A stretch of 64,000 nt of DNA from Muribaculaceae bacterium (lineage in GTDB: Bacteria; Bacteroidota; Bacteroidia; Bacteroidales; Muribaculaceae): NCBI GenBank assembly GCA_022510425.1, contig JAFLTO010000001.1, positions 62,001-126,000 on the forward strand, written 5' to 3'. The position numbers and the translations under genes are program-made. Within the stretch, counting starts at the first letter, position 1; the number at the start of each line of letters is the position of its first letter. Below the pieces are notes generated by a model. That model worked only from the letters and a program-made list of their open reading frames with translations. It did no database searches and was not told the origin of the DNA. Shown here one piece after another: positions 1 to 64,000 of this stretch.

Positions 1-1135
1 TGGCTTTACCATTGGCTCTGAAGAATGAAGTTCCAACCATTATTTCCAGTTTCTCTTCCTTACATTGTTCCTCGGTTTTACCCACCATTCCGCATTCGGG
101 AACAGTGAAAACTGCACTGGGGATCAGATCGAATCTAAGTTTATCAGAAACTCCGTTTATCACATTCAGTGCTCTTTCACCCTGAGCTGATGCAACATGA
201 GCCAACATCATTTTTCCATTTACATCGCCGATAGCGAATATTCCCTGTACGTTGGTTTGCATGAATTCGTCTACCGGAATTCCTTTGGGAGAATAATTAA
301 CTCCTGCTGCTTCAAGATTCAGGCCCTCAACACGAGGAGTACGACCAACTGCCATTAAAAGATCGCTCGACACTATTTTCTCCTCTTTACCTTTAACTTC
401 ATAAACCACCTCTATTTCGTAGAATTCATTCTGACGTATTTCTTTAGCTGAGGCTCCGGTAATTATATTTATACCTTTCTTGGTTAAAGATTGTTTCAGT
501 CTCTTGGCTATATCGGAATCAAATGGAGGTAGGATCTGCTTCATGAATTCAATGACTGTAACCTTTGACCCAAGTTGATGGAAAATTGAAGCGAACTCCA
601 TGCCTATCACTCCACCTCCTATAATGGTCAGAGTGGCGGGAATATATTCAAGTTCCAATATTGTCGAAGAGTCCATGACACATTTTAAATCGTGTCCGGG
701 AATCTGAAGGGACTTGGAAACAGATCCTGTTGCTATGATTATTCTGTCACCTTCATATTCTTCTCCATCCGCTATCACTGTTTTCGCATTCTTGAAAACC
801 GCTTTAGAATTTACAACAGTCACTTTCGCTTGAGTGAGTAAGGTTTCAACACCTTTTCTTAGATTTTCCACCACTTCCCTTTTTCTTTCGATCACTTTAT
901 TGTAATCTAAGGTGAAGGTAAAATCATCAATACCAAATTTGTCGCCTTCTTTAAAAAGCGAAACTACTTCAGCATTTTTGCAAAGACATTTGGTGGGTAT
1001 ACAACCTTCGTTAAGGCAAGTGCCACCAAGTTTATCTCCATTAAAAAGAATAACGCTTTTACCTTGACGGGCTGCAGTCAAAGCGGTTTCATAACCTCCC
1101 GGGCCGGCTCCTATAATCAACAAATCAGCTTTCAT
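1..1135 (-). CDS. lpdA: Dihydrolipoyl dehydrogenase (partial, 3' end outside window)
   Basis: Reverse-strand reading from ATG at 1135 gives MKADLLIIGAGPGGYETALTAARQGKSVILFNGDKLGGTCLNEGCIPTKCL: FAD-binding GxGxxG and the redox-active GGTCLNEGCIPTK motif. Start overlaps the gcvPB stop by 4 nt. Absent from the ORF track because it runs off the edge. Confidence 0.95.
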   Translation of the reverse strand, partial: MKADLLIIGAGPGGYETALTAARQGKSVILFNGDKLGGTCLNEGCIPTKCLCKNAEVVSLFKEGDKFGIDDFTFTLDYNKVIERKREVVENLRKGVETLLTQAKVTVVNSKAVFKNAKTVIADGEEYEGDRIIIATGSVSKSLQIPGHDLKCVMDSSTILELEYIPATLTIIGGGVIGMEFASIFHQLGSKVTVIEFMKQILPPFDSDIAKRLKQSLTKKGINIITGASAKEIRQNEFYEIEVVYEVKGKEEKIVSSDLLMAVGRTPRVEGLNLEAAGVNYSPKGIPVDEFMQTNVQGIFAIGDVNGKMMLAHVASAQGERALNVINGVSDKLRFDLIPSAVFTVPECGMVGKTEEQCKEEKLEIMVGTSFFRANGKA

Positions 1136-2616
1136 GCTTCGTTTTCTTTTAATGCCTTGAATGTAAGAATAGGATTTTTTGCAGCTGTTGTCTCATCGAG
1201 TTTACGAACAATAGTGTTGTTCGGGGCATTCTTCACAAGCTCAGGATTCTCTTTAGCTTCTTTCGCTATAGTATGCATCACTGCTATAAATTGATCCAAG
1301 GTATCTTTGCTTTCTGTCTCTGTGGGCTCAATCATCATTGATTCATGGAATAGCAATGGGAAATAAATAGTGGGAGCATGGAATCCATAATCAAGCAATC
1401 TCTTGGCTACATTCAGAGTGGTGACTTCTGTAGACTTATCTCTTAAACCATCGAACACAAATTCATGTTTACATACACCTTCAATCGGTAGAAGATAATC
1501 ATCCTTCAGATTTTCCTTAATGTAATTTGCATTCAAGGTTGCCAAAGGTCCCACATTTTTAATATTTTCCTTACCTAAGGTGAGGATATAAGCATAAGCT
1601 CTCATCATCACACCAAAGTTACCTAAGAAGGATGAAATATTACCTAAAGCATCTTCATTATTGGATGTTATGTGGAATTTCCCATTTTCATCTTTCACTA
1701 CCCTTGGATTGGGAAGATGCTTCACAAGATGAGGAGCAACACCCACAGGACCCGAACCCGGACCCCCACCACCGTGAGGTGTCGAGAAGGTTTTATGAAG
1801 ATTGATATGCATGATATCAAAGCCCATATCACCCGGTCTCACCTTTCCTAAAAGAGGATTGAGATTCGCACCGTCATAGTAAAGCAGACCACCGGCTTCA
1901 TGCACCAATTTTGCTATTTCTGTTATCTCAGTTTCAAACATACCGAGAGTATTGGGATTAGTCATCATTATACCGGCAACGGTATCGTCAAGAAGAGGTT
2001 TGAGATCCTCAACATCAATAGAACCGTTAGGCTTGGATTTTACCTCCACCACCTCTAAACCGGCTACCATAGCTGAAGCGGGATTTGTGCCATGTGCAGA
2101 GTCGGGCACTATAACTTTTGTACGTTTATGGTCACCCTTTGCTTCATGATATTTTTTCATGACCATCAGGCCGGTCAATTCACCATGTGCGCCGGCGTAA
2201 GGATTCAATGTGAATTCCTTTAAACCTGCCAGCTCCGAAAGCATTTGTTGCAAATTATAATAAAGTTCCAGAGCCCCCTGAACGCTTTCTTCATTTTGCT
2301 GTGGATGCAATGAGGTGAATGCAGGAAGTGCACAAAGTTCCTCATTGATCTTAGGATTATACTTCATTGTGCAACTCCCCAAGGGATAAAAACCGGTATC
2401 CACACCGAAATTTTTGTTGGAGAGATTAGTGTAATGACGCACTACATCAAGTTCACTCACTTCGGGTAGCTCTGCATCTTTTTCTCTTAAAAGCTCTGCC
2501 GGAATTCCTGACAATCCATCAGTGCCATAATTATCCTTAGGTAAAGAATAACCTTGACGTCCCGGTTGGGAAAGTTCGAATATTATTTTATCGTAATTTT
2601 TCATATCAAGCTTCAA
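1132..2616 (-). CDS. gcvPB: Glycine dehydrogenase (aminomethyl-transferring) subunit 2
   Basis: 494 aa; PLP-lysine region DIMHINLHKTFSTPHGGGGPGSGPVGV; adjacent to gcvPA. Confidence 0.96.
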   Translation of the reverse strand: MKLDMKNYDKIIFELSQPGRQGYSLPKDNYGTDGLSGIPAELLREKDAELPEVSELDVVRHYTNLSNKNFGVDTGFYPLGSCTMKYNPKINEELCALPAFTSLHPQQNEESVQGALELYYNLQQMLSELAGLKEFTLNPYAGAHGELTGLMVMKKYHEAKGDHKRTKVIVPDSAHGTNPASAMVAGLEVVEVKSKPNGSIDVEDLKPLLDDTVAGIMMTNPNTLGMFETEITEIAKLVHEAGGLLYYDGANLNPLLGKVRPGDMGFDIMHINLHKTFSTPHGGGGPGSGPVGVAPHLVKHLPNPRVVKDENGKFHITSNNEDALGNISSFLGNFGVMMRAYAYILTLGKENIKNVGPLATLNANYIKENLKDDYLLPIEGVCKHEFVFDGLRDKSTEVTTLNVAKRLLDYGFHAPTIYFPLLFHESMMIEPTETESKDTLDQFIAVMHTIAKEAKENPELVKNAPNNTIVRKLDETTAAKNPILTFKALKENEA

Positions 2617-3928
2617 GCATTAAGTTAACCAGATTATCAATTTCCTCTTTTGAACGCTTTTCGGTAACAGCGAACTCCACTTTATCGTCACCAAGCAAGA
2701 TGCCACCCATGATTCCGTTTTGCAATAAGCGGTCGTTGATTTTCTTCAAATCCAAATCTGACTTGACAACGAATTCTTTTAGGAAAGGCTTGTCATAGAC
2801 AGGATGGAATTTACCCGTGGCGATTAATTTGTTGTATAGATAATGGGCCCCGTCGCAACTAAGTTTATTGACCTCTTTCAAACCTTTGTCACCCAGCAAT
2901 GCAATATAAATAGTTGCATATAGAGCCATCAGACTCTGATTTGAACATATGTTACTTGTGGCTTTTTCTCGGCGGATATGTTGCTCACGTGCTTGAAGTG
3001 TCAAGACGAAACCTCTCTTGCCGTCGATATCCTTAGTGGCTCCCACAATACGTCCCGGCATTTTTCTTAGCATAGCTTTGCTACATGAAATAAAACCTAA
3101 GTAAGGTCCACCGAAAGAAAGAGGCATGCCTAAAGTCTGACCATCACCACAAGCTACATCAGCTCCCCATTCAGCAGGAGTTTTCAAGACAGCAAGTGTT
3201 GAAGGATCGGCATATATGGCGAAAAAAGCCTTAGCTGCATGAATCTTTTCAGCAACCCCGGAAAAATCTTCTATTATACCATACTTATTAGGTGTAGGTA
3301 ACATAGCTCCGGCCACATCTCCTTTCTCAAGTTCGGTATTCAAAGACTCAAGATCCGTTACTCCATCTTTTTCCGGAATCACTGTGAGATCCACTCCATG
3401 GAACTTAGTGTAGGTTTCCACCACTTTTCTAACTTGATCATTGACGGTTGCGGAAATCAACACCCTGTTCTTCTTCCTTGAAGATGCCACAAGCATGAAC
3501 AATGCCTCTGCCGCCGCAGTTGCTCCGTCATACATAGAAGCATTGGTAGCCTCCATTCCTGTAAGTTCCGAAATCATACTTTGATATTCAAAGATGTATT
3601 GAAGTGTACCTTGGGAAATTTCAGGCTGATAGGGAGTGTAAGCAGTATAAAATTCACTTCTTGAAAGTAGATGAGGAATCACAGAAGGAGAATAATGATC
3701 GTAAGCTCCCTGACCTCCAAAAATAATCAACTGTTTGTTTTTATCTGCAAGTTCTTTAAAATGATTACGAAGTTCGATTTCCGACATACAAGACGGGATG
3801 TCGTAATCCCTTTCTAATATCACTTCAGAAGGAACATCGCTGTAAAGTTCGTCGATATTTTTCACGCCGACTTTATCAAGCATAACTTTTATATCTTCCT
3901 CAGAATGAGGCATATATTTATGCGACAT
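2606..3928 (-). CDS. gcvPA: Glycine dehydrogenase (aminomethyl-transferring) subunit 1
   Basis: 440 aa; MPHSEEDIKVMLDKVGVKNIDELY start and GcvPA features; overlaps gcvPB by 11 nt. Confidence 0.96.
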   Translation of the reverse strand: MSHKYMPHSEEDIKVMLDKVGVKNIDELYSDVPSEVILERDYDIPSCMSEIELRNHFKELADKNKQLIIFGGQGAYDHYSPSVIPHLLSRSEFYTAYTPYQPEISQGTLQYIFEYQSMISELTGMEATNASMYDGATAAAEALFMLVASSRKKNRVLISATVNDQVRKVVETYTKFHGVDLTVIPEKDGVTDLESLNTELEKGDVAGAMLPTPNKYGIIEDFSGVAEKIHAAKAFFAIYADPSTLAVLKTPAEWGADVACGDGQTLGMPLSFGGPYLGFISCSKAMLRKMPGRIVGATKDIDGKRGFVLTLQAREQHIRREKATSNICSNQSLMALYATIYIALLGDKGLKEVNKLSCDGAHYLYNKLIATGKFHPVYDKPFLKEFVVKSDLDLKKINDRLLQNGIMGGILLGDDKVEFAVTEKRSKEEIDNLVNLMLEA

Positions 3929-3974
3929 GGTATTGTTATTAATAATATGTTATAAGAGTATAATCAAGGTAAAA

Positions 3975-4010
3975 GGGACGTGTGAAGCCAAATATGCAGC
4001 ACCACGTCCC
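3975..4010 (-). terminator. Intra-operonic hairpin between gcvH and gcvPA (attenuator, weak terminator or processing site)
   Basis: Perfect 8-bp inverted repeat gggacgtg (3975-3982) / cacgtccc (4003-4010), followed on the minus strand by a short tttt. Confidence 0.45.
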
Positions 4011-4034
4011 TAAAATATCATAATTAGTCCTATT

Positions 4035-4415
4035 TTATGCTTCGCAAAGTTTTTTGTATGCTTCGGCATCCATCAATTTGTCAAGTTCCGAAGGATCTGA
4101 AATCTTAACCTTGATGATCCAGTTACCAAATGCATCTTCATTGATAAGTTCCGGTTTATCAACAAGGGCTTCGTTCACTTCCACCACTTCACCACTTATT
4201 GGAGAAATGAGATCGCTCGCCGCCTTTACAGATTCCACTGCTCCGAAATCATCTCCTTGATTTACTTCATCACCCACTTCCGGCATATCTACATAAACGA
4301 TATTACCGAGCGCATGTTGAGCGTAGTCAGAAATACCTATAGTGGCTATATCACCGTTAAGTTTTACCCATTCGTGGGAATCTGCATATTTACGATCATC
4401 TAATACTTTGCTCAT
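4035..4415 (-). CDS. gcvH: Glycine cleavage system H protein
   Basis: 126 aa; lipoyl region GAVESVKAASDLISPISGEVVEVN. Confidence 0.97.
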   Translation of the reverse strand: MSKVLDDRKYADSHEWVKLNGDIATIGISDYAQHALGNIVYVDMPEVGDEVNQGDDFGAVESVKAASDLISPISGEVVEVNEALVDKPELINEDAFGNWIIKVKISDPSELDKLMDAEAYKKLCEA

Positions 4416-4490
4416 TGTATGTTAAATTTTAAGTTTTTATTTTTGAAATAAAGAATCTTCCCTCAAGTTATAATGATTCCTTTTCCCTAA

Positions 4491-5585
4491 TTATTTTTTA
4501 TAATTTTTGTCGTAGAAACGTTTTTTAACTACAGTAGCCGGGAAGGTTTTCTTACGAATTCTAACTTCCACTTTGGTGCCAAGTTTGTCATAAGGCTTGT
4601 CGATCATAGCCATTGCTACGCTCTTGCCTGTAGAAATGGAACGATAGCCGGTAGTTATCTCTCCCACTTGTTTCCCATCAACCTCTACAGGATATCCATG
4701 ACGTGGAATAGCGTTTCCATCGAGTTCAAGGCCTACTATTCTACGAGCCACTCCTTCAGCCTTTTGTTTTGCAAGCGCTTCTTTTCCGATAAATTCAGGT
4801 TTATCCAGTTTAACGAACATACTAAGACTAGCTTCAATGGGAGAAATTTCAGGAGAAAGCTCATCGCCATATAAAGGTAATCCAACTTCAAATCTGAGAG
4901 TGTCACGGCAACCAAGACCACAAGGCTGAACCCCTGCTTCCATCAGTTTGTCCCATACTCCTTGAATATAAGAATGGCTACCATAAATCTCAAAACCGTC
5001 TTCACCTGTATAACCGGTACGACTCACAATAACATCTTCACCATCAATAGTGAAAACTTTAAAATTATAGAAAGGGATGTCTTTTAATTCTAAACCTAAT
5101 ATTTTTTCGAGTGTTTCTTCGGCTTTTGGTCCCTGCACTGCAACCTCACCATAATAGTCGCTTTCATTAACAACCTTTACATCATAACCCTCGGCATTCT
5201 TCTTGATCCATTCCACATCTTTTGCAATGTTGGAGGCATTTATTACAAGAAAATATTCTTGATCATTGACTTTATATACAAGAAGATCGTCGACAGTTCC
5301 ACCATTTTCATAACACATCATCCCATAAAATATCTGTCCGTCTGGTGCACCTGTGACATCATTGACAAAAATATGACTCACATATTTATATGCGTCGGGA
5401 CCTGATATTCTAACTTCTCCCATGTGGCTGACATCGAAAACTCCCACATTCTGACGCACTGCATTATGTTCTTCCGTAATACCTTTGTATTGTATAGGCA
5501 TGTCAAATCCACCGAATGGCGACATCAAAGCTCCTTGTTTTACATGGCGGTCGTGAAGACACGTTTTTATTAGATTTTCTTCCAT
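4491..5585 (-). CDS. gcvT: Glycine cleavage system aminomethyltransferase T
   Basis: 364 aa; MPIQYKGITEEHNAVRQNVGVFDVSHMGE and SRTGYTGEDGFEIY. Confidence 0.97.
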   Translation of the reverse strand: MEENLIKTCLHDRHVKQGALMSPFGGFDMPIQYKGITEEHNAVRQNVGVFDVSHMGEVRISGPDAYKYVSHIFVNDVTGAPDGQIFYGMMCYENGGTVDDLLVYKVNDQEYFLVINASNIAKDVEWIKKNAEGYDVKVVNESDYYGEVAVQGPKAEETLEKILGLELKDIPFYNFKVFTIDGEDVIVSRTGYTGEDGFEIYGSHSYIQGVWDKLMEAGVQPCGLGCRDTLRFEVGLPLYGDELSPEISPIEASLSMFVKLDKPEFIGKEALAKQKAEGVARRIVGLELDGNAIPRHGYPVEVDGKQVGEITTGYRSISTGKSVAMAMIDKPYDKLGTKVEVRIRKKTFPATVVKKRFYDKNYKK

Positions 5586-5703
5586 TATATATTTAAGGTG
5601 TTTAATTTTTCAAAATTAGTAAAAGGGTTTAATCTTACCAAATTTATACTTATAATTTTGAAATTTCCGAAACCGGAAATTAGCCTATTTTACGGGAGTA
5701 AGT

Positions 5704-7380
5704 TTAGATTTGGGAAAGGGATTGCTCGAAGGAATCGGGCCGGAGTGCTTTCTTTTTGATTTTTGACCTGTAGGTGTATATCGTTGTGATGGAACAGCGG
5801 AGAAATCCGGCTATTTTCTCAGAATCGGTTATGCCTATTCGGATTAATGCAAAGACACGCAGTTCTGTATTCAGCTTTTCCTTAGGTTTAACTTCTATTC
5901 GATCTTCAGGTTTTAGAAGTAAATTGAATTTTTCCACAAAATTTGGATAAAGATTCAACACTGCCTCATCGAATTTTGAATAGAACTCGGCAAGAGTTTT
6001 ATTTTCAATGTTTGAGGAGTCTATTTTTTTTCTTAATGTATCCAAATTGCCTTGAGCTGCGGCGACTTTAAGGGAATGTTGGTATTGCTGTAATGAGGAA
6101 ATGGCCAAGGAACAATATTCCATAAAAAGCACACCATATTCTTTTTGAATAGCATTTGAATTTTGCAAATCTATATTGGCGGTGCTTAATTCTTTGTTGA
6201 CATCTGATAGTTTTTGAGATAAAGAGGAGACTTCATCCAGCATTTCCTTAGTCTTGTTGTTAACGGCCCTAACTTTTATAACTTGTTTAAGAGCATAAAT
6301 AGAAATTAGGATTAATCCTACCGCTAATATGCTGATAAATATTACCAATACAGTGAGGGAATGATTCATTTTTTTCTGCTCAGAGGTATAAGCCTCTCCT
6401 ATAATGGGGAGCATACGGCTAGACTGGGCATTTCTCATTCTTGCTGAATAGAAATTAGCATCTGCAAAAGATTGACGAAGGTAACGGTCTGCTCTTTCGA
6501 TATCACCATCTTCATAGCAAATAGTAGCTAATGCTCTTATAGCCATATTTTCTTTGACAGCCCCTTCGATATCTGAGATTACACTTTTCCCAATGTATTT
6601 GGTATAATTGTTTCTATCTCCCTTTTGACGATATATGTCGGCCAAAATAGAAGTTAATATAGAATAGTTTCTTTCTCCGCTATGAAATTTTCCCAGATTA
6701 TCAAGAAGCATTGTCTCTGCTGTGTGGAAATCACCGTTTCTTGCTGCTGAGGCAGCATGATTCACAACATAATTAATTGACTCGGGGGAAGCCACCAATC
6801 CTATAGAATCGATATACGTTTCCCTTAAACTGCTATGTCGGAGAGCATATTCGCTATCAGTGGCATATTCACTTTGATATTGATATAAATCGCAATAAGC
6901 TGAATAATAATTTTCCAAGAGAATTGAATCCAATTCCTCTTTATTAATATTTTCAAGAATTTCACTTGCCTCACCAAACAGTCCGGCATGTGCAGCAACA
7001 TCAGCTTTTTTAATTAGCATCCTGTTTTTATATTGCTGATGGGTATCTACGATGGGATTCTTCAGATTCAGATTAATATAAAAAAGTGTGGAATCGCTGT
7101 TATACGCTTCATATTCTTCAATGAGCCATTCGGAGAGTTCAAATTTCACTTCATCGGAAGAAGCCTCATGAATTCTTTTTTTGATGTTTTCTATTCTTCC
7201 TTCTTTTTCAGAATCATAAAACGCAACATTAGAGATAGCCTCGTCTATATCAGCGAACATTTTTTGCTTTCTGTTTTTATGTTCTGAATTACATGCGGAA
7301 AATAAAAGTGCGGATATTATTCCGCAGAACAATATCCGCATATATGATACTTGAAATCTATTCCAGACTGTGGTTATCAA
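5704..7380 (-). CDS. Membrane-tethered TPR regulator with C-terminal HTH (DUF6377-like)
   Basis: 558 aa; lipoprotein-like N-terminus LLFSACNSEH, helical repeats, TM segment SLTVLVIFISILAVGLILISIYAL, C-terminal HTH-like TDSEKIAGFLRCSITTIYTYRSKIKKKAL. Confidence 0.75.
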   Translation of the reverse strand: MITTVWNRFQVSYMRILFCGIISALLFSACNSEHKNRKQKMFADIDEAISNVAFYDSEKEGRIENIKKRIHEASSDEVKFELSEWLIEEYEAYNSDSTLFYINLNLKNPIVDTHQQYKNRMLIKKADVAAHAGLFGEASEILENINKEELDSILLENYYSAYCDLYQYQSEYATDSEYALRHSSLRETYIDSIGLVASPESINYVVNHAASAARNGDFHTAETMLLDNLGKFHSGERNYSILTSILADIYRQKGDRNNYTKYIGKSVISDIEGAVKENMAIRALATICYEDGDIERADRYLRQSFADANFYSARMRNAQSSRMLPIIGEAYTSEQKKMNHSLTVLVIFISILAVGLILISIYALKQVIKVRAVNNKTKEMLDEVSSLSQKLSDVNKELSTANIDLQNSNAIQKEYGVLFMEYCSLAISSLQQYQHSLKVAAAQGNLDTLRKKIDSSNIENKTLAEFYSKFDEAVLNLYPNFVEKFNLLLKPEDRIEVKPKEKLNTELRVFALIRIGITDSEKIAGFLRCSITTIYTYRSKIKKKALRPDSFEQSLSQI

Positions 7381-8102
7381 TTTCCTTTATTTAGGATGTC
7401 TTTAAGAGTGCCCAGACTATTAGATATAGCCGAACCTGAAGAAGTATTAGTGTTTTGAGCAGTCGACACCATTTTCCAACCAATGCATGCCCCATCGTAG
7501 CTGTCAAGGATCGACGCTAAAGCAGAAGCCATAGAATTTCCTGTGAATTTAGCCACAGTTGATATTATATCCTTAAGTTTTGAGGCATCAAACATTAGAT
7601 TAAGGTTATTCCCACTCTTTTCTATATATGCAGTGAACTTACCAAGCTTAATGCCCATAACATTAAAATTGAAATCAAAAGTGCCTTCTGAATCATTTTT
7701 CGTTATTGTTCCTTTTAAACTCAATGATTTGATTTTCATAGTGAAATTTGCAGCACTATCCACTGTAAGAACCATATTGTTTAAACCATATTGTTCATAA
7801 TATGGTTGCAACTTCGAAACTATGGTTGCTGCTCCTGCTATACCACCGGCCTTTTGTAGCAGATTGTCACTCTTGAAAGTCACAGCCGGACCTTGAGCCT
7901 GATATTCTCCAATGAGGTCGGACAAGGAAAGATCAGATTTGGTGAAGACACCTTCAATAATGTTGGTGAGAACATTTCCCGAATCAGAGCTTCCATTACC
8001 CAGACCGCTGAGAATATTTCCAAGACCTTGGCTATGCATAGAAAGGGTTGAAGCTGAAATTACAGCTCCAACCATTATGGATTTAAGTATTTTCATTATC
8101 AA
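7377..8102 (-). CDS. DUF4923-like secreted protein
   Basis: 241 aa with signal peptide; SDLIGEYQAQGPAVTFKSDNLLQKAGG resembles DUF4923; overlaps the downstream regulator start by 4 nt. Confidence 0.7.
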   Translation of the reverse strand: MIMKILKSIMVGAVISASTLSMHSQGLGNILSGLGNGSSDSGNVLTNIIEGVFTKSDLSLSDLIGEYQAQGPAVTFKSDNLLQKAGGIAGAATIVSKLQPYYEQYGLNNMVLTVDSAANFTMKIKSLSLKGTITKNDSEGTFDFNFNVMGIKLGKFTAYIEKSGNNLNLMFDASKLKDIISTVAKFTGNSMASALASILDSYDGACIGWKMVSTAQNTNTSSGSAISNSLGTLKDILNKGN

Positions 8103-8108
8103 TGTTTT

Positions 8109-10160
8109 TTATTGTTTTTTAGATGTGACCTTTTTTGGGCGTGAAGGTTTAATTTTGCGGAGAATCATCGCTGTGCGAGCAGGCAAATACAGTTGCAACC
8201 AGCCTTTCCCTGATGGTTTGTATAACTGATCGGGCTGAGTGAAATGATGCACCTTATCGTCTACAAGGCCATACCCTCCATAACCAAGTGCATCAGAATC
8301 GAGAACCACCTCATATTCTCCTTCCGGTGCCAGGAACCCATAACCCTCAAAACTCTTCACAGGATTCCAGTTAAAGACAAAAATCAAGTCACCTCTCATA
8401 AAAGCGAGAACCTGGTCGTCGTCTTTCTCCCACAATTTTTCCACAGGGAGAGCTTGGAAATTATACACACTCGAAACAACATCTACCATATCGTTATCGA
8501 ATGCATTAAGAAAACGGTATTTAAGGTCTTCCCTATCCACCAAATCCCATTGTCGACGTGCATATTTATAACTCCAGCCGTTACCTTCACGCGGGAAATC
8601 AATCCATTCAGGGTGACCAAATTCATTACCCATAAAGTTGAGATATCCACCGTTAATGGTTGCAAGAGTGACCAAACGAATCATCTTATGCAGAGCCATT
8701 CCTCGTGACACAGTACCATCATTATCACCCGTCATCATATGCCAATACATTTCTTTGTCAATAAGACGGAATATGATAGTCTTGTCACCCACAAGTGCTT
8801 GGTCGTGACTTTCACAGTATGATATAGTCTTTTCGTCAGCTCTTCGATTGGTGAGTTCCCAGAAAATAGAAGTTGGATGCCAATCTTCGTCTTTCTTTTC
8901 CTTGATCATCTTGATCCAGTAGTCCGGCACTCCCATGGCCATACGGTAGTCGAAACCGATACCACCATCCTCAAACTTAACAGCCAGTCCGGGCATACCA
9001 CTCATTTCCTCAGCAATTGTCACGGCCTTAGGATTCACCTCGTGAATAAGCAAGTTGGCCAAAGTGAGATAGGTCAAGGCATTTGTGTCTTGATTACCAT
9101 CGTAATAATCCGCATAGGATCCAAATGCTTTACCTAATCCATGGTCATAATATAGCATGGATGTGACTCCATCGAAACGGAAGCCGTCAAACTTGTATTC
9201 TTCAAGCCAATATTTACAATTAGATAAAAGGAAATGAAGCACTGAATTTTTACCGTAATCAAAGAGCAAAGAGTCCCATGCCGGGTGTTCTCGTCGATGG
9301 TCGCCATAGAAATAAAGGTCATAGCTACCGTCGAGTCGACCAAGACCTTCAATCTCATTCTTAACAGCATGTGAATGGACAATATCCATAATTACGGCTA
9401 TACCGAGTTTATGAGCCTCATCGATTAAACGTTTTAAATCATCGGGAGTCCCGAATCTTGAACTCGGAGCGTAGAAACTGCTGACATGATAACCAAAAGA
9501 ACCATAATACGGATGTTCTTGAATAGCCATAATCTGAATGGCGTTGTAACCATCGGCAGCTATTCTTGGAAGTATCTTTTCTCTAAATTCATCATAAGTG
9601 CCTACTCCTTCCGATTCTTGGGCCATTCCTATGTGACATTCGTAGATCAACAAGGGTTTTACATCAGGGGCAAATTTCTTAATCTTAAATTTATATGGTT
9701 TTTCGGGAGCGTAAACTTCAGCTGAGAAAATTTTTGTGTCAGGATCCTGAACCACTCTTTTGGCATAAGCCGGAATTCTTTCTCCCTCACCACCTTGCCA
9801 TTTGACGAACATTTTGAAAAGGTCGCCGTTATGGAGATCATCCTCTTCAAGTTGCAATTGCCAATCCCCATAGTTGATACGGGTCAATTTATATTTATCT
9901 TCGAGTTTCCAATCGGAGAAAGTACCGGTTAACCAAATTTCTGTTGCATTTGGTGCAAATTCGCGAAAAATCCATCCTCCTCCGGGTAAATGATGGAGAC
10001 CATAATATTTATAACCATTGGCGAAATCAGAAAGAGAACCATTGGTAGAAGCTGTGAGTTCTTCAAGTTTCTTCTCCACATCCTGATGACGTCCCTCTAT
10101 GGCTGATGCATATGGTTCAAGCCATGGGTCGTTTCGCAAAAAAGCAAGTTTCTTCTTCAT
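8109..10160 (-). CDS. glgB: 1,4-alpha-glucan branching enzyme (GH13)
   Basis: 683 aa; CBM48-like N-terminus, GFRFDGVTSMLY, GH13 catalytic region and NEFGHPEWIDFPREGN. Confidence 0.93.
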   Translation of the reverse strand: MKKKLAFLRNDPWLEPYASAIEGRHQDVEKKLEELTASTNGSLSDFANGYKYYGLHHLPGGGWIFREFAPNATEIWLTGTFSDWKLEDKYKLTRINYGDWQLQLEEDDLHNGDLFKMFVKWQGGEGERIPAYAKRVVQDPDTKIFSAEVYAPEKPYKFKIKKFAPDVKPLLIYECHIGMAQESEGVGTYDEFREKILPRIAADGYNAIQIMAIQEHPYYGSFGYHVSSFYAPSSRFGTPDDLKRLIDEAHKLGIAVIMDIVHSHAVKNEIEGLGRLDGSYDLYFYGDHRREHPAWDSLLFDYGKNSVLHFLLSNCKYWLEEYKFDGFRFDGVTSMLYYDHGLGKAFGSYADYYDGNQDTNALTYLTLANLLIHEVNPKAVTIAEEMSGMPGLAVKFEDGGIGFDYRMAMGVPDYWIKMIKEKKDEDWHPTSIFWELTNRRADEKTISYCESHDQALVGDKTIIFRLIDKEMYWHMMTGDNDGTVSRGMALHKMIRLVTLATINGGYLNFMGNEFGHPEWIDFPREGNGWSYKYARRQWDLVDREDLKYRFLNAFDNDMVDVVSSVYNFQALPVEKLWEKDDDQVLAFMRGDLIFVFNWNPVKSFEGYGFLAPEGEYEVVLDSDALGYGGYGLVDDKVHHFTQPDQLYKPSGKGWLQLYLPARTAMILRKIKPSRPKKVTSKKQ

Positions 10161-10382
10161 AATATTTTGTTTTGAAATTTTATCGATAATAGAATGGATT
10201 TATATAAATAACGTTTTAACCCTTTTCTATGTTTCCGATATTCAAATATAATGCAAAAAATCTAAACGTTTAGTATTGTTATTAAAATATCGGAGTATCC
10301 GTTTCGTTGAATAGAAAAGTAGCGTTTTTTGGGAAGCTTTAGCAGTGATTTTAAATAATTAGACATAATAGCTAGTTATAAG

Positions 10383-10413
10383 TTGATTTTATTCCATAAA
10401 AAAAGTAAATTTG
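10383..10413 (+). promoter_or_regulatory. Bacteroidota-type promoter (-33 TTG, -7 TAAATTTG)
   Basis: TTG at 10383-10385 and TAAATTTG at 10406-10413, just upstream of the WecA-like gene. Confidence 0.6.
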
Positions 10414-10438
10414 CAAATTCGGAAACGCATTCCTTGAT

Positions 10439-11566
10439 ATGATACATTGGATTTTCAACGACATCATAGCTTTTTTTGTATCAATCTTGTTGGCAGGGAT
10501 TATAATACCCCAGATTCTCTTGATTGCATTCAGAAAAAAACTTTTTGATGAAGTTGACGAGCGAAAAATCCACAAGGGAGTGATTCCGAGATTAGGAGGA
10601 ATAGCATTTTTCCCCTCGATTCTATTTTCTTTTTTCATAGTTTTAGGTTTCAGCCTTAAATATTATGGATGGGAAACAATTGGTCCGTATATGGACGTAT
10701 TGGTGCCCTTCTTTTTTATGGTATGTGCCGTTCTTCTTATGTTTCTTGTAGGAATAGCCGACGACCTTATAGGAGTGAGGTATATGGCGAAATTCGCCAT
10801 ACAGATTTTGGCCTCCATTCTTATAGTGTTTTCCGGTCAATACATAGATAATTTTTTCGGATTCCTTTGGATTCATCATGTATATAACTGGATCGGATGG
10901 ATTGTTACTGCCTTTATGGTAGTGTATGTTGTCAATGCGATAAATCTGATAGATGGAATTGACGGTTTGGCATCAGGTCTAAGCACTGTAGCTTTTGTTT
11001 TCTACACTATTATTTTTTATCAGGCAGGACAATACACCTATTCTCTGTTGGCGGCTGCTTCAGCAGGTACACTTATGCCTTTTTTCTACTATAATGTTTT
11101 TGGTAATGTCATTAAGCAGAAAAAAATATTCATGGGTGACACCGGGGCCTTGACCACAGGAATGATACTGATTTTCCTTGCAATTGAGATGCTCCACATT
11201 GATGATTCAGGTTTGGTTCTTACTTATAATCCTGTAATACTCGGCATATCCCCTTTGCTCCTTCCTTTGTTTGATGTGGTAAGAGTATATTTACACCGTG
11301 TAGTTAGACATAAGAATCCATTTTTACCCGATAAAGCCCATATTCATCATAAACTCTTGGCATTAGGTTTGAATCAAAGGATAGCTTTGATAGCGATATT
11401 ACTTGGATCGATGTTCTTCATTGTGATCAACATGTTCCTGTCAAGTTTCTTGAATCCCACATTTATCATTTTAGGCGATATTTTCTTATACTCTATAACC
11501 AACGTTATCCTTTCTAAGACTATACATAAAAGAGAAAAACGTTTGGGTAAAAAACTATGTGACTAA
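10439..11566 (+). CDS. Undecaprenyl-phosphate GlcNAc-1-phosphate transferase (WecA/MraY family)
   Basis: 375 aa polytopic; RKIHKGVIPRLGGIAFF, NAINLIDGIDGLASG, FMGDTGALTTG, HRVVRHKNPFLPDKAHIHHKLL. Confidence 0.92.
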   Translation: MIHWIFNDIIAFFVSILLAGIIIPQILLIAFRKKLFDEVDERKIHKGVIPRLGGIAFFPSILFSFFIVLGFSLKYYGWETIGPYMDVLVPFFFMVCAVLLMFLVGIADDLIGVRYMAKFAIQILASILIVFSGQYIDNFFGFLWIHHVYNWIGWIVTAFMVVYVVNAINLIDGIDGLASGLSTVAFVFYTIIFYQAGQYTYSLLAAASAGTLMPFFYYNVFGNVIKQKKIFMGDTGALTTGMILIFLAIEMLHIDDSGLVLTYNPVILGISPLLLPLFDVVRVYLHRVVRHKNPFLPDKAHIHHKLLALGLNQRIALIAILLGSMFFIVINMFLSSFLNPTFIILGDIFLYSITNVILSKTIHKREKRLGKKLCD

Positions 11567-11578
11567 ACTTCCTTTATT

Positions 11579-12868
11579 TTGGAACGTATCCATCTATGTT
11601 TGAACCATATGTCCGGTAAAGAACTGGACTATGTAAAAAAAGCATTTGAGGGAAACTGGGTGGTACCCTTAGGACCCGATGTCGATGCTTTTGAAAAATC
11701 CCTTGAAAACTTTGTAGACACAAATACGGAAGGCACTTCGGTTTCCAACAGCAAGGTGGTGGCGTTATCTTCCGGAACAGCAGCCCTCCATTTAGCTCTT
11801 GTGGGTTGTAATGTGGGACTTGGTGATGAAGTGTTAGTGCAATCATTCACCTTCTGTGCCTCAAGTAATCCCGTAACCTATTTAGGAGCAACACCCGTAT
11901 TCATAGATTCTGAGCGAGAGACGTGGAATATGGATCCGGAGCTTCTTGCCATAGCCATCGAAGATCGGGTTGTTAAAACCGGCAAGAAACCTAAAGCTAT
12001 TATACCTGTGGCATTATATGGTATGCCATATCAAATCGAGAAAATAAAGGAGGTTGCAGAGAGATATGAAATACCCCTGATAGAGGATGCTGCCGAAGGC
12101 TTCGGTTCACGTTATAAAGGCCGGGTTTTAGGCACTTTCGGCAAATTCGGAGTATTAAGTTTCAATGGAAACAAAATGATCACCACATCAGGTGGAGGTG
12201 CGTTGATATGTAGAGATGAAAAAGCAAAGAACGAATTAATGTTTTATGCAACACAGGCTCGGGAGTCATATCCTTATTATCAACATGAAAAGATAGGATA
12301 CAATTACAGAATGAGTAACATTTGTGCAGCTATTGGCAGAGGGCAAATGACTATCTTGGAAGAACATATCGCACATCATAAATATGTGCAAAAACGATAT
12401 TGTGAATTATTACAAGACGTACAGGGGATTAAAATGCATCAAGCACCCGTATTATCGTCTGAGGGTGATGATTTAAAGGGGACGTTTGATTCTAACTATT
12501 GGTTGTGCACTGCTTTACTTGATCCCTCTTTAAAGATAAGGGGACAGGAAAATGCATATAAATCAATTGTGAAAGGAGCTGTTGGAGGAGCTTCGGGAGT
12601 TACTCATGTTGCCACCTCCTCTCATACAGAGCATGAGCCGAATGCTAATGTGGAAGCATTGCGAATTGCTCTTGACCAAGCCAATATTGAAGCTCGGCCT
12701 TTGTGGAAACCTATGCATTTACAGCCGGTGTATAAAAAAAATCCGGCTTATGTCAATGGAGTTTCAGAATCACTTTTCAAAGTAGGTATTTGTTTGCCGT
12801 CCGGACCATGGGTTACCGACACTCATATCGATTACATTGTTTCCATTATAAAGAATTCCATATTATAA
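11579..12868 (+). CDS. DegT/DnrJ/EryC1/StrS family aminotransferase
   Basis: 429 aa; LSSGTAALHLAL, IEDAAEGFGSRYKG, FSFNGNKMITTSGGGAL. The track start is TTG; an in-frame ATG is at 11609. Confidence 0.92.
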   Translation: MERIHLCLNHMSGKELDYVKKAFEGNWVVPLGPDVDAFEKSLENFVDTNTEGTSVSNSKVVALSSGTAALHLALVGCNVGLGDEVLVQSFTFCASSNPVTYLGATPVFIDSERETWNMDPELLAIAIEDRVVKTGKKPKAIIPVALYGMPYQIEKIKEVAERYEIPLIEDAAEGFGSRYKGRVLGTFGKFGVLSFNGNKMITTSGGGALICRDEKAKNELMFYATQARESYPYYQHEKIGYNYRMSNICAAIGRGQMTILEEHIAHHKYVQKRYCELLQDVQGIKMHQAPVLSSEGDDLKGTFDSNYWLCTALLDPSLKIRGQENAYKSIVKGAVGGASGVTHVATSSHTEHEPNANVEALRIALDQANIEARPLWKPMHLQPVYKKNPAYVNGVSESLFKVGICLPSGPWVTDTHIDYIVSIIKNSIL

Positions 12869-12877
12869 ACAATTACT

Positions 12878-15268
12878 ATGAAAATCTTCCGGTTCCTTTT
12901 TATATCTATATTTTTTTTCAATCAATTTTTTATTTACGCGCAGAGCCCAAATGAAGAAAGCAATAATAACAATGAAACGGTGGGATTAGTGCTTTCCGGA
13001 GGAGGAGCCAAGGGCATAGCGCATATAGGTGTGATTAAAGCATTGGAAGATAACGAAATACCTATTGACTATGTCACCGGCACATCCATGGGAGCAATAG
13101 TAGGTTCTTTATACAGTTGCGGATGGAATCCGGATCAAATGCTTGGCTTGATTCTTTCACCCGGTTTCAAAGACTGGAGCAGCGGGACTCTTAACAAAAA
13201 ATTCGAATACTATGTTTCTATGGATCAGCCTACTCCAAAATGGCTCACGTTGAATCCGGAAAAAAATGACAGCACCAATATTTTCTCACATATTATACCT
13301 ACATCTCTCATCAACCCCATCCCGATGAATTTAGAGTTTTTGGAGCTTTATTCACCGTACACGGAGCAATGTGGAGAAAACTTTAACAATCTTTTTGTAC
13401 CGTTCAGATGTGTGACAAGTGATGTTTATCACAAACACAAGATTGTTCTAAAATCGGGGTCTCTGGGTGACGCAGTCAGAGCTTCCATGAGTTTCCCTTT
13501 GGTTTTCAAACCTATTAAAATTGATGGAGTGTTGGTGTATGACGGAGGCATTTACGATAATTTCCCGGTTGATGTAATGCAAGAAGATTTTCATCCCGAC
13601 TTCATAATAGGAGTTTCGGTATCGGCACCTGACGGTAAACCTGAACCGGGTGATATCTATAGCCAACTTGAGGATATGATCATACAAAACAATAACTATG
13701 ACGTACCAGCTAAAAATGGAGTAAAGATACAGGTGCCCGTTTTAAATTATGGAGTTCTTGACTGGGGAGAAGCAAAAGAGATATATGAAATAGGATATAA
13801 AACCGGACTGTCGATGGTAGACTCAATCAAGAAAAGAGTATCGGCTAGAGAGAGCCTGGCTGAGGTGACGAAACGGAGAGAGGAGTTTGCTTCACAAACC
13901 CCCGTAGTATCGTTCGACTCAATTGAAGTGACGGGTGCTACCCCATCTCAAACAAAATACCTGAAATTCCTTTTTGAGGGTAAAAGGAAGAAAGGAGAAC
14001 CTTTCAGACCCATTGGATTGGGACAAGTGAAAGAAGGATATTACCGGGCAGTAGAAGAAGGAAAGCTTTATAATTTACTACCCCAGGCTAAGTTTGGTGA
14101 AGACGGTAAAAATGTCTTGCTTCTGGAAGCCACTGTAAAGAGTCCTTGGTCAGTTGGCGTAGGAGGTTGGATATCCAGTTCTACTAACAGTATGCTTTAC
14201 CTGACTGCAGGGTTTCATACCTTAAGTTTCAACAGTCTGAGCATTGATATTGGAGGTTGGCTGGGACAATCTTATTATGCAGGGCAATTAAGAGCAAAAG
14301 TTAATCTCACGTCCTCCACCCCTTCATATCTTGAATTGGAAGGAGTGGTGAGTCGTCAGAAGTACTATAATGATGAAATACTATTTTTTGAGTCTAGTCT
14401 ACCCTCTTTCATTAATGAGTTTCAAGATTATGTGAAACTAAAATATAAATGGGCAATTGGACATCCGGCCAAAGGGTTTGTAAGTCTTGGATATGGTAAA
14501 ATCGTTGACACCTATTTCCCACAATTTGAGTCAGACTACTACAGACTTTACAAAGACAAGACAGTCTATAAAGTGGCCACATTCCAAGGAGGTATAGAAT
14601 TAAACACTCTTAACAATCTTATGTATCCTTCACAAGGTAAAGATTGGTTATTTAAACTAATGTTCAATCATGAAGAGAGCCAGTTAAGAATATATGAAGC
14701 CGAGACATTGGATAAATGGCAACATCATTTCGTAGGATCACTTGAACTCCTATGGAAACACTATTTCAATCTGCACAATAATTTCAAATTAGGAGGATTA
14801 GTAAACGGAATTTATACTTTCAATAAACTGTATCAGGATTACACCGCCACAATGATGCATTCTCCTGCATTCGCTCCCACACCATCTACTAAAAATTACT
14901 TTAATCCGGCATTCCGTTCCCCGAGTTATTTAGCTGCAGGCTTAATACCAATCTGGACACCATTCAATCACGCACAGTTGCGAGGAGATTTCTATGCTTT
15001 TTTACCTATACGTTATATCTCACCTGACTATAGTGCCACACCTGATGTTAGTTCATCAACGCCAACTTATTCTGATCCCCAAGTTATAGCTAGATACGAT
15101 GGTTGGTTTAAGAAACCGCAATATCTTTGCGAACTGGCGGCAGTTTATAATTTCCCATTCTCAAGTATTTCTCTTTATGTGAATTATCTTTCCTCACCCA
15201 ATAAGGGCTCATGGAATTTCGGAATCAATTTCGGGCTGTTTTTCCAGGCACCCAAACTGATCCGTTAG
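12878..15268 (+). CDS. Patatin-like phospholipase with C-terminal BamA/surface-antigen-type barrel
   Basis: 796 aa; signal peptide, GGGAKGIAHIG, GTSMG, DGG, then POTRA-like and beta-rich C-terminal region. Confidence 0.92.
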   Translation: MKIFRFLFISIFFFNQFFIYAQSPNEESNNNNETVGLVLSGGGAKGIAHIGVIKALEDNEIPIDYVTGTSMGAIVGSLYSCGWNPDQMLGLILSPGFKDWSSGTLNKKFEYYVSMDQPTPKWLTLNPEKNDSTNIFSHIIPTSLINPIPMNLEFLELYSPYTEQCGENFNNLFVPFRCVTSDVYHKHKIVLKSGSLGDAVRASMSFPLVFKPIKIDGVLVYDGGIYDNFPVDVMQEDFHPDFIIGVSVSAPDGKPEPGDIYSQLEDMIIQNNNYDVPAKNGVKIQVPVLNYGVLDWGEAKEIYEIGYKTGLSMVDSIKKRVSARESLAEVTKRREEFASQTPVVSFDSIEVTGATPSQTKYLKFLFEGKRKKGEPFRPIGLGQVKEGYYRAVEEGKLYNLLPQAKFGEDGKNVLLLEATVKSPWSVGVGGWISSSTNSMLYLTAGFHTLSFNSLSIDIGGWLGQSYYAGQLRAKVNLTSSTPSYLELEGVVSRQKYYNDEILFFESSLPSFINEFQDYVKLKYKWAIGHPAKGFVSLGYGKIVDTYFPQFESDYYRLYKDKTVYKVATFQGGIELNTLNNLMYPSQGKDWLFKLMFNHEESQLRIYEAETLDKWQHHFVGSLELLWKHYFNLHNNFKLGGLVNGIYTFNKLYQDYTATMMHSPAFAPTPSTKNYFNPAFRSPSYLAAGLIPIWTPFNHAQLRGDFYAFLPIRYISPDYSATPDVSSSTPTYSDPQVIARYDGWFKKPQYLCELAAVYNFPFSSISLYVNYLSSPNKGSWNFGINFGLFFQAPKLIR

Positions 15269-16217
15269 CAGTTATCAAGACTCCTTCCACTCGAGCCATT
15301 TTGAGAAGTTCCTGAGCTTCTTCCACAGTACCAGCCATACAAGCTGTGGCCAATCCATCAGCCTCCATGCAAGTTGGAGCGATTACGGTGGCACTTAAAA
15401 TCTCTGACTCAACGGGGCGTCCTGTAGTTGGTGAAATAGTGTGTCCAACTTTTCTTCCGTTTTCCTCTCTGAAATTCCTATAATTTCCGGAAGTTGCTAT
15501 TCCTGCATCCGTTAATTCCAAAATTTCGGCAGCTTCCTTGCCGGACTCGACACCTTCTTGGGGAACATCTATAGCTATACGCCATTTACCTCCCGAAGGG
15601 CTGTGGCCACTTAGTGATATTTCACCACCAATTTCTACCATATAATTCGATACTCCGTTTCTTTTAAACATATCACCAACTGCATCACATCCATAACCCT
15701 TGGCTATTGCTGAAAAATTAAAATGGACTCTTGGGTCTTCCTTTATAATTGTTCCATCCTGAATTTTTGTTTTGAGAATGCCTACAAAATCCAAAATACT
15801 ATCAATTGCCAATGTATCTCTTGAAGCCGTATGTCCTATACCGAATCCCCAGGCATCAACCAACGGTGACACAGTAGGATCAAAACGCCCTGAACTTAAT
15901 TCATTAATTTTGATGGAAGCATTATAAACTTTTATTAAATGAGGGTCAGCCTTTACACGATCTTTGGCATTTAATTCTGATACAAGAGAGTTCTTATCAA
16001 ACACAGAAAGACTTTTACTAACATCATTCAAAACCGGCAATATGGAATCTTGAAGTTCTTTGGGGCCTTGAAAGGTTACATGATAGACAGTATTCCAAAT
16101 CATTCCTTCAGCTTTTACAAATGCCTCACTCTTGGAGCAGGCAATTGAAACACAGAAGAACATTATGACACCTCCAATCAGATAATAAAATTTAGCCATG
16201 ATGTTTATTTTTTTCAA
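15225..16217 (-). CDS. apbE: FAD:protein FMN transferase (ApbE family)
   Basis: 330 aa; lipoprotein signal, FDPTVSPLVDAWGFG, HFNFSAIAKGYGCDAV, GHTISPTTGRPVES. Confidence 0.92.
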   Translation of the reverse strand: MKKINIMAKFYYLIGGVIMFFCVSIACSKSEAFVKAEGMIWNTVYHVTFQGPKELQDSILPVLNDVSKSLSVFDKNSLVSELNAKDRVKADPHLIKVYNASIKINELSSGRFDPTVSPLVDAWGFGIGHTASRDTLAIDSILDFVGILKTKIQDGTIIKEDPRVHFNFSAIAKGYGCDAVGDMFKRNGVSNYMVEIGGEISLSGHSPSGGKWRIAIDVPQEGVESGKEAAEILELTDAGIATSGNYRNFREENGRKVGHTISPTTGRPVESEILSATVIAPTCMEADGLATACMAGTVEEAQELLKMARVEGVLITANGSVWVPGKTARN

Positions 16218-16233
16218 ATTTAGTCATTTTCAT

Positions 16234-16241
16234 TAATTTTG
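16234..16241 (+). promoter_or_regulatory. Candidate -7 element TAATTTTG immediately before the DJ-1 start
   Basis: TAATTTTG (TAnnTTTG) ends 5 nt before the ATG at 16247; implies a near-leaderless mRNA. Confidence 0.4.
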
Positions 16242-16246
16242 CTATT

Positions 16247-16837
16247 ATGAAAGAATCATTTGTTTTTCTCGCTGACGGTTTCGAAGAAATCGAAGCAATC
16301 ACAGTAATCGACGTTTTACGCCGAGCCGGAATAAACTTACAGACAATATCCATCACCTCTGCGCTTCAAGTGAAGGGAGCCCATGGAGTAACCGTAAATG
16401 CAGATCTTCTATTCGATAACACCTTGTTTTCAAATCCTGCTTGGCTGATATTGCCGGGAGGAATGCCCGGTGCCACTAATTTATATGAATTCGGACCTTT
16501 ACAAGGGTTACTGAAGAATCAGGCAGAATCTGAGCATGGAAGAATAGCTGCCATATGTGCCGCACCGGCAGTTGTTTTAGGACAACTGGGTCTTCTTAAA
16601 AAGGAGAAAGCCACCTGTTATCCTGGTTTTGAACATATGATAGAAGGTGCGGAATTAATAGACGAACCGGTTGTGGTTAGTCACAAATTTGTCACCGGTA
16701 ACGGACCGGCTTATGCCTTACCTTGGGCCTTGACAATTGTTAAGGAAGCACTTGGACAGGAAGCTGCGGCTAAAGTGGCAAGCGGAATGCTTTACTATCC
16801 CACTGAATTAAATCCGCAAGACAACTACTTCGGATAA
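16247..16837 (+). CDS. DJ-1/PfpI family protein
   Basis: 196 aa; FLADGFEEIEAITVIDVLRRAG, PGGMPGATNL, AAICAAPAVVLG. Confidence 0.93.
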   Translation: MKESFVFLADGFEEIEAITVIDVLRRAGINLQTISITSALQVKGAHGVTVNADLLFDNTLFSNPAWLILPGGMPGATNLYEFGPLQGLLKNQAESEHGRIAAICAAPAVVLGQLGLLKKEKATCYPGFEHMIEGAELIDEPVVVSHKFVTGNGPAYALPWALTIVKEALGQEAAAKVASGMLYYPTELNPQDNYFG

Positions 16838-16838
16838 G

Positions 16839-17426
16839 ATGGATTCTTATTTCACTATTGCAAAAGAGGGAACGGGCATCTTTAAGGAAAAGATGAGCAA
16901 GTTTCTCTCTTTTGCTGTTTTGGTGGAATCTACAGAGGAAGCCAAGGCTGTCGTGAAAAAATATCAGAACGAATATCATGATGCCCGTCATGTGTGTTGG
17001 GCTTATATGCTTGGACCCGATCGACAGGAATGGCAACTCAATGACAACGGCGAACCATCGGGCACTGCTGGCAAACCTATTTTAGGTCAAATCAACAGTT
17101 TTGGGCTCACTAATGTAATCGTTGTAGTTGTCAGGTATTTCGGTGGTATAAAATTGGGAACTCCCGGTCTTATAGCAGCATACCGTGAAGCTGCTCGACT
17201 TGCACTTGAAGATGGGGGTAAAAAAGAAATCCATAAAACACAAACCATTAAAATAACTTTTCCTTATATTTCTTCTAACGATGTAATGAAAATCATTAAA
17301 TCGGAAGAAATAATAGTGCAGGACAAAATTTTTGACAATTCGTGTGAAATGACATTATCTTTTCGAGAAGATCATGCTGATCATATCAAGTCACGGCTAT
17401 CCAATATTTCCGGACTCAGCTTATAA
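16839..17426 (+). CDS. YigZ/IMPACT family protein
   Basis: 195 aa; HDARHVCWAYMLG, NDNGEPSGTAGKPIL, VVVVRYFGGIKLGTPGLIAAYREAA. Confidence 0.93.
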   Translation: MDSYFTIAKEGTGIFKEKMSKFLSFAVLVESTEEAKAVVKKYQNEYHDARHVCWAYMLGPDRQEWQLNDNGEPSGTAGKPILGQINSFGLTNVIVVVVRYFGGIKLGTPGLIAAYREAARLALEDGGKKEIHKTQTIKITFPYISSNDVMKIIKSEEIIVQDKIFDNSCEMTLSFREDHADHIKSRLSNISGLSL

Positions 17427-17479
17427 TTAGAAATTCTTTTAGAGTTTCTCTATTACTCCCAAATCAAAAACTCGTACTC

Positions 17480-18220
17480 ATGAAATGGATTTTCTTTGAT
17501 CTTGACGATACACTTTGGAATTTCACAGCAAATTCTGCCGTAGCATTAAGGAAACTATATGAGATATCCCCTATTCTAAAAAAACTTTTCAAAGACATCT
17601 CTGAATTTATAAATATCTATCATGATAAAAATCAATTATTGTGGGATCTTTATGCTCAAGGGAAAGTAACGACTAATCAATTGAAAGTGGAGAGGTGGCG
17701 GCTCACCTTATCCACCCGACAGTTTGAAGTTTTAACCGCAGTGTGTGAGGAACTCGACAGAAATTATCTTGATATTTTGGCACAAGAGAGCGAAAAGATA
17801 GAAGGTGTGGAAGAACTTTTAGAAAAAATCTCAAAAAATTCACTTATAGCCGTTCTTTCAAACGGATTTTCTAAAACCCAATATAAAAAACTGCATTATT
17901 CAGGATTGGAGAAATATATCAACCGAGTTATCGTGAGTGAAGAAATCGGGATAAATAAACCAAACAAAAAACTATTTGATTATTCAATATCAGAAACTGG
18001 CGCCACACCCCCCTATCTAATGGTCGGAGATCATGCACAAACTGATATCATCGGAGCCATGAAAGCCGGATGGCATGCTATATGGTACAATCCCGAAGGT
18101 AAACCGTTTCCTCTTTCAGAGGTAGAGATGCAAACTCAGGGAATAGACAGTCACCTTCTCGTTGGCATTGTTAAAAATATGACTGAATTGTATAAAGCAA
18201 TTCAAAATTTCTATAAGTGA
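17480..18220 (+). CDS. HAD-family YjjG-like noncanonical pyrimidine nucleotidase
   Basis: 246 aa; FFDLDDTLWNF, AVLSNGF, VGDHAQTDIIGAMKAGWHAIWYN. Confidence 0.85.
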   Translation: MKWIFFDLDDTLWNFTANSAVALRKLYEISPILKKLFKDISEFINIYHDKNQLLWDLYAQGKVTTNQLKVERWRLTLSTRQFEVLTAVCEELDRNYLDILAQESEKIEGVEELLEKISKNSLIAVLSNGFSKTQYKKLHYSGLEKYINRVIVSEEIGINKPNKKLFDYSISETGATPPYLMVGDHAQTDIIGAMKAGWHAIWYNPEGKPFPLSEVEMQTQGIDSHLLVGIVKNMTELYKAIQNFYK

Positions 18221-18321
18221 AAAAAAATCACGATATTTGCAGTGCCAAATCGGCTAAGAAAATAACAGATCAGTCTTGAAAAGACTATCTAAGATATAAT
18301 AACATTAATAATTAAACAGTT

Positions 18322-18411
18322 ATGCCAAGCGGAAAGAAAAGGAAAGGTCACAAGATGGCCACTCACAAGCGCAAAAAGAGACTGAGAAAGAATCGTCACA
18401 AGAAGAAGTGA
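18322..18411 (+). CDS. 29-aa highly basic protein, AURKAIP1/COX24-type (probable ribosome-associated)
   Basis: atgccaagcgga...aagaagaagtga encodes MPSGKKRKGHKMATHKRKKRLRKNRHKKK; below the ORF-track length cutoff. Confidence 0.85.
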   Translation: MPSGKKRKGHKMATHKRKKRLRKNRHKKK

Positions 18412-18467
18412 GGAAGGCTATCGGGAAAATGAGATCACGACTTTTTCCCTAAAGGCCGCAATAATTG

Positions 18468-18522
18468 GCAGACATAAACAAGGTGGGGAGAAACTTCATC
18501 TTTGTTATGTCTGCAAGTTTTT
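18468..18522 (+). terminator. Intrinsic terminator/attenuator between the 29-aa ORF and rng
   Basis: gcagacataa / ttatgtctgc 10-bp stem, extended by caagg/ctttg with one bulge, followed by aagttttta. Confidence 0.7.
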
Positions 18523-18565
18523 ATGTACATAGCCGAATAACTAACGGCTTCTATAACAAACAAAA

Positions 18566-20200
18566 ATGAAAAGCGAATTAGTAGTAGACGTCCAGCAAAA
18601 AGAAATCTCCATAGCTCTGCTTGAAGAAAACCGTCTTGTATCCTTACAAAAAGAGAGCAGAAATCAGGCATATGCGGTGGGAGATCTTTACCTTGCTAAG
18701 GTGAAGAAAATAATGCCGGGACTTAATGCCGCATTTGTGGATGTGGGCTTCGAAAAAGACGCTTTTCTTCATTATCTTGATCTGGGTCCTCAGTTCAATA
18801 CATTCAAAGCCTTTCTAAAGGAAGCTCGGGATGATAAAAAAAAGGTGCCGAATATTTCTAAATTCGAGCAGTTGGAAGATATTCCTAAACAAGGTACGAT
18901 ACAAGATGTAATTAAGCCCGGCGATCAACTTTTGGTGCAAATCGCTAAGGAGCCTATATCTTCGAAAGGACCAAGACTTACTACAGAAATTTCATTTACG
19001 GGACGTTTTCTTGTTCTAATGCCTTTCGGCGATAAAATTTCGGTTTCTCAAAAAATCAAATCCACCGAAGAGAAAGTGCGTTTGCGTCAACTTGTTGGTA
19101 GTATCAAACCCAAAGGATACAGCGTTATTATACGCACTTCAGCTGAGAACAAGAAATTTGCCGAACTCAATCAGGAGCTTCGTTCACTTGTAAAAGCCTG
19201 GGAAGATTCTATTGTGAAATTCCAACGTAGCCAGCCTCCTATGCTTGTTTATGAGGAAGAGTCAAGAGCTGTAAGCATTATACGCGACATTTTTTCAACT
19301 GACTTTGAATATGTTCATGTAAATGACAAGGCTGCCTTTGAACAGATCCAAAGATATGTCGAGCTTATATATCCTGAAAAGAAAGAAGTGGTTAAACTTT
19401 ATCAAAAGGATACTCCCATTTTTGACCATTTCAACATCACACGCCAAATAAAGAGTTCTTTTGGAAAGACTGTTTCTTTCAAAAGCGGTGCTTATATCAT
19501 CATAGAACACACGGAAGCATTGCATGTAATAGATGTAAATTCAGGCAACCGAAGTAAGCAAAGCAGCGATCAGGAAACTAACGCTCTTGATGTTAACCTA
19601 AAGGCTGCAGATGAAATAGCTCGACAGTTGCGACTGAGAGATATGGGAGGAATTATCGTGATTGATTTCATCGACATGAACAAAGCCGAACATCGGCAGA
19701 CTCTATATGAGCACATGAAAGAAATAATGAGTCATGACCGTGCACGGCACAATATACTCCCGCTTAGCAAATTCGGGCTAATGCAGATCACGCGCCAAAG
19801 GGTCCGTCCTGCTTTGGATGTAACTACAGAGGAATCTTGTCCTTCCTGCTATGGTAAGGGACATATACAACCTTCATTATTATTCACAGATAAACTTGAC
19901 GAAAAACTAGATTATCTTGTGAATACTCTTCAAGTGAACAGGTTTACAATGTATATCCATCCCTATGTGGAAGCTTATATAAAGAAAGGATTGATATCTA
20001 TCTTTACCAAATGGCGTAGGAAATACGGTAGACGATTTAAAGTGCTCCCTGATCAATCTCTTGCCTATCTACAGTATAAAGTGATCGACAGTGAGGGAAA
20101 AGAGATAGATTTAAAGGAAGAAAGAGATTTCAACAGTAATCAGTCTAAGAGTCATGCCCGTCACAAGGACTCAGATAATGAAGAAAATCAGCCACAATGA
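18566..20200 (+). CDS. rng: Ribonuclease E/G family
   Basis: 544 aa; S1-like GDLYLAKVKKIMPGLNAAFVDVGFEKDAFLH, HVIDVNSGNRS, GGIIVIDFIDM, CPSCYGKG. Confidence 0.95.
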   Translation: MKSELVVDVQQKEISIALLEENRLVSLQKESRNQAYAVGDLYLAKVKKIMPGLNAAFVDVGFEKDAFLHYLDLGPQFNTFKAFLKEARDDKKKVPNISKFEQLEDIPKQGTIQDVIKPGDQLLVQIAKEPISSKGPRLTTEISFTGRFLVLMPFGDKISVSQKIKSTEEKVRLRQLVGSIKPKGYSVIIRTSAENKKFAELNQELRSLVKAWEDSIVKFQRSQPPMLVYEEESRAVSIIRDIFSTDFEYVHVNDKAAFEQIQRYVELIYPEKKEVVKLYQKDTPIFDHFNITRQIKSSFGKTVSFKSGAYIIIEHTEALHVIDVNSGNRSKQSSDQETNALDVNLKAADEIARQLRLRDMGGIIVIDFIDMNKAEHRQTLYEHMKEIMSHDRARHNILPLSKFGLMQITRQRVRPALDVTTEESCPSCYGKGHIQPSLLFTDKLDEKLDYLVNTLQVNRFTMYIHPYVEAYIKKGLISIFTKWRRKYGRRFKVLPDQSLAYLQYKVIDSEGKEIDLKEERDFNSNQSKSHARHKDSDNEENQPQ

Positions 20201-21446
20201 ATGTGGAGCCTCCGATGAAGATGATATCTTTTTCGGAGGCTTCTCTTTTCGCCTCCTTATAAGCTTCTGCCACGTTAGAATAGATTTTACATGGGATGCC
20301 CTTTTCTGTGAATTTCATCCATAGTTTATCCGCTGCAAGGGCTCGTGGTATCTGAGCATTGGTGATATAATATACAGCATCTCGAGGAAGAATATCAAGA
20401 ATCTTATCGATAGCTTTATCTGCCACAAAACCAATCACTATCCTCAATTTATTGTGAGAACCATCATTTGTAAGTCTATATAACTGATTGAAATTATAAG
20501 ATAATCCGGCGATATTATGACCCGTGTCTGCTATAACCAGAGGAGATTCTTTTTTTATTATCATCCAACGACCCATCAATCCTGTTTGTTCGCATACTTT
20601 CTCAACACCCACTATAATTGCTTCATCGGATATTTCTATCCCTAACTCTCTCAGTTTTTCTAGAGAAGTCAAGACTGTGAGAAGATTCTTTTTCTGATAA
20701 TCACCCCCCAATGGCAAGTTTATTTTCGACAATAAATTTGATAACTTTGATCGTTCATCATTCTTATCTGCAAAAGTAATATCAGACTTTGTTTCCAGTG
20801 CTTTATCCTTGAATACGTTTTCGACTCCTTGTTGCGTTTCTCCGATCACTACGGGGATACCTTTCTTGATAATCCCTGCTTTTTCCCGGGCGATTTCTTC
20901 AAGGGTATTTCCTAAAAATTGATTATGATCGTGGGATATATTTGTTATCACAGACAATAAGGGTGAGATAATATTGGTGGAATCAAGTCGTCCACCCATA
21001 CCTACCTCTATGACTGCATAATCCACATTTTCTTCTGCAAACCAGTTGAATGCCATTATCATGGTGAGTTCGAAGAAAGAAGGATGACCTTCATACCCTG
21101 AATTTTTCCAGTTCTCAACAAAGTTAACAACTTTTTCCTTGGGAATCATCTCACCGTTTATACGCATTCTTTCACGGAAATCAACCAGATGAGGAGAGGT
21201 GTAAAGACCCGTTTTATAACCTTGAGACTGGAGAACTGAAGCTATCATATGAGAAGTACTTCCCTTTCCGTTCGTACCTCCTATGTGGATTGATTTAAAT
21301 TTATTATGAGGATTGCCAAAATATTTAGACAACTCTATACTTGTTTCAAGTCCCGGTTTGTAAGCCGGAGCTCCGGTTCTCGAAAACATTGGGAGTTGGC
21401 TGAATAAAAAATCCAAAGCTTCTTTATATTTATCTTCTATATTCAT
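20145..21446 (-). CDS. folC: Folylpolyglutamate synthase / dihydrofolate synthase
   Basis: 433 aa; HIGGTNGKGSTSHMIASVLQSQGYKTGLYTSPHL, EVGMGGRLDSTN, DTGHN. Confidence 0.94.
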   Translation of the reverse strand: MNIEDKYKEALDFLFSQLPMFSRTGAPAYKPGLETSIELSKYFGNPHNKFKSIHIGGTNGKGSTSHMIASVLQSQGYKTGLYTSPHLVDFRERMRINGEMIPKEKVVNFVENWKNSGYEGHPSFFELTMIMAFNWFAEENVDYAVIEVGMGGRLDSTNIISPLLSVITNISHDHNQFLGNTLEEIAREKAGIIKKGIPVVIGETQQGVENVFKDKALETKSDITFADKNDERSKLSNLLSKINLPLGGDYQKKNLLTVLTSLEKLRELGIEISDEAIIVGVEKVCEQTGLMGRWMIIKKESPLVIADTGHNIAGLSYNFNQLYRLTNDGSHNKLRIVIGFVADKAIDKILDILPRDAVYYITNAQIPRALAADKLWMKFTEKGIPCKIYSNVAEAYKEAKREASEKDIIFIGGSTFIVADFLHYLSPCDGHDS

Positions 21447-21452
21447 TTTTCA

Positions 21453-22058
21453 CTAATAATAAAGTATTAAACCTGTGATACCTGCCAAAACAATAATGAG
21501 GATAGGATGAATCTTTAAAACTTGGTTTTTTAGTTTAATTGGGAAATAGGCCAAACAAAATGCGGCAACACATATTCCTATGTTAGTCCAGAGTTGCCAG
21601 TTTATTCCTCTCGGATTAAAATTGGGTGCATTCATAAGCATAATTGCTGCTGCTGCAATAAGTCCTACAATAACGGGTCTCAATCCTGAGAATATAGCCT
21701 TAATAGCTCCACTTTCACTGTGTTTACGAATGAAATGAGAGCTATAAAGTACTAATATAAAACTTGGGATGACTACCGCCAAGGTAGCTAAACATGACCC
21801 AAGGAGTGACCACCCTATACCCGCTAAAGCTGAATCAACTTCTCCGGGAGCTACAAATCCTATATAAGTGGCCGAATTAATTCCGATAGGACCCGGTGTC
21901 ATCTGAGAAATTGCCACTATATCGGTAAACATTGTCTCTGATATCCATCCGGGGGACACCACTGACTTTTCAACAAGAGAGAGCATTGCATAGCCTCCTC
22001 CGAATCCAAATATACCAATCTTGAAGTAAGCCCAGACAAGCTGCCAATAGATGTTCAT
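21453..22058 (-). CDS. Short-chain chromate transporter (CHR family) protein
   Basis: 201 aa; FFGFGGGYAMLSLVE-type and DIVAISQMTPGPIGINSATYIG. Confidence 0.9.
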   Translation of the reverse strand: MNIYWQLVWAYFKIGIFGFGGGYAMLSLVEKSVVSPGWISETMFTDIVAISQMTPGPIGINSATYIGFVAPGEVDSALAGIGWSLLGSCLATLAVVIPSFILVLYSSHFIRKHSESGAIKAIFSGLRPVIVGLIAAAAIMLMNAPNFNPRGINWQLWTNIGICVAAFCLAYFPIKLKNQVLKIHPILIIVLAGITGLILYY

Positions 22059-22088
22059 AGAATAGGGATTGGAGATTAAGGAAAAGTT

Positions 22089-22670
22089 TTAGGGGTTAGA
22101 GTTGTTAACTTTTTGTTTTGGTATCCACCAGACAAAAAAGCCTCCTAAGCCACCCAGCACTATGAAAAAAATAGGGTTTGAGATCAAACCTAAATCCAAT
22201 GATATCAATAATGCCACTACAAATGGTATCCAGACCGTTTTCCATTGCAGTTTTGCCGCTTTTGCCGAAGTTATAACCGGTGCTATAATCAAGGCGACAA
22301 CAGCAGGCCTAATTCCCATAAAAATTGCTGAAACAACTCTATTATTCTTGATAATCTCAGGAGTCAGGAAAATTGCGATTGCAAGTATAATCAAGAAAGA
22401 CGGAAGGATGGTGCCTGCTGCCGCTACAAGGCTACCTTTGGTCCCTCCTATTTTATCCCCGACAGCAGTGGCTATATTAACGGCAAGAATTCCCGGAAGG
22501 GACTGTGCCACGGCCAGTAGATCCAGGAATTCTTCTTTTTCAATCCAATGATGTTTATCTACAATTTCTCTTTCGATGATTGAAATCATAGCCCAGCCTC
22601 CACCGAAAGTGAAAGCTCCGATCTTGAAAAAAGTCAGAAACAGACTCAGGTATTGTCCCATAAGGTTCAA
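22089..22670 (-). CDS. Short-chain chromate transporter (CHR family) protein
   Basis: 193 aa; FKIGAFTFGGGWAMISIIEREIV, LAVAQSLPGILAVNIATAVG. Confidence 0.9.
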   Translation of the reverse strand: MNLMGQYLSLFLTFFKIGAFTFGGGWAMISIIEREIVDKHHWIEKEEFLDLLAVAQSLPGILAVNIATAVGDKIGGTKGSLVAAAGTILPSFLIILAIAIFLTPEIIKNNRVVSAIFMGIRPAVVALIIAPVITSAKAAKLQWKTVWIPFVVALLISLDLGLISNPIFFIVLGGLGGFFVWWIPKQKVNNSNP

Positions 22671-22685
22671 TCTCCTTCAGTCTTG

Positions 22686-23834
22686 TCAATATTTATGGGT
22701 AGTATTTTCTAATTCTTCAGAAGTGAGTTTCTTCTTATCCATCGACCACCATACATAAGCAATGTAACCCAAAACAAATGGTATTACAATTGAAACATAA
22801 CTCATGGCAATCAAAGTGAATTCTGAAGACGATGCGTTTCTTATAGTCAATGAAGAGGAGGGATCAATCAAGGAAGGATAGAAAGCTGTATTGCCGTAAC
22901 CAGCCGCCCAGAACAAAGCCACTACAACTAAAAAAGTACCCACACCGGTAAACCATATGCCTTTTGTGAAGTGCTTTGAAAAAATCGATTTTATAAGACC
23001 AAACAGCACTAAAATCACTCCGATAACCAATGTCATTCCCGACCACCACATATGAGTGAAGTTATGGAAATATTTGTATGGTTCTTCAGTGGCAGTGACT
23101 GTAAGATCATTATTTGTTGTGGCGTCATAACCAGTAGTGGTACAAAGCATAGTAAGGAACCATAAGAAGAATACTACAAAGATGCCGCCATTTACAAGTG
23201 CTTTATTCTTTAAGGTGTTAAAGAAATCCTCATCATCAATATTGTTCATCATGTAAAGACATGATTGCATTCGAGCGAGGAACAAAACAGCAACGCCGAG
23301 AACCAAATTTTTCCAGTTGAAAATGGCTTCAAACCCGTGTGAATGTGACCATTTTGAGATTACAGGGCTATGTGTATCTAAAAGATTTCCTCTTGTGACG
23401 GTAAATTCCGCTCCAAAGAAGAACATTGAAACAGCCACACCTAAAAGAATACAACCCACACAACCATTTATAAACAGGAATGTATCGTAGGTTTTTGTGC
23501 CATAAACGTTACCTTGTTTCCCCCTATATTCATAGCTTACAGCTTGTACTATAAAGCTGAACAGTATTAGTATCCAAAGCCAATATGCTCCCCCAAAACT
23601 TGTGGAATAAAACAATGGGAAAGAAGCGAAAAAAGCTCCTCCAAACACCACTAAAGTGGTGAAAGTCAATTCCCATTTTCTTCCCATTGAATTAACTATG
23701 AGTTCTTTTCTTGCATCTGAACCGGCTGTCAATAGCATAGACTGACCTCCCTGCACAAATAGCAAGAAAACCAAGAGTCCTCCCAATACGGAGATAAGAC
23801 ACCACCAATAATTCTGAAAATGTACTAATTCCAT
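22686..23834 (-). CDS. cydB: Cytochrome bd ubiquinol oxidase subunit II
   Basis: 382 aa polytopic; adjacent to cydA; FVQGGQSML near the N-terminus. Confidence 0.94.
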   Translation of the reverse strand: MELVHFQNYWWCLISVLGGLLVFLLFVQGGQSMLLTAGSDARKELIVNSMGRKWELTFTTLVVFGGAFFASFPLFYSTSFGGAYWLWILILFSFIVQAVSYEYRGKQGNVYGTKTYDTFLFINGCVGCILLGVAVSMFFFGAEFTVTRGNLLDTHSPVISKWSHSHGFEAIFNWKNLVLGVAVLFLARMQSCLYMMNNIDDEDFFNTLKNKALVNGGIFVVFFLWFLTMLCTTTGYDATTNNDLTVTATEEPYKYFHNFTHMWWSGMTLVIGVILVLFGLIKSIFSKHFTKGIWFTGVGTFLVVVALFWAAGYGNTAFYPSLIDPSSSLTIRNASSSEFTLIAMSYVSIVIPFVLGYIAYVWWSMDKKKLTSEELENTTHKY

Positions 23835-23849
23835 AATAAAGAGTTTTTA

Positions 23850-25421
23850 TCAATGAGCGTAATCAATTTCCAAATCTGTTAAAGACCTCTTCTTTATCTG
23901 TTTCACCATAATGTTGACTTCTGCTATAAGCAATATAGTGAAAATGATAGCAAAAAGCCAGAAAGTGAGAATTACTGATCCTGCCTGTATTTCGGAAATG
24001 GCAGCTTTCGTAGGCAAGAGGTCTTGTACCGTCCAAGGTTGACGTCCTACTTCAGCTACTGCCCAACCTGCTTCCGAACAAACCCAAATGAAAGGAACAG
24101 AAACCATTGCAATCCATTGCAACCATTTCTTATTGGCAAGCCAGTCTTTCCGACTATACACTAAGAAAAGTGCAGCCACGAAGTAAAGCAGAAAATAAGT
24201 TCCCAAAAATACCATTATTCTAAATGAAGTAAATGTCAATCCCACCGGAGGGATAGCTTCCTCAACATTGTCGAAATAACCATATCCAAAATATGGATAA
24301 TATTGACGGAGCTCGGCCTCCGCTTTGAGCATTGCGGCTTCATCATTCTGCGATCTTGCCAAATCATATGCCCTTAGGGCTTCATGGGCAAGTTTACCTT
24401 GACGTATTCTTTCTTCGTAGCTTACAGTGTTGATGGTATCTCCGTTTTCATCGATTGTGTAACCCTTGATAATATCAGCAATCCCCGGAACGTAAGCATG
24501 AAGATCATGTTTAGCTAAAATTGAAAGACCATAAGGAACTGTGATATCGAAAAGATATTCATCCTCGTCGTTGTTCCAGGTCTTGTTGGGATTTACGATA
24601 CCGGCAGCAACTATCCCCGCTGATTCATGACCATGATAAAGTCCTTCCATAGCTGCAAGTTTCATGGGCTGATGTTTGGTTACTTCCACCGCAGAACCAT
24701 CTCCTGTCCACATCGTAAGCAGAAGTCCTATCAGACCGATCCATCCTCCAACTTTTATTGAACGTTCAGCAAATGGTATGTTGCGTTTTTTATACATGAA
24801 CCAAGCACTGACGCCGATAACAAATACACCGGCAAGCGCCCATCCTGAGAATACAGCGTGTAGATATTTATTAACGGCTATTCCGGAGAAAAGTTCCCAA
24901 AAATTGTTCATTACATTTCTCATCTGACCGGGATCGAATTCCATTCCCACAGGATATTGCATCCACGCATTCGCAACCAATATCCAAAGGGCAGAAACTG
25001 AGGCACCAAACCATGTCATCCAAGTGGAAACCAGATGGAATTTCTCGCTAACTTTACCCCATCCAAAAAACATCACTGCTACGAATGTAGCCTCGATAAA
25101 GAAAGCGACGAGACCCTCAATAGCCAGAGGGGCTCCGAATATGTCACCTACGAACCAGGAATAGTTGCTCCAATTGGTACCGAATTCAAATTCAAGTATA
25201 ATACCCGTTGCTATACCGATAGCGAAGTTGATACCGAATAAAGTCATCCAGAACTTCGTGGCTGCAAGCCATTTTTCCGATTTTGTCTTCAGATAGATGC
25301 TTTCCATTACCGCCACGATAAGGGAAAGCCCTAATGTGAGCGGCACAAAAAGCCAATGGTAAATGGCGGTGAGCGCAAATTGCCATCGCGACCAGTCCAC
25401 CACTGTCATTAGATCGTCCAT
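23850..25421 (-). CDS. cydA: Cytochrome bd ubiquinol oxidase subunit I
   Basis: 523 aa; WSRWQFALTAIYHWLFVPLTLGLS, GWAVAEVGRQPWTVQDLLPT. Confidence 0.96.
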   Translation of the reverse strand: MDDLMTVVDWSRWQFALTAIYHWLFVPLTLGLSLIVAVMESIYLKTKSEKWLAATKFWMTLFGINFAIGIATGIILEFEFGTNWSNYSWFVGDIFGAPLAIEGLVAFFIEATFVAVMFFGWGKVSEKFHLVSTWMTWFGASVSALWILVANAWMQYPVGMEFDPGQMRNVMNNFWELFSGIAVNKYLHAVFSGWALAGVFVIGVSAWFMYKKRNIPFAERSIKVGGWIGLIGLLLTMWTGDGSAVEVTKHQPMKLAAMEGLYHGHESAGIVAAGIVNPNKTWNNDEDEYLFDITVPYGLSILAKHDLHAYVPGIADIIKGYTIDENGDTINTVSYEERIRQGKLAHEALRAYDLARSQNDEAAMLKAEAELRQYYPYFGYGYFDNVEEAIPPVGLTFTSFRIMVFLGTYFLLYFVAALFLVYSRKDWLANKKWLQWIAMVSVPFIWVCSEAGWAVAEVGRQPWTVQDLLPTKAAISEIQAGSVILTFWLFAIIFTILLIAEVNIMVKQIKKRSLTDLEIDYAH

Positions 25422-25481
25422 GAGTTCTTATGGTTAGTTATGTATTATTGTTTTTGTTTGCTTTTATGTTTTTAGAGAAAA

Positions 25482-25709
25482 TCAAGAACCTCTGTTAGCA
25501 AGTTCCTGACGAACATGATCAGCTCTTTCTTCATCAGTGGTATAATCTCGTTGCAAGAGATTGGGGAAAAAAAGCAATTTCATAACCACAAAGAAAAAAA
25601 AGAGTTTTACCAGAATTATAATCCATAATGTTTTGCCCACGGTCATACCTTTGAAGCCTTCATAATAAAGGTCCCAAACCCTTTTAGAGAATCCCGTGAT
25701 ATTTGCCAT
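25482..25709 (-). CDS. DUF4492-type small membrane protein next to cydAB
   Basis: 75 aa; YYEGFKGMTVGKTLWIIILVKLFFFFVVMKLLFFPNLLQRDY; one hydrophobic helix; immediately upstream of cydA. Confidence 0.85.
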   Translation of the reverse strand: MANITGFSKRVWDLYYEGFKGMTVGKTLWIIILVKLFFFFVVMKLLFFPNLLQRDYTTDEERADHVRQELANRGS

Positions 25710-25805
25710 TTCTTGTAAAACAATGTTATCGCAAATTTAATAAATAAATTAATATATCAAAGTCTTTTTCTTAAAGATGTAACTAAACTAAGGGCTTTCG
25801 AGGTG

Positions 25806-25836
25806 TTGGGGGCTTTAAAATTTTTTCTTACCTTTG
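25806..25836 (+). promoter_or_regulatory. Bacteroidota-type promoter
   Basis: TTG at 25806-25808 and TACCTTTG at 25829-25836, upstream of the DUF4494 gene. Confidence 0.6.
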
Positions 25837-25858
25837 CTAAATCAAAAACTTTATAAAG

Positions 25859-26317
25859 ATGGCTTTATGGTTTGAATGTAAGGTTCGTTACGAACGCATG
25901 ACTGAAAATGGTACAGTAAAAAAGGTGAACGAACCCTATCTTGTGGATGCTCTTAGCTTCACAGAAGCAGAATCTCGCATCATAGAAAAAATCACCCCTT
26001 ACATCTCCGGTGATTTCAGTATTTCCGCCGTAAAGAAAACTAAAATATCAGAGATTTTCTTTGACGATAGTGGTGACAGGTACTATTTGGTGAAAGTTAA
26101 TTTCATCACTTTAGATGAAAAATCAGGTGTGGAAAAAAAATCTTCAAATTTTATGCTGGTTCAAGCCTCGGATTTCGCAGGAGCCCTCAAGAAATTTGAA
26201 GAAGGCATGAAAGGCACTTTGGCCGATTATGAGATAGCTTCTATAACGGAAACTTCCCTTATGGATATCTTTCCTTTCCAACTCGGAGTCATGAAAGCCG
26301 GAGAAAATCCACAATAA
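25859..26317 (+). CDS. DUF4494-type protein
   Basis: 152 aa; MALWFECKVRYERMTENGTVKKVNEPYLVDALSFTEAESRI. Confidence 0.8.
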   Translation: MALWFECKVRYERMTENGTVKKVNEPYLVDALSFTEAESRIIEKITPYISGDFSISAVKKTKISEIFFDDSGDRYYLVKVNFITLDEKSGVEKKSSNFMLVQASDFAGALKKFEEGMKGTLADYEIASITETSLMDIFPFQLGVMKAGENPQ

Positions 26318-26334
26318 TAACTACGAACATTTTA

Positions 26335-27003
26335 ATGGCAATAGCTGACAACATAAGACTTTTTCATGAATTGGTTCCACCAACTGTGGAAATAGTTGCT
26401 GTGAGCAAATTTCATCCTTCAGAAATGATCCTTGAAGCTTATCAGGCCGGGCAACGAGTTTTTGGCGAAAGCAGGGTTCAGGAGTTCATTGAGAAAGAGA
26501 AAATCTTGCCCAAAGATATACGATGGCATTTTATCGGACATCTCCAGACAAATAAAGTGAAACCTATAATCGGGAAGACATCTTTGATTGAAAGTGTTGA
26601 TTCCCAACGTCTACTAAATCTCATCAATAAGGAATCCGAAATAGCCGGGGTAAGGTCAGATGTTCTGCTTCAAGTACATGTAGCTCAAGAAGTGGCAAAA
26701 TTCGGATTTTATCCGGAAGAACTTTTCGATTTTCTAAACACAGGAGTATATAAGAATTTAAACTCAGTGAGAATCTGTGGTTTAATGGGGATGGCTACTA
26801 ATACGGATGATGAAACGCGTGTAAAGAAAGATTTCATTCACCTACACGATATTTACAAAAAAATTAAAGAAAACGATGCTTATGATTTGCCGAATTTCAC
26901 TCGTCTTTCTATGGGAATGAGTGGTGATTGGCAACTCGCAGTAGCTGAAGGTGCAAATATAGTTCGAATAGGTTCGGCCATTTTCGGTGACCGTACTTAT
27001 TAA
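26335..27003 (+). CDS. YggS/PLPBP family PLP-homeostasis protein
   Basis: 222 aa; VAVSKFHPSEMI, FGESRVQEF, WHFIGHLQTNKVK, LSMGMSGDWQLAVAEGANIVRIGSAIFG. Confidence 0.95.
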   Translation: MAIADNIRLFHELVPPTVEIVAVSKFHPSEMILEAYQAGQRVFGESRVQEFIEKEKILPKDIRWHFIGHLQTNKVKPIIGKTSLIESVDSQRLLNLINKESEIAGVRSDVLLQVHVAQEVAKFGFYPEELFDFLNTGVYKNLNSVRICGLMGMATNTDDETRVKKDFIHLHDIYKKIKENDAYDLPNFTRLSMGMSGDWQLAVAEGANIVRIGSAIFGDRTY

Positions 27004-27047
27004 CTATAAGAAGAATTAGAAAACTAAACAATTAAACACTATAAACC

Positions 27048-28676
27048 ATGTCAACTCAACAAAATCCAAAAGGAAAATTGGTGGCTATCATAGCGATGAT
27101 GTTTATGTTCGCTATGATCGCATTCGTCACCAATCTCGCAGCTCCAATCGGTACAATCTGGGGTTATCAATTCCAAGGAAACAGTTTCCTCGGAATGCTC
27201 GGCAATATGATGAACTTTCTGGCTTATCTCTTTATGGGTATACCGGCTGGTAAACTTCTTTTGAAGATAGGTTACAAAAAGACCACTCTTTGGGCTCTAG
27301 CAATCGGAGCAATAGGTATGGCTGTACAATATGCATCAAGCCGATGGGGTGGCGAGGTTCATGTTGCAGAATCCACCGTTACAGTAATGGAAAAAATCAA
27401 CGGTGCCGAATATCCTGTTGAAAGAACAATGCACATAGCCCTCAATTTTATTATCTATCTTCTTGGTGCATTCATAGCAGGTTTTTGCGTTTGTATGCTT
27501 AACACAGTAGTAAACCCTATGCTCAACCTTCTTGGAGGTGGTGGAAACAAGGGTATGCAACTTCTACAGACAGGAGGCACACTTAACTCCCTTTCGGCAA
27601 CTCTTACTCCTTTCTTGGTAGGTGTACTTATCGGATCATTGACACCTCGCACTCAGCTTAGTGACGTTGATTCCTTACTTTGGATTGCTATAGGTATTTT
27701 TATCGCAGCCTTCATTATCATTTATTTCGTAGCCATACCGGAGCCACAGGATGTAGGCAAACAAAAGAATGTGAAGTTTACACATTCACCATGGAATTTC
27801 CGCCATACAGTGCTTGGAGTAATAGGTATCTTTATATATGTTGGTATTGAAATTGGTATTCCGGGCACTCTCATGTTCTATCTTTCAGACCAGAAATCAT
27901 CAGGAGCCGGAATACTTGGTGATGCTTCAACTATTGCCGGAGCAGTTGTGGCCATATATTGGTTATTAATGCTTGTTGGTCGTTTCGTATCCACTTTCAT
28001 CTCAGGTAAAGTATCAACACGCAACCAACTTTTAGCAGTTTCGGGTGTGGGTGTGATATTGGTAGTAATGGCAATATTTAGCTCTAAGGAATCCCAGATA
28101 GGAGTTCCAAATATTATCTACGACCCTGTAGAAAAGACCACATCTACACTCTCAGCAGCCGGAATGCCACAAAACGAGATTCAGAATTTTATTAAGAATC
28201 CATCAGAAGATGCTTTAACACCTTATACAGCTACTCAAACTATTCAGACTAAGAATGGTCCGGTGAATAAAACTGTGGTATTAGAATCTGCAAAAGAGCC
28301 AAGTGAAGTTGTTTCAGCTCTGGTTAACGCCCCCGGTGTTCCAATTGCAGCTGTTTTCTTAGTATTATGCGGACTTTGTACTTCAGTTATGTGGGGTGGA
28401 ATCTTTAACTTGGCAGTTGAAGGCCTAGGTAAATACACAGCACAAGCATCCGGCATCTTCATGATGATGGTAGTAGGCGGAGGTGTTATACCACTCTGCC
28501 AACAACTTATCGCAGATGCGGTAGGATATATGACAAGTTATTGGCTTATGGTTGGATGTCTTGGTTATATCTTCTTCTATGGACTTTGGGGTTGTATAAA
28601 TGTAAACAAAGATATCCCGGTTGAAGACACAGATGATAAAAAAGTACTTGAAGAACAAATCCTGAATGCAGAATAA
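27048..28676 (+). CDS. MFS transporter (sugar-permease-like) with large extramembrane insertion
   Basis: 542 aa polytopic; MFS pattern GIPAGKLLLKIGYKKT; soluble insert of roughly 85 residues near 28080-28330. Confidence 0.8.
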   Translation: MSTQQNPKGKLVAIIAMMFMFAMIAFVTNLAAPIGTIWGYQFQGNSFLGMLGNMMNFLAYLFMGIPAGKLLLKIGYKKTTLWALAIGAIGMAVQYASSRWGGEVHVAESTVTVMEKINGAEYPVERTMHIALNFIIYLLGAFIAGFCVCMLNTVVNPMLNLLGGGGNKGMQLLQTGGTLNSLSATLTPFLVGVLIGSLTPRTQLSDVDSLLWIAIGIFIAAFIIIYFVAIPEPQDVGKQKNVKFTHSPWNFRHTVLGVIGIFIYVGIEIGIPGTLMFYLSDQKSSGAGILGDASTIAGAVVAIYWLLMLVGRFVSTFISGKVSTRNQLLAVSGVGVILVVMAIFSSKESQIGVPNIIYDPVEKTTSTLSAAGMPQNEIQNFIKNPSEDALTPYTATQTIQTKNGPVNKTVVLESAKEPSEVVSALVNAPGVPIAAVFLVLCGLCTSVMWGGIFNLAVEGLGKYTAQASGIFMMMVVGGGVIPLCQQLIADAVGYMTSYWLMVGCLGYIFFYGLWGCINVNKDIPVEDTDDKKVLEEQILNAE

Positions 28677-28677
28677 C

Positions 28678-29085
28678 ATGAAAAATATACGTTTCTTTCT
28701 TCCTCTGCTATTTTTTGCTCTTTTAGCATGCGGAAAAGGTGGCAACACTCCTGTAGATCAAATCGTGATTCTTCTTGACCAAGCCGTTGAAAAGACTCAA
28801 AGTATCAATTCTGTGACCCAATTAAATGATGTTCAGAATATAATATCTCCTGAAGATGTTTGGACCATTATAAGGGAGAATGCTGATTATGAACTTAGCA
28901 ACTCCGATAAAAGCAAGCTCAAGAAAAGTTATGACAAATTAGTGAAAGCAGCTTATGAAAAGAGTTGCGAGTTCATTCCCAACGATGAAATGAAAAAGTT
29001 AATGAAAAATCAACTTGACCTCTGGACGGAAGGGATAAAGAAAAACATAGACAATGCCAAAACTTTAGGACAGATACGACCATAA
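28678..29085 (+). CDS. Small putative lipoprotein
   Basis: In-frame ATG at 28678 right after the MFS stop: MKNIRFFLPLLFFALLACGKGG lipobox. The track starts earlier at 28666. Confidence 0.7.
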   Translation: MKNIRFFLPLLFFALLACGKGGNTPVDQIVILLDQAVEKTQSINSVTQLNDVQNIISPEDVWTIIRENADYELSNSDKSKLKKSYDKLVKAAYEKSCEFIPNDEMKKLMKNQLDLWTEGIKKNIDNAKTLGQIRP

Positions 29086-29103
29086 AACCAAGAAATTGAA
29101 ACG

Positions 29104-29137
29104 AGGTGCGTAGCTTTAGGGTACGCACCTTATTTTT
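29104..29137 (+). terminator. Intrinsic terminator after the lipoprotein gene
   Basis: aggtgcgta (29104-29112) / tacgcacct (29122-29130), then tatttttt. Confidence 0.85.
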
Positions 29138-29152
29138 TAGAGATATTTTTTA

Positions 29153-29184
29153 TTTTGCAGATTAAAAAATATTCTTTAACTTTG
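29153..29184 (+). promoter_or_regulatory. Promoter of tRNA-Pro
   Basis: TTTTG at 29153-29157, 19-nt spacer, TAACTTTG at 29177-29184. Confidence 0.75.
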
Positions 29185-29199
29185 CACCGCAAATATGCA

Positions 29200-29274
29200 C
29201 GGGGCGTAGCGCAGTCCGGTTAGCGCACCTGCTTTGGGAGCAGGGGGTCGAAGGTTCGAATCCTTTCACCCCGA
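29200..29274 (+). tRNA. tRNA-Pro (TGG)
   Basis: Cloverleaf readable by eye: cggggcg...cctgc-tttggga-gcagg...gaagg-ttcgaat-ccttt...caccccg-a; anticodon TGG. One C-A mismatch at 6:67. Confidence 0.92.
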
Positions 29275-29275
29275 C

Positions 29276-29335
29276 AAAAGAGAAACAACAGAAAAATCAA
29301 TATTTTATGGTTTTAAGTGTTGTTTCTCTTTTCTT
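29276..29335 (+). terminator. Terminator-like hairpin after tRNA-Pro
   Basis: 15-bp perfect inverted repeat aaaagagaaacaaca (29276-29290) / tgttgtttctctttt (29318-29332). Confidence 0.7.
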
Positions 29336-29607
29336 TTAAGGACATATAAACTTAAAGTTTAGGGATATTGCCAATTTCTTTTCATCTCCATTTTCCTATT
29401 ATTCTTATAATCACAATTAAGGTTTTTTGATGGCTTAAGAGTCAATTGCCAAAAATTTTCACTGTCGGTTTTTTAGAAGTGGGGTTTTTAGCTCTATAAT
29501 CTACTCAGTTCTCTATTGAAAGTTGATGAATAAAAATCTTTCGTGTTATTGAAAGAAAAAGCATTATTCTACCCTTATACTAAGTTTCAAAATTAGGATT
29601 TTTTCAT

Positions 29608-29615
29608 TAATTTTG
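29608..29615 (+). promoter_or_regulatory. Candidate -7 element TAATTTTG upstream of the delta' gene
   Basis: TAATTTTG 18 nt before ATG at 29634. Confidence 0.45.
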
Positions 29616-29633
29616 GGAAAAAGTTGCCGGCCC

Positions 29634-30785
29634 ATGAGATTCGCTGACATTACCGGACATGAGGAAATAATAGATTCTTTGAAAGGGTTGACCCTATCGG
29701 GGAAATTACCACATGCCTTCCTTTTTTCAGGTATTTCAGGAATCGGTAAAATGAGGACAGCCAGAGCCTTCGCACAATTTATCCATTGTAGAAACAAAAC
29801 AGATGGAGATTCATGTGGTAAATGTCCTTCTTGCCTTCAGCATCAAAAACATAATAATCCGGATCTTCATTTTATATATCCAATCGTAAAGAAAGAGGGA
29901 GCGCTTATTTCTAAGGATATGATTGAACCATGGAGGGAGATGATTACTGATTATAGTTATATGCCCCCCGAAAAATGGAATGAATTGATTAAAGCAGGAA
30001 ATTCACAGCCGGCAATATTTGTTAATGAAAGCGAGGAAATAATCTCAAGAGCGGCATTGTCAGCATATCAAGAGGATTTCAAGATCTTCATAATCTGGCT
30101 TCCCGAAAAAATGCGTACTGAAGCCGCAAATAAATTGTTGAAGGTGATAGAAGAACCTTTTGAAGACACGATTTTTATTCTTGTCAGCAATAACGACAAC
30201 AAGATTCTCCCCACAATTCAATCCCGTACCCAAAGATTCAATTTCAAACCTTTACCGGAAACACAATTAAAATCTTTATTGCTTAAAATGGGTGTGGATT
30301 CTGATATTGCAGCAGATGCTGCAAGGATATCGGAAGGGAGCCTTCAGAAGGCTGATGAAATAGCATGTCATCCTGAAGAACTAATTGAATTTTCAAATTT
30401 ATTTAAAGACATAATGAGAGCTGCCTATGCTCTCAATGCAAAATCTCTAAAACTATTATCTGAAAATGTGGCCGGGTTTGGGAGAGAAAAGATACTGAGG
30501 TTACTCGCCTATTTCGGAAGAATGGTGAGAGAGAATTACATCTATAATTTAAATGAATCTTCTTTAGTGATGATGACTCAGGAAGAGATGGAATTTAGTA
30601 AAAGATTCGCACCATTTATACATGACGGCAATGTGGAACGGCTTTCAGAAGAAACTTCCAGAGCTGCTCAAGATATAGAAAGAAACGGAAATTCAAAAAT
30701 CGTCTTGTTTGATTTTTTTCTTTTGCTTTCTCGTCTTGTTCGTATGCCTAAAACCACCATATTACCGGGATTGGAAGAAATATAA
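29634..30785 (+). CDS. holB: DNA polymerase III delta' subunit (DnaX-like clamp loader)
   Basis: From MRFADITGHEEIIDSLKGL; P-loop-like SGISGIGKMRTARAF, zinc-binding CRNKTDGDSCGKCPSC, LLKVIEEPFEDTIFILVSNN. The track start at 29613 is upstream. Confidence 0.85.
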   Translation: MRFADITGHEEIIDSLKGLTLSGKLPHAFLFSGISGIGKMRTARAFAQFIHCRNKTDGDSCGKCPSCLQHQKHNNPDLHFIYPIVKKEGALISKDMIEPWREMITDYSYMPPEKWNELIKAGNSQPAIFVNESEEIISRAALSAYQEDFKIFIIWLPEKMRTEAANKLLKVIEEPFEDTIFILVSNNDNKILPTIQSRTQRFNFKPLPETQLKSLLLKMGVDSDIAADAARISEGSLQKADEIACHPEELIEFSNLFKDIMRAAYALNAKSLKLLSENVAGFGREKILRLLAYFGRMVRENYIYNLNESSLVMMTQEEMEFSKRFAPFIHDGNVERLSEETSRAAQDIERNGNSKIVLFDFFLLLSRLVRMPKTTILPGLEEI

Positions 30786-30818
30786 CAATCAACTAAATAA
30801 ACCTTAATAACTAAGAAT

Positions 30819-31718
30819 ATGAAACCCACTTTGTTTATTCTTGCTGCCGGTATGGGCAGCCGCTATGGTGGTTTGAAACAACTCGACGGCCTTGGCCCGA
30901 GTGGAGAAACCATTATGGATTATTCAGTATATGATGCCTTACGCGCAGGTTTTGGCAAAATAGTTTTTGTTATTCGCCATGACTTTGAACAGGAATTCCG
31001 TGAAAAAGTGATTTCCAAGTATGAAGGACACATTCCTGTAGAAGTGGTTTTCCAAGATCTAAATGATATACCGGGAGGATATAAACCAAATCCGGAAAGG
31101 AAAAAACCTTGGGGCACCAACCATGCAGTATTGATGGGAAAAGATGTAATTAAAGAACCCTTTGCAGTAATTAACGCTGATGACTATTATGGAGCTGAAA
31201 GTTTCCGGATATTAGCAGATTTCTTGAAATCAGTGGAAGGGAAGAAAGATTGCTATTGTATGATTGGATTCAATGTAGAGAACACCTTAAGTGAGAACGG
31301 TGGAGTGTCTCGCGGTTTATGTGAAGTGAGTGTGGAAGGAGATTTGACCGGAGTAGTGGAATGTCATGGTATACAACGTAAGGAAGGTAGACTTATCCAT
31401 GAAGTCGACGGCAAAGAAGAATCTTTCCCTGAAGGTGCAGCAGTGTCTATGAATATGTGGGGATTCACACCTGATTACTTCGACTATTCAATGGCATCTT
31501 TTCTTAATTTCCTTAAAAAGAATCACGATGAACTGAAGGCAGAATTCTATATACCGACTGTGGTGAACGAACTGATAGAGGCTGGTAAGATCAAACTTAA
31601 AGTGCTCCCCACTCCATCAAAATGGTTTGGTGTGACTTATGCTGCTGACAGAGACGCGACGGTTGCTCAATTCCAAAAATTGGTGGACGAGGGTGTTTAT
31701 CCTAAAAAACTTTTCTAA
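30819..31718 (+). CDS. Sugar-phosphate nucleotidyltransferase-like protein
   Basis: 299 aa; FILAAGMGSRYGGLKQLDGLGPSGETIMDYSVYDA, VINADDYYG. Confidence 0.85.
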   Translation: MKPTLFILAAGMGSRYGGLKQLDGLGPSGETIMDYSVYDALRAGFGKIVFVIRHDFEQEFREKVISKYEGHIPVEVVFQDLNDIPGGYKPNPERKKPWGTNHAVLMGKDVIKEPFAVINADDYYGAESFRILADFLKSVEGKKDCYCMIGFNVENTLSENGGVSRGLCEVSVEGDLTGVVECHGIQRKEGRLIHEVDGKEESFPEGAAVSMNMWGFTPDYFDYSMASFLNFLKKNHDELKAEFYIPTVVNELIEAGKIKLKVLPTPSKWFGVTYAADRDATVAQFQKLVDEGVYPKKLF

Positions 31719-31719
31719 A

Positions 31720-32742
31720 ATGAAAGAGAAAATATTAGTGACGGGTGGCACAGGATATATTGGTAGCCATACCACTGTGGAATTAATGAATGCAGGTTAT
31801 GAGGTGGTGATAATCGATAACTTATCGAATAGTAATGAAAAAGTTCTTGACGGTATAGAGAAAATCACCGGTAAACGTCCGGTTTTTGTAAAAGGAGACT
31901 GTACAGATCTCAATACCTTGAAAAAATTGTTTGAGGAAAATCCGGGGATAAAAGGAATAATAAACTTTGCTGCCTCTAAAGCAGTGGGAGAAAGTGTTCA
32001 AAAACCACTTCTATATTACCGTAACAATCTCAACACTCTTATCAATCTTTTGGAGTGCATGCCTGAATATGGGGTAAAAGGTATCGTGTTCTCTTCTTCT
32101 TGTACTGTTTATGGCGAGCCGGACATAAATCCAATAGATGAGAGCGCGCCTATCAAGGCAGCAACTTCTCCTTATGGCAATACAAAGCAAATATCTGAAG
32201 AAATTATAGTTGACTATGTAGCAAGCGGAGCTCCCATCAAAAGTATCATATTACGGTACTTCAATCCTATTGGAGCTCATCCATCCGGTTTCATTGGAGA
32301 ATTACCATTAGGTGTGCCCCAGAACCTTGTCCCGTATTTGACACAGGCAGCAGCAGGTATAAGAAAAGAATTGACTGTGTTTGGAGATGACTACAATACT
32401 CCAGATGGAAGTTGTATACGCGACTATATCGATGTGGTAGACCTTGCAAAAGCCCATGTTATCGCTATGGAAAGAATGCTCAACGGTCAAGACCATGACG
32501 CAATAGAAATCTTTAACTTGGGGACGGGCAACGGTTTGTCAGTACTTGAACTAATCAATGCTTTTGAATCAGCCACAGGTGTGAAAGTGCCACATAAGAT
32601 AGGTGAACGCAGAGCCGGAGATATAGAAAAGATTTGGGCGAATCCTTACAAGGCAAACAATGTGCTTGGATGGAAGGCTGAGGCTGACATTAAAGACACT
32701 ATGAAGAATGCCTGGCAATGGCAATGTAATTGTAAAATCTAA
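31720..32742 (+). CDS. galE: UDP-glucose 4-epimerase
   Basis: From MKEKILVTGGTGYIGSHTTVELMNAGYEVVIIDNLSNS; YGNTK; RYFNPIGAHPSG. The track start at 31639 extends into the upstream gene. Confidence 0.95.
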   Translation: MKEKILVTGGTGYIGSHTTVELMNAGYEVVIIDNLSNSNEKVLDGIEKITGKRPVFVKGDCTDLNTLKKLFEENPGIKGIINFAASKAVGESVQKPLLYYRNNLNTLINLLECMPEYGVKGIVFSSSCTVYGEPDINPIDESAPIKAATSPYGNTKQISEEIIVDYVASGAPIKSIILRYFNPIGAHPSGFIGELPLGVPQNLVPYLTQAAAGIRKELTVFGDDYNTPDGSCIRDYIDVVDLAKAHVIAMERMLNGQDHDAIEIFNLGTGNGLSVLELINAFESATGVKVPHKIGERRAGDIEKIWANPYKANNVLGWKAEADIKDTMKNAWQWQCNCKI

Positions 32743-32743
32743 T

Positions 32744-32773
32744 AAAAAAGCTTGGTTAAAACCAAGCTTTTTT
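32744..32773. terminator. Bidirectional terminator between convergent galE and ffh
   Basis: aaaaaagcttggtt / aaccaagctttttt with A- and T-tracts on both sides; it includes part of the ffh stop codon. Confidence 0.9.
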
Positions 32774-34130
32774 ATCTTCTAAAACCCTTTCCCATAGCTG
32801 CCTGAGCCTGCTTTAGTTGGCCCATCATCTTCATTGGATTTTTCATATTTGAGGCTGCCCGCATCATTTTTCTTGTATCATCAAATTGTTTCAGGAATCG
32901 ATTGACAGCTTGAATAGAATTACCGGAACCTTTGGCGATTCTTTGTCTACGACTTTGATTTATAATTTCCGGATTATGTCTCTCATAAGGAGTCATGGAA
33001 TTTATCATTGACTCAATGGAATTAAATGCGCTCTCGTCAATGTCTATATCTTTGATTGCTTTACCTACTCCGGGAATCATCGAAGCCAAGTCTTTCAGAT
33101 TACCCATTTTCTTGATTTGATGTATCTGATTGAGGAAGTCTTCAAAATCAAATTTATTCTTTTTAATTTTTTGTTGCAGACGTTCTGCCTCTTTCTGATC
33201 ATAAATTTCTTGTGCACGCTTGGCAAGTTCCACAATGTCACCCATTCCGAGGATACGACTTGCCATGCCTTCAGGATTAAACTCCTGGATATCTTCAAGT
33301 TTTTCGCCGGTACCCACAAATTTTATTGGCTTGTCCACAACAGAACGGATGGATAAGGCTGCACCACCTCGTGTGTCACCATCAAGTTTTGTAAGAACAA
33401 CCCCATTGAAATCAAGACGCTGATTGAATTCTTTTGCAGTGTTAACGGCATCCTGACCCGTCATTGAGTCAACCACGAAAAGTATTTCTTGAGGTTTGAC
33501 AGCATTCTTGATGGCCTCGATTTCATCCATCATTTCCTTATCTACGGCAAGACGTCCCGCTGTGTCGATAATCACTACGTCATATTGTTTCCTTTTGGCT
33601 TCTGCAATGGCATTTTGGGCGATCTGAACCGGGTTTTTATTTTCTTCTTCAGTATAGACGGGGACATCGATCGACTGACCAAGAACTTTTAACTGCTCGA
33701 TAGCTGCAGGACGATACACATCGGCTGCTACTAACAACGGATGTTTTCCTCTTGAGGATTTAAGCTTTTTAGCGAGTTTCCCTGAAAAGGTGGTCTTTCC
33801 TGAACCTTGCAAACCGGACATTAATATAACAACAGGATTTCCATTCAGATGTAAAGGAGCCTCCTGCCCTCCCATCAGGTTTGTAAGCTCTTCATGGACT
33901 ATTTTCACCATCAACTCTTTAGGGCGCAAAGCATTGATAACATTTTGGCCCAAAGCTTTTTTCTTAACGGTATCAGTGAAATCCTTAGCCACACGATAAC
34001 TTACATCGGCATCCAATAAGGCTCGCCTGACATCTTTCATTGTCTCGGCTATGTTGATCTCGGTGATCCTTCCTTCTCCTTTCAATATTTTGAAGGATCT
34101 TTCAAGTCTTTCTTGTAATGAATTGAACAT
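32772..34130 (-). CDS. ffh: Signal recognition particle protein Ffh
   Basis: 452 aa; MSGLQGSGKTTFSGKLAKKLK, DTAGRL, TKLDGDTRGGAALS, methionine-rich M domain. Confidence 0.97.
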   Translation of the reverse strand: MFNSLQERLERSFKILKGEGRITEINIAETMKDVRRALLDADVSYRVAKDFTDTVKKKALGQNVINALRPKELMVKIVHEELTNLMGGQEAPLHLNGNPVVILMSGLQGSGKTTFSGKLAKKLKSSRGKHPLLVAADVYRPAAIEQLKVLGQSIDVPVYTEEENKNPVQIAQNAIAEAKRKQYDVVIIDTAGRLAVDKEMMDEIEAIKNAVKPQEILFVVDSMTGQDAVNTAKEFNQRLDFNGVVLTKLDGDTRGGAALSIRSVVDKPIKFVGTGEKLEDIQEFNPEGMASRILGMGDIVELAKRAQEIYDQKEAERLQQKIKKNKFDFEDFLNQIHQIKKMGNLKDLASMIPGVGKAIKDIDIDESAFNSIESMINSMTPYERHNPEIINQSRRQRIAKGSGNSIQAVNRFLKQFDDTRKMMRAASNMKNPMKMMGQLKQAQAAMGKGFRR

Positions 34131-34132
34131 AA

Positions 34133-34486
34133 TTAAAGTTTATTAGTGGCGGTGTCAGGAAATATTATTGTAGGCTTAAAATTCTTGGCTTCCTCAGGTG
34201 TCATTTGAGCATATGATATTATTATAACCACATCGCCGGGTTGCACTCTTCGAGCTGCTGCTCCATTGAGACAAACCACTCCACTACCCTCTTCTCCACC
34301 GATGGTGTAAGTATCAAATCTTTCACCGTTATTATTATCTACAATCCAAACTCTTTCACCTTCTAAAATATTCGCAGCTTTTAAAAGAGCCCGGTCTATC
34401 GTGACACTACCTATATAATTAAGATTCGCCTGAGTCACTGTGACTCTGTGAATCTTAGATTTCATCATCTCTATCAACATCTTCAA
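34133..34486 (-). CDS. panD: Aspartate 1-decarboxylase
   Basis: [27 protein letters not shown] with the G-S self-processing site; the exact start is uncertain. Confidence 0.95.
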
Positions 34487-34487
34487 A

Positions 34488-35345
34488 TCAGTTAGGAAGT
34501 CGATAAGTTATATTATCTATGAGTCTCACTTCGCCACAATAAACGGTGATGCATCCCACTATCCAGTTTGATTCTTCCCATTCATCCACTGTTTGAAGTG
34601 TTCTGGCATCAACTATTTCAAAATATTCCACTTTCATACCGGGGATAGCATCAATTCTTTCCACAACTGTGTCATGAGTGGCCTGCACAGAATGATCTTT
34701 ACTGTATTCAACGCTATATTTAAGAGTGGCGTAAATTTCCGGAGCAAGTTGTCGTTGTTCCGAGTCAAGCCTTGCATTTCTACTGGATAAGGCTAAGCCA
34801 TCAGCTGCTCTCTTTATAGGGCATGCAACAATTTCTACATTAAGTCCCTCACTTTTGATTAGATTTCTAACCACTGCAATCTGCTGGAAATCTTTTTCGC
34901 CAAAGTATGCTCTATGGGGGTTAACCAATCTAAAAAGAATATCAAGCACTCTTGCAACTCCTTGAAAATGTCCGGGACGATATTTCCCTTCCATCACCTC
35001 GGCTACATTGCCGAGCTTATATTCTTTACAATTGTCATTTTCTGCGGGATACATTTCACTTGCTGTTGGAGCAAATACAGCATCTACTCCGGCTGCTGCC
35101 AAAAGTTTGAAATCTTCCTCTTCGGTTCGCGGATATTTTTCAAAATCTTCAGCATTATTAAACTGGATGGGATTCACAAAAAGGCTTACCACCACTACTT
35201 CGTTCTCTTTTACTGCTTTCTCCACAAGAGACATATGTCCCTCATGCAGTGCACCCATAGTAGGAACAAATCCCACTGAAGCACCCCTGTCTCTCTGACG
35301 AACCCTATATTCCGTCATATCATAGAGAGTTCTGATTATTTTCAT
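34488..35345 (-). CDS. panC: Pantothenate synthetase (pantoate-beta-alanine ligase)
   Basis: 285 aa; [46 protein letters not shown]. Confidence 0.97.
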
Positions 35346-35435
35346 TTCTTTAAGATTTTACCTCTAAAAGGGCTTTAAATTATACGCAAAATTACTGATT
35401 TCTTCATAATTACCCAATGTATGGAAAAAAATCGT

Positions 35436-35443
35436 TAACTTTG
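35436..35443 (+). promoter_or_regulatory. -7 element TAACTTTG of the GT5-like gene
   Basis: TAACTTTG about 104 nt upstream of the ATG; precedes a leader inverted repeat. Confidence 0.55.
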
Positions 35444-35455
35444 CACATTGATTCT

Positions 35456-35514
35456 GTTGATAATTATTTCTTCATCAATTTTAACCTTTTTCTAAATAAT
35501 AATTGATTATCAAC
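35456..35514 (+). repeat. Inverted repeat in the 5' leader of the GT5-like gene
   Basis: gttgataat (35456-35464) / attatcaac (35506-35514), 9-bp perfect. Confidence 0.6.
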
Positions 35515-35546
35515 AAATTGAGTCATAAAATCTATATAAAAAAGCG

Positions 35547-36353
35547 ATGGCAAAGGAGCGTATTCTTTTTATAAATCAGGAGATCACACCTTATATTTCG
35601 GCTAACCCGGTGTCTTCTTTGGGTAAATTTTTACCTGTAAGCATGCAAGACAAAGGATTTGAAGTTAGAACATTTATGCCCAAATTCGGGGCAGTTAATG
35701 AAAGACGAAACCAGTTGCATGAAGTGATACGTCTTTCCGGAGTTAATATTAACATAGATGACAACGATCATCCCCTTGTTATAAAGGTGGCTTCTTTGCA
35801 ACCCTCGAGAATTCAAGTTTATTTTATAGATAACGACGATTATTTTCAGAAACTTGAAACCGATGAAGATGCATCAGGCACAAATCGGGAAGATAATGAC
35901 GAACGTGCCATTTTCTTTTCCCGGGGGACTATGGAAACTGCAAAAAAATTAAGGTGGGATCCTAAAATCATCCATTGCTCGGGTTGGATCACATCATTGA
36001 TTCCAATGTATATAAAACGTCTCTATAGTGATGATCTTTCATTTAAAAACAGTAAGATCGTCTATGCCATACAACCGGCTAAAAACATGGCTCCTATTGA
36101 TCCTAAAATTGTTGCCAAATTAAAAGCTGAAGGTTTTTCTCAAAGGGATTTAAAAAAATACTCAACTGATAAAACAGATGTGAACACTCTTCATAAAATA
36201 GGAGTGGATTTTGCTCATGCTGTTATTATTAATGATCCTGAGGTAGATCCGGATTTAATGAAATATATAGAAGAAACCGGTAAACCGATTCTGATGGCCA
36301 CAGATATGGAACTTGACGCTGATAAATATCTAAATTTTTACAATTCTCTTTAA
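35547..36353 (+). CDS. Stand-alone GT5 (glycogen/starch synthase) N-terminal-domain-like protein
   Basis: 268 aa; KERILFINQEITPYISANPVSSLGKFLPVSMQDKGFEVRTFMPKFGAVNERRNQLHEVIRLSG; the C-terminal glycosyltransferase half is absent. Confidence 0.75.
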   Translation: MAKERILFINQEITPYISANPVSSLGKFLPVSMQDKGFEVRTFMPKFGAVNERRNQLHEVIRLSGVNINIDDNDHPLVIKVASLQPSRIQVYFIDNDDYFQKLETDEDASGTNREDNDERAIFFSRGTMETAKKLRWDPKIIHCSGWITSLIPMYIKRLYSDDLSFKNSKIVYAIQPAKNMAPIDPKIVAKLKAEGFSQRDLKKYSTDKTDVNTLHKIGVDFAHAVIINDPEVDPDLMKYIEETGKPILMATDMELDADKYLNFYNSL

Positions 36354-36403
36354 ATTTTTAAGATAATCTCTAAAAGGATAAAGGTAAAATAAAGATACCT
36401 GGA

Positions 36404-37828
36404 ATGAAATTAAGTAAATACTCTGGAATATTACTATTAATAGGATTCATCGCGGCTATGACAGCTTGCGAAGACGAAACCACTACTATCGGCAGTTCCA
36501 TTACCACCGGTGAGGTCACTATAAATGTTGATACATTTTATTTTAATCTACAAGGAAAAGCAGTTCCAATTTCAAGTTTTGATTCTAAAACCGGAAATTT
36601 AATGATCGGAAGCATCAATACTTCTGAATATGGATCGCTCAACTGTTCTTTTGTGACACGATTGATGTGTGTTCCTAAACTTGATGTGGCTGATTCTTTG
36701 CTAAGTATCGACCGAGTGGATTCATGTAAATTAATTCTTGGAGCAGAGAGGAGTGATATAGTAGGTGACTCACTGGCTCCTCAAAAACTTTCGGTTTATA
36801 CTTTAACAAAACAATTACCTTCCGATATAAACAATCTTTTCAATCCGGAAGGATACTACGATCCGGCCAATCCTCTGGCATCCAAAAGCTATACTCTCTC
36901 TGAAATATCCAGAACTGACTCTGCTTTCTATAATAATTCATTCGTTGACCTAAGTGTGGATCTTCCCGTATCGTTTGGTAAAGAGATTTTTAAAAAATAT
37001 ATAACTGATCCGGAAATATTTCAGTGGCCTCAAACTATGGCTGAGAATTTTTTGCCCGGTCTTTATGTGAAGTCAACATTTGGGAAAGGATGCGTAGCTA
37101 ATATTGTAAGCGCCTATATTGCGGTTTTTTATTATAATCTGGAAAAAACTACAACTATTCAAGATTCCGACACAATAGTTTCCCAAACCCATGTTGGAAA
37201 TGTTACCTTCCCCTTCACAGTATCTCCGGAAGTATTAAGCAGCAATAATATCAACTATAAACCGTCACAACCCGTTATAGATAAAAATGCATTAGAGGAT
37301 GGTCAGGTAGTAATAACTACCCCTGGAGGTTACATATCTTCTTATATCTTTCCGGCGGCCCCTTTGATTGAAAGATATAAGGAAAAGAACTCTCATTTAT
37401 CAACAGTCAATGAACTCTTTCTTTATATACCGGCTGAGGCCTTTGATTCAAGTTCAGGAATATCTGTAGCAGAAAACCTATTGATGGTGAAGAGTTCGGA
37501 ATACGAAAATTTCTTCGCTAATAATAAGACTCCGGATAATAAGACTTCCTTCACCGGGGTTTATGACCCAATCAACGAAAGGTATTATTTCACTACTATG
37601 CGAAGTTACTTTCTTGATTTGCTGGATAAAGATGAAATAACACAAGAAGATCTTGAATTTACCATAATCCCTGTTGAAATAGAGACAGAAACACAGAGTA
37701 GTTATTATTCCAATCCCACCACTTATGTCAAAAAATGTGTTCCTTACACATCTAAGCCTACTATGACTCTTTTAAAGACCGACGAGGCTATGGTGACTTT
37801 CTCTTTCTCAACACAAGTGATTGAATAA
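36404..37828 (+). CDS. DUF4270-type lipoprotein
   Basis: 474 aa; lipobox AAMTACEDETTTIGSS. Confidence 0.75.
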   Translation: MKLSKYSGILLLIGFIAAMTACEDETTTIGSSITTGEVTINVDTFYFNLQGKAVPISSFDSKTGNLMIGSINTSEYGSLNCSFVTRLMCVPKLDVADSLLSIDRVDSCKLILGAERSDIVGDSLAPQKLSVYTLTKQLPSDINNLFNPEGYYDPANPLASKSYTLSEISRTDSAFYNNSFVDLSVDLPVSFGKEIFKKYITDPEIFQWPQTMAENFLPGLYVKSTFGKGCVANIVSAYIAVFYYNLEKTTTIQDSDTIVSQTHVGNVTFPFTVSPEVLSSNNINYKPSQPVIDKNALEDGQVVITTPGGYISSYIFPAAPLIERYKEKNSHLSTVNELFLYIPAEAFDSSSGISVAENLLMVKSSEYENFFANNKTPDNKTSFTGVYDPINERYYFTTMRSYFLDLLDKDEITQEDLEFTIIPVEIETETQSSYYSNPTTYVKKCVPYTSKPTMTLLKTDEAMVTFSFSTQVIE

Positions 37829-37832
37829 CTAA

Positions 37833-38909
37833 ATGTGGAATCTGGTTATTGCTGTCATATCTCTTCTTTCAAGTATACCCTTAACCATAGAATATCCTGA
37901 AACTACTTTGGTTTTCGTTGGGGATGCCATGCAACATCAGGCTCAACTTGACAAAGCATTGGAATTAGGCAACGGGGTTTACGACTATTCCGATTGTTTC
38001 GCTTTGATACAACCGGCTATTTCTGAAGCTGATTATGCGGTCTGTAATTTAGAAGTTCCTTTGGGAGGGCCTCCGAATTACTCCGGTTATCCCTGTTTCA
38101 GTGCACCTGACTCTTACGCATTTTCATTAAAAGAAGCAGGTTTTGATATGATGCTTACAGCAAATAATCACTGTCTTGACCGTAGAGGAAAGGCGGCTAT
38201 TCGAACCATCAATGCCTTAGACAGTATGGAATTGGACCATATAGGCACTTATCGATCATTTGAAGAAAGAGATTCTTTGACACCCTTTATAAAAGATATC
38301 AATGGTTTTAAAATTGCATTCTTAAATTACACTTATGGAACCAATGGTATACAACCGGATGCTGGAATAGAGGTGGCTTTTATTGATAAAAATAAAATCA
38401 AATCAGAAATCAATAAAGCAAAGGAAAGGGGAGCTGAAATCATTGTAGTTGCTATGCATTGGGGAATTGAATATGTTTTACTTGAAACCAATGTACAAGA
38501 AGAATTGGCTCAATTTCTGATAGATAATGGAGTAGATATTATAATTGGAGGGCATCCCCATGTGGTGCAGCCAATGAAAGTGGTTCATAATGAAAACGAG
38601 GATAAAGATGTTTTAGTGGTATATTCTTTAGGTAATTTCATTTCAAACATGAAAACAGCCGACACCAGAGGCGGAGCTATGGTTTGGGTTACAATCTCTC
38701 GCGACAAAAATGGCAATGCTGTCTTCAATAATGCGGAATATGAGTTATTATTTGCTGCCAAACCGGAAGACAAAAAAAATTTCAGGGTAATTCCCGGATG
38801 GCTTGAAGATTCAATATCTTCCCTTCAAAAACCACATTGGGAAATTTTTAAAAGAGGAGCTCTAAAAGTATTTGACAACCATAACTTTAATGTTCCTCGT
38901 AGAAAATGA
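37833..38909 (+). CDS. CapA family protein
   Basis: 358 aa; TLVFVGDAMQHQ, NLEVPLGG, ANNHCLDRRGKAAIRTI, MHWGIEY, IIGGHPHVVQPM, YSLGNFIS. Confidence 0.9.
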   Translation: MWNLVIAVISLLSSIPLTIEYPETTLVFVGDAMQHQAQLDKALELGNGVYDYSDCFALIQPAISEADYAVCNLEVPLGGPPNYSGYPCFSAPDSYAFSLKEAGFDMMLTANNHCLDRRGKAAIRTINALDSMELDHIGTYRSFEERDSLTPFIKDINGFKIAFLNYTYGTNGIQPDAGIEVAFIDKNKIKSEINKAKERGAEIIVVAMHWGIEYVLLETNVQEELAQFLIDNGVDIIIGGHPHVVQPMKVVHNENEDKDVLVVYSLGNFISNMKTADTRGGAMVWVTISRDKNGNAVFNNAEYELLFAAKPEDKKNFRVIPGWLEDSISSLQKPHWEIFKRGALKVFDNHNFNVPRRK

Positions 38910-38958
38910 ACATTGATATAATTTATAATTCTTGAATAAAAATAATTTATTCAACTAA

Positions 38959-40584
<1,626 letters not shown>

Positions 40585-40585
40585 A

Positions 40586-41569
40586 ATGAAATTGAAAAAG
40601 CAGTTATTGTTGTTTATAATGTCTGCAATATGCATTGGTGTATATGCAGACAATTATTCTGTCTCAAAGAAAGAACAGCAACAAATTTTGATTGAAGCTG
40701 ACAACTGGATCGATGATATGCCCGATGGAATTGACGACCGTCTGTCAGACGCAGTTAATCATGCTTTGCACGGATTTTATTCAGAAATTGAAAGATTTCG
40801 AAATTTGGCTGACACAACCGGTATTGATAAATATAAAGTCAAAGTAGAGAATTTTACCGGGGGGAAGCTGGGAGAATTATCCATGAGATTATATTCACCT
40901 TTGTCTGATTCCTCAACCCCAATTCTTATATATTTTCACGGAGGGGGCTGGAGTTTGGGATCTCTTGAAACTTCAGATAAATTTTGCAGAGCATTAGCAT
41001 CTGCCGGAAATGTTAAAATCGTTTCTGTTGATTATCCCTTGGCTCCTGAGAATCCTTATCCTAATGGTTTGAAAGTGTGCATAGAAGCCGTGGATTATAT
41101 TCTTTCTAAATCAGATGACTGGAAATTTAATCCGGATTTGGTTTCATTAGGGGGTGACGGAGCAGGTGGAAATCTTGCTTTAGAAACTTATGCTAACATA
41201 AAAGAAGATAAAAAAATTAAATCTTTGGTTTTATATTATCCTTTGATCAACACATCCGGAACTCTTGACGTAGCATCCAAAAGAGAATATGGAAGGGGAT
41301 ATGGATTTGATTCAAGGTTATGGGAAATTTTTGTCCAGGCATATAAAGGTAAAAGCATTTTAGATTCTATTACATCTCTACCTCCTACCTTAATGATAAC
41401 AGCAGGAAGAGACATTATAATAGAGGAAGAAAGGCTTTTTTCAAAAGCTTATCCCAATTTAACATATGTTTTATTGGAAGGAGCGGTTCATGGTTTTATA
41501 ACAGATGGGCATCAGCCCACTGCATTCAATAAGGCAGTGGAAATCACCAATGCATTCCTCTCCCAATAA
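40586..41569 (+). CDS. Alpha/beta hydrolase fold protein (HSL-type esterase)
   Basis: 327 aa; signal peptide; YFHGGGWSLGSLET, YPLAPENPYP, GGDGAGGNLALE. Confidence 0.88.
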   Translation: MKLKKQLLLFIMSAICIGVYADNYSVSKKEQQQILIEADNWIDDMPDGIDDRLSDAVNHALHGFYSEIERFRNLADTTGIDKYKVKVENFTGGKLGELSMRLYSPLSDSSTPILIYFHGGGWSLGSLETSDKFCRALASAGNVKIVSVDYPLAPENPYPNGLKVCIEAVDYILSKSDDWKFNPDLVSLGGDGAGGNLALETYANIKEDKKIKSLVLYYPLINTSGTLDVASKREYGRGYGFDSRLWEIFVQAYKGKSILDSITSLPPTLMITAGRDIIIEEERLFSKAYPNLTYVLLEGAVHGFITDGHQPTAFNKAVEITNAFLSQ

Positions 41570-41613
41570 TATAAAATTCCAAGATGACACTCTTAATTAA
41601 TTAAGAAAGAAAT

Positions 41614-41650
41614 AAAAAATGGCACTCCTTCTAAGAATGCCCATTTTTAT
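41614..41650. terminator. Bidirectional terminator between convergent genes
   Basis: aaaaaatgg...ccattttta flanked by A/T tracts. Confidence 0.65.
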
Positions 41651-41666
41651 TTGGATAGTAAAAAAA

Positions 41667-41960
41667 TCAAACTTGATAATCTACACAAGCCCTATCCTCT
41701 TTAAAAGGAGCGATAATAGCCACAGCATCTTGATGTGCGGGATGTGCTGAATAGATAGCTACATCTTCCATACTGTCAGCAGTAGCAGTCAATACTAAAT
41801 CCCATGATTCTGAGGGATTCATATTTATACCCACATCTATGCTTTTCAATTGAGGAATCTCACAAGGCAATTGGACAAGAGCTTCCATAAATTTTGCAGC
41901 CACGTCTTTTCTTTCTTCCAGCGAGCCTTTAAATTTGAACATTACAACGTGCTTGATCAT
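41667..41960 (-). CDS. Dabb (stress-responsive A/B barrel) family protein
   Basis: 97 aa; MIKHVVMFKFKGSLEERKDVAAKFMEAL...YSAHPAHQ. Confidence 0.88.
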   Translation of the reverse strand: MIKHVVMFKFKGSLEERKDVAAKFMEALVQLPCEIPQLKSIDVGINMNPSESWDLVLTATADSMEDVAIYSAHPAHQDAVAIIAPFKEDRACVDYQV

Positions 41961-41984
41961 ACCGGTAATTTTACATCCTAAAAT

Positions 41985-42368
41985 TTAGCTACAATGAAAA
42001 GCCACAACTTCAATTTCAACTTTTGCCTGTTTAGGAAGCTCCTTTACAGCAAACGCAGCACGTGCGGGATAAACTCCTCCGTTAAAATATTCACCATAAA
42101 CTTCATTCATAGGGCCGAAATAACTCATATCTGCCAAATACACAGTTGATTTTACCACATTTTCAAGAGTAGCACCGGCTTCAGAAAGAATAGCTTTTAT
42201 ATTTTCAAGACTCTGCTTTGTTTGCTCCTTGATATCATCAGGCATCTCTCCGGTGGCTCCGTTAATGGGCAATTGACCGGAAACGTAGATAAAATTACCT
42301 GCTTTTACTGCCTGGCTGTAGGGACCTATAGCCCCGGGAGCCTTCTTTGAATTCAGTTCTGTTTTCAT
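41985..42368 (-). CDS. ridA: RidA family reactive-intermediate deaminase
   Basis: 127 aa; APGAIGPYSQAVKAGNFIYVSGQLPI, YPARAAFAVKELPKQAKVEIEVVA. Confidence 0.95.
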   Translation of the reverse strand: MKTELNSKKAPGAIGPYSQAVKAGNFIYVSGQLPINGATGEMPDDIKEQTKQSLENIKAILSEAGATLENVVKSTVYLADMSYFGPMNEVYGEYFNGGVYPARAAFAVKELPKQAKVEIEVVAFHCS

Positions 42369-42386
42369 GATATTTTTATTTATTTG

Positions 42387-42459
42387 AGCCGCGACCGGGA
42401 CTCGAACCCGGGACCTTTTCGTTACGAATGAAATGCTCTACCAACTGAGCTATTGCGGC
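42387..42459 (-). tRNA. tRNA-Thr (CGT)
   Basis: Reverse complement gccgcaatagctcagttggtagagcatttcattcgtaacgaaaaggtcccgggttcgagtcccggtcgcggct; anticodon loop ttCGTaa. Confidence 0.92.
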
Positions 42460-42492
42460 TGATTTAATAATACGTTCCTAACGTTTTCTTTG

Positions 42493-42500
42493 CAAATTTA
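42493..42500 (-). promoter_or_regulatory. -7 element TAAATTTG for the tRNA-Thr/ridA unit
   Basis: Minus-strand TAAATTTG (plus caaattta) 33 nt upstream of the tRNA 5' end. Confidence 0.6.
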
Positions 42501-42540
42501 AAGTTTTTTTCTTTTTTCTACAATAAAACACCAAGATTGT

Positions 42541-42580
42541 ATTATAAAAAAATCCGACTCAATTTAATAAGTCGGATTTG
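42541..42580 (-). terminator. Intrinsic terminator of gdhA
   Basis: aaatccgact (42550-42559) / agtcggattt (42570-42579); minus-strand U-tract follows. Confidence 0.85.
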
Positions 42581-42629
42581 ATTTCTTATCTAATATATAA
42601 AGAATTAATCTTTATTCTTCAATATTATT

Positions 42630-43967
42630 TTAAATAATGCCCTGACCCATCATAGCATCAGCTACTTTCATGAAACCGGCGATGTTTGCACCTTTCATAT
42701 AGTTGATATAACCGTCAGGTTGCTTACCATATTCAACGCATGCTGAATGGATATTATTCATAATTTCATGAAGCTTGGCATCAACTTGTTCAGCACTCCA
42801 TTGGAGGTGTTCGGCATCTTGAGTCATTTCAAGACCCGAAGTAGCTACTCCACCGGCATTGACTGCCTTCCCCGGACAGTAAGTTACTTTTGCAGAAATA
42901 AATTCATCAATAGCTTCAGGTGTACAACCCATGTTACTTACCTCAGCACACAAAAGAACTCCATTCTTTATGAGCATCTTTGCGTCTTCGCCGTCAAGTT
43001 CATTCTGAGTGGCACAAGGAAGAGCTATGTCCACTTTCTGTTCCCATGGTTTTCTTCCGGGGAAGAAAGTAGAACCGGGGAATTTTTCAGCATAAGGTGC
43101 CACGATATCATCTCCTGATGCTCTAAGTTCAAGCATATAGGCGATCTTTTCTTTATCAAGACCGGCGGGATCCAGAATATAACCATCAGGGCCTGATATA
43201 GTTATAACTTTTGCTCCAAGTTCAGTGGCTTTTTCAGCTGCACCCCATGCCACATTACCAAAACCGGAAATAGCAATAGTTTTACCCTTGATGTCAAGAC
43301 CTTTTGTTTTCAAAACATCCTGTACAAAATAAAGAGCACCATAGCCTGTTGCTTCCGGACGGATTCTGGAACCTCCAAAGCTCAGACCCTTACCGGTGAA
43401 TGTACCAGTATTTTCACGCGCAAGTTTTTTGTACATACCATACATATACCCTACTTCACGGCCTCCTACACCTATATCGCCTGCAGGCACGTCACGGTCA
43501 GGACCAAGATTTCTCCATAGTTCAAGAATAAAGGCCTGGCAGAATCTCATGATTTCAGCATCACTCTTTCCTCTTGGGCTAAAATCAGAGCCACCTTTGG
43601 CACCACCCATAGGAAGAGTGGTCAGAGCATTTTTGAATGTTTGCTCAAAACCAAGGAACTTGAGAATGGAGAGGTTTACTGATGCATGGAAGCGAATACC
43701 TCCTTTGTACGGACCAATGGCATTGTTAAACTGAACACGATAGCCAATGTTGTTCTGGACTTCTCCTTTGTCATCTACCCATGTCACACGGAAAGTAAAG
43801 ATACGATCCGGTTCTACCATTCTTTCTATTATACGGGCTTTTTCGAATTCGGGATGACGATTATAAACTTCTTCAACTGAGAGAAGAACTTCCTTTACAG
43901 CCTGGAGGTATTCTTTTTCACCTGGGTGTTTTGCCTCCAAATCGGTCATGATTTGATTAATGTTCAT
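42630..43967 (-). CDS. gdhA: NADP-type glutamate dehydrogenase
   Basis: 445 aa; YKGGIRFHASVNLSILKFLGFEQTFKNALTTLPMGGAKGGSDF, PAGDIGVGGREVGYMYG. Confidence 0.97.
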   Translation of the reverse strand: MNINQIMTDLEAKHPGEKEYLQAVKEVLLSVEEVYNRHPEFEKARIIERMVEPDRIFTFRVTWVDDKGEVQNNIGYRVQFNNAIGPYKGGIRFHASVNLSILKFLGFEQTFKNALTTLPMGGAKGGSDFSPRGKSDAEIMRFCQAFILELWRNLGPDRDVPAGDIGVGGREVGYMYGMYKKLARENTGTFTGKGLSFGGSRIRPEATGYGALYFVQDVLKTKGLDIKGKTIAISGFGNVAWGAAEKATELGAKVITISGPDGYILDPAGLDKEKIAYMLELRASGDDIVAPYAEKFPGSTFFPGRKPWEQKVDIALPCATQNELDGEDAKMLIKNGVLLCAEVSNMGCTPEAIDEFISAKVTYCPGKAVNAGGVATSGLEMTQDAEHLQWSAEQVDAKLHEIMNNIHSACVEYGKQPDGYINYMKGANIAGFMKVADAMMGQGII

Positions 43968-44109
43968 GTTATTAGATTAGATTTTTTGGTTAGAAGATTG
44001 TGCAATTAATTAGTCTTTCAATACTTTACTATATGTTATGCTGCACATTTACTTTCATATTGCAATCAAATATGCTTTACAACATATAGTTCCTTATATG
44101 TTTCTCTTG

Positions 44110-44140
44110 CAAAAATAAAGTTTAATTTGATTCTACCAAA
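44110..44140 (-). promoter_or_regulatory. gdhA promoter
   Basis: Minus strand TTTG (44140-44137), 19-nt spacer, TATTTTTG (44117-44110). Confidence 0.65.
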
Positions 44141-44173
44141 ATTTTTTATCGAATTTTTTTCTTAAATTTCAAT

Positions 44174-44290
44174 AAAAAAAGGAACCGATAAAAACCGGTC
44201 CCCTTCGAATAATTAGGATTAGGCGTCGAATTGTTTTTCAATAATCATGTTTTGGCTGTGACGCCTATAAGTAAATGCCTAATCCTTATT
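44174..44290 (-). ncRNA. Candidate structured RNA ending in an intrinsic terminator, upstream of the gdhA promoter
   Basis: 10-bp inverted repeat aggattaggc (44215-44224) / gcctaatcct (44277-44286), competing 7-bp pair aggcgtc (44221-44227) / gacgcct (44260-44266), then minus-strand hairpin ggaccg...cggttcc and U7 (44174-44180). Confidence 0.4.
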
Positions 44291-44348
44291 ATCGTTACCT
44301 TTTCGTGTTTCGCTCTTTAATTGTAAAACATTCTTTCTTATAAAATGT

Positions 44349-45296
44349 TTGTTAAACAATGTTAAAAATAAATATTTTGATAAACAACCCATTTTAACTA
44401 AATTCGCATATCTTCTTGGAGATCCACTTAATCAACAACATAATCTCACAAGAATAAAAGTATTACCAATATCTTTGAAACTAAATAAGAAATATCGTAT
44501 CACTCTTGAAGACGAATCCTCTTTAGAAAAAAGGATAGATATTTCCACAACTACATATTGGCTATTAATTGTTTTGATAGGTATTGCTGTTGTCGCCGGA
44601 GCTTTCGGTATGTTTATTCTTGCTTATACCCCAATGAAAAGTTATCTGCCGGGCTACTTGAAGGAATCGGAAAGAACTGCAACCGAGGAGCAACACATCA
44701 GATTAGATTCGTTATCAAAAGTGTATGAGATAAACGAAGCATATATCTCAAGCATATTAAATGCTCTGAATCCGTCTGAAAAAGAGAATATTGGAACCTT
44801 AATTGACCATAAACCCACCCCTCTGTCGTTAGATTCTCTGATTTCAGCAAGTGAAGAAGAAAAGAAATTTATGGAGAATATAAGAGAAAGGGATAAATAC
44901 AATATAACTTATACTTCACCGGCAGCAGCACAAACTATGATGTTTCAATCTGTTAACAAATCTGCTGTTATTTCAGATAACTCTAAAAATAAATATCAAG
45001 TCGAAATTATTTTACCAATAGGAGCTCCAATTTCAACAATTGCAGATGGTAAAGTAATTTCTATTGCATCTTCTCCAAAGGTTTCAGGTGGTTATGAAGT
45101 TATTATTCAACACCCTAAAGGTTTCTTGAGTAAAACAAGCCGCCTCTCTAATCTAATGGTGAAACCCGGCGACAGGGTTTCTGCAGGACAAATCATAGCC
45201 GGAGGAACCTCTTCTTATGGACAGAAAGAAAATCTTATAACATTTGAACTTTGGCATGACGGCGATCCTTTGATACCTTCGCAATATATCAATTGA
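44349..45296 (+). CDS. LytM/M23-like membrane protein, probably catalytically degenerate
   Basis: 315 aa from a TTG start (start uncertain); TM helix, PIGAPISTIADGKVISIASSPKVSGGYEVIIQHPKGF...LITFELWHDGDPLIP. Confidence 0.8.
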   Translation: MLNNVKNKYFDKQPILTKFAYLLGDPLNQQHNLTRIKVLPISLKLNKKYRITLEDESSLEKRIDISTTTYWLLIVLIGIAVVAGAFGMFILAYTPMKSYLPGYLKESERTATEEQHIRLDSLSKVYEINEAYISSILNALNPSEKENIGTLIDHKPTPLSLDSLISASEEEKKFMENIRERDKYNITYTSPAAAQTMMFQSVNKSAVISDNSKNKYQVEIILPIGAPISTIADGKVISIASSPKVSGGYEVIIQHPKGFLSKTSRLSNLMVKPGDRVSAGQIIAGGTSSYGQKENLITFELWHDGDPLIPSQYIN

Positions 45297-45331
45297 GGAT
45301 CTCTTCAAAACAAGAAATTTTATTTTTTAAA

Positions 45332-46486
45332 ATGAAAAATATAGCCGTTTTAGGTAGCACAGGGAGTATTGGCACCCAAACTTTGGATATTATAGAAGCC
45401 CATCCCGACATTTTTAAAGCAAATGTATTAACTGCAAACAAAAATTGGGAACTATTAGCTAAACAGGCGTTAAAATTCCGTCCTTCTTTGGTCGTCATAA
45501 CAGATGAGTCTTACTATAAAAACCTCAAAGAAGCTCTTAAAGACACCAAAATAAAAGTTGAATGTGGAACAGAAAGTTTAGCTTTGGCGCCTACTCTTGA
45601 AGAAGTAGATATAGTAGTCACAGCTTTAGTTGGTTATAGCGGGTTAATACCGACTGTAAATGCAATAAAGAGAGGGAAAACAATTGCTCTCGCCAATAAA
45701 GAAACCTTGGTAGTGGCGGGTGAAATTATCACTACTTTAGCAAAGGAAAACAATGTAAATATTTTGCCTGTAGACAGTGAACATTCAGCAATATTTCAAT
45801 GCCTGAATGGTGAGGAACATAAAAACATGTCAAAAATCCTCTTAACCGCAAGCGGAGGTCCTTTCCGCTCTTTATCAAAAGAAGATTTAAAACACGTCAC
45901 CGTGAAACAGGCTCTAAATCACCCTAACTGGGATATGGGAGCAAAAGTGACAATTGACTCGGCTTCTATGATGAATAAAGGCTTTGAAATGATTGAGGCC
46001 AAATGGTTGTTCAATTGCAATCCTGATGATATAGAAATATTAGTCCACCCTCAAAGTCTCGTTCATTCCATGGTGCAATTCTGCGATGGTTCGGTCAAAG
46101 CACAGATTGGAATCCCGGATATGAGAATTCCGATTCAATATGCCTTGTCATATCCGGAACGTCTTAATTCTCCTCAATTTATCTTGGATTGGTCAAAGGT
46201 GAATCAATTGACCTTTGAAAAACCGGACATGGAAAAATTCCCTTTGCTAAGACTTGCTTTTGAAGCTATACATAAAGGCGGCAATATGCCTTGTATTCTC
46301 AATGCTGCAAATGAAATCGCCAACAAAGCTTTTCTTGATGAAAAAATTTCTTTCACAATGATGTCCTCACTTGTCGAAGCTATTATGACATCTGCACATT
46401 TCATTCAAAATCCCTCTTTGGAAGATTTGATAGAAACCAATAAAGAAACAAGGAAATTATCACAAAAATGGATTGAAACACACTGA
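45332..46486 (+). CDS. dxr: 1-deoxy-D-xylulose-5-phosphate reductoisomerase
   Basis: From MKNIAVLGSTGSIGTQTLDIIEAHPD; LANKETLVVAGEI; LPVDSEHSAIFQCL; TASGGPFR. The track start at 45293 is upstream. Confidence 0.96.
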   Translation: MKNIAVLGSTGSIGTQTLDIIEAHPDIFKANVLTANKNWELLAKQALKFRPSLVVITDESYYKNLKEALKDTKIKVECGTESLALAPTLEEVDIVVTALVGYSGLIPTVNAIKRGKTIALANKETLVVAGEIITTLAKENNVNILPVDSEHSAIFQCLNGEEHKNMSKILLTASGGPFRSLSKEDLKHVTVKQALNHPNWDMGAKVTIDSASMMNKGFEMIEAKWLFNCNPDDIEILVHPQSLVHSMVQFCDGSVKAQIGIPDMRIPIQYALSYPERLNSPQFILDWSKVNQLTFEKPDMEKFPLLRLAFEAIHKGGNMPCILNAANEIANKAFLDEKISFTMMSSLVEAIMTSAHFIQNPSLEDLIETNKETRKLSQKWIETH

Positions 46487-46559
46487 CAATATTAATTTTC
46501 ACGTTATATTTTGAAGAATCTTTCTATATTAAAAACAACTAATAACCATTTAATATACA

Positions 46560-48059
46560 TTGGATACTTTTCTAATAAAAGCCACACAGCTAATATTGGC
46601 ATTTGCAATATTGGTAATTATACATGAATTCGGACATTTTCTCTTTGCACGTCTATTCGGAGTGAAAGTAGAAAAATTCTATATTTTCTTTGATCCCTGG
46701 ACAGAACTTTTCAAATGGAAACCAAAAAAATATATAGGAGGCCTTGGGAAACATAAAAATATCTCCGATCAACCTGATCTAACGCCGGAACAACAGAAAG
46801 AGCTTGAAAAAAAATGCGAAGAAGAAGAGGCTAAAGCTATAGCCAACGGAGCTCCTAAGAAAAAGAAATCTTTTTGGGGAAACACAGAATATGGTATCGG
46901 ATGGCTTCCCCTTGGAGGGTATTGCAAAATAGCCGGTATGATAGATGAATCCATGGATACCGAGCAAATGAAAAAACCACCACAAGACTGGGAATTCCGT
47001 TCTAAACCGGCCTGGCAACGACTACTCATCATGATTGCCGGGGTGCTTTTCAATTTTCTTCTTGCAATTTTAATATATGCCGGCATTGTATATGCCACAG
47101 GTGAAAAATATGTTCCTTTTCAGGAGGCAAAAATGGGAATGGCATATTCGGGAGAAGCACAAAAGATAGGATTTCACGATGGAGATATCCCTCTTTATGC
47201 TGATGGAGAAAGTCTTGAAAATCCCAATGAGGCAAGAATGAAAATGATTCAGGCATCCACTGTCACTGTCCTTAGAAATGGTAAGGATACTATAGACATA
47301 AAGATACCCGAAAAATTTATTTTTGCATTAGACAATGAGGCTAAGAGCGACACTGCAGTAATTGCCTTAATGACTTATAGAATCCCTACTCGCATCACCC
47401 AGGTTATGCCGGGAGAAGGAGCCGCCAAAGCCGGAATCAAAACCGGAGATGAAATAATAGCTATTGATTCCACAGCAACTCCTTCTCTTGATCGTTTCAT
47501 GGCCACATTGCAAGGACATGAGAATGCAACTGTGAATTTAACGGTAGTAAGAAAAAACAACGAGGCTAATGACACTCTCATCATACCAGTGGTGCTTTCT
47601 GAAAATTCAAAAATGGGAGTCGGCCTTGAAGTAGATCCATCTGCTTTCTATAATTCAAAGGAAATAAAATATTCTCTTCTTCAATCTGTGCCTAAGGGAA
47701 TCAGTATGGGAACTGACCGCCTTTCATCTTATGCTCAAAGCATGAAACTTGTTTTCACAAAGGAGGGGGCCAAAAGTGTAGGTGGTTTTGGCTCACTTGG
47801 GGCCATATTCCCGGAAAAATGGGATTGGATTGCTTTCTGGAATATAGCTGCATTCCTCTCCGTGGCTCTTGCCTTCATGAATATTTTGCCTATCCCGGCT
47901 CTTGATGGCGGCCACGTATTATTCCTTCTTTATGAAGTGGTGACCAGAAGAAAACCTTCTGAGAAATTCTTAGAATACGCCCAGATAGTGGGTATGAGTT
48001 TGCTGATAATCCTGCTTATATATGCAAACGGAATGGATATTGTAAGGTTGTTTAAGTAA
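46560..48059 (+). CDS. rseP: Site-2 RIP metalloprotease RseP, TTG start
   Basis: 499 aa; VIIHEFGHFLFARLFGVKVEKFYI, GIGWLPLGGYCKIAGM, PDZ region, NILPIPALDGGHVLFLLYE. Confidence 0.94.
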   Translation: MDTFLIKATQLILAFAILVIIHEFGHFLFARLFGVKVEKFYIFFDPWTELFKWKPKKYIGGLGKHKNISDQPDLTPEQQKELEKKCEEEEAKAIANGAPKKKKSFWGNTEYGIGWLPLGGYCKIAGMIDESMDTEQMKKPPQDWEFRSKPAWQRLLIMIAGVLFNFLLAILIYAGIVYATGEKYVPFQEAKMGMAYSGEAQKIGFHDGDIPLYADGESLENPNEARMKMIQASTVTVLRNGKDTIDIKIPEKFIFALDNEAKSDTAVIALMTYRIPTRITQVMPGEGAAKAGIKTGDEIIAIDSTATPSLDRFMATLQGHENATVNLTVVRKNNEANDTLIIPVVLSENSKMGVGLEVDPSAFYNSKEIKYSLLQSVPKGISMGTDRLSSYAQSMKLVFTKEGAKSVGGFGSLGAIFPEKWDWIAFWNIAAFLSVALAFMNILPIPALDGGHVLFLLYEVVTRRKPSEKFLEYAQIVGMSLLIILLIYANGMDIVRLFK

Positions 48060-48069
48060 TTATCCATCT

Positions 48070-49248
48070 ATGAAAAAGATAGTTCTTAAAAACGGAAAAG
48101 AAGAATCGATTCTTCGTCATCATCCTTGGGTTTTTTCGGGAGCGATAGCACACCAAGATCCTGAGATTCAAGAAGGTGATCTTGTGGAAGTTTATTCATC
48201 AAGGAATAAAAAACTTGCCACCGGACATTTTCAGATAGGTAGCATATCGGTAAGAATCCTTGAATTCGGAGACAATACAATAAACGATAATTTTTATGAG
48301 AATCGTTTGTTATCTGCATTCAACCTTAGGAAATCTTTAAATCTTATAAGGCCTGACAATAATTGTTATCGTCTTGTGCATGGAGAAGGAGATTTTTTAC
48401 CCGGACTTGTAGTGGATATCTATAGCAATACTGCAGTCATGCAGGCTCATTCTCCTGGTATGCATTATGAACGCATGAAAATAGCTGAAGCTTTGGTTTC
48501 TTTATCTGAAGCTGATATAAAGAATGTATATTATAAAAGTGACACCACTCTCCCATTCAAGGCGAATCTCGATCCGGTCAACGATTATATAGTGGGCAAG
48601 TATGATGGATCAATAGCCATTGAAAACGGTCTTCACTTCAATATTGACTGGTTGAAAGGTCAAAAAACGGGCTTCTTTATCGATCAACGAGAAAACCGTA
48701 AACTTCTGGAGAAATTTTCTCAAGGTAGAAAGGTGTTGAATATGTTTTGCTATACCGGAGGATTCTCAGTCTATGCTATGAGAGGTGGTGCAAAAAAAGT
48801 GGTTTCCGTTGATTCTTCATCCAAGGCTATAGAACTTACCGAAGCAAATATAAATTTAAATTTTGCAGAAGACACAAGACACTCGGCAATAGCTGAAGAT
48901 GCTTTCAAATATCTTGATTCAATTCAAAAAGATGATTTTGATTTGATGATCCTTGACCCTCCCGCTTTTGCGAAACACAGAAATGCCTTGAAAAACGGTC
49001 TAATAGGATATCGTAAATTGAATCTAAAGGCTTTTGAAAAAATTAAAAAGGGAGGTATTATTTTCACTTTTTCATGCTCTCAAGTTGTCACAAAAGAAAT
49101 GTTTCGACTTGCAGTGTTTACTGCCGCATCACAATCGGGAAGGAAAGTCAGGATTCTCCATCAACTCACCCAACCTGCCGACCATCCGGTCGATATCTCC
49201 CATCCTGAAGGTGAATACCTAAAAGGACTCGTGCTATATGTAGAATAA
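48070..49248 (+). CDS. Class I SAM-dependent rRNA methyltransferase (RlmI-like, PUA domain)
   Basis: 392 aa; HHPWVFSGAI, GFFIDQRENRKLL, VLNMFCYTGGFSVYAMRGGAKKVVSVDSS, LILDPPAFAK. Confidence 0.92.
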   Translation: MKKIVLKNGKEESILRHHPWVFSGAIAHQDPEIQEGDLVEVYSSRNKKLATGHFQIGSISVRILEFGDNTINDNFYENRLLSAFNLRKSLNLIRPDNNCYRLVHGEGDFLPGLVVDIYSNTAVMQAHSPGMHYERMKIAEALVSLSEADIKNVYYKSDTTLPFKANLDPVNDYIVGKYDGSIAIENGLHFNIDWLKGQKTGFFIDQRENRKLLEKFSQGRKVLNMFCYTGGFSVYAMRGGAKKVVSVDSSSKAIELTEANINLNFAEDTRHSAIAEDAFKYLDSIQKDDFDLMILDPPAFAKHRNALKNGLIGYRKLNLKAFEKIKKGGIIFTFSCSQVVTKEMFRLAVFTAASQSGRKVRILHQLTQPADHPVDISHPEGEYLKGLVLYVE

Positions 49249-49259
49249 ATAAAAAAAAT

Positions 49260-51284
49260 ATGAAATCTTTAATCGCTGCTATGTTGGCTTCTTCAATCGC
49301 TTTATCGGCTTCTGCCGTGGTGGATAAAAACTTCGATTACCATGTTGATCGCTTTGCTGATATTGAGGTACTTCGTTATGAGGTGCCTGAATTCGACCGT
49401 TTAACACCTCAGCAAAGAATAATGATATACTATCTCTCTCAAGCCGCTCAAGCGGGGAGAGATATTATATGGGATCAAAACGGCAAATACAACCTTCAAA
49501 TCCGTAAGCTTCTGGAAAATATATACACAAGTTTTTCTGGTGATAAAAATTCTAAAGATTACAAAGCATTTGAGAAATATATAAAGCAGGTATGGTTCGG
49601 AAATGGAATCCATCACCATTATTCTACAGATAAATTCACTCCTGAATTCTCCGAAGATTTCTTTAAAGAACAAGTTGCACTTATTCCTGATGCTTCTCTT
49701 CCACTGCAACCCGGTCAAACACGTGAAGAATTAATCTCTATTATAACTCCTGTTATTTTTGATCCAACGGTAATGCCAAAAAGGGTGTTCCAAGATGGTG
49801 CATTTGATGTGGTTGTGAACTCAGCTTCAAATCTCTATGGCGAAGGAGTGACACAACAGGAAGTGGAAGATTACTATAACAATCTGAAAGATCCTAACGA
49901 TCCTGAACCGGTTTCTTACGGTCTTAACTCACGAATTGTTAAGGAAAATGGGGAAATAAAAGAACAGGTTTATCATCTCAACGGTCTATACGGGCCTGCA
50001 ATTGCAAAAATCATTTATTGGCTTGATATGGCTAAGAGTGTGGCTGAAAATGATGCTCAAAAAGCATATATTACAAAACTTATAGACTATTATATTACTG
50101 GTGACCTGAAACTATTTGACGAATATTCTATACTTTGGACCGAAGAAACTGATGGTGATGTTGATTTCGTCAACGGATTTATTGAAAGTTACGGTGATCC
50201 CCTTGGAATGACCGGTTCTTGGGAATCTTATGTCAATTTCAAAAATCAGGCATCTACAAAACGAACTGAGACCATTGCGTCCAACGCACAATGGTTTGAA
50301 GACAATTCTCCTGTCGACTCTCGTTTCAAAAAAGACAAGGTGAAAGGAGTTTCAGCAAAGGTTATAAATGCTGCAATGCTTGCTGGAGATGCATTTCCTT
50401 CCACTGCTATCGGCATTAATTTACCTAATGCAAATTGGATTCGTGCAGCACATGGTTCAAAATCAGTTACACTGGAAAATATTACGGAGGCGTATGATAT
50501 GGCTTCACATGGAAATGGTTTTAATGAAGAATTTGTGATAGATGCACCCACTTCTCAAATTATGGACGACTATCTTTATATTACAGATATGCTTCATACC
50601 GACCTACATGAGTGTCTTGGCCATGCATCAGGACAACTGCTTCCCGGAGTAGACCCTGATGCATTGAAGGAAAACGGTTCTGCTCTCGAAGAAGCACGGG
50701 CTGACCTCTTTGCTCTTTATTACCTTCCGGATAATAAATTGATTGAACTTGGCATACTTGATAATCCTGATGCATATAAGGCTGAGTATTACAAATATAT
50801 GCTTAATGGTCTTATGACACAATTAAACAGGATAGAACCGGGTAAAGATATCGAAGAAGCTCATATGCGAAATCGCCAACTGATTGCAGCGTGGATTCTC
50901 GACAATGGGAAAAAAGATAAAGTGGTGGAATTGGTAAAAAAGAATGGCAAAACTTTCATTAAAATAAATGACTACAAGAAAATGAGAAACCTTATCGGCC
51001 AACTCCTTGCTGAAATCCAACGTATCAAAAGTGAAGGGGATTATGATGCCGGTGTTGCTCTAATAAATAAATATGCTGTGAAAGTAGATCCTAAACTCCA
51101 TAAAGAGGTACTTGAGCGATTTGCTTCTCTCGATATTCCTCCCTATCGAGGCTTCATTAATCCGGTTATGGTACCAGTATTAGGAGAAAAGGGAGAAATT
51201 GTGGACGTTTCCTTACAATATGGTGAAACTTATCCACAACAAATGCTCCGACTAAGTAAGGATTTCAAAACCTTAGGTTATTGA
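49260..51284 (+). CDS. Dipeptidyl peptidase III (M49 family)
   Basis: 674 aa; zinc motif HECLGH within TDLHECLGHASGQL, EEARADLFALYYL. Confidence 0.93.
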   Translation: MKSLIAAMLASSIALSASAVVDKNFDYHVDRFADIEVLRYEVPEFDRLTPQQRIMIYYLSQAAQAGRDIIWDQNGKYNLQIRKLLENIYTSFSGDKNSKDYKAFEKYIKQVWFGNGIHHHYSTDKFTPEFSEDFFKEQVALIPDASLPLQPGQTREELISIITPVIFDPTVMPKRVFQDGAFDVVVNSASNLYGEGVTQQEVEDYYNNLKDPNDPEPVSYGLNSRIVKENGEIKEQVYHLNGLYGPAIAKIIYWLDMAKSVAENDAQKAYITKLIDYYITGDLKLFDEYSILWTEETDGDVDFVNGFIESYGDPLGMTGSWESYVNFKNQASTKRTETIASNAQWFEDNSPVDSRFKKDKVKGVSAKVINAAMLAGDAFPSTAIGINLPNANWIRAAHGSKSVTLENITEAYDMASHGNGFNEEFVIDAPTSQIMDDYLYITDMLHTDLHECLGHASGQLLPGVDPDALKENGSALEEARADLFALYYLPDNKLIELGILDNPDAYKAEYYKYMLNGLMTQLNRIEPGKDIEEAHMRNRQLIAAWILDNGKKDKVVELVKKNGKTFIKINDYKKMRNLIGQLLAEIQRIKSEGDYDAGVALINKYAVKVDPKLHKEVLERFASLDIPPYRGFINPVMVPVLGEKGEIVDVSLQYGETYPQQMLRLSKDFKTLGY

Positions 51285-51319
51285 TCATCACTCATCTCCT
51301 GTAATTTATCCTTTATCAC

Positions 51320-51979
51320 TTGAAAACTATCACTCTAAATAATATTCTCCCTAATGTTTTCAAAGGAATGGAGGATTCATCTCAAATCTTAGATTCAAGG
51401 ATTTGGATGGCTCCTCCATTCACGTTCAACAAAGGATGCCGTATATGTATTCAAGCAGAATCAGGAGGTGGTAAATCTTCCCTCTTGAGTTTCATTTATG
51501 GTAATAGAGATGATTATCAAGGTGAAATTTTTTTCGATAAGGAAAATATCAGGAATCTTAATATTTCTCAATGGTGTGATATTAGAAGGAACTCAATAGC
51601 ACTTCTTCCTCAGGATATGGGACTTTTCCCGGAATTGACTACGATAGAAAATATACAACTTAAGAACCGTCTCACTAACTATAAGTCAACAGTTGAGATT
51701 GATGAGATGTTAAATCTTCTTGGCATTCTTGAAAAGAAACATGTGCCGACAAGAAAAATGAGTATAGGCCAACAACAACGTGTTGCCATTGTCAGATCTC
51801 TTTGTCAGCCTTTCGATTTCCTCTTTCTGGATGAACCCGTGAGCCATTTGGATGAAACTAACAATATAATAGTAGCCAGATTAGTGGAAAGAGAGGCTTC
51901 TTTAAAGAATTCCGGAATAATCTCCACCTCTGTGGGTAATCCGCTTCTTCTTGACAATGCAGAATTTATAAACCTATGA
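51320..51979 (+). CDS. ABC transporter ATP-binding protein, TTG start
   Basis: 219 aa; QAESGGGKSSLLSF, MSIGQQQRVAIVRSL, FLFLDEPVSHLDE. Confidence 0.88.
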   Translation: MKTITLNNILPNVFKGMEDSSQILDSRIWMAPPFTFNKGCRICIQAESGGGKSSLLSFIYGNRDDYQGEIFFDKENIRNLNISQWCDIRRNSIALLPQDMGLFPELTTIENIQLKNRLTNYKSTVEIDEMLNLLGILEKKHVPTRKMSIGQQQRVAIVRSLCQPFDFLFLDEPVSHLDETNNIIVARLVEREASLKNSGIISTSVGNPLLLDNAEFINL

Positions 51980-53163
51980 AGAAAATAGGCTTAAATACGC
52001 TTCTAAAGAAGAATCTTTCTAAAGGGCAGCTTCTCGGCTTTTCCATCGCCAATCTTATTGGCCTCACTGTGATTTTGTCAGGTATTCTATTCTACTGCGA
52101 TAGCCGTCACCATAGACAAACAACTGACAAATATTTTTCAGATGATTATTTAGTGGTATCTAAAGAGGTAAAGGGTATAAATCTTAATCCCGTTGCTTTT
52201 ACAGAAGAAGAAATTGATGATATTTCTTCTCAGCCTTGGGTAAAAAAATTAGGAGAATTCACACCTGCCGAATATTCTGTGAGCGCCTCAATCAATATGG
52301 GAGGTAAAGGTATGTCGTCCTATCTCTTCTTTGAATCAGTGCCCGATGAATTCTTTGATGTTGTGCCGAGGGATTGGAATTTTGATCCTGAAAATAAATT
52401 TGTACCAATAGTTATCAATAAAGATTATCTTGCTCTCTATAATTTTGGCTTCGCTTTACCTCAAGGTCTCCCACAGTTAAGTGAAGAAATGATTGGATCT
52501 GTGCCTTTGAAATTATCTATCAATGGTAAGAATGGAACTTTAGAAATGTTTGATGCAAATGTTGTGGGATTCTCTTCAAGATTGAATACCATAGCTGTGC
52601 CACAAGATTTCATGAATTGGGCCAATAATAAATTTTCAGGAGATAAACAGCCGGAAATTTCCAGATTGATAATAAAGGTAGACAGACTGAATTCAAACAA
52701 CTATGAAAAATATCTGGCTGACCATGGTTTAGAAATTGCAGGAGATAAAGAAGGGGATTCAAAAGTTTCGGAGTTTCTTGGTTTGGTTTCCGGAGTGGTT
52801 GCGGCAATAGGTTTAGTGATAGCCCTTCTTGCCCTCTTTATCCTCCTTTTGAGTATTTTTTTACTCTTGCAGAAAAGCCGTCCTATGCTACGCAATCTTA
52901 TTTTGCTTGGCTACTCTCCTTCACAACCAGCTAAATACTACATATCTTTGGTATTAAAGATAAACGCCATTATAACTCTTCTGTCTGTTGGTTTCACCTT
53001 TGTCTGCCGATTGATTTGGCATAACACTTTAATCAGTTTGGGTTTGGGCGACGGAAATGTCCTCTTCATGATAGGGGCTGCCCTACTCTATTTTATAATA
53101 ATCACCCTTATAAATATTATTGTGATCCGTCGTCATCTTTTCTCTATTTGGAAAACTAACTGA
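51976..53163 (+). CDS. FtsX-like ABC transporter permease
   Basis: 395 aa; one N-terminal TM, large extracytoplasmic domain, three C-terminal TMs; 4-nt overlap with the ATPase gene. Confidence 0.82.
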   Translation: MKKIGLNTLLKKNLSKGQLLGFSIANLIGLTVILSGILFYCDSRHHRQTTDKYFSDDYLVVSKEVKGINLNPVAFTEEEIDDISSQPWVKKLGEFTPAEYSVSASINMGGKGMSSYLFFESVPDEFFDVVPRDWNFDPENKFVPIVINKDYLALYNFGFALPQGLPQLSEEMIGSVPLKLSINGKNGTLEMFDANVVGFSSRLNTIAVPQDFMNWANNKFSGDKQPEISRLIIKVDRLNSNNYEKYLADHGLEIAGDKEGDSKVSEFLGLVSGVVAAIGLVIALLALFILLLSIFLLLQKSRPMLRNLILLGYSPSQPAKYYISLVLKINAIITLLSVGFTFVCRLIWHNTLISLGLGDGNVLFMIGAALLYFIIITLINIIVIRRHLFSIWKTN

Positions 53164-53320
53164 ATTATTAATCCTTATCTCAAATAAAATTTTGTTAATT
53201 TAACATAATTTCGACACATTTTTTATTTTTCCATGTAATAACTTTCCTTTTTTTTCATTGTCTAATTAGAAACGTATAATCCGCTATTGTTTTTTTTTCA
53301 ATATAGGATTTCCTAACAAC

Positions 53321-54859
53321 ATGGTTATGATAAAAAAGAATTTTATGTCATTTTCAGGCGCCTTGCTATTAGGGGCCATGCTCATGACTTCTTGCATGGA
53401 ATCAAGAGGTAATGAGTCAGAAGTTTTGCCGCTTCAACAACAGAAAGCATACCAAGAACCGGATGAATCTCAATTTATAAGAACTTCTTCACATCCGGCA
53501 TCATTTGAAACAGATTTCACTGTGGCTGCTGAAAGCACTGTCAATGAAGTGGTTTGTATAAAAAGTTATGCCACTCCCCGTCAAAACCAATATGGAGGAG
53601 GGGGATACGATCCTTTCGGAATGTTCGATTTCTTTTTCGGACCACAGGAACGTCAACAAAGGCGTCAGCAACAACAGCAAAGCCGTGAACCCGTACAGAC
53701 AGGTTTAGGTTCCGGTGTTATTCTCTCAGACGATGGTTACATCGTTACTAACAATCATGTAATTGACGGTGCAGAAAAACTGGAAGTACTTCTAAATGAT
53801 AATTCCACATATGAAGCTACTGTAATCGGTACCGACGAAGCCACTGACTTGGCTCTTATCAAGATTGATGCCTCCGGACTTTCAGCTATTACATTCGGCG
53901 ACAGTGAAGCAGTAAAAATCGGTGAATGGGTGCTCGCGGTAGGTAACCCTTTCGGATTTAATTCCACTGTCACTGCAGGTATTGTCAGTGCCAAGGCAAG
54001 AAGCCTTAACCAGAATTCACGCAATGGTAGAATGGGTATTGAATCTTTCATTCAAACTGATGCAGCCCTTAATCCAGGAAATTCCGGGGGTGCCCTTGTT
54101 AATTTAAAAGGAGAACTTATCGGTATTAACTCTGCTATCTATTCAAACACCGGAAGCTATTCAGGTTTCTCTTTTGCAATTCCAACTTCCATAGTAAAGA
54201 AAGTGATGGTTGACCTTATGCAATATGGCACAGTCCAGAGAGCCGTTTTAGGATGTTCCGTTACAGAACTTGATGCTAAACTTGCAAAAGAAAAAGACAT
54301 CACTGCAGTTAAAGCCGGACTTCTTGTAAGAGAGGTAAATGACAGAAGCACAGCAATGGAACTGGGTCTCCAAGAAAATGATGTGATAACTGCTATAAAC
54401 GGGGTAGAAGTAACAAACTTTGCACAACTCGTGGAGCAACTCAGCAAATATCGTCCCGGTGACCAGATCTCCGTTACTTATTATCGCAATAACAAGAAAG
54501 AAACCAAATCAGGCACACTTCGCAATACTCAAGGGAGCACGAATATCACCAAGAAAGGGGAATTCTCTGATATGGGTGTTGCTTTCATGAAGATTGGTGA
54601 CGACACTAAGAAAAAACTTGGTATTTCAGCCGGTGTCAGTGTAGCGGGAATCAAGAACGGCCCATTTAAAGACGCAGGGGTAAAAGATGGTTTCGTCATC
54701 ACTGAAATCAACGGCATGTCTGTCAATTCAGTGGATGACGTAGAGAAAATCTACAATCAGATAATGAAGAACGATGATGAAGATAAAGTAATGTTCTTGA
54801 CGGGTTTATACCCTTCCGGCCGTAAATACTACTATGCTGTAAATCTTCAACCGGAATAA
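53321..54859 (+). CDS. HtrA/DegP-family serine protease with PDZ domains
   Basis: 512 aa; GSGVILSDDGYIVTNNHVIDGA, TDLALIKID, QTDAALNPGNSGGALVNLKGELIGINSAI. Confidence 0.95.
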   Translation: MVMIKKNFMSFSGALLLGAMLMTSCMESRGNESEVLPLQQQKAYQEPDESQFIRTSSHPASFETDFTVAAESTVNEVVCIKSYATPRQNQYGGGGYDPFGMFDFFFGPQERQQRRQQQQQSREPVQTGLGSGVILSDDGYIVTNNHVIDGAEKLEVLLNDNSTYEATVIGTDEATDLALIKIDASGLSAITFGDSEAVKIGEWVLAVGNPFGFNSTVTAGIVSAKARSLNQNSRNGRMGIESFIQTDAALNPGNSGGALVNLKGELIGINSAIYSNTGSYSGFSFAIPTSIVKKVMVDLMQYGTVQRAVLGCSVTELDAKLAKEKDITAVKAGLLVREVNDRSTAMELGLQENDVITAINGVEVTNFAQLVEQLSKYRPGDQISVTYYRNNKKETKSGTLRNTQGSTNITKKGEFSDMGVAFMKIGDDTKKKLGISAGVSVAGIKNGPFKDAGVKDGFVITEINGMSVNSVDDVEKIYNQIMKNDDEDKVMFLTGLYPSGRKYYYAVNLQPE

Positions 54860-54921
54860 ACTTTAGACCCGATTGCTCCAATATTCAGGAGAATCAAAAC
54901 ATTACCTAAGAAAACTTACTA

Positions 54922-54969
54922 AAAAGACTGACAGGAAGATGATTATATCATTTCCTGTCAGTTTTTTAT
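54922..54969 (+). terminator. Intrinsic terminator after htrA
   Basis: aaagactgacaggaa...ttcctgtcagttttttat. Confidence 0.85.
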
Positions 54970-55144
54970 AAGTTGAGTCCGGAAGATTAGACCTGAAATT
55001 GTAATACCTTTCTAAGGTGATCCATGTTCTATCTCCATTTTAAATTGTAAAATAAACAAAGTAGAATTATACTTTTACATGCTATTTATTATACTCACTT
55101 TTAAGTTTACGTAAGAAATTATGAAAAGAAATATCGAATTTTAC

Positions 55145-55152
55145 TAAATTTG
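55145..55152 (+). promoter_or_regulatory. -7 element TAAATTTG upstream of the Ca-ATPase gene
   Basis: TAAATTTG at 55145-55152; no clear -33 TTTG. Confidence 0.45.
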
Positions 55153-55228
55153 CAATGGTATAGTTCTCTATATTTCAATATAACTCTAATAAATATGTTA
55201 TTCTGTTGCAAGGATTTTAAAGGTTGTT

Positions 55229-57904
55229 ATGCTAAATATGAAAACTAATCTACATTATCGTGGATTAACCGATTCACAAGTATCTGAGAGTCGTAAGATA
55301 CATGGTGTTAATATTCTCACCCCTCCAAAAAAGGATTCTCTTTTAAAAAGATATCTTGAGAAGTTTGGAGATCCCTTGATAATAATCCTTTTGGTTGCAG
55401 GGCTTTTATCTCTTGGAATTTCAATTTATGAGATTGCCGTTCTTAAATTAGGTTTCAAAGTTTTCTTCGAGCCAATAGGTATTTTTATTGCGATACTTTT
55501 GGCAACCGGCCTAGCATTTATTTTTGAACTGAAGGCTGACAAGGAATTCGCACTCCTTAACCAGGTGAATGATGATGAGCCGGTACAGGTAATCCGTAAC
55601 GGAAACGCGATTTCTATTCCCAGAAAGGATGTGGTTGTCGGTGATATCGTCATTATAAATACGGGTGAAGAAATCCCGGCGGATGGTGAATTATTGGAAG
55701 CCGTCAGTCTCAATATAGATGAGTCTTCTCTCACCGGTGAACCCATGGCACATAAGACAACCAATCCAGATGATTTTGATCATGAGGCCACGTTCCCATC
55801 CAATCATGCGATGAAAGGAACAAAGGTGATGGAAGGTCATGGTGTGATGAGAACCATTGCGGTGGGCGACAAGACAGAAAACGGCAAAGTGTTTGAGGCT
55901 GCGCAGATTGACGACAGTGTGAAGACACCACTCAATGAACAGCTTGACGGCCTTGGAAATCTAATATCAAAAGCATCCTACGCTTTTGCGGGATTGATTA
56001 TCGTAGGTCGCCTTTGGATGTATTTTGTAGATATCCAAGGTTTCGAATGGATACCTTTTATTGCTTACCTTCTTCAGAGCATAATGATTGCGGTGACTTT
56101 GGTTGTTGTTGCAGTGCCGGAAGGACTTCCGATGGCCGTAACATTGTCTCTTGCATACTCAATGAGAAGAATGCTTAAGACCAATAACCTCGTTCGTAAG
56201 ATGCATGCCTGCGAGACAATGGGAGCCACTACCGTTATATGTACAGACAAGACAGGAACACTTACCCAGAATCAGATGCAGGTGTATAAGTCTGATTTCT
56301 TCGGTAATCCTTCCGATGAAGTTATTTATGAGAGTCTTGCAGTGAATTCAACAGCTCAACTGAATATGACCGGTGAAAAGCCGGAAGTATTGGGAAATCC
56401 GACAGAAGGGGCACTTCTTCTATGGCTTAATTCAAGAGGTGTGGATTACAATTACATCCGCAACATGACAACACGCCTTGAAGAGCTGCCATTCTCTACG
56501 GAGCGGAAATTCATGGCTACTATTGTCAAGAATTCAGAGGGGAAGAAATATCTTTATGTCAAGGGTGCGCCGGAAATAGTGTTCGCGATGTGCAGCAACA
56601 CAGAGGGAGTTACCAGACAGGAACTCGACGCACAGTTGAGGGAATATCAAAACATGGCCATGCGTACTCTTGGATTCGCATATGCTGAAGTTACCGATGA
56701 GTTTGGAATAATCAAGGATAACAGACTCCATGCAAATAACCTGATTTTCCTGGGGATAATAGCTATTTCTGATCCGGTTCGTGGAGACGTGCCTGATGCA
56801 GTTAGAGAAGTTATAGATGCAGGTATCGGAGTTAAGATTGTAACCGGTGATACTCCCGGGACTGCAAAAGAAATAGGACGTCAGATCGGATTGTGGAATG
56901 ATTCAATTGATACCGATGCCAATATTATTACAGGACCGGAATTTGAGCAGCTTTCAGAGGAACAACTCAAGGAAAGGGTAAAAGAGCTCAAGATTATTGC
57001 CAGGGCAAGACCTCTGGATAAGAAAAGGCTGGTTGAAGCATTGCAGGCCGGCAATGAAGTCGTGGCGGTTACCGGAGACGGCACCAATGATGCTCCCGCT
57101 CTTAAGAGTGCTCATGTCGGTCTTTCTATGGGTGACGGAACATCGGTGGCAAAAGAAGCCTCTGACATCACCATTGTTGACAATTCATTCTCTTCGATTG
57201 GAAGGGCTGTGATGTGGGGTCGCTCCCTTTATCAGAATATCCAGCGATTTATACTATTCCAGATGACTGTGAATGTGGCTGCTTGTTTTGTGGTGCTTTG
57301 CGGAGCCTTCATGGGTATGGATTCTCCATTGACGGTGACTCAGATGCTTTGGGTTAACTTGATTATGGATACATTTGCGGCAATGGCTTTAGCTTCACTT
57401 CCTCCGTCAAGAAAAGTTATGTTGGAGAAACCAAGATCCAGGGAAGCATTTATCATAAGTCCATCCATGTGGAAATTTATTCTTGGTGTAGGAGGACTGT
57501 TCTTTGCTGTATTAATCGGATTTGTATATTATTTCGAGCATACCAATATAACAAGCCTGACAGAATTATGGAGCGTGCCATTCGAGACTAATCCGGGTCC
57601 AATGGCTGCAGGTCTGTCACCCTATGAATTATCACTGTTCTTCACAATCTTTGTGTTCCTGCAATTCTGGAATATGTTTAATGCTCGTGCGTATGCAACC
57701 GGGAAGTCCGCCTTCCATTTCAAAAATTGTGGAAGCTTCCTTTTGATTGCTCTCATTATCTTTGGAGGTCAGATACTGATCGTGGAACTGGGTCGTGAAT
57801 TCTTCAATGTAGTTCCTTTGAAGTTCCTTGATTGGGTGATTATAGTAGGTTGCACATCAATCGTTCTTTGGATTGGTGAATTGATCAGATTATTCAAAAA
57901 ATAA
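55229..57904 (+). CDS. PMCA-type calcium-translocating P-type ATPase
   Basis: 891 aa; ICTDKTGTLTQNQM, VAVTGDGTNDAPALKSAHVGLSMG, TGEP, PEGLPMAVTLSLAYSMRRM. Confidence 0.93.
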   Translation: MLNMKTNLHYRGLTDSQVSESRKIHGVNILTPPKKDSLLKRYLEKFGDPLIIILLVAGLLSLGISIYEIAVLKLGFKVFFEPIGIFIAILLATGLAFIFELKADKEFALLNQVNDDEPVQVIRNGNAISIPRKDVVVGDIVIINTGEEIPADGELLEAVSLNIDESSLTGEPMAHKTTNPDDFDHEATFPSNHAMKGTKVMEGHGVMRTIAVGDKTENGKVFEAAQIDDSVKTPLNEQLDGLGNLISKASYAFAGLIIVGRLWMYFVDIQGFEWIPFIAYLLQSIMIAVTLVVVAVPEGLPMAVTLSLAYSMRRMLKTNNLVRKMHACETMGATTVICTDKTGTLTQNQMQVYKSDFFGNPSDEVIYESLAVNSTAQLNMTGEKPEVLGNPTEGALLLWLNSRGVDYNYIRNMTTRLEELPFSTERKFMATIVKNSEGKKYLYVKGAPEIVFAMCSNTEGVTRQELDAQLREYQNMAMRTLGFAYAEVTDEFGIIKDNRLHANNLIFLGIIAISDPVRGDVPDAVREVIDAGIGVKIVTGDTPGTAKEIGRQIGLWNDSIDTDANIITGPEFEQLSEEQLKERVKELKIIARARPLDKKRLVEALQAGNEVVAVTGDGTNDAPALKSAHVGLSMGDGTSVAKEASDITIVDNSFSSIGRAVMWGRSLYQNIQRFILFQMTVNVAACFVVLCGAFMGMDSPLTVTQMLWVNLIMDTFAAMALASLPPSRKVMLEKPRSREAFIISPSMWKFILGVGGLFFAVLIGFVYYFEHTNITSLTELWSVPFETNPGPMAAGLSPYELSLFFTIFVFLQFWNMFNARAYATGKSAFHFKNCGSFLLIALIIFGGQILIVELGREFFNVVPLKFLDWVIIVGCTSIVLWIGELIRLFKK

Positions 57905-57922
57905 AATTTGTATGTCTTATAG

Positions 57923-57963
57923 AAAACATAGGAGGAGGTAAAACTCTTTCCTATGTTTTTATT
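57923..57963 (+). terminator. Intrinsic terminator after the Ca-ATPase gene
   Basis: aaaacatagga (57923-57933) / tcctatgtttt (57949-57959), then T tract. Confidence 0.85.
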
Positions 57964-58119
57964 ATTTAAGAAGATTATTCTTATAAAGTATAAAAGTATA
58001 AAGAATTTGGGTGATAGCCGGAAATCTGAATGGAAGAATTATTCCCTTGACTTGATTTATGAATATCTTATATGATAGAGATTGATAAGTGATTATTTTA
58101 ACAGAAAAATTACTCATAT

Positions 58120-58473
58120 ATGAAAAAGATAGTACTATTATTACTCTTTATTTGCTCAATTTCTTTTTCAAAGGCACAGAAAGTTTTTGATACACATAAT
58201 GAATCAAGGGCAGATGTCAAAGTTTTTGTGACTGATAAAGATTATCGGGCTGACCTGATTGTCTATACCACTAACACTGAACATAGAGCAAAGGGTAATA
58301 AGGGTATATGGTTCATTGAGCATAATGAATCGAGAGCAGACAAAAAAATTTGTTTCGTCAATAACGAGTCAAGAGCTGATCTAAAGGTTTATTTCACTAA
58401 TACTGAAAGTAGAGCCGGCTGGAAAAATCCTGACAAGAAAAGTCTAATGGAATCTCCCCTACAAAGGCAATGA
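58120..58473 (+). CDS. DUF6150-like secreted repeat protein
   Basis: 117 aa; signal peptide then about six 12-15-residue repeats of the type VF.T..ESRADLK. Confidence 0.75.
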   Translation: MKKIVLLLLFICSISFSKAQKVFDTHNESRADVKVFVTDKDYRADLIVYTTNTEHRAKGNKGIWFIEHNESRADKKICFVNNESRADLKVYFTNTESRAGWKNPDKKSLMESPLQRQ

Positions 58474-58484
58474 AAAATTGGTAG

Positions 58485-58706
58485 ACACTGAGCAAATTCC
58501 CGAATAATCTTTGCAGAAATAAAGAAATAGCAAAAGAGGAATGGATCGCAAGCAAGGAGCAGAAGGAGGCAGACTACGGAGAGATGGACAGACTCAAGGC
58601 AAAGGCGGTAGCTTTGATTACGAGCGGGATGATGCAGATGAGTAAGATCTTTTATTATTTTGATTTTCCTCCCTTTTTAATTCTGCTTTCATCTGCTGTT
58701 CAATGA
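58485..58706 (+). pseudogene. Possible degraded gene fragment
   Basis: Stop-free frame TLSKFPNNLCRNKEIAKEEWIASKEQKEADYGEMDRLKAKAVALITSGMMQMSK without a good start; higher GC at third positions than the flanks. Confidence 0.35.
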
Positions 58707-58818
58707 ACCGTTTGGAAGGTTTATACGATTTCGCATTTTTCCAGAACATACATGCTATGATAATGAACCAAAGCACCAAAATTATCATAATATGGTTCTG
58801 AAAGAATGAGATAATCAT
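58618..58818 (-). CDS. Small hypothetical membrane protein
   Basis: 66 aa; one TM (IMIILVLWFIIIACMFW) and a basic C-terminal tail; overlaps the putative fragment on the other strand. Confidence 0.45.
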   Translation of the reverse strand: MIISFFQNHIMIILVLWFIIIACMFWKNAKSYKPSKRFIEQQMKAELKREENQNNKRSYSSASSRS

Positions 58819-59058
58819 AATGGTAGTTTTAAAATATTAACAAGGTATCAAATAAAAAGTTGATATTTGGCGAATCCCAAACTATCGGTCATATTGTCTG
58901 TGACAGACGAAGCCTAAAAGAACATAAATGAAGCGAGGAAAAGTTTTAACCGCATCAAAGAATCGGGACAATCCGCCGGGACGCAATTCAGAGCGAAGCA
59001 ACATTCTGCAACATCAAGACCACGAAAATCCACAAATGTATATACCAAACATAACTAA

Positions 59059-59108
59059 AAAAACACGCTAATTTTCAGATTGTTGAACTCTGACTATCAG
59101 CGTGTTTC
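59059..59108 (-). terminator. Intrinsic terminator of tRNA-Ser
   Basis: aaacacgct...agcgtgttt stem with inner tcaga/tctga pair; minus-strand U tract. Confidence 0.75.
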
Positions 59109-59112
59109 TTGG

Positions 59113-59200
59113 CGGAGTGACCGAGATTCGAACTCGGGATACGCTTTTGGCGTATACACGCTTTCCAGGCGTGCCTCTTCAGCCACTCGAGCATCACTCC
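59113..59200 (-). tRNA. tRNA-Ser (GGA)
   Basis: Reverse complement ggagtgatgctcgagtggctgaagaggcacgcctggaaagcgtgtatacgccaaaagcgtatcccgagttcgaatctcggtcactccg; long variable arm; anticodon loop ctGGAaa. Confidence 0.95.
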
Positions 59201-59327
59201 TAAATTCTTTGCGAATTTAACGCTTTTATTTGGTTATGCAATAGAATTGAATAAAAATTTTAATTTACACTACGTATGCCGATACATACGAAAAACGATT
59301 TTCTTAAAATATTTATTCCCTCCTATT

Positions 59328-59795
59328 TTATTGAAGGCTTTCAATCATGTTACGACATCCATCTTCAAGAAGATCAAGCACAATTTCAAATCCCTCTGCT
59401 CCCTCATAGTATGGATCCGGAACGCTATCATATTGAGGAAATCCCCTAACATAATCTATCATTCTCACAATCTTATTTTCAGCATCAAGTGTTGGAGCCA
59501 TCGCTTTGAGACTGGAAAAGTTACTATCATCCATTGCAACTATTACGTCAAAATTATCAAAGTCAGAAATCCTTACCTGTCTGCTTCTATGTGTAAGATT
59601 GTAACCACGTTGGTATGCATGGACTCTCATACGATGATCCGGTAGATCACCGGCGTGTCCTCCGTAGAGACCTGCCGAATCCAACTCAAATTGATCCTGA
59701 AGACCGTTCTTATCAATCATGGATTGCATTATACCTTGAGCTGCAGGAGACCGACATATATTGCCCAGACAGACAAACAGTATCCTTTTTTTCAT
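59328..59795 (-). CDS. Low-molecular-weight protein-tyrosine-phosphatase
   Basis: 155 aa; FVCLGNICRSPAAQGIM; VPDPYYEGAEGFE. Confidence 0.95.
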   Translation of the reverse strand: MKKRILFVCLGNICRSPAAQGIMQSMIDKNGLQDQFELDSAGLYGGHAGDLPDHRMRVHAYQRGYNLTHRSRQVRISDFDNFDVIVAMDDSNFSSLKAMAPTLDAENKIVRMIDYVRGFPQYDSVPDPYYEGAEGFEIVLDLLEDGCRNMIESLQ

Positions 59796-59807
59796 AATTA
59801 ATGAAAT

Positions 59808-59846
59808 TAAAAAAGGGGCAATCCTATCCTTTGAGAATCGCCCCTA
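59808..59846 (-). terminator. Intrinsic terminator after the DUF4301 gene
   Basis: Minus-strand aggggcgatt/gattgcccct stem (with G-U) followed by T6. Confidence 0.8.
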
Positions 59847-59853
59847 TAATATT

Positions 59854-61374
59854 TTATTGATGTGCGTCTCTTAAAAGATCGTTGACCGTCTTGACAGGAT
59901 TGAAAGTAGATAGAGGCACCTCCACCAGAATTGTGTTCCAATCGCTCATGGCTCCATTCCAAAGTCCGGGAAGTTCCAAAGCCTTAATTTCAACTCCCTC
60001 TCGGCTCTTTAATGAAATGAAACCTGTGGCCTTATCCACATATTCGGGAAGATTGAATTTTTTGCCATCCCATGATTTTGTGCTCACCACTAAGTCCACG
60101 GGATTGAAATGCGTAGCTTCTTTCATCATCTTTTGAGCATCCTTATTTTTCGGATCAATTTGTGTGGATTCTAATATCTGAGGTGACACAGTGCCATCAG
60201 GATTATAGGCTAAGAATGGGCCTCCTCCAGGCTCGCCTTCATTCCTTACCATTCCGCATACCCTAAAGGGTCGATTTAATTTCTTATAAATATATTCGGC
60301 TTTTTGTTCAGCATTCATCTTGTCAGTGCCATCATGTGAAATACAAAGATTCTTATGCAAGAATTCAAGCATCTCATCCAATTTTTCTTCATCCGGTGTA
60401 CCTTTAGACAAAATTTTACAATAATTATCAGCCTTTTGTTTGAGCCCTACCAAGACGCCACCTATTATTTTCTTATATTTGACAGTGTCTCCCCTCTTAT
60501 TATCCGGAACTACATTATCGATATTCTTGATAAAAATCACATCGGCATTGAGATCATTGAGATTTTCAATCAAAGCCCCATGACCACCGGGACGGAAGAA
60601 GAGGCTTTCATTTTCCCTATAAGGTGACCCATCAAGATTAGCAGCCACTGTATCAGTGGATGGTTTCTGAATACTTGTGGTTAACACATATTCCACATCA
60701 TATTCATGTTCTAATTTACCCTTGGCTTCTTCAAATTTCAGGTTTACTAAAGGAATATGGTCTTCACTCACTGTGAAGTGAACATTCACCTTTCCATTCT
60801 TTCCTCCGGCATATTGTGCTCCTTCTGAAAGATGCTCCTCGATTGCAGTGCGGACTCCACCTATATATTTATGGAAATTCAACAAAGCTTTTGGCAATTG
60901 TCCATAGTTCATCCCCTCTTTCTCAATAAGAGCCTTCACAACATCTTTATATCTCTTTTCTTTTATTAGGCTATCGATACTCTTCCCGTAAAGAGATATG
61001 CAAGTTTCATTCAATTTTTCGAAAAAAGCAAACTTTTCAATTTCATTGAAAAACTTCTTCATGAAATCGTTGGAAGGTTTCTCGTCTTTTCCGTTCACAA
61101 AAGTGAAAAGATCCTTAAACATACGAGAAGCTGCTCCACTGGCCGGTACCATTTTCATTACTGTCGCACCTGAAGCCAGAAATTCATTCCAAATATTCAT
61201 GGCTTGATTCTCCATTTTATCGTCGAGAACAAAAATACCATGACCGGGAGTTGCAGCTCCTTCAATTTTAAGATATGGGAAACCCTCATTAAGCATTCTT
61301 AGCTCTTCGGCAAGTTGTGCTTCTGTCTTACCCTTTGATTTAAGAATTTCCCTGTCTTTAACAGTGAGTTCCAT
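59854..61374 (-). CDS. DUF4301-type protein
   Basis: 506 aa; MVPASGAASRMFKDLF, FRPGGHGALIENLNDLNADVIFIKNIDNV. Confidence 0.85.
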   Translation of the reverse strand: MELTVKDREILKSKGKTEAQLAEELRMLNEGFPYLKIEGAATPGHGIFVLDDKMENQAMNIWNEFLASGATVMKMVPASGAASRMFKDLFTFVNGKDEKPSNDFMKKFFNEIEKFAFFEKLNETCISLYGKSIDSLIKEKRYKDVVKALIEKEGMNYGQLPKALLNFHKYIGGVRTAIEEHLSEGAQYAGGKNGKVNVHFTVSEDHIPLVNLKFEEAKGKLEHEYDVEYVLTTSIQKPSTDTVAANLDGSPYRENESLFFRPGGHGALIENLNDLNADVIFIKNIDNVVPDNKRGDTVKYKKIIGGVLVGLKQKADNYCKILSKGTPDEEKLDEMLEFLHKNLCISHDGTDKMNAEQKAEYIYKKLNRPFRVCGMVRNEGEPGGGPFLAYNPDGTVSPQILESTQIDPKNKDAQKMMKEATHFNPVDLVVSTKSWDGKKFNLPEYVDKATGFISLKSREGVEIKALELPGLWNGAMSDWNTILVEVPLSTFNPVKTVNDLLRDAHQ

Positions 61375-61384
61375 AGTTGTTGAT

Positions 61385-62119
61385 TTATTTATTATTTTTA
61401 GAATTTTGCCTTTGGTTTTCTTCCTCCAGTATTCTTCGGAAAGTATCGATTTTATGAGAACTGATCCAAAGTTCTTTTTCTAATGTCAAAGCCTCTCTTT
61501 TTGCAGAATATAAATTCCACGTCTGCGAAATCATATCCTTCTCATCCTTTGGTATTTCAAAATTCTTTTTGACTTTTCCTTGCTCAAGATATTCCAATTT
61601 TATCTTGTCTTGATGGTAAGTTGAAATATATTCCGCGATGGTGTCTATTTTTCCTCCGATGAAATAAACCGAGTTGAAGCGTTCATGCCTGAAATTAAAG
61701 GCTTGGTCATGGGGCACGACCTCCGAATTAAAACTTCCAACAGAAACCTGATTGAAAGTGGCACCTCCAAGAGTGGCTATCATTTCAAATTTCTCATTCT
61801 CGTTTATTCTGGCATAAATTCCCGTAGTGGTGAATGGTAATTTTTTTTGCCATCCCTTCACTAAGTAGTATCCACTCACTTCCCTGGGATTTTTTACAAG
61901 TTCAAAATTATCGAGCATTCCACCTATCTTAGTATTCACCAAATCAAGCCGGCTTTGCAATTGTCTTGAACGCTCCTGATAATAATCTATAGAATCCGTA
62001 AACCCGGATATCCAATTCTCACGTTCAATCTCAGCATCTGTTTTTTTTATTTTCTTACAGCTAATGCAAGAAAATATAATACAGAAACTAAGAAAAAAAT
62101 ATATGGTTTTTAATTTCAT
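61385..62119 (-). CDS. Hypothetical lipoprotein
   Basis: 244 aa; lipobox FSCISCKKIKK; 4-nt overlap with the stop of the relA/spoT homolog. Confidence 0.75.
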   Translation of the reverse strand: MKLKTIYFFLSFCIIFSCISCKKIKKTDAEIERENWISGFTDSIDYYQERSRQLQSRLDLVNTKIGGMLDNFELVKNPREVSGYYLVKGWQKKLPFTTTGIYARINENEKFEMIATLGGATFNQVSVGSFNSEVVPHDQAFNFRHERFNSVYFIGGKIDTIAEYISTYHQDKIKLEYLEQGKVKKNFEIPKDEKDMISQTWNLYSAKREALTLEKELWISSHKIDTFRRILEEENQRQNSKNNK

Positions 62120-64000
62120 ACTCTTTGAACTTGTTTCACACCTTTCACGGTTGTAATCTTTTTTACCAATCCGTTAAGTTTCTTGATATCTTTTACAGCT
62201 ACTACTAAAACTCCTTGGAAAGTTCCGTCATTACTGTCAACCGAAATATTTCTTAAATTGACACCGTTTTCTTTAGATATTACAGAAGTTATATTTGCAA
62301 CAATACCGATATCATCTTTTCCGGTAATTTTCAAAGTTGCCGGAAGCATATCTCCGTCTACTCCGCTCCATGTGGCATTGATGATGCGATAAGGATATCT
62401 TTCTCTGATATTATTTGCGTTAGGACAATCTTTACGATGAATTTTTACCGTTCCGTCAGAAGATATGAAACCAAAAACCTCATCTCCATAGATAGGGTTA
62501 CAGCATTTGGCATATTTATAACTTAACCCATTAATACTTTTGTCCCCTATTTTAATAATCTCTTCAGACTCCTCTGAATGTGAGTTATCCTGCAACTGGA
62601 AACCCTCGGCCGAAACTCTGGTTGATTCATTTTTTGGTCGTGTTTCATCCAGATATGTTGAGAGGAACTTTCCAGGATCGATTTTACCATCGGCCATATC
62701 CGCGAAAAAGTCATTGGCATGTTTATATCCGTTTTTCGCAAGATACTTCATGAAAACAGATTCTTCTATTTCAACTTTTCTGTTTTTTGCTCTTCGGTTG
62801 AAAAGCTCTTTTCCTAAGTCGGCCTTGCGGATTGTTTCCTCATTAAGAGTCTGTTTAATTTTGTTTCTTGCCTTAGAGGAAACTACAATATTTAGCCAGT
62901 CTTTCTTTGGGGATTGGGTTGTAGAAGTAAGGATTTCAACAGTATCCCCATTAGAAATTTTATAAGTTATCTTACGGTGTTGTCCATTGACAACTCCACC
63001 GGTACAATGAGCACCTACATTAGAATGGATCAGAAACGCAAAATCAAGCACTGTTGCTCCGGCAGGCAGTCTGAAAAGATCACCTTTTGGAGTGAATGCA
63101 AAGACTTCCTTTCCATACACATCCTTCTTCATATCTTTCATCAGCTGCATTGGACCCGACTCGGCTGTCTCAAGAATGTCTCGTATATTGTTCATCCATT
63201 GATCGGAGGAATCGCCTTTCACCCCTTTATATCTCCAATGTGCAGCAAGTCCCTTTTCAGCCACAAGATCCATCCTTTTAGTGCGGAATTGCACCTCCAC
63301 CCATTTTGAATCAGGTCCCATCACCGTGGCATGAAGACTTTCATACCCATTACTTTTAGGTATAGTGATCCAATCTCTCATACGGGCCGGATTTGCTGTA
63401 TACATATCGGCCAAAATTGAATAAGCAAGCCAACAATCACTCTTCTCTTTCTCAAGAGGGGTGTCTATAATCACACGTATTGCAAAGAGATCGTAGATGC
63501 CGGGTAAATCCACCTTCTGTTTCTTCATCTTGTTCCAAATGGAAGAAATAGATTTGGTACGACCCTTAATATCGAAAGTTATGCCGGCAACCTCCAGTTT
63601 TTCCTTCACAGGATCGATGAAAGCCTTTATATATGCGTCTCTTTCTCTTTTTGTTGCGTTTAATTTTTTTGCAATTTGGGTATAGATTTCCCGATTAGTA
63701 TATTTTAAAGATAAATCTTCAAGTTCGCTTTTAATCTTATATAAACCGAGCCTATGAGCAAGCTGTGCATAAAGATAATTTGCCTCAAAAGCCACATCTC
63801 TTACCCAATTGTCGTCAGGATGATTGTTGATCATTCTCATCAGGGCAAGATTCCTAACAATCATTATTATGATAACTCGAATATCATCGGCTAAAGCTAA
63901 CAAAAGCCCCCGAAAGTTATCCTGGTTTACAACATTGTTTTTGTTAGAAAACCTATCTACCGACTCAAGGCCGGTTAATAATCCTGCAATATCTTCTCCC
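62116..64000 (-). CDS. RelA/SpoT homolog (RSH) (p)ppGpp synthetase, 5' end outside window
   Basis: GRTKSISSIWNKMKKQKVDLPGIYDLFAIRVI, PKSNGYESLHATV, VEVQFRTKRMDLVAEKGLAAHWRYKG, TGS and ACT domains. The frame stays open beyond 63903 to the window edge. Confidence 0.93.
   Translation of the reverse strand, partial: GEDIAGLLTGLESVDRFSNKNNVVNQDNFRGLLLALADDIRVIIIMIVRNLALMRMINNHPDDNWVRDVAFEANYLYAQLAHRLGLYKIKSELEDLSLKYTNREIYTQIAKKLNATKRERDAYIKAFIDPVKEKLEVAGITFDIKGRTKSISSIWNKMKKQKVDLPGIYDLFAIRVIIDTPLEKEKSDCWLAYSILADMYTANPARMRDWITIPKSNGYESLHATVMGPDSKWVEVQFRTKRMDLVAEKGLAAHWRYKGVKGDSSDQWMNNIRDILETAESGPMQLMKDMKKDVYGKEVFAFTPKGDLFRLPAGATVLDFAFLIHSNVGAHCTGGVVNGQHRKITYKISNGDTVEILTSTTQSPKKDWLNIVVSSKARNKIKQTLNEETIRKADLGKELFNRRAKNRKVEIEESVFMKYLAKNGYKHANDFFADMADGKIDPGKFLSTYLDETRPKNESTRVSAEGFQLQDNSHSEESEEIIKIGDKSINGLSYKYAKCCNPIYGDEVFGFISSDGTVKIHRKDCPNANNIRERYPYRIINATWSGVDGDMLPATLKITGKDDIGIVANITSVISKENGVNLRNISVDSNDGTFQGVLVVAVKDIKKLNGLVKKITTVKGVKQVQRV

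Follow-up and report, generated by a model that had tools for sequence, protein, structure and literature searches.

The window, a 64,000-nucleotide stretch of DNA from a Muribaculaceae bacterium, hosts what its sequence indicates is a real, free-standing small RNA, here called E1, adjoining gdhA on the minus strand. We propose with moderate confidence that E1 is a target-mimic sponge (decoy) of a second RNA, E2, which lies in the trailer of tRNA-Thr(UGU). The proposal draws on the E1 family, its independence of gdhA, the architecture of E2 and the reciprocal complementarity of the two RNAs in nine genomes. A fuller picture, in which a tRNA-Thr-linked regulatory RNA of a gut Muribaculaceae genus is countered, in one subclade, by a dedicated start-site-mimic sponge beside gdhA, in a phylum without Shine-Dalgarno-led initiation, is offered more tentatively, as a roughly even prospect. 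The features on which the argument turns are collected in Table 1.

Table 1. Features at the E1 locus (positions in the window) and the E2 core of the same genome.
Feature	Position	Strand	Basis or remark
gdhA, glutamate dehydrogenase, neighbour	42630..43967	-	named from the sequence and by the earlier note
Independent gdhA promoter, TTTG-N19-TATTTTTG	44110..44140	-	read directly in the sequence
E1 structured core and terminator	44174..44286	-	fold z -6.4; covariance-model homologues in 9 genomes
A-rich 5' extension of E1	to about 44316	-	possible only
P1 closing stem, 5' arm, AGGATTAGGC	44277..44286	-	pairing kept in 98.9% of cells across 9 homologues
P1 closing stem, 3' arm, GCCTAATCCT	44215..44224	-	as for the 5' arm
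P2 small hairpin, GGC-GUCACA-GCC	44254..44265	-	kept in homologues
E2-complementary segment GCCAAAACAUGAUUAUUGAAAAACAAUUCGACGC, putative target mimic	44223..44256	-	reciprocal best partner with the E2 seed
Intrinsic terminator (hairpin 44206-44177, U-run to 44174)	44174..44206	-	13 pairs, 4-nt loop, U7
Putative E1 promoter region, TTAACA-N4-TTAACAAAC, about 20 nt, GTTTTACAAT	44324..44365	-	motif recurs upstream of homologues
E2 core in the window's genome	G000:C18:12478-12505 (L108)	-	

E1 is predicted to be roughly 115-145 nt long and to end at its own terminator. Its 117-nt minus strand has a folding energy of -38.6 kcal/mol, whereas shuffled sequences average -18.8 ± 3.1 kcal/mol (z -6.4; 0 of 200 as good). 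The fold is closed by P1, a 10-bp inverted repeat that is perfect (AGGATTAGGC at 44286-44277 with GCCTAATCCT at 44224-44215), as an earlier note on this DNA had claimed. That note also described a bulged terminator hairpin followed by U7; the terminator and its U-run stand, but the hairpin is not noticeably bulged. It is the one terminator-like site found on the minus strand (44206-44177), where 0.3 would be expected on both strands, and the plus strand near E1 yielded none. The small hairpin P2 reads GGC..GCC except in G366, where it becomes AGCGU..ACGCU, a paired change read by eye with a MAFFT misplacement set aside. An Rfam scan of the window returned no family at gathering scores and, at E values up to 5, a single chance hit, to the opposite strand. 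The earlier note had not recognized the element as 6S, SRP, tmRNA, RNase P or a named riboswitch.

The first relative of E1, in genome G024, was found with a 191-nt query, and the covariance model R1 was built from these two sequences. In the Muribaculaceae genus to which the window belongs, R1 identifies nine strong members in 111 genomes. Across the family (297 genomes), it yielded further same-genus members and otherwise weak matches, none of them convincing outside the genus; an order-wide search likewise gave none outside the genus, an absence that is weakly supported there, since 11 candidates were scored per genome. Ranked by gdhA similarity, the top nine genomes (94-100% identity; 94-97% in the E1-bearing relatives) are precisely those with E1, and E1 thus marks one subclade, in which it is present as a single copy per genome. 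The relatives are MAG assemblies. An origin in a mobile element or phage was considered and set aside: E1 has no match in viral contigs or plasmids and is single copy.

All eight further homologues carry the P1 stem and a hairpin after it. The terminator hairpin is present in all nine copies, with a clean U-run in six and a degraded one in G024, G369 and G370. These homologues, one of them without gdhA beside it, support the suggestion in the earlier note of a free small RNA of ~115 nt. Of the conservation and covariation that the note had put forward as a check, the former is borne out in nine genomes, while the latter is weak: P1 shows one double change, C-G to U-A, and 116 of 500 shuffles do as well, because the stem is almost invariant. 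Both P1 arms (3' arm, 44215-44224) and the adjoining tail, AAUUAUUCGA / AATTATTCGA (44205-44214, minus strand), are nearly invariant. Pairing with E2 leaves this invariance unexplained; it may point to a further partner or to a protein site, and searching ~30% of the genome for a partner of the P1 arms and tail brought up none that stood out. The next genomes by gdhA similarity, G354, G389 and G380, carry a remnant upstream of gdhA (L036, L037 and L038) consisting of CCTRATCCTGATTTT plus a terminator. This shortened or rearranged remnant, not seen at that place in the other relatives examined, is perhaps an ancestral or decaying form of E1.

E2, which lay out of sight of the earlier note, came to light through weak R1 matches (L012, L021-L025) first taken for chance A-rich matches. 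Behind tRNA-Thr(UGU) come, in order, a short variable hairpin, the single-stranded stretch GCGUUGAAUGUUUUUCAUAAUUUUGUUUUGG and, on the same strand as the tRNA, a terminator with its U-run. Its core, CCGCCAAAACAAAATTATGAAAAACATT, is the reverse complement of the R1-matched element and occurs in 65 of the 111 genus genomes with no more than one mismatch, namely in all nine that carry E1 and in 56 where E1 was not found; the same search gave no genus matches with 2 or 3 mismatches and no control matches. A search of 392 other genomes of the order, allowing up to 3 mismatches, did not find the core, and an Rfam scan of E2 returned nothing beyond the tRNA. E2 is single copy as a rule, although a few genomes, G371 among them, have two. 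Among the E2 loci (L012 and L102-L121, including L108), 22 copies were compared, chosen by pattern and hence biased toward conserved ones: 28 consecutive positions are invariant and the adjoining six nearly so, with AAUGUUUUUCAUAAUUUUGUUUUGGCGG unchanged in 22 of 22. Both flanking hairpins vary, and the terminator stem retains its pairing through base changes. The seeds of small RNAs are usually much shorter than ~31 bases; a run of ~31 unpaired invariant bases is striking in itself, and this near-invariant segment is arguably more remarkable than E1.

The complement of the E2 segment, CCAAAACAAAATTATGAAAAACATT, resembles the consensus Bacteroidetes translation start; these bacteria lack Shine-Dalgarno-led initiation. 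E2 also contains an anti-start-codon 11-mer, UGUUUUUCAUA, that occurs in the seed of FopS of B. thetaiotaomicron. At the 653 gene starts predicted in the portion of the genome that was sampled, 89 pairings with E2 reached -14 kcal/mol or lower, compared with 57 ± 13 (maximum 88) for 60 shuffled seeds; no single strong mRNA candidate stood out in the ~30% of the genome sampled.

The E1 loop GCCAAAACAUGAUUAUUGAAAAACAAUUCGACGC and the 31-nt segment of E2 form ~30 pairs with one or two bulges. Over the nine genomes, the energies of this segment pairing are -33.3, -33.3, -33.3, -33.3, -33.0, -35.2, -33.2, -23.7 and -26.6 kcal/mol. Full-length E1-E2 duplexes range from -40.2 to -59.6 kcal/mol against shuffle means of -21 to -29, and in eight of the nine genomes the native duplex beats all shuffles (300 of each partner); a shuffle reaches it in G370 alone. 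G370 also has the weakened segment pairing of -23.7 kcal/mol. Its E2 bears a G to U change, the only such change in the E1 clade, facing the only E1 copy without the partner C. We scanned 861 kb of the host genome (~30%) on both strands in 68,716 sliding windows. With the E2 segment as query, E1 ranked first of the 68,716 (-33.3 versus -27.2 kcal/mol for the next); with the E1 loop as query and the E2 locus included, E2 was best (-31.9 versus -24.2), the loop's own antisense excepted. In E1 the pairing segment is partly taken up by a weak hairpin and adjoins P1, and is thus not freely open. Candidate targets of the E1 loop in the nine genomes were mostly antisense to coding sequence (e.g., superoxide dismutase) and formed no coherent set.

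Based on these observations, we suggest that E1, closed by P1, would present an A-rich loop region whose AUUAU(U)GAAAAACA imitates a translation start site, and would form a duplex of about 30 bases with the unpaired segment of E2. Both RNAs would have to be transcribed and to meet. E2, made as the trailer of tRNA-Thr(UGU), would repress mRNAs, probably by covering their start codons in the manner of FopS in B. thetaiotaomicron, and E1 would titrate E2 so that its targets are relieved. Because E2 is also conserved in genomes that yielded no E1, E1 has most likely adapted to E2 rather than the reverse; on this ground we infer E1 to be the decoy and not the regulated partner. If this is correct, E2 would tie tRNA-Thr output to translation control across much of the genus, and its complement E1 offers an immediate, testable partner for it. 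To our knowledge, few base-pairing RNAs are understood in Bacteroidetes.

Sponges of small RNAs are known from enterobacteria, where the chb spacer acts on ChiX, SroC on GcvB and 3'ETS-leuZ on RyhB (PMC8383071). A conserved segment of each is complementary to another small RNA's seed, and the same applies to E1: the complementarity to E2 is conserved in nine genomes, with E2 presumed to be a working small RNA, and the partner is itself conserved as an RNA in the same genomes. Those sponges belong to a different phylum, and the E1-E2 pair is predicted from sequence. The arrangement is also reversed relative to 3'ETS-leuZ: there the sponge is tRNA-derived, whereas in the present pair it is the likely small RNA that is tRNA-derived, and a dedicated structured RNA is the candidate sponge. 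A literature search found no such sRNA-sponge pair for Bacteroidetes, which is not proof of absence. On the E2 side, the closest comparison is with the FopS RNAs, which repress SusC mRNAs at the start codon in B. thetaiotaomicron (PMC11697453). E2 has in common with FopS/GibS the 11-mer UGUUUUUCAUA and a single-stranded seed followed by a terminator, although the identity amounts to 11 nt of the published 35-nt seed consensus (R1') and the Rfam scan lists no such family. FopS is multicopy, whereas E2 is as a rule single copy, attached to tRNA-Thr, preceded by a 5' hairpin and otherwise different in its seed; we do not claim that E2 belongs to the FopS family.

Two established families were rejected as identities for E1. 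Like 6S RNA and 6S-Flavo (RF00013, RF01685), E1 is free-standing, and in it too a closing stem encloses a large unpaired region; however, it lacks the long apical rod, is confined to one subclade and is unmatched by either covariance model in the window. The 6S models gave no match in the host genome either, but RF01685 was silent in every control genome, so that its genome-wide absence is not established. Bacteroidales-1 (RF01693) is likewise unmatched in the window, and the Bacteroidales-1 RNA of this genome lies elsewhere (G000:C56).

Other explanations of E1 were weighed against the sponge proposal. It is unlikely, though it deserves some weight, that E1 is a trans-acting small RNA or a protein-binding RNA whose match to E2 is incidental or a relic of inverted duplication; the complementarity could indeed stem from descent by such a duplication. 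P1 and the 3' tail are conserved as much as the loop although E2 pairing needs neither, and an A-rich loop resembles consensus start regions in any case. These points are countered by the reciprocal best pairing in the sampled genome and by the retention of that pairing in nine genomes whose intergenic flanks align poorly. We also consider it rather improbable that the roles are reversed, with the tRNA-Thr trailer as the sponge and E1 as a regulatory small RNA that it keeps in check. This reading has a precedent in 3'ETS-leuZ of E. coli, a tRNA-derived spacer that sponges small RNAs (PMC8383071), and E1 does have its own promoter-like region and terminator; but E2 is equally invariant in the 56 genomes without a found E1, which calls for another cause of its conservation, and E1 is the younger, clade-restricted partner.

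A cis-acting role, as a switch-like leader or attenuator of gdhA, was the alternative offered by the earlier note, and we regard it as very improbable. E1 does directly precede gdhA on the same strand in eight of nine genomes, and the window sequence does offer two mutually exclusive pairings, the competing 7-bp pair AGGCGTC (44266-44260) / GACGCCT (44227-44221) being perfect, as had been claimed, and overlapping P1 at the shared GCC bases. Yet this pairing is 3-8 kcal/mol weaker than the P1 fold, and in the homologues it has unpaired cells at each inner-helix position and no covariation, in contrast to the conserved alternative structures of a riboswitch. Co-transcription is equally at odds with the locus. 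The gdhA promoter sits downstream of the E1 terminator exactly where the note had read it, a Bacteroidetes-type promoter occupies this place in 8 of 8 neighbouring cases, and genus relatives without E1 carry an equivalent one. In G024, E1 has an M23 peptidase gene on one side and a convergent MFS transporter gene on the other, with no gdhA beside it; the gdhA of that genome is on a different contig, away from any copy of E1. The separate promoter past the terminator and the gdhA-free copy thus point to a free-standing RNA rather than a gdhA leader, and by this genomic evidence gdhA is not needed for E1. The G024 copy (L002) has its terminator hairpin without a U-run, and the assembly has 6% contamination, which leaves the join at this locus in some doubt. 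A leader peptide, MIIEKQFDA (ATG ATT ATT GAA AAA CAA TTC GAC GCC TAA), was also rejected: its start or frame is lost in G024, G369, G366 and G370. Finally, that the plus strand is the functional one, making the locus a second E2-like small RNA with the same seed, can hardly be right: that strand does read GAAUUGUUUUUCAAUAAUCAUGUUUUGGC and the palindrome folds there too (weak antisense model matches), but the terminator with its U-run is on the minus strand in six of nine copies and the hairpin in all nine, and no terminator-like site was detected nearby on the plus strand.

The 5' UTR of gdhA (43980-44103, minus strand) contains an inverted repeat of its own, ACATATA-AGGAAC-TATATGT, as well as recurring stretches that resemble AACATATA, which are not obviously retained in relatives. 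Upstream of E1, TTAACA-N20..22-GTTWTA recurs in most of the nine homologues despite differing upstream genes (an M23 gene, ridA or a yicC-like gene), and most copies retain it as TTAACA..GTTATAA, suggesting a transcription start near 44316. This motif is unlike the usual TAnnTTTG promoter; the conserved tandem TTAAC repeats followed by GTTWTA (44365-44324, minus strand) are possibly the site of an alternative sigma factor or an activator. As a regulon signature, TTAACA-N-GTTWTA is not enriched in the genome (20 occurrences versus 28 for the reversed control). A similar TTAAC tandem also precedes a BlaI/MecI-like gene (L068).
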